A stretch of DNA of 11,139 nt from Planctomycetota bacterium (GTDB lineage: Bacteria; Planctomycetota; MHYJ01; JACPRB01). A program made the position numbers and the translations under genes. The notes beneath the pieces were generated by a model. It was not told where the DNA came from. It saw only the letters and a program-made list of their open reading frames with translations, and ran no database searches. The stretch's first letter is position 1. Every line of letters starts with the position of its first letter. Shown piece after piece: positions 1 to 11,139 of this stretch. Where the stretch lies: positions 1-11,139 of the forward strand of contig JACQFK010000443.1 of NCBI GenBank assembly GCA_016200125.1, given 5' to 3'.

Positions 1-15
1 CAGGGCGACGATCAT
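1..15 (-). CDS. Start of a gene running off the left edge (partial)
   Basis: On the minus strand an ATG at 15-13 overlaps the TGA stop of the preceding gene (14-12) as ATGA and opens a frame reading M-I-V-A-L to the window edge. A good Shine-Dalgarno, GGGAGG, lies about 8 bases upstream inside the end of the previous gene. ATGA overlaps are typical of translationally coupled operon genes, and another overlap of this kind occurs at 4848 in this window. Only five codons are visible, so no function can be given; the hydrophobic start would suit a signal peptide. The overlap and the ribosome-binding site are seen; that a real gene follows is inference. Confidence 0.5.
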
Positions 16-1562
16 TTCAGCGCCTCCCATTTCACTCCGCCCTTGCAGCGCAGGTAGGTCCCCAGGTTGATCAGCCGGTAGCGGTCGCGGAATCCGACAT
101 TGAGGTACTCCCAGGGCAGCCGCTTCGCGAGTTCCTTCTCTTCCCCGGCGAGCGACCACGCGAGCGTCTGGTACATCGAGAAGGAGAGATCGGGGGAGGC
201 GATCGTTTCGTCGCCCCGCTCGATGATCGTCTCGAAGTCCGACCAGTGCCACCACGGCATGTTGGCCTGGAAGGCGTCGAAGATCTCCTGCGTCCGCGGG
301 CGGAGCGTGTCGCCCAGGAAGCGGCCGATCTCGGGGGTCATCGGGTAGTGGAGGACCATGGACTTCAGGTTGGCGCCGCTCGGCGTCATCCCGATCCGGT
401 AGGTCTTGCCGTCGCGGGGCTCGACGACGACGCGCAGATCGTTCGAGCCGTCGGGAAGGAAGCGCATCTCCTTCGGCCAGATCGTCGTCTGCGGCGCGTC
501 GTAGGGCCAGTTGTCGACGGGATAGCGATCCTTGGCGGGAAGCGTGTCGATGGGATTCCCCCGGGGCTTCCGGGAGGGGACCTCGGTGAGCTTGTTCTCG
601 TACAGGTAGGGCCGGACGTAGACGCCGTAGGCGTAGCGCGTGATCAGCAGCCGCGCGGCGGTCCCCGCCGCGAGCGCCTCGGTCGCCCTGTCCTTGAGCT
701 GGCGGGCGAGGCGGGCGACGGCGATGGCCGCGGCGATCTGCGCGTGGAGGTCGCTGACGGCGAGGCCGCGGGCGACATGGAGCCGCCCTTTCGGGTTGCA
801 GCCGTAGTTCCAGTCGATCGTGCCATAGGCGGCGAACTGCCGTTTGCAGGACTCCCAGAGTTGTTCCGCAGGGGAATAGCCTCCGCTGAAGCGCGAGTAG
901 TCCTCCAGGGCCGCGAGGGCCTGCCCCGTCGTGGCCGTGTTGTTCACCCACTCGACGATGCCGGACTTGCCCTGGCGCTCGAACGCGAGATCCTGGTCGT
1001 TGATGAGATGGACGACGACCTCGCGGGAGAGAAACTCCAGGGTCTTTTGCTGAAGCAGCTTCGGCAGATAGGGGAGCGCCTGGGCCAGCGCGCTGACCGA
1101 CTCGCCCTCGAACCAGAAGACCAGGCCGCTGGTGAACCCGTACTCGCGCGGGACGGGTCTCGGGTGGCCGTCCGCGACGAACTCGAACACGCGCCGGGCG
1201 ATCTCGCTCACGATCGCCGCGTCCGCCGCGGCGGCGGGGGGCGACGCGGGCGCCTCGAAAACGTACTTCGCGAGCGGCGCGCGGATGCGGAAGGGCCCCT
1301 CGCCCTCCGCGGTCATCGTCGGCCCGTGAAGCGTGGGCTTGCCCGCGTCGCTGAGGGCGAGCTCTTTGCCTGTCTCATCCTCGACGCGGAGCTTGAGGCC
1401 GTACTTCAGGGCGAGGGCGACGGTCGGAGGAATCTGCCGGACTCCGTCTCCCGCCGGCTTCTCGTGGATGAGGATGTCCGCTCCGTCGAGGGAGTACGAT
1501 TCCTGCGGCGCGGCCCTCGGAGCCAGAAGGAGCAAGGCCGCGGCGACACCGACTCGGATCAT
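12..1562 (-). CDS. Secreted protein of unknown function, about 516 residues
   Basis: The ATG at 1562 gives a short basic start and a hydrophobic stretch (VGVAAALLLLAP) followed by A-A-P-Q-E-S-Y-S, a Sec signal peptide, so the protein is exported. The frame is open for another 287 codons upstream, but that part is a shadow of the next gene. I do not recognise the family. The middle third (about residues 150-310) is helical and rich in Ala and Leu with aromatic pieces such as DWNYGCNPKGRLH, resembling the alpha/alpha-toroid folds of some glycan-active or terpenoid-cyclase-type proteins. The C-terminal third has tryptophan and tyrosine clusters (MPWWHWSDFE). It lies 29 bases downstream of a DUF1080 gene on the same strand, so the two are probably co-transcribed, which weakly suggests saccharide or glycoside metabolism. 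No clear Shine-Dalgarno precedes the ATG. It ends in TGA and overlaps the next gene. Confidence 0.85.
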   Translation of the reverse strand: MIRVGVAAALLLLAPRAAPQESYSLDGADILIHEKPAGDGVRQIPPTVALALKYGLKLRVEDETGKELALSDAGKPTLHGPTMTAEGEGPFRIRAPLAKYVFEAPASPPAAAADAAIVSEIARRVFEFVADGHPRPVPREYGFTSGLVFWFEGESVSALAQALPYLPKLLQQKTLEFLSREVVVHLINDQDLAFERQGKSGIVEWVNNTATTGQALAALEDYSRFSGGYSPAEQLWESCKRQFAAYGTIDWNYGCNPKGRLHVARGLAVSDLHAQIAAAIAVARLARQLKDRATEALAAGTAARLLITRYAYGVYVRPYLYENKLTEVPSRKPRGNPIDTLPAKDRYPVDNWPYDAPQTTIWPKEMRFLPDGSNDLRVVVEPRDGKTYRIGMTPSGANLKSMVLHYPMTPEIGRFLGDTLRPRTQEIFDAFQANMPWWHWSDFETIIERGDETIASPDLSFSMYQTLAWSLAGEEKELAKRLPWEYLNVGFRDRYRLINLGTYLRCKGGVKWEALK

Positions 1563-1591
1563 GCCACTAGTACGCTTGGGGGAGATGAGGT

Positions 1592-2158
1592 TTAGGGCAG
1601 GATCTTGAGCCGGATGTCCTTGTACTGGATCCGCATGGGCTCGGGGATGATCGGCATCGCGAGCACGCCTTCGGCGGCGGCCTTGCCGCGTTCCCGGTCG
1701 TCGAGTTCGCACATCTTCCGCCCGTTGATCTCCAGCACGATGTGCGAACCCTCGGCGAGGACGCGATAGTCCGTCCAGTCCTTGATGTCGATCCCGTGGA
1801 CCAGGTCGTCGGCGTCGGCGAACTTGATGATCTTGCGCTTGCCGGTCTCGTCGATGGTCACGCTCTCGCCGCGCGCCGCGAGCGACTTGCGCGGCCCGTA
1901 CTCGTCCCAGATCCCCCCGAGGTAGGGGCCGCTGAGCGCGATGTCGGCCTGGTAGCCCCACACGAGGCCGCGGTCCTTCACCGCGCTGCGGAACTGCATG
2001 CCGGAGTTGGCCTTGGGGCCGAGGACGCGGAACTTGAAGCGCAGGTCGAAGTTGCGGACCGTGCCGCCCTGCCAGACGATGAACTGGTTCTCCTTCGGCA
2101 GGTGCTTGGGGGTGGCCTCGCCGGTGATGGCGTCGTCCTGGACCGAGAAGAAGCTCAT
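1592..2158 (-). CDS. DUF1080 / 3-keto-disaccharide hydrolase domain protein, true N-terminus uncertain
   Basis: The protein has the hallmarks of the DUF1080 (3-keto-disaccharide hydrolase, concanavalin-like sandwich) family: a segment reading FDLRFKFRV, then NSGMQFRSA, then GYQADI, and a C-terminal QYKDIRLKILP strand. Members act on 3-keto-glycosides or bind glycans in the periplasm. The first canonical start in frame is ATG 2158 (188 residues). However, the same frame continues upstream without a stop and encodes the family's normal opening, FKSIFDGKTLEGWKAPD, preceded by a signal-peptide-like end (FIASADAGG). No ATG, GTG or TTG exists for that extended form; an ATT lies at 2242-2240. The real start is therefore either a non-standard codon or was lost by mutation, rearrangement or assembly error. 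The upstream coding overlaps the start of the divergent paralog at 2248. The gene ends in TAA and is followed by the secreted protein above. Confidence 0.85.
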   Translation of the reverse strand: MSFFSVQDDAITGEATPKHLPKENQFIVWQGGTVRNFDLRFKFRVLGPKANSGMQFRSAVKDRGLVWGYQADIALSGPYLGGIWDEYGPRKSLAARGESVTIDETGKRKIIKFADADDLVHGIDIKDWTDYRVLAEGSHIVLEINGRKMCELDDRERGKAAAEGVLAMPIIPEPMRIQYKDIRLKILP

Positions 2159-2233
2159 GTCCGGAGCCTTCCAGCCTTCGAGCGTCTTCCCGTCGAAGAT
2201 CGACTTGAAGCCCGGCTCCCCGCCCGCATCCGC

Positions 2234-2238
2234 GGAGG
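2234..2238 (+). promoter_or_regulatory. Ribosome-binding site deciding the start at 2248
   Basis: GGAGG ends nine bases before ATG 2248. Other nearby ATGs are at 2241, which is in the wrong frame and too close, and at 2254 and 2257, which are in frame but further away. The spacing favours 2248. Confidence 0.7.
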
Positions 2239-2247
2239 CAATGAAAG

Positions 2248-2853
2248 ATGCGCATGATGCTGGGACTGCTGCTGCTGTCCTTCGCGCCGCAGGCGACGCC
2301 CCTCTTCGACGGGAAGAGCCTCGACGGCTGGGAGGGCGAAAAGGAGAAGGTCTGGCGGGTCGTCGACGGCGCGATCGTCGGCGGGTCGATGCAGGGGAAC
2401 CCGAAGAACGAGTTCCTCACCACGACGAAGCCCTACGCGAACTTCGTCCTCAAGCTCGAGTACAAGCTCGTCGGCACGGAGGGCTTCGTCAACGGCGGCG
2501 TCCAGATCCGCAGCCGCCGGATCCCGAAGCCGCCCAACGAGATGAAGGGCTACCAGGCGGACATCGGCGCCGGCATGTCGGGCTCGCTCTACGACGAGTC
2601 GCGGCGCAACAAGGTGCTCGCCAAGGCCGACCCAGAGCTGATCAAGAAGACGGAGAAGCCGGGCGAGTGGAACACCTACGAGGTCCGCTGCGAGGGGCTG
2701 CGGGTCCGGATCACGCTCAACGGCGTCCAGACCGTGGACTACACCGAGGAGGACAAGGAGCTCGAACAGGACGGGCTGATCGGCCTCCAGATCCACGGCA
2801 ACTGCAAGGCGGAGATCTCGTTCCGGAACCTCACGATCGAAACGCTGAAATAG
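2248..2853 (+). CDS. Exported DUF1080 / 3-keto-disaccharide hydrolase domain protein
   Basis: This 201-residue protein begins with a signal peptide (hydrophobic LGLLLLSFAP) and runs straight into the family's characteristic opening LFDGKSLDGW at residues 19-28. Later come FVLKLEYKLV, a GGVQIRSRR segment, GYQADIG, and the closing LIGLQIHGNCKAEISFRNL strand. The length is that of a single-domain DUF1080 protein. The family hydrolyses 3-keto-glycosides or acts as a glycan-binding sandwich domain outside the cytoplasm; the substrate cannot be read from the sequence. It faces the paralog at 1592-2158 head to head, and the two differ enough to be an old duplication rather than a recent copy. It heads a plus-strand cluster, with the peptidase gene starting nine bases after its TAG. 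The start is supported by GGAGG upstream. Confidence 0.93.
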   Translation: MRMMLGLLLLSFAPQATPLFDGKSLDGWEGEKEKVWRVVDGAIVGGSMQGNPKNEFLTTTKPYANFVLKLEYKLVGTEGFVNGGVQIRSRRIPKPPNEMKGYQADIGAGMSGSLYDESRRNKVLAKADPELIKKTEKPGEWNTYEVRCEGLRVRITLNGVQTVDYTEEDKELEQDGLIGLQIHGNCKAEISFRNLTIETLK

Positions 2854-2862
2854 GGGGCCGAC

Positions 2863-4851
2863 ATGAGCGCAACGCTGTTCCTCGCCCTCCTGGCCCTCGC
2901 GCCGTCCCAGGAGGCGAAGGCGCCGGGATGGACGCCGGCGGAGACGATGAACGTGAAGACCGTCGCCGACGTCCAGCCCTCGCCGGACGGACGCCGCGCC
3001 GTGTTCACGGTGACCTCCGCCGTGATGACCGCCGACAAGAGCGAGATGCTCACCCAGCTCTGGATCGGGAACAGCGACGGATCCGACGCCCGGGCCTTCA
3101 CGTCGGGCGAAAAGTCCAGCAGCAATCCCCAGTGGTCGCCGGACGGCCGCTGGATCCTCTTCACCTCGCCCCGCCCGGACCACAGCAATCTCTGGCGCAT
3201 CCGGGCCGACGGCGGGGAGGCGGAGCAGCTGACCGACCTCAAGTCCGGCGTCAATTCGTTCCTGCCGTCGCCCGACGGGGAGTGGATCGCCTTCACTCGG
3301 CCCGACGAGGCGAGCCCCGCCGAGGAGCGGGCGAAGAAGGAGAAGAACGACGTCAACGTCGTGGACGAACGCTTCAAGATGGGCCGCCTCTGGGTGATCC
3401 CGGTCGCGAAGGATGCGCAGGGCCGGCGCGAGCCCCGCCTGCTGACGCGGGGCGAGTTCCACGTCGACGCCAAGTTCGACTGGTCTCCGGACGGGAAGAC
3501 GATCGTCTTCTCCCACGCGCCGACGCCGCGCGCCAACGACTGGACGTTTTCGGATCTCTCCACGGTGGACCTGGCCTCGGGCGCCGTGAAGCCGCTCGCG
3601 CAGAGCGGCGCCGCGGAATCGCAGCCTTGCTACTCGCCCGACGGGCGGAGCATCGCCTTCGTGGCCTCCGACGTCCCTCCGACCTGGGCCGGCGAGAGCT
3701 GGGTCTACGTCGTTCCCGCGGCCGGCGGAGAGCCCCGCAAGCTCGCGCCGACCTTCGACCACAAACCGGCCCTGACGGGATGGTCGGCCGACGGCAAGCG
3801 GGTCTACTTCCACGAGACCCGGGGGACGATCGGCCGCCTCTCCGCGCTGCCGGTCGACGGCGGCGCCGCCGTGGATCTCGATGCGGGCGACCGTCACGGC
3901 CTCTACGCGCGGATGAACTCCGGAAGGACGATGCTGGGGTTCGTCTCGCAGGATTCGGAGCATGCGCCCGAGGCCTTCGTGACGAAGCTCGATGCTTTCG
4001 GACCCGTCCAGGTGAGCCGCGTGAACGCCGACCTGCCCGCCCATCCGCTGGGGCGCACCGAGCTGATCCGCTGGAAGTCCACGGAGGGGCTGGAGATCGA
4101 AGGCCTGCTGACCTATCCGGCGGGCTACGAGAAGGGCCGGCGCTGTCCCCTGATCCTGAACGTTCACGGCGGACCGGCCGGCGTGTTCCTGCAGACCTTC
4201 ACCGCGAGCCGCGGCATCTACCCGATCGCCGCCTTCGCGGCGCGGGGCTATGCGGTGCTGCGGCCGAACCCGCGCGGCTCGTCGGGCTACGGCAAGGCCT
4301 TCCGCCACGCCAACAGGAAGGACTGGGGCGGCGGCGACTACCGGGACCTGATGGCGGGCGTCGACGACGTCGTCGCCCGCGGCATCGCCGACCCCGAGCG
4401 GATGGGCGTGATGGGCTGGAGCTACGGGGGCTTCATGACTTCGTGGACGATCACGCAGACGAGGCGCTTCAAGGCGGCGTCCGTGGGGGCCGGGGTCACG
4501 AACTTGATGAGCTTCAACGGAACGGCCGACATCCCGGGCTTCGTGCCCGACTATTTCGGCGCCGAGTTCTGGGACAACCTGGAGCTCTACCGCGCCCATT
4601 CGGCGATGTTCCAGGTCAAGGGCGTGACCACGCCGACGCTGATCCTCCACGGCGAGGCGGACGTCCGGGTGCCGGTCTCGCAGGGCTACGAGTTCTACAA
4701 CGCGCTCAAGCGCCAGAACGTGCCGGTGAAGATGGTCACCTACCCGCGCCAGCCGCACGGGCCGAACGAGCCCAAGTTCGTCCTCGACATCGGCCAGCGG
4801 CTGCTGGAGTGGTTCAACCGCTACCTCAGCCCGAAGCAGGAGGGAAGATGA
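2863..4851 (+). CDS. S9 prolyl-oligopeptidase family serine peptidase, exported
   Basis: This 662-residue protein has a signal peptide (LFLALLALAP), a beta-propeller of WD40-like repeats marked by SPDG or SADG turns (near residues 40, 92 and 136, then DWSPDGKTIVF, CYSPDGRSIAF and GWSADGKRVYF), and a C-terminal alpha/beta-hydrolase domain from about residue 400. The catalytic triad is visible: Ser520 in GWSYGG, Asp600 in HGEADVRVP and His632 in RQPHGP. The oxyanion region HGGP and the NPRGSSGYG segment are also present. Family members cleave short peptides, often as dipeptidyl or acylaminoacyl peptidases, with the propeller limiting access to small substrates; the exact specificity is not readable. 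A G-rich stretch just before the ATG may serve as the ribosome-binding site. Its TGA overlaps the ATG of the next gene, implying translational coupling. Confidence 0.95.
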   Translation: MSATLFLALLALAPSQEAKAPGWTPAETMNVKTVADVQPSPDGRRAVFTVTSAVMTADKSEMLTQLWIGNSDGSDARAFTSGEKSSSNPQWSPDGRWILFTSPRPDHSNLWRIRADGGEAEQLTDLKSGVNSFLPSPDGEWIAFTRPDEASPAEERAKKEKNDVNVVDERFKMGRLWVIPVAKDAQGRREPRLLTRGEFHVDAKFDWSPDGKTIVFSHAPTPRANDWTFSDLSTVDLASGAVKPLAQSGAAESQPCYSPDGRSIAFVASDVPPTWAGESWVYVVPAAGGEPRKLAPTFDHKPALTGWSADGKRVYFHETRGTIGRLSALPVDGGAAVDLDAGDRHGLYARMNSGRTMLGFVSQDSEHAPEAFVTKLDAFGPVQVSRVNADLPAHPLGRTELIRWKSTEGLEIEGLLTYPAGYEKGRRCPLILNVHGGPAGVFLQTFTASRGIYPIAAFAARGYAVLRPNPRGSSGYGKAFRHANRKDWGGGDYRDLMAGVDDVVARGIADPERMGVMGWSYGGFMTSWTITQTRRFKAASVGAGVTNLMSFNGTADIPGFVPDYFGAEFWDNLELYRAHSAMFQVKGVTTPTLILHGEADVRVPVSQGYEFYNALKRQNVPVKMVTYPRQPHGPNEPKFVLDIGQRLLEWFNRYLSPKQEGR

Positions 4852-5705
4852 TCCAGGGTCTCATGGCGCTGTTGCTTTCATTGGCCGACGACGCCGAGAT
4901 CGCCGGGAAGCTCCGGGAGATGGGCGTCAAGGTCGTCGAGGCCAAGGGGACCGTGACCTCGATCGAGGTCGGCGACTGCTCCAAGTGGACCGACGAGGAC
5001 TTCAAACGGGTGGCGCAGCTGTCGCACCTGAGGTCGCTGTCGTTCGGGCCCGGACTCAAGGATGCCTCCGTGCCGCTGCTGGCGGGCCTTCCCGAACTGG
5101 ATTCCCTCCAGACGAACCTGGCCCTGATCAGCGACGACGGCGTGAAGGCGTTCGCGGCGTTCAAGAGCCTCAAGGTCCTGAAGTTCTTCCACCCCTGCAA
5201 GGAGTTCACGGGCACGGGGCTGGCCGCGCTGGCGGAGATGCCCTCCCTCGAGCGGCTCACGGTCGCCGGGTCGCTGGCCTTCGCCGACGACGGCATGGCG
5301 GCCGTGGGGAAGCTGACGCGCCTGAAGGAGTTCCGGACCTGGCACGCGGGGCAGACCCTGGAGGGCGTGAAGCATCTCAAGGGCCTGACGAACCTCAAGA
5401 ACCTCACGCTGGGGCAGCGGCTGGCCTACAAGCCGCCGACCACGCTTTCGGACGAAACACTCGGGGTTCTCGCGGAGCTGAAGTCGCTCGAGACGCTGCA
5501 GCTCGAGGAGGCCCGCCTGAAGCGCGAGTCGTTGAGCCTGCTGAAGGGGCTGCCGGAGCTGAAGAAGCTGACGCTGGAGGGGATCGACATCGCGGATGCG
5601 GACGTCGAACAGCTCCGCGGCGAACTGCCCAAAGTCGAGATCAAGTGGACGAAGCCGAGCGAGATCTACCTGAAGAGGATCAACGCGTTGTTCGGCCCAC
5701 GCTGA
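4848..5705 (+). CDS. Leucine-rich-repeat protein, probably exported
   Basis: The ATG overlaps the peptidase stop (ATGA), and GGAGGGAAG lies just upstream. That start gives 285 residues beginning with a hydrophobic segment (LMALLLSLA) that could be a short signal peptide. From about residue 55 to 270 there are repeated units of roughly 24-27 residues of the form L..L..L.L/F (HLRSLSF, SLKVLKFF, SLERLTV, NLKNLTLG, SLETLQLE, ELKKLTLEG), the cysteine-free style common in exported planctomycete and verrucomicrobial LRR proteins. Such proteins form a curved binding surface and usually mediate protein contacts; I see no catalytic residues. Coupling to the peptidase suggests they are made together, perhaps as partners, but this is inference. 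It ends in TGA, ten bases before the cupin start. Confidence 0.9.
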   Translation: MIQGLMALLLSLADDAEIAGKLREMGVKVVEAKGTVTSIEVGDCSKWTDEDFKRVAQLSHLRSLSFGPGLKDASVPLLAGLPELDSLQTNLALISDDGVKAFAAFKSLKVLKFFHPCKEFTGTGLAALAEMPSLERLTVAGSLAFADDGMAAVGKLTRLKEFRTWHAGQTLEGVKHLKGLTNLKNLTLGQRLAYKPPTTLSDETLGVLAELKSLETLQLEEARLKRESLSLLKGLPELKKLTLEGIDIADADVEQLRGELPKVEIKWTKPSEIYLKRINALFGPR

Positions 5706-5715
5706 GGAGGCGGAC

Positions 5716-6075
5716 ATGGGAAGCGGCGGTTTCTTCGCCCTGGATGCCAATGCGCTGGCCTGGGAACAGCGGATGAATCCCCATCTGCCGGCGCCGATCT
5801 TCCGCAAGGTCCTCCACACGGATCCCGAGACGGGGGTGTTCTTCCAGATCGTGAAGTACCCCAAGGGGGTGGTCAATCCGAGCCACACCCATCCCTGCGC
5901 CCACGCGATGTACGTCCTCGAGGGGACGCTCGTGACTCACAAGGGCCGCTTCGGGCCCGGGTCGTTCATCTGGTTCCCCGAGGGCGAGGTCATGAGCCAC
6001 GGGGCGACGGCCGAAGCGGACGTGACGACGCTGCTGGTGTCGAACAAGGCGTTCTCGATCAAGTACGCCGACTAG
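5716..6075 (+). CDS. Small single-domain cupin protein
   Basis: This 119-residue protein is preceded by GAGGAGG. It has no signal peptide, so it is probably cytoplasmic. Cupin motif 1 fits G51(X)5-H57-T-H59-(X)3-H63-(X)6-G70, where the usual glutamate is replaced by His63. Motif 2 is G82(X)5-P88-E-G90 with His95 as the remaining probable metal ligand, two residues later than in the consensus. An all-histidine metal site is known in some cupin dioxygenases, but many small cupins only sense or bind ligands, so the reaction is open. It is the last gene of the plus-strand cluster. Its TAG stop overlaps the stop of the convergent amidohydrolase by sharing the palindrome CTAG. Confidence 0.9.
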   Translation: MGSGGFFALDANALAWEQRMNPHLPAPIFRKVLHTDPETGVFFQIVKYPKGVVNPSHTHPCAHAMYVLEGTLVTHKGRFGPGSFIWFPEGEVMSHGATAEADVTTLLVSNKAFSIKYAD

Positions 6076-7319
6076 AACCGGCGCGTCACGAAGACGCCGC
6101 CCTTCATCACCGACAGCCGCGCGCGGTCCTGCAGGATCGAGATGTCCTGGAGCGGATCGCCTTCGACGACGACCAGGTCCGCGAGCTTGCCTTTCTCGAG
6201 CGTGCCGATCCGGTCGGACATCCTCATGAGGCGGGCGCCGTTTCTCGTGGCGCAGCAGATGGCCTCGAGCGGCGTGAAGCCGATCTTCTCTACGAAGACC
6301 TGGATGTCCTTCGCGTACTCGCCGTGCGGGTTCCAGGCGAATCCGAAGTCGCCGCCGGGCACCATCCGGATGCCCATCGCCTTCGCGCGGCGGTAGGTGT
6401 CGATCGCGGTGCGGATCTCGTCGTCGAGGCCCGCGGGGCCCCATAAGGCCTCGGTGATCCCGAACTTCGGCCCGTTCTCCTTGATCGAGCAGATGTAGCG
6501 AAGACCGGGGACGAGGGTCAGGTCCTGGTCCAGGATGCGCTTGAGCGTCTCCTCGCTGGCGTAGGTCGCATGCTCGATCGAATCGACGCCCGCCCTGGCG
6601 GCGACTTCGCTGGACCGCGCGCCTCGGACGTGGGCGGAGGAGAGCCGGCCGCGCATGCGGGCCTCGTCGACGATGGCGTCGACCTCGGCCTGGGTGTAGG
6701 TGCAGTCGCCGATGGGCGTATGGGGCAGGAGGGCGTCGCCGCCGACGTAGCACTTCACCACGTCGGCGCCGTCCTTGATGCAGCGCCGCGCGGCGGCGCG
6801 GCAGGCGTCGGGGCCGTCGGCGATGAGGGCGAGCCCCTCCATGCCGAGCTTGAGGTAGGAGGCGTTCCAGTCGGCCATGCCCCCGGTGGCGCAGATGTCG
6901 CGCCCCGCGGCGAGCATCCGCGGGCCGGGATAGAGGCCTTCGTCGATGGCCTTCTTGAGGGCGACGTCGACTCCGTGGATCGATCCGGCCGAGCGGGCGG
7001 CGGTGTAGCCGCAGTGGAGGGCGGCCTCGGCGATCTTCGCGGAGACGAGGGTCGTGTACTCGGGGGGGCAGTTGAGATCGAGGTCGGCGATGACCTTGAC
7101 GTTGTTATAGGACACGTGGAAGTGTCCTTCGACGAGCCCCGGGATCACCGTGCGTCCGCCGAGGTCGACGACCTGGACGCCGGCGCCCGAAGGTTCGTCG
7201 CCCTTGCTCAGTCGTCCCGCGTGGACGATCTTCTCGCCGTCGAGAATGAGAGCGGCGCCGTCGAGGGAGGCGCTTCCCGTGCCGTCGACGAGCCGCGCGT
7301 TCCGGAGCAGGACCTTCAT
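6072..7319 (-). CDS. Metal-dependent amidohydrolase, imidazolonepropionase / Xaa-Pro dipeptidase-like
   Basis: This 415-residue protein has the classic amidohydrolase layout: a small beta-sandwich made of N- and C-terminal parts around a TIM barrel. Visible metal and catalytic residues are H66-F-H68 after the strand VIPGLVEG, Lys189 in VVKCYVG (candidate carboxylated lysine), His230 in SSAHVRG, His250 in SIEHATY, and Asp324 in PGGDFG. The C-terminal GTLEKGKLADLVVVEGDPL is the usual return to the sandwich. Members hydrolyse cyclic amides, dipeptides or related compounds; the substrate is not readable. There is no signal peptide. An upstream in-frame ATG at 7382 would add 21 residues unlike the family, so 7319 is preferred even though neither start has a good Shine-Dalgarno. 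A CATACT box eight bases before the ATG would fit a leaderless message, but this is weak. Confidence 0.93.
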   Translation of the reverse strand: MKVLLRNARLVDGTGSASLDGAALILDGEKIVHAGRLSKGDEPSGAGVQVVDLGGRTVIPGLVEGHFHVSYNNVKVIADLDLNCPPEYTTLVSAKIAEAALHCGYTAARSAGSIHGVDVALKKAIDEGLYPGPRMLAAGRDICATGGMADWNASYLKLGMEGLALIADGPDACRAAARRCIKDGADVVKCYVGGDALLPHTPIGDCTYTQAEVDAIVDEARMRGRLSSAHVRGARSSEVAARAGVDSIEHATYASEETLKRILDQDLTLVPGLRYICSIKENGPKFGITEALWGPAGLDDEIRTAIDTYRRAKAMGIRMVPGGDFGFAWNPHGEYAKDIQVFVEKIGFTPLEAICCATRNGARLMRMSDRIGTLEKGKLADLVVVEGDPLQDISILQDRARLSVMKGGVFVTRRF

Positions 7320-7417
7320 CAGGGACAGTATGCCGCAGGGCGCAGCCGCGAGGGAGCAATTCTTGCCGCCGCCCCGCTTCATTTGGCAGGATGCGGGGAA
7401 ACCTGAGGGAGGATGCG
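7320..7417. other. Divergent intergenic region
   Basis: This 98-base gap between two divergent genes must hold promoters for both. I see GGGAGG at about 7407-7412 serving the plus-strand gene. On the minus strand there is a possible -10-like CATACT close to the amidohydrolase ATG, without a well-spaced -35. No convincing operator or terminator is visible. Confidence 0.35.
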
Positions 7418-8467
7418 ATGAAGATCCGGCTGGCGATCGTGGGGGCTCTGGTCGTAGGCGCGGCCTGCAGCGTGGCGGCCGTGGGCGGCCTGCCGCAGGA
7501 CCTGAAGAAGTGGCAGAAGGGGAAGGGCTGGGGCTGGGTGTGGGGCGCGCAGGACGAGGTCGGCTCGCTCAACGAAATGACCGATGCCTCCCGGCTGGCG
7601 GCGCTGCATCTCGCCAGGCAGGGCAAGGTCTACGACCTCTGTGCCCTTTATGACCGCACGTCCTACAAGTTGCCCGGCCACAGTCCCGGCGAGATCATCG
7701 CGTTCCGCACGCCCGAGGGGGTGCAGCGGCAGCAGGACCTCCCCGGCGTGATCCAGGACAATCCCACGCGGACGGCCTGGCACAGCTGCGCGCTCTTCAT
7801 CAATGACAACGTCGCGACGCAGATCGACGGCTTGGGCCACGCCACGGAAGGCGAGGACGATCACTGGTACAACGGCTTCAAGGAGAAGGACTGGGGCGGC
7901 AACTGGGGGCCGCGCAAGTGCGACGCGTCGACGATCCCGCCGATCGTCGCGCGCGGCGTGCTGATCGACGTCGCGGGATCGAAGGGCGTGGACGCGCTCC
8001 CGTCGAACACGGCGATCTCTCCCGCCGACCTCGAGGCGGCGCTGAAGAAGCAGGGGACGGAGCTCCGGCCGGGCGACGTGGTGCTGATCCGGACGGGCAC
8101 GCTGCGCTACTGGGGCGAGACGGGCGCCGACCATGCGACGATCGGGAAGCACGATTCCGCGGGGATCACGCTGGAGTCGGCCAAGTGGCTGGTGGAGCAG
8201 CACGGGGCGATGCTGATCGGCTCCGACACGAGCGGCCTCGAGTACGGTCCAGTCGAAGCCGACACGAAGGCCTACCGCGAGAAGTACAAGTCGTTCATGC
8301 CGGTGCACAACTACCTTCTGATCGAGCAGGGCGTGCACATCGGCGAGTTCCACAACCTGGAGGAGCTGGCGCGCGACAAGGGCTACGAGTTCAGCTATGT
8401 GGCGGTGACGAACAAGATCAAGGGCGCCACGGCGGGATTTACGCTGCGCCCCATCGCGATCCGGTAG
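7418..8467 (+). CDS. Exported cyclase-family hydrolase, kynurenine formamidase-like
   Basis: The 349-residue form starting at 7418 has GGGAGG upstream and an immediate signal peptide (IRLAIVGALVVGAACSVAAV). The frame is also open from 7391, but those nine extra residues are charged and would spoil the signal. The cyclase (PF04199) metal motif appears in the form N131-V-A-T-Q-I-D137-G-L-G-H141, a subfamily variant of the HGTHxDxxxH motif. It is followed by GVLIDVAG (181-187), PGDVVLIRTG (218-227), an SDTSG turn (269-273) and HIGEFHNLEEL (307-317) carrying a probable catalytic glutamate. Family members hydrolyse formamides, cyclic amides or lactones; export makes tryptophan breakdown unlikely for this one, so the substrate is open. 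It ends in TAG two bases from the stop of the convergent selenoprotein gene, with no room for a terminator between them. Confidence 0.9.
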   Translation: MKIRLAIVGALVVGAACSVAAVGGLPQDLKKWQKGKGWGWVWGAQDEVGSLNEMTDASRLAALHLARQGKVYDLCALYDRTSYKLPGHSPGEIIAFRTPEGVQRQQDLPGVIQDNPTRTAWHSCALFINDNVATQIDGLGHATEGEDDHWYNGFKEKDWGGNWGPRKCDASTIPPIVARGVLIDVAGSKGVDALPSNTAISPADLEAALKKQGTELRPGDVVLIRTGTLRYWGETGADHATIGKHDSAGITLESAKWLVEQHGAMLIGSDTSGLEYGPVEADTKAYREKYKSFMPVHNYLLIEQGVHIGEFHNLEELARDKGYEFSYVAVTNKIKGATAGFTLRPIAIR

Positions 8468-8469
8468 GG

Positions 8470-9750
8470 TCAGGGGAGGGTCAGGGCGAGCCGCTCTTCC
8501 TTTTCGCCGCGGAGAACGACCAGCTCCAGCTTCTCCCCGGACAGGGTGTTCTGGGCCACGAACGCGAGCAGCTGGCTGAACGTGTCGATGCCCTTGCGCC
8601 GGCCGGCGACCGCGACGATGACGTCGCCGACGCGGAATCCGGCATCCTCGAGCACCGTGCCCAGGCGGCGGACCCGGAGCGCGACGGCTCCTTCCGCGAG
8701 CTTCAGCTTCTTCCGATCTTCCCCGGAGAGCGGATCGGCCTGGAGGTCCGGCCGGAAGAACACCCAGGTTCCCTGGCGCCACGAGAGATCGCCGCTGCGG
8801 CGCCAGCCCGCAGGAAGAATGAGCGAGAGGGACTCGACGCGCCGGCCGCGCTTCACCTTCGCGGCGAGCGTCGCCCCGTCTTTCGCTCCCTGGAGCACCC
8901 ACTGGACGTCCGCCACGGAGACGAGCTGTTGGCCTTCGAGCGAGACGACTTCGTCGCCGGCGCGGAACCCCGCGAGGTCGGCGGCCGAGCCGGGCGTGAC
9001 CGACTGAACCGTCGCCCGCTCCTCGGGGTCGAGCCGGAGGCCGAGCGTGTCCGGCATCGGGTAGGACCAGAGCGTCTCGTCGGGGATGGGCTTGCGGGCC
9101 TGACGGTGGGCGGCGAATTCCGCCCCCTGGATATCATGGCAATGGATGCAGGTGCTGTTGTTCCGCTCGCCCACGGCGGGGTTGACGGCGGCCGCGAAGT
9201 GGCGGAGCGTGGGGTAGTCCTGCGGGACGCGAACCTTGGGCTCCGCGCCCCGCTTGCCCTCCAGGGCGGCCTTATTGTCGGGATATCCGCGATGGATCTC
9301 GAGCGCGGCCAGGGCCGCCTTGCGGAAGCCGGCGTCCGTGACGTCGCTGGAGCTGTTGAGCTGCGACCGGGTCCCGTAGCGCCCGTAGACGGTCTTGTCG
9401 GCGTTCATGAACAGGACCGCCCAGGTGAGCCCGTAGTCGAATTGAAATGCGGCCAGGTCGAGGTTGTTGGCCTGAACGAGGCGCACGCAGACGAACTTCT
9501 CCAGGACGTCCGCGAACTCCTTTCCGCGGCGGGCAACCTGCCCGTCGATGCCCTTGCAGTTTTTTCAGACCACGCAACGGACGACGACCAGGAGCGGCTT
9601 CCCAGTGGCGCGCGCCTCGGCGAATCCCGAAGCCGGGTTGTTGTAGTGCCAGGGCCCTTCGGGATCGAGGTCGTTCAGCGCGGCCTGGAGCGGATCCTCC
9701 TGCGGGCCGGCCGCAAGGAGGATCGCGAGCAGGACGAGCGGGCGGGCCAT
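8470..9750 (-). CDS. Exported thioredoxin-fold / CxxCH / double-PDZ selenoprotein (UGA read as Sec62)
   Basis: Read through one in-frame TGA (codon 62), the gene encodes 426 residues. They comprise a signal peptide (residues 1-16, hydrophobic LVLLAILLAAG), a thioredoxin-like domain (about 25-150), one c-type haem motif C201-I-H-C204-H205, and two PDZ domains (about 234-311 with AGFRAGDEV, and 348-426 with AGFRVGDVI). The TGA follows the strand LLVVV and sits in C59-V-V-U62-K-N-C65, where thioredoxins have CxxC, so selenocysteine would be the attacking redox residue. A hairpin with a GGU loop lies just downstream. Both parts are in the same frame with no other stop, and the second part alone would start at a GTG in mid-fold and lack a signal peptide. 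The role is probably periplasmic thiol or peroxide redox chemistry; the haem site suggests electron transfer, and the PDZ domains probably bind protein tails. It follows a Tat amidohydrolase after nine bases. I recall thioredoxin/PDZ (seleno)proteins as a described type but cannot check this. The alternative is a nonsense pseudogene, which the UxxC position and hairpin argue against. Confidence 0.85.
9527..9547 (-). promoter_or_regulatory. Candidate bacterial SECIS hairpin
   Basis: Within the coding sequence, starting 22 bases after the UGA, GGGCA pairs perfectly with TGCCC around a GGT loop (9543-9531). It is extended by one C-G pair and, past an A/C mismatch, by two more pairs. Bacterial SECIS elements are short hairpins directly downstream of UGA with a G or GU in the apical loop, read by SelB. 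The E. coli fdhF element has a loop region containing AGGUCU, and here the equivalent reads AGGUU. The loop G lies 27-28 bases from the UGA, within the accepted range. Confidence 0.75.
9565..9567 (-). other. In-frame UGA selenocysteine codon
   Basis: The codons around it read CGT TGC GTG GTC TGA AAA AAC TGC AAG (R-C-V-V-U-K-N-C-K). The stop falls at the first position of the thioredoxin-type redox motif. The frame is open for 61 codons before it and 364 after. The gene also ends in TGA, so reading must depend on local context rather than a changed genetic code. Confidence 0.85.
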
Positions 9751-9767
9751 CGGCCTGGGTCAGGCCG
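9751..9767 (-). promoter_or_regulatory. Hairpin abutting the selenoprotein start codon
   Basis: On the minus strand CGGCCTG-ACC-CAGGCCG forms a seven-pair stem with a three-base loop, and the next three bases are the ATG of the selenoprotein gene. The hairpin contains the TGA stop of the upstream amidohydrolase, and no free Shine-Dalgarno is visible. Ribosomes finishing the upstream gene would melt it, so translational coupling is likely. In GC-rich DNA such a stem can also arise by chance. Confidence 0.4.
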
Positions 9768-11130
9768 GCCGGCCGCCCCGCATCGCCAGGAGCTCGAAGA
9801 ACTCGCGGCGCGTCTTCGGACCGTAGACGCGGTGCGAGGGATCGCGGCCCGGCAGGTAGCTCTGCTTGAGCTTTTCGACTTCGTCCTTCTGGATCTTCGG
9901 AAGGTCGCGCTTCGGCTCCACCCCGTAGACCTTCGCGGAGCTCAGCCCCAGGATCTTCGCCTTCAGCTCCTTCGTCAGCTCCGGATAGCCGTGCTTCTCG
10001 CGAAGCTCCTCCGAGATCTGGAACGCGCGGAAGGCGGCGATCTGCGGCTGCGGCGAGCCGTACCAGAGGCAGTCCGTCCCCCAGAGCACGTTGTCGGGCC
10101 CCACCGCCTTGAGCAGCTTGCCCAGCACGTGCGCCGCCTCCTCGGGCTTCTTCATCAGCGTCCACCAGGTGCTCCCGAGCTCCGCGTAGACGTTGCCGCC
10201 CGACTTGATGCCGTTGTCCTCGATCGACTTGATGAAGGCGTTCACGCCCTCGTCCGCCTTTCCGGCGTCGTAGGGGCCTTCCTTGACGCGCGGGATGTAG
10301 CCGGAGTGGTAGACGATGAAGTTCACGTCGGGATACTTCCTGGCGACGATCCCGATGTCGCGCGCGGTGTCGTAGCGCTCAGGCAGCTTCCCGAAGGGGA
10401 AGCCCTTGTGGGTGCAGATCAGCTTGATGCCCAGCTCGCGCGCCTTCTCGATCACCGGAATGCCGACCTTCTCGTCGTGGTGCCAGAAGCCCCTGCCCTC
10501 GGGGCCGAGCAGCGTGTAGAGCTTCCACGCGGCGATCTTGTTCTTCTTGCAGACCTCCTCCATGCCGTCCAGGTGGCGCTTCACGTCGCCGTAATTCGGC
10601 GTGACCAGCGCGTGGACCCAGAGGCGCGGCGACTTGCCGCCGATCGATTCGATGATCTCGCGCGTGAGCTCGGCCTCGGCATGCGAGAGCGGGTTGGCCT
10701 CCTCGGCGGCGGGAAGGGCGCTGAGCACCGCGCAGGTCGTGTCGCTGTCGAGGAAGATCTCCTTGATGTACTCGTAGCGGCCGCCCATGTTCCAGCCCTT
10801 GGTCTTGGCCGGCTGGACGTGGTGCGTCTGGATGTCGAAGATGAACTCGTCGCCCTTCAGCACGGAGTCGGCGGCCGCGGGGTCGATGACCGCCTCGCGC
10901 GGCAGGACGTAGGATCCGCCGGGCGACGCGGAGGCCTGGTTGATCGCGGCGAGGCAGGCGGCCATGCCGCAGGTCGACCGGAGGAAGGCCCGCCGGCTCA
11001 TTCCGGTGCGGCGCAGGCCCTTCTCGACGAGCGCCCAGGCGATGTCCTGCATCGCGGCGACTTTCGGGGTCTTGCGGGGCGGCAGGTACTCGCCGTTCGA
11101 AACGGGGTCGAAGTGCAGCGGCAGGCTCAT
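9760..11130 (-). CDS. Tat-exported amidohydrolase-2 family protein
   Basis: This 456-residue protein begins at ATG 11130 with AGGA about five bases upstream; a GTG at 11133 is an alternative. A hydrophilic N-region of about 43 residues (with HFDPVSNGEYLPPR) precedes a twin-arginine signal SRRAFLRST (Arg46, Arg47) and a hydrophobic stretch ending ASA. An ATG just before the twin arginine (11001) has no Shine-Dalgarno, and I recall the long N-region as typical of this subfamily, so 11130 is kept. The TIM-barrel metal site is marked by DIQTHH (His103, His104), ICTHKG (His241), VYHSG (His275) and WGTDCLW (Asp353), as in the ACMSD/uracil-decarboxylase-like amidohydrolase-2 group. It hydrolyses or decarboxylates an unknown small molecule, folded with its metal before export. 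The selenoprotein gene starts nine bases after its TGA, so the two form an operon. Confidence 0.92.
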   Translation of the reverse strand: MSLPLHFDPVSNGEYLPPRKTPKVAAMQDIAWALVEKGLRRTGMSRRAFLRSTCGMAACLAAINQASASPGGSYVLPREAVIDPAAADSVLKGDEFIFDIQTHHVQPAKTKGWNMGGRYEYIKEIFLDSDTTCAVLSALPAAEEANPLSHAEAELTREIIESIGGKSPRLWVHALVTPNYGDVKRHLDGMEEVCKKNKIAAWKLYTLLGPEGRGFWHHDEKVGIPVIEKARELGIKLICTHKGFPFGKLPERYDTARDIGIVARKYPDVNFIVYHSGYIPRVKEGPYDAGKADEGVNAFIKSIEDNGIKSGGNVYAELGSTWWTLMKKPEEAAHVLGKLLKAVGPDNVLWGTDCLWYGSPQPQIAAFRAFQISEELREKHGYPELTKELKAKILGLSSAKVYGVEPKRDLPKIQKDEVEKLKQSYLPGRDPSHRVYGPKTRREFFELLAMRGGRPA

Positions 11131-11139
11131 CACGTTCCT

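What the first reader, a model, noticed from the sequence alone, without database searches (positions are those of the whole stretch)
8470..9750. Hidden selenoprotein: one gene split in two by an in-frame UGA at a UxxC redox site
Seen: two minus-strand ORFs lie in the same frame, separated only by a TGA, with a signal peptide in the first and no sensible start in the second. The TGA sits at the first position of a thioredoxin-type motif (C-V-V-U-K-N-C). Known: selenocysteine commonly replaces cysteine at exactly this position. Inferred: a 426-residue exported selenoprotein that standard gene calling would truncate to 61 residues or split.
Basis: partly seen in the sequence, partly recalled or inferred. 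Interest (0 to 1): 0.9.

Follow-up and report, generated by a model that had tools for sequence, protein, structure and literature searches.

The report
Planctomycete Trx7/PDZ selenoprotein, known family
A bacterial gene that looks cut in two by a stop signal is almost certainly one gene for an exported selenium-containing redox protein; its family was already known to use selenium, so this is a good new example rather than a new kind of thing.

Summary
Window 9750-8470 (minus) is one 426-residue frame interrupted only by TGA at codon 62 (9567-9565). Read through, it is a member of NCBIfam NF041199, "Trx7/PDZ domain-containing (seleno)protein" (375 bits, cut-off 300), listed in two reviews as CxxU. 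In 151 members read (window included) codon 62 is TGA in 99 and Cys in 52. Sec members carry a SECIS-type hairpin at fixed distance, supported against a synonymous-codon null; Cys members do not show it. selB is in 65 of 75 genomes with TGA members, 13 of 44 with Cys members only. The window's own genome is not held, so its Sec machinery is untested. Of 99 Sec members 66 have a second TGA at 59 (UxxU), a form absent from the review passages seen. All 151 keep CxHCH before the PDZ part. New member of a known kind.

The parts
8470..9750 (-). CDS of Trx7/PDZ selenoprotein, 426 residues if TGA at codon 62 is read as selenocysteine
   Evidence: NF041199 375.2 bits, cut-off 300, residues 34-424; Pfam Thioredoxin_7 39-117, PDZ_2 two stretches, best 236-310
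9565..9567 (-). in-frame TGA, codon 62, predicted Sec
   Evidence: codon 62 is TGA in 99 and TGC/TGT in 52 of 151 members
9574..9576 (-). TGC, codon 59, invariant redox partner (Cys here; TGA in 66 of 151 members)
9556..9558 (-). codon 65, Cys here (Cys in 141 of 151 members)
9527..9547 (-). SECIS-type hairpin: arms 9547-9539 and 9535-9527 (8 of 9 pairs), apical loop GGT at 9538-9536, loop starting 27 nt after the TGA
   Evidence: family support
9400..9636 (-). Thioredoxin_7 domain, residues 39-117
9136..9150 (-). CIHCH, residues 201-205 (CxHCH in 151 of 151 members), possible haem c or metal site
8821..9045 (-). first PDZ domain, residues 236-310
   Evidence: HtrA-family PDZ matches
8473..8760 (-). 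second PDZ-like domain, about residues 331-426

Best explanation
One gene encodes an exported (signal-like N-terminus) thioredoxin-fold plus double-PDZ oxidoreductase whose codon-62 UGA is decoded as selenocysteine. SelB carrying Sec-tRNA(Sec) binds the hairpin whose loop starts 27 nt after the UGA and delivers Sec. U62 sits at the position of the attacking cysteine of thioredoxin-type CxxC and cycles between selenol and a selenyl-sulfide with C59 (invariant) and/or C65. The PDZ domains probably dock a partner or substrate tail; the invariant CxHCH may bind haem c or a metal and exchange electrons with the active site. Shown by comparison: family membership, Cys/TGA exchange, hairpin, association with selB/selA in relatives. 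Inferred: Sec insertion in this organism, export, the redox partner, the PDZ and CxHCH roles.
For: NF041199 equivalog above cut-off. Codon 62 is Cys (52) or TGA (99) in 151 of 151 members read; the rows listed by the read-through search have TGA or no stop inside, no TAA or TAG. Hairpin: mean best energy -8.8 (C-U) and -9.4 (U-U) kcal/mol against -3.1 in Cys members; eight pair positions form 619 of 792 pairs in Sec members, synonymous null mean 430.7, sd 8.3, maximum 457; Cys members 89 of 416, null 100.8; nucleotide +27 is G in 97 of 99 Sec members. selB in 65 of 75 genomes with a TGA member, 13 of 44 with Cys members only, Fisher p 3e-10 (from; 234 of all 392 genomes have it). Of the 10 TGA genomes without selB over cut-off 9 have selA; of 10 Cys-only genomes without selB, 0.
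Against: The window's genome is not held, so its Sec machinery is untested. No Rfam SECIS match. The window's hairpin alone is borderline: 5% of synonymous shuffles do as well, and a 58-nt fold has z -0.11; 42 to 45% of Sec members singly do not reach 0.05. One TGA genome (G213) has neither selB, selA nor tRNA-Sec at the thresholds used. 13 of 44 Cys-only genomes have selB too. The function of the family is untested.
Confidence: 0.94

Rival explanations
1. Pseudogene or sequencing error: a Cys codon (TGC/TGT) changed to TGA by mutation or misread.
For: One base separates TGA from TGC/TGT; 52 of 151 members have Cys at this site.
Against: TGA stands at the same codon in 98 other sequences; the frame of the window runs on for 364 codons to its stop, in the range of 149 of 151 members (347-398; the others 261 and 456); the positioned hairpin with synonymous-site support is seen in TGA members as a group and not in Cys members.
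Confidence: 0.03
2. Genome-wide reassignment of TGA to a sense codon.
For: TGA is read through here.
Against: The same gene ends with TGA at 8472-8470 and the gene just upstream with TGA at 9762-9760; the site is Cys in homologues, not Trp or Gly.
Confidence: 0.01
3. Two separate proteins: a 61-residue exported peptide and an internally started double-PDZ protein, the TGA being a true stop.
For: Gene callers list such downstream fragments: 41 of 119 listed homologues are under 400 aa.
Against: The TGA lies between strand 53-58 and helix 63-73 of one thioredoxin fold; by my reading the downstream part has no signal sequence; the Cys members are one continuous frame.
Confidence: 0.02

Closest known systems
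NCBIfam NF041199 trx7_PDZ_seleno
   Same: Whole-length match over the equivalog cut-off; CxxU with one Sec, as listed in PMC13188914 (passages seen) and, as PDZ domain-containing protein pfam13899 CxxU, in PMC9312934 (passages seen).
   Different: None in kind; 54% identity to the nearest member read, L001, which has two TGA codons, UxxU.
'Putative secreted serine protease MucD' selenoprotein of the Global Ocean Sampling paper, PMC2398784 (passages seen)
   Same: CxxU motif; probably the first report of this family (my inference: the 2026 review gives reference 61 for it and for other families new in that paper; the reference list was not read).
   Different: That paper reports 2 Sec and 12 Cys sequences; no protease domain is reported in the window's protein by Pfam.
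TXNDC12/p19 thioredoxin fold (2k8v, 1sen)
   Same: U62 and C65 align with the two cysteines of its CGAC.
   Different: No equivalent of C59: a Lys aligns there.
HtrA/DegP/DegQ PDZ domains
   Same: PDZ domains.
   Different: Thioredoxin domain in place of the protease; Foldseek TM-scores over the whole model are low, 0.16-0.27 in the rows listed.

Membership tests
NF041199 Trx7/PDZ (seleno)protein | score above the curated cut-off of 300 bits | tested here: met
   375.2 bits, profile 2-389 of 390
NF041199 Trx7/PDZ (seleno)protein | Thioredoxin_7 domain followed by PDZ | tested here: met
NF041199 Trx7/PDZ (seleno)protein | CxxU or CxxC at the active site (motif as in PMC13188914) | tested here: met
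   C59-V-V-U62; 151 of 151 members read have C or U at both
bacterial selenoprotein | Cys at the Sec site in homologues | tested here: met
   52 of 151
bacterial selenoprotein | hairpin directly downstream of UGA with G at the start of the apical loop (rule recalled) | tested here: met
   window 9547-9527, loop GGT; alone borderline, family-level support
bacterial selenoprotein | selA, selB, selC, selD in the same genome | not testable with these tools
   no genome held; the genomes G001 and G002 of L001 and L002 have selB and tRNA-Sec above cut-off
bacterial selenoprotein | selenium in the product | not testable with these tools
   needs labelling or mass spectrometry
c-type cytochrome | CxxCH haem attachment motif (recalled) in a cytochrome domain | tested here: inconclusive
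   motif in 151 of 151 members; no cytochrome domain in Pfam at E 0.1; no axial ligand identified, residue 232 (Met in the window) varies
HtrA serine protease | protease domain and full-length score | tested here: not met
   no protease domain; degP_htrA_DO 51.1 bits against cut-off 416.2, PDZ part only

The most novel reading that the evidence does not exclude
In this family a single downstream SECIS serves two UGAs 9 nt apart, so that once Sec is fixed at residue 62 the neighbouring residue 59 can flip between Cys and Sec by one base. This would explain why U59 occurs only with U62 (66 of 66, never U59-C62), why site 59 needs at least 20 state changes on the tree but site 62 only 4, and why the double-Sec UxxU form is the commonest Sec form here. 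The window, C59 with a double-Sec sister (L001), would be one such flip. Together with the invariant CxHCH the protein would be an exported selenol-to-haem (or metal) electron relay.
Probability: 0.4. Interest if true: 0.55.

Novelty: new member of a known kind. Interest (0 to 1): 0.38.

Why it matters
It adds a well-supported case of a gene that mechanical ORF calling splits, and shows how widespread this selenoprotein family is in the phylum sampled (109 of 392 genomes over cut-off). The double-Sec form and the pattern C-C, C-U, U-U without U-C offer a natural series for asking how one SECIS decodes two UGAs and what Sec adds over Cys at each position.

Tried and rejected
Own-genome searches failed, as no genome is held. 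Rfam gave no SECIS (the two matches are far below their gathering scores). Folding 58 nt around the TGA was no better than shuffles; the family comparison was the informative test. A plasmid search found nothing. A search of the order of G001 could examine only 5 genomes and gave nothing closer than L001's own gene. Foldseek and VIA-align matches are filled mainly by PDZ domains, so residues about 158-230 with CxHCH were barely tested by fold. I first thought the UxxC register mistaken because 59 and 62 are the invariant pair; alignment to 2k8v, 1sen, 3fk8 and 1mek put U62 on the first Cys of CxxC (the last two at E 0.26 and 0.68), so both registers are kept. Neighbouring ORFs of L001 look unlike those of the window (my reading of translations, not a search), so the upstream neighbour was not used as evidence. 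Searches for print; I saw passages of three papers (PMC13188914, PMC9312934, PMC2398784) and only listings of the rest. No passage seen gives a UxxU form of this family, but only open-licence papers are held.

Limits of the counts. The 151 members are the 155 rows less 4 duplicate rows from overlapping loci, and include the window; they come from matches listed (E <= 1e-60) and the loci; unlisted matches and L168 are not in. One search scored at most 4 candidates per genome and at most 3, so copy numbers are lower bounds. The script cut frames at TAA/TAG, so the absence of these stops rests. Of 122 genomes with a match, 119 enter the selB table; G007, G120 and G181 had matches that were not printed. 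One search printed the over-cut-off mark only down to E 4.8e-94; I took weaker best matches (down to 4.4e-80) as over cut-off from the relation of E to bits, and 1e-50 to 1e-60 as not over. Four of the 10 TGA genomes counted as without selB have such a weaker match. Completeness of assemblies was not given. The 10 Cys-only controls were the first ten in listing order; none has selB. The random-draw figure ignores relatedness. The tree is a quick one without mixture model, with one flagged join of long branches (L137, L060); starred branches alone force at least 14 changes of the U-U label.

Full report
Observation. Minus strand 9750-8470 is one frame with a single internal stop, TGA at 9567-9565. 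Translation through it gives 426 residues: a hydrophobic N-terminus (my reading), a thioredoxin-like domain with C59-V-V-U62-K-N-C65, CIHCH at 201-205, and two PDZ domains.

Family. The protein scores 375.2 bits against NCBIfam NF041199, trx7_PDZ_seleno (cut-off 300), along nearly the whole profile. The family is in print: a 2026 review lists Trx7/PDZ domain-containing protein, NF041199, CxxU, 1 (PMC13188914, passages) and a 2022 review PDZ domain-containing protein, pfam13899, CxxU (PMC9312934, passages). The probable first report is the Global Ocean Sampling paper's putative secreted serine protease MucD with CxxU, 2 Sec and 12 Cys sequences (PMC2398784, passages); that this is the same family is my inference from the shared reference number in the 2026 review.

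Cys/Sec exchange. In 392 genomes drawn from the phylum of G001 (a Planctomycetota MAG by the record title of L001), 122 have a match at E <= 1e-60 and 109 a match over the cut-off; the rows listed have TGA or no stop inside. I read the site in 151 members, window included. Site 62: TGA 99, TGC/TGT 52. Site 59: TGA 66, TGC/TGT 85. Combinations: C-C 52, C-U 33, U-U 66, U-C 0. If drawn at random, the chance that all 66 U59 fall among the U62 is 4e-18, relatedness ignored. On a quick tree built without residues 59-62, site 62 needs 4 changes and site 59 needs 20; starred branches alone force 14 changes of the U-U label and 4 of the C-C label. The window's sister is L001, U-U, at 54% identity. Site 65 is Cys in 141 of 151. 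In one search the database homologues long enough to cover the site have Cys at 59 and 62.

Hairpin. After codon 62, the best hairpin of Sec members has its loop starting at +26 or +27 in 91 of 99; in Cys members the loop starts are scattered, at +26 in 1 and +27 in 0 of 52, with no qualifying hairpin in 10. Mean energies are -8.8 (C-U) and -9.4 (U-U) against -3.1 kcal/mol (C-C). Singly, 55% of C-U and 58% of U-U members reach 0.05 against their own synonymous shuffles, 10% of C-C members do; a plain 45-nt fold separates them less (24%, 33% and 4%). On the register +19..+26 with +30..+37, Sec members form 619 of 792 pairs; 200 synonymous re-drawings that keep each protein and draw from its own codons reach 457 at most (mean 430.7, sd 8.3). 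Cells changed on both sides: 56, against a null of 29.7 (maximum 41). Cys members: 89 of 416, null 100.8. Sliding the 3' arm by 1 to 3 bases gives 194 to 441 of 792. Nucleotide +27 is G in 97 of 99 Sec members. In the window the arms are 9547-9539 and 9535-9527, 8 of 9 paired, loop GGT; alone it is borderline (5% of synonymous shuffles as good), and a 58-nt fold is no better than shuffles.

Machinery. selB is over cut-off in 65 of 75 genomes with a TGA member and 13 of 44 with Cys members only; over all 392 genomes it is 234. Of the 10 TGA genomes without it, 9 have selA over cut-off and 9 a tRNA-Sec match at E <= 1e-7, 8 of them over the gathering score. Ten Cys-only genomes without selB have selA in 0 of 10, and tRNA-Sec matches in 4, 2 of them over the gathering score, so the tRNA test is less specific. 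G213 lacks all three at these thresholds. G001 and G002 have selB and tRNA-Sec over cut-off. The window's own genome cannot be examined.

Register of the motif. By conservation, however, 59 and 62 are Cys or Sec in all 151 while 65 is not, which is the CxxU of the reviews. I take U62 as the attacking residue and C59 as the essential partner, with C65 as an additional one; this step is inference.

Verdict. A sound selenoprotein prediction, a new member of a known family. What the review passages seen do not list is that the double-Sec UxxU form is the commonest Sec form in this sample, and that site 59 exchanges Cys and Sec more often than site 62.

Noticed in passing
family loci, e.g. L094, L124, L145: Double-TGA (UxxU) members are 66 of 99 Sec members; the one hairpin's loop mostly starts 26-27 nt after the second TGA, that is 35-36 nt after the first; no member read has U59 with C62.
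   Followed up: partly
window 9136-9150 (-): CxHCH invariant in 151 of 151 members between the thioredoxin and PDZ parts, not named in the family's title.
   Followed up: partly
G001 (loci L004, L005, L007, L009, L168): One MAG carries five copies of the family with two TGA each, four over the cut-off, two of them adjacent.
   Followed up: no
L150 (G083): A match with three TGAs inside; the first stop after residue 62 comes at 261 codons: broken or frame-shifted gene, or another site.
   Followed up: no
window 9760-11133 (-): Amidohydrolase (PF04909) ends 9 bases before the selenoprotein's ATG on the same strand; possible operon.
   Followed up: no
window 1592-2158 (-) and 2248-2853 (+): Two divergent 3-keto-disaccharide hydrolase domain proteins (PF06439).
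   Followed up: no
window 12-1565 (-): Long open frame without Pfam match at 1e-5.
   Followed up: no
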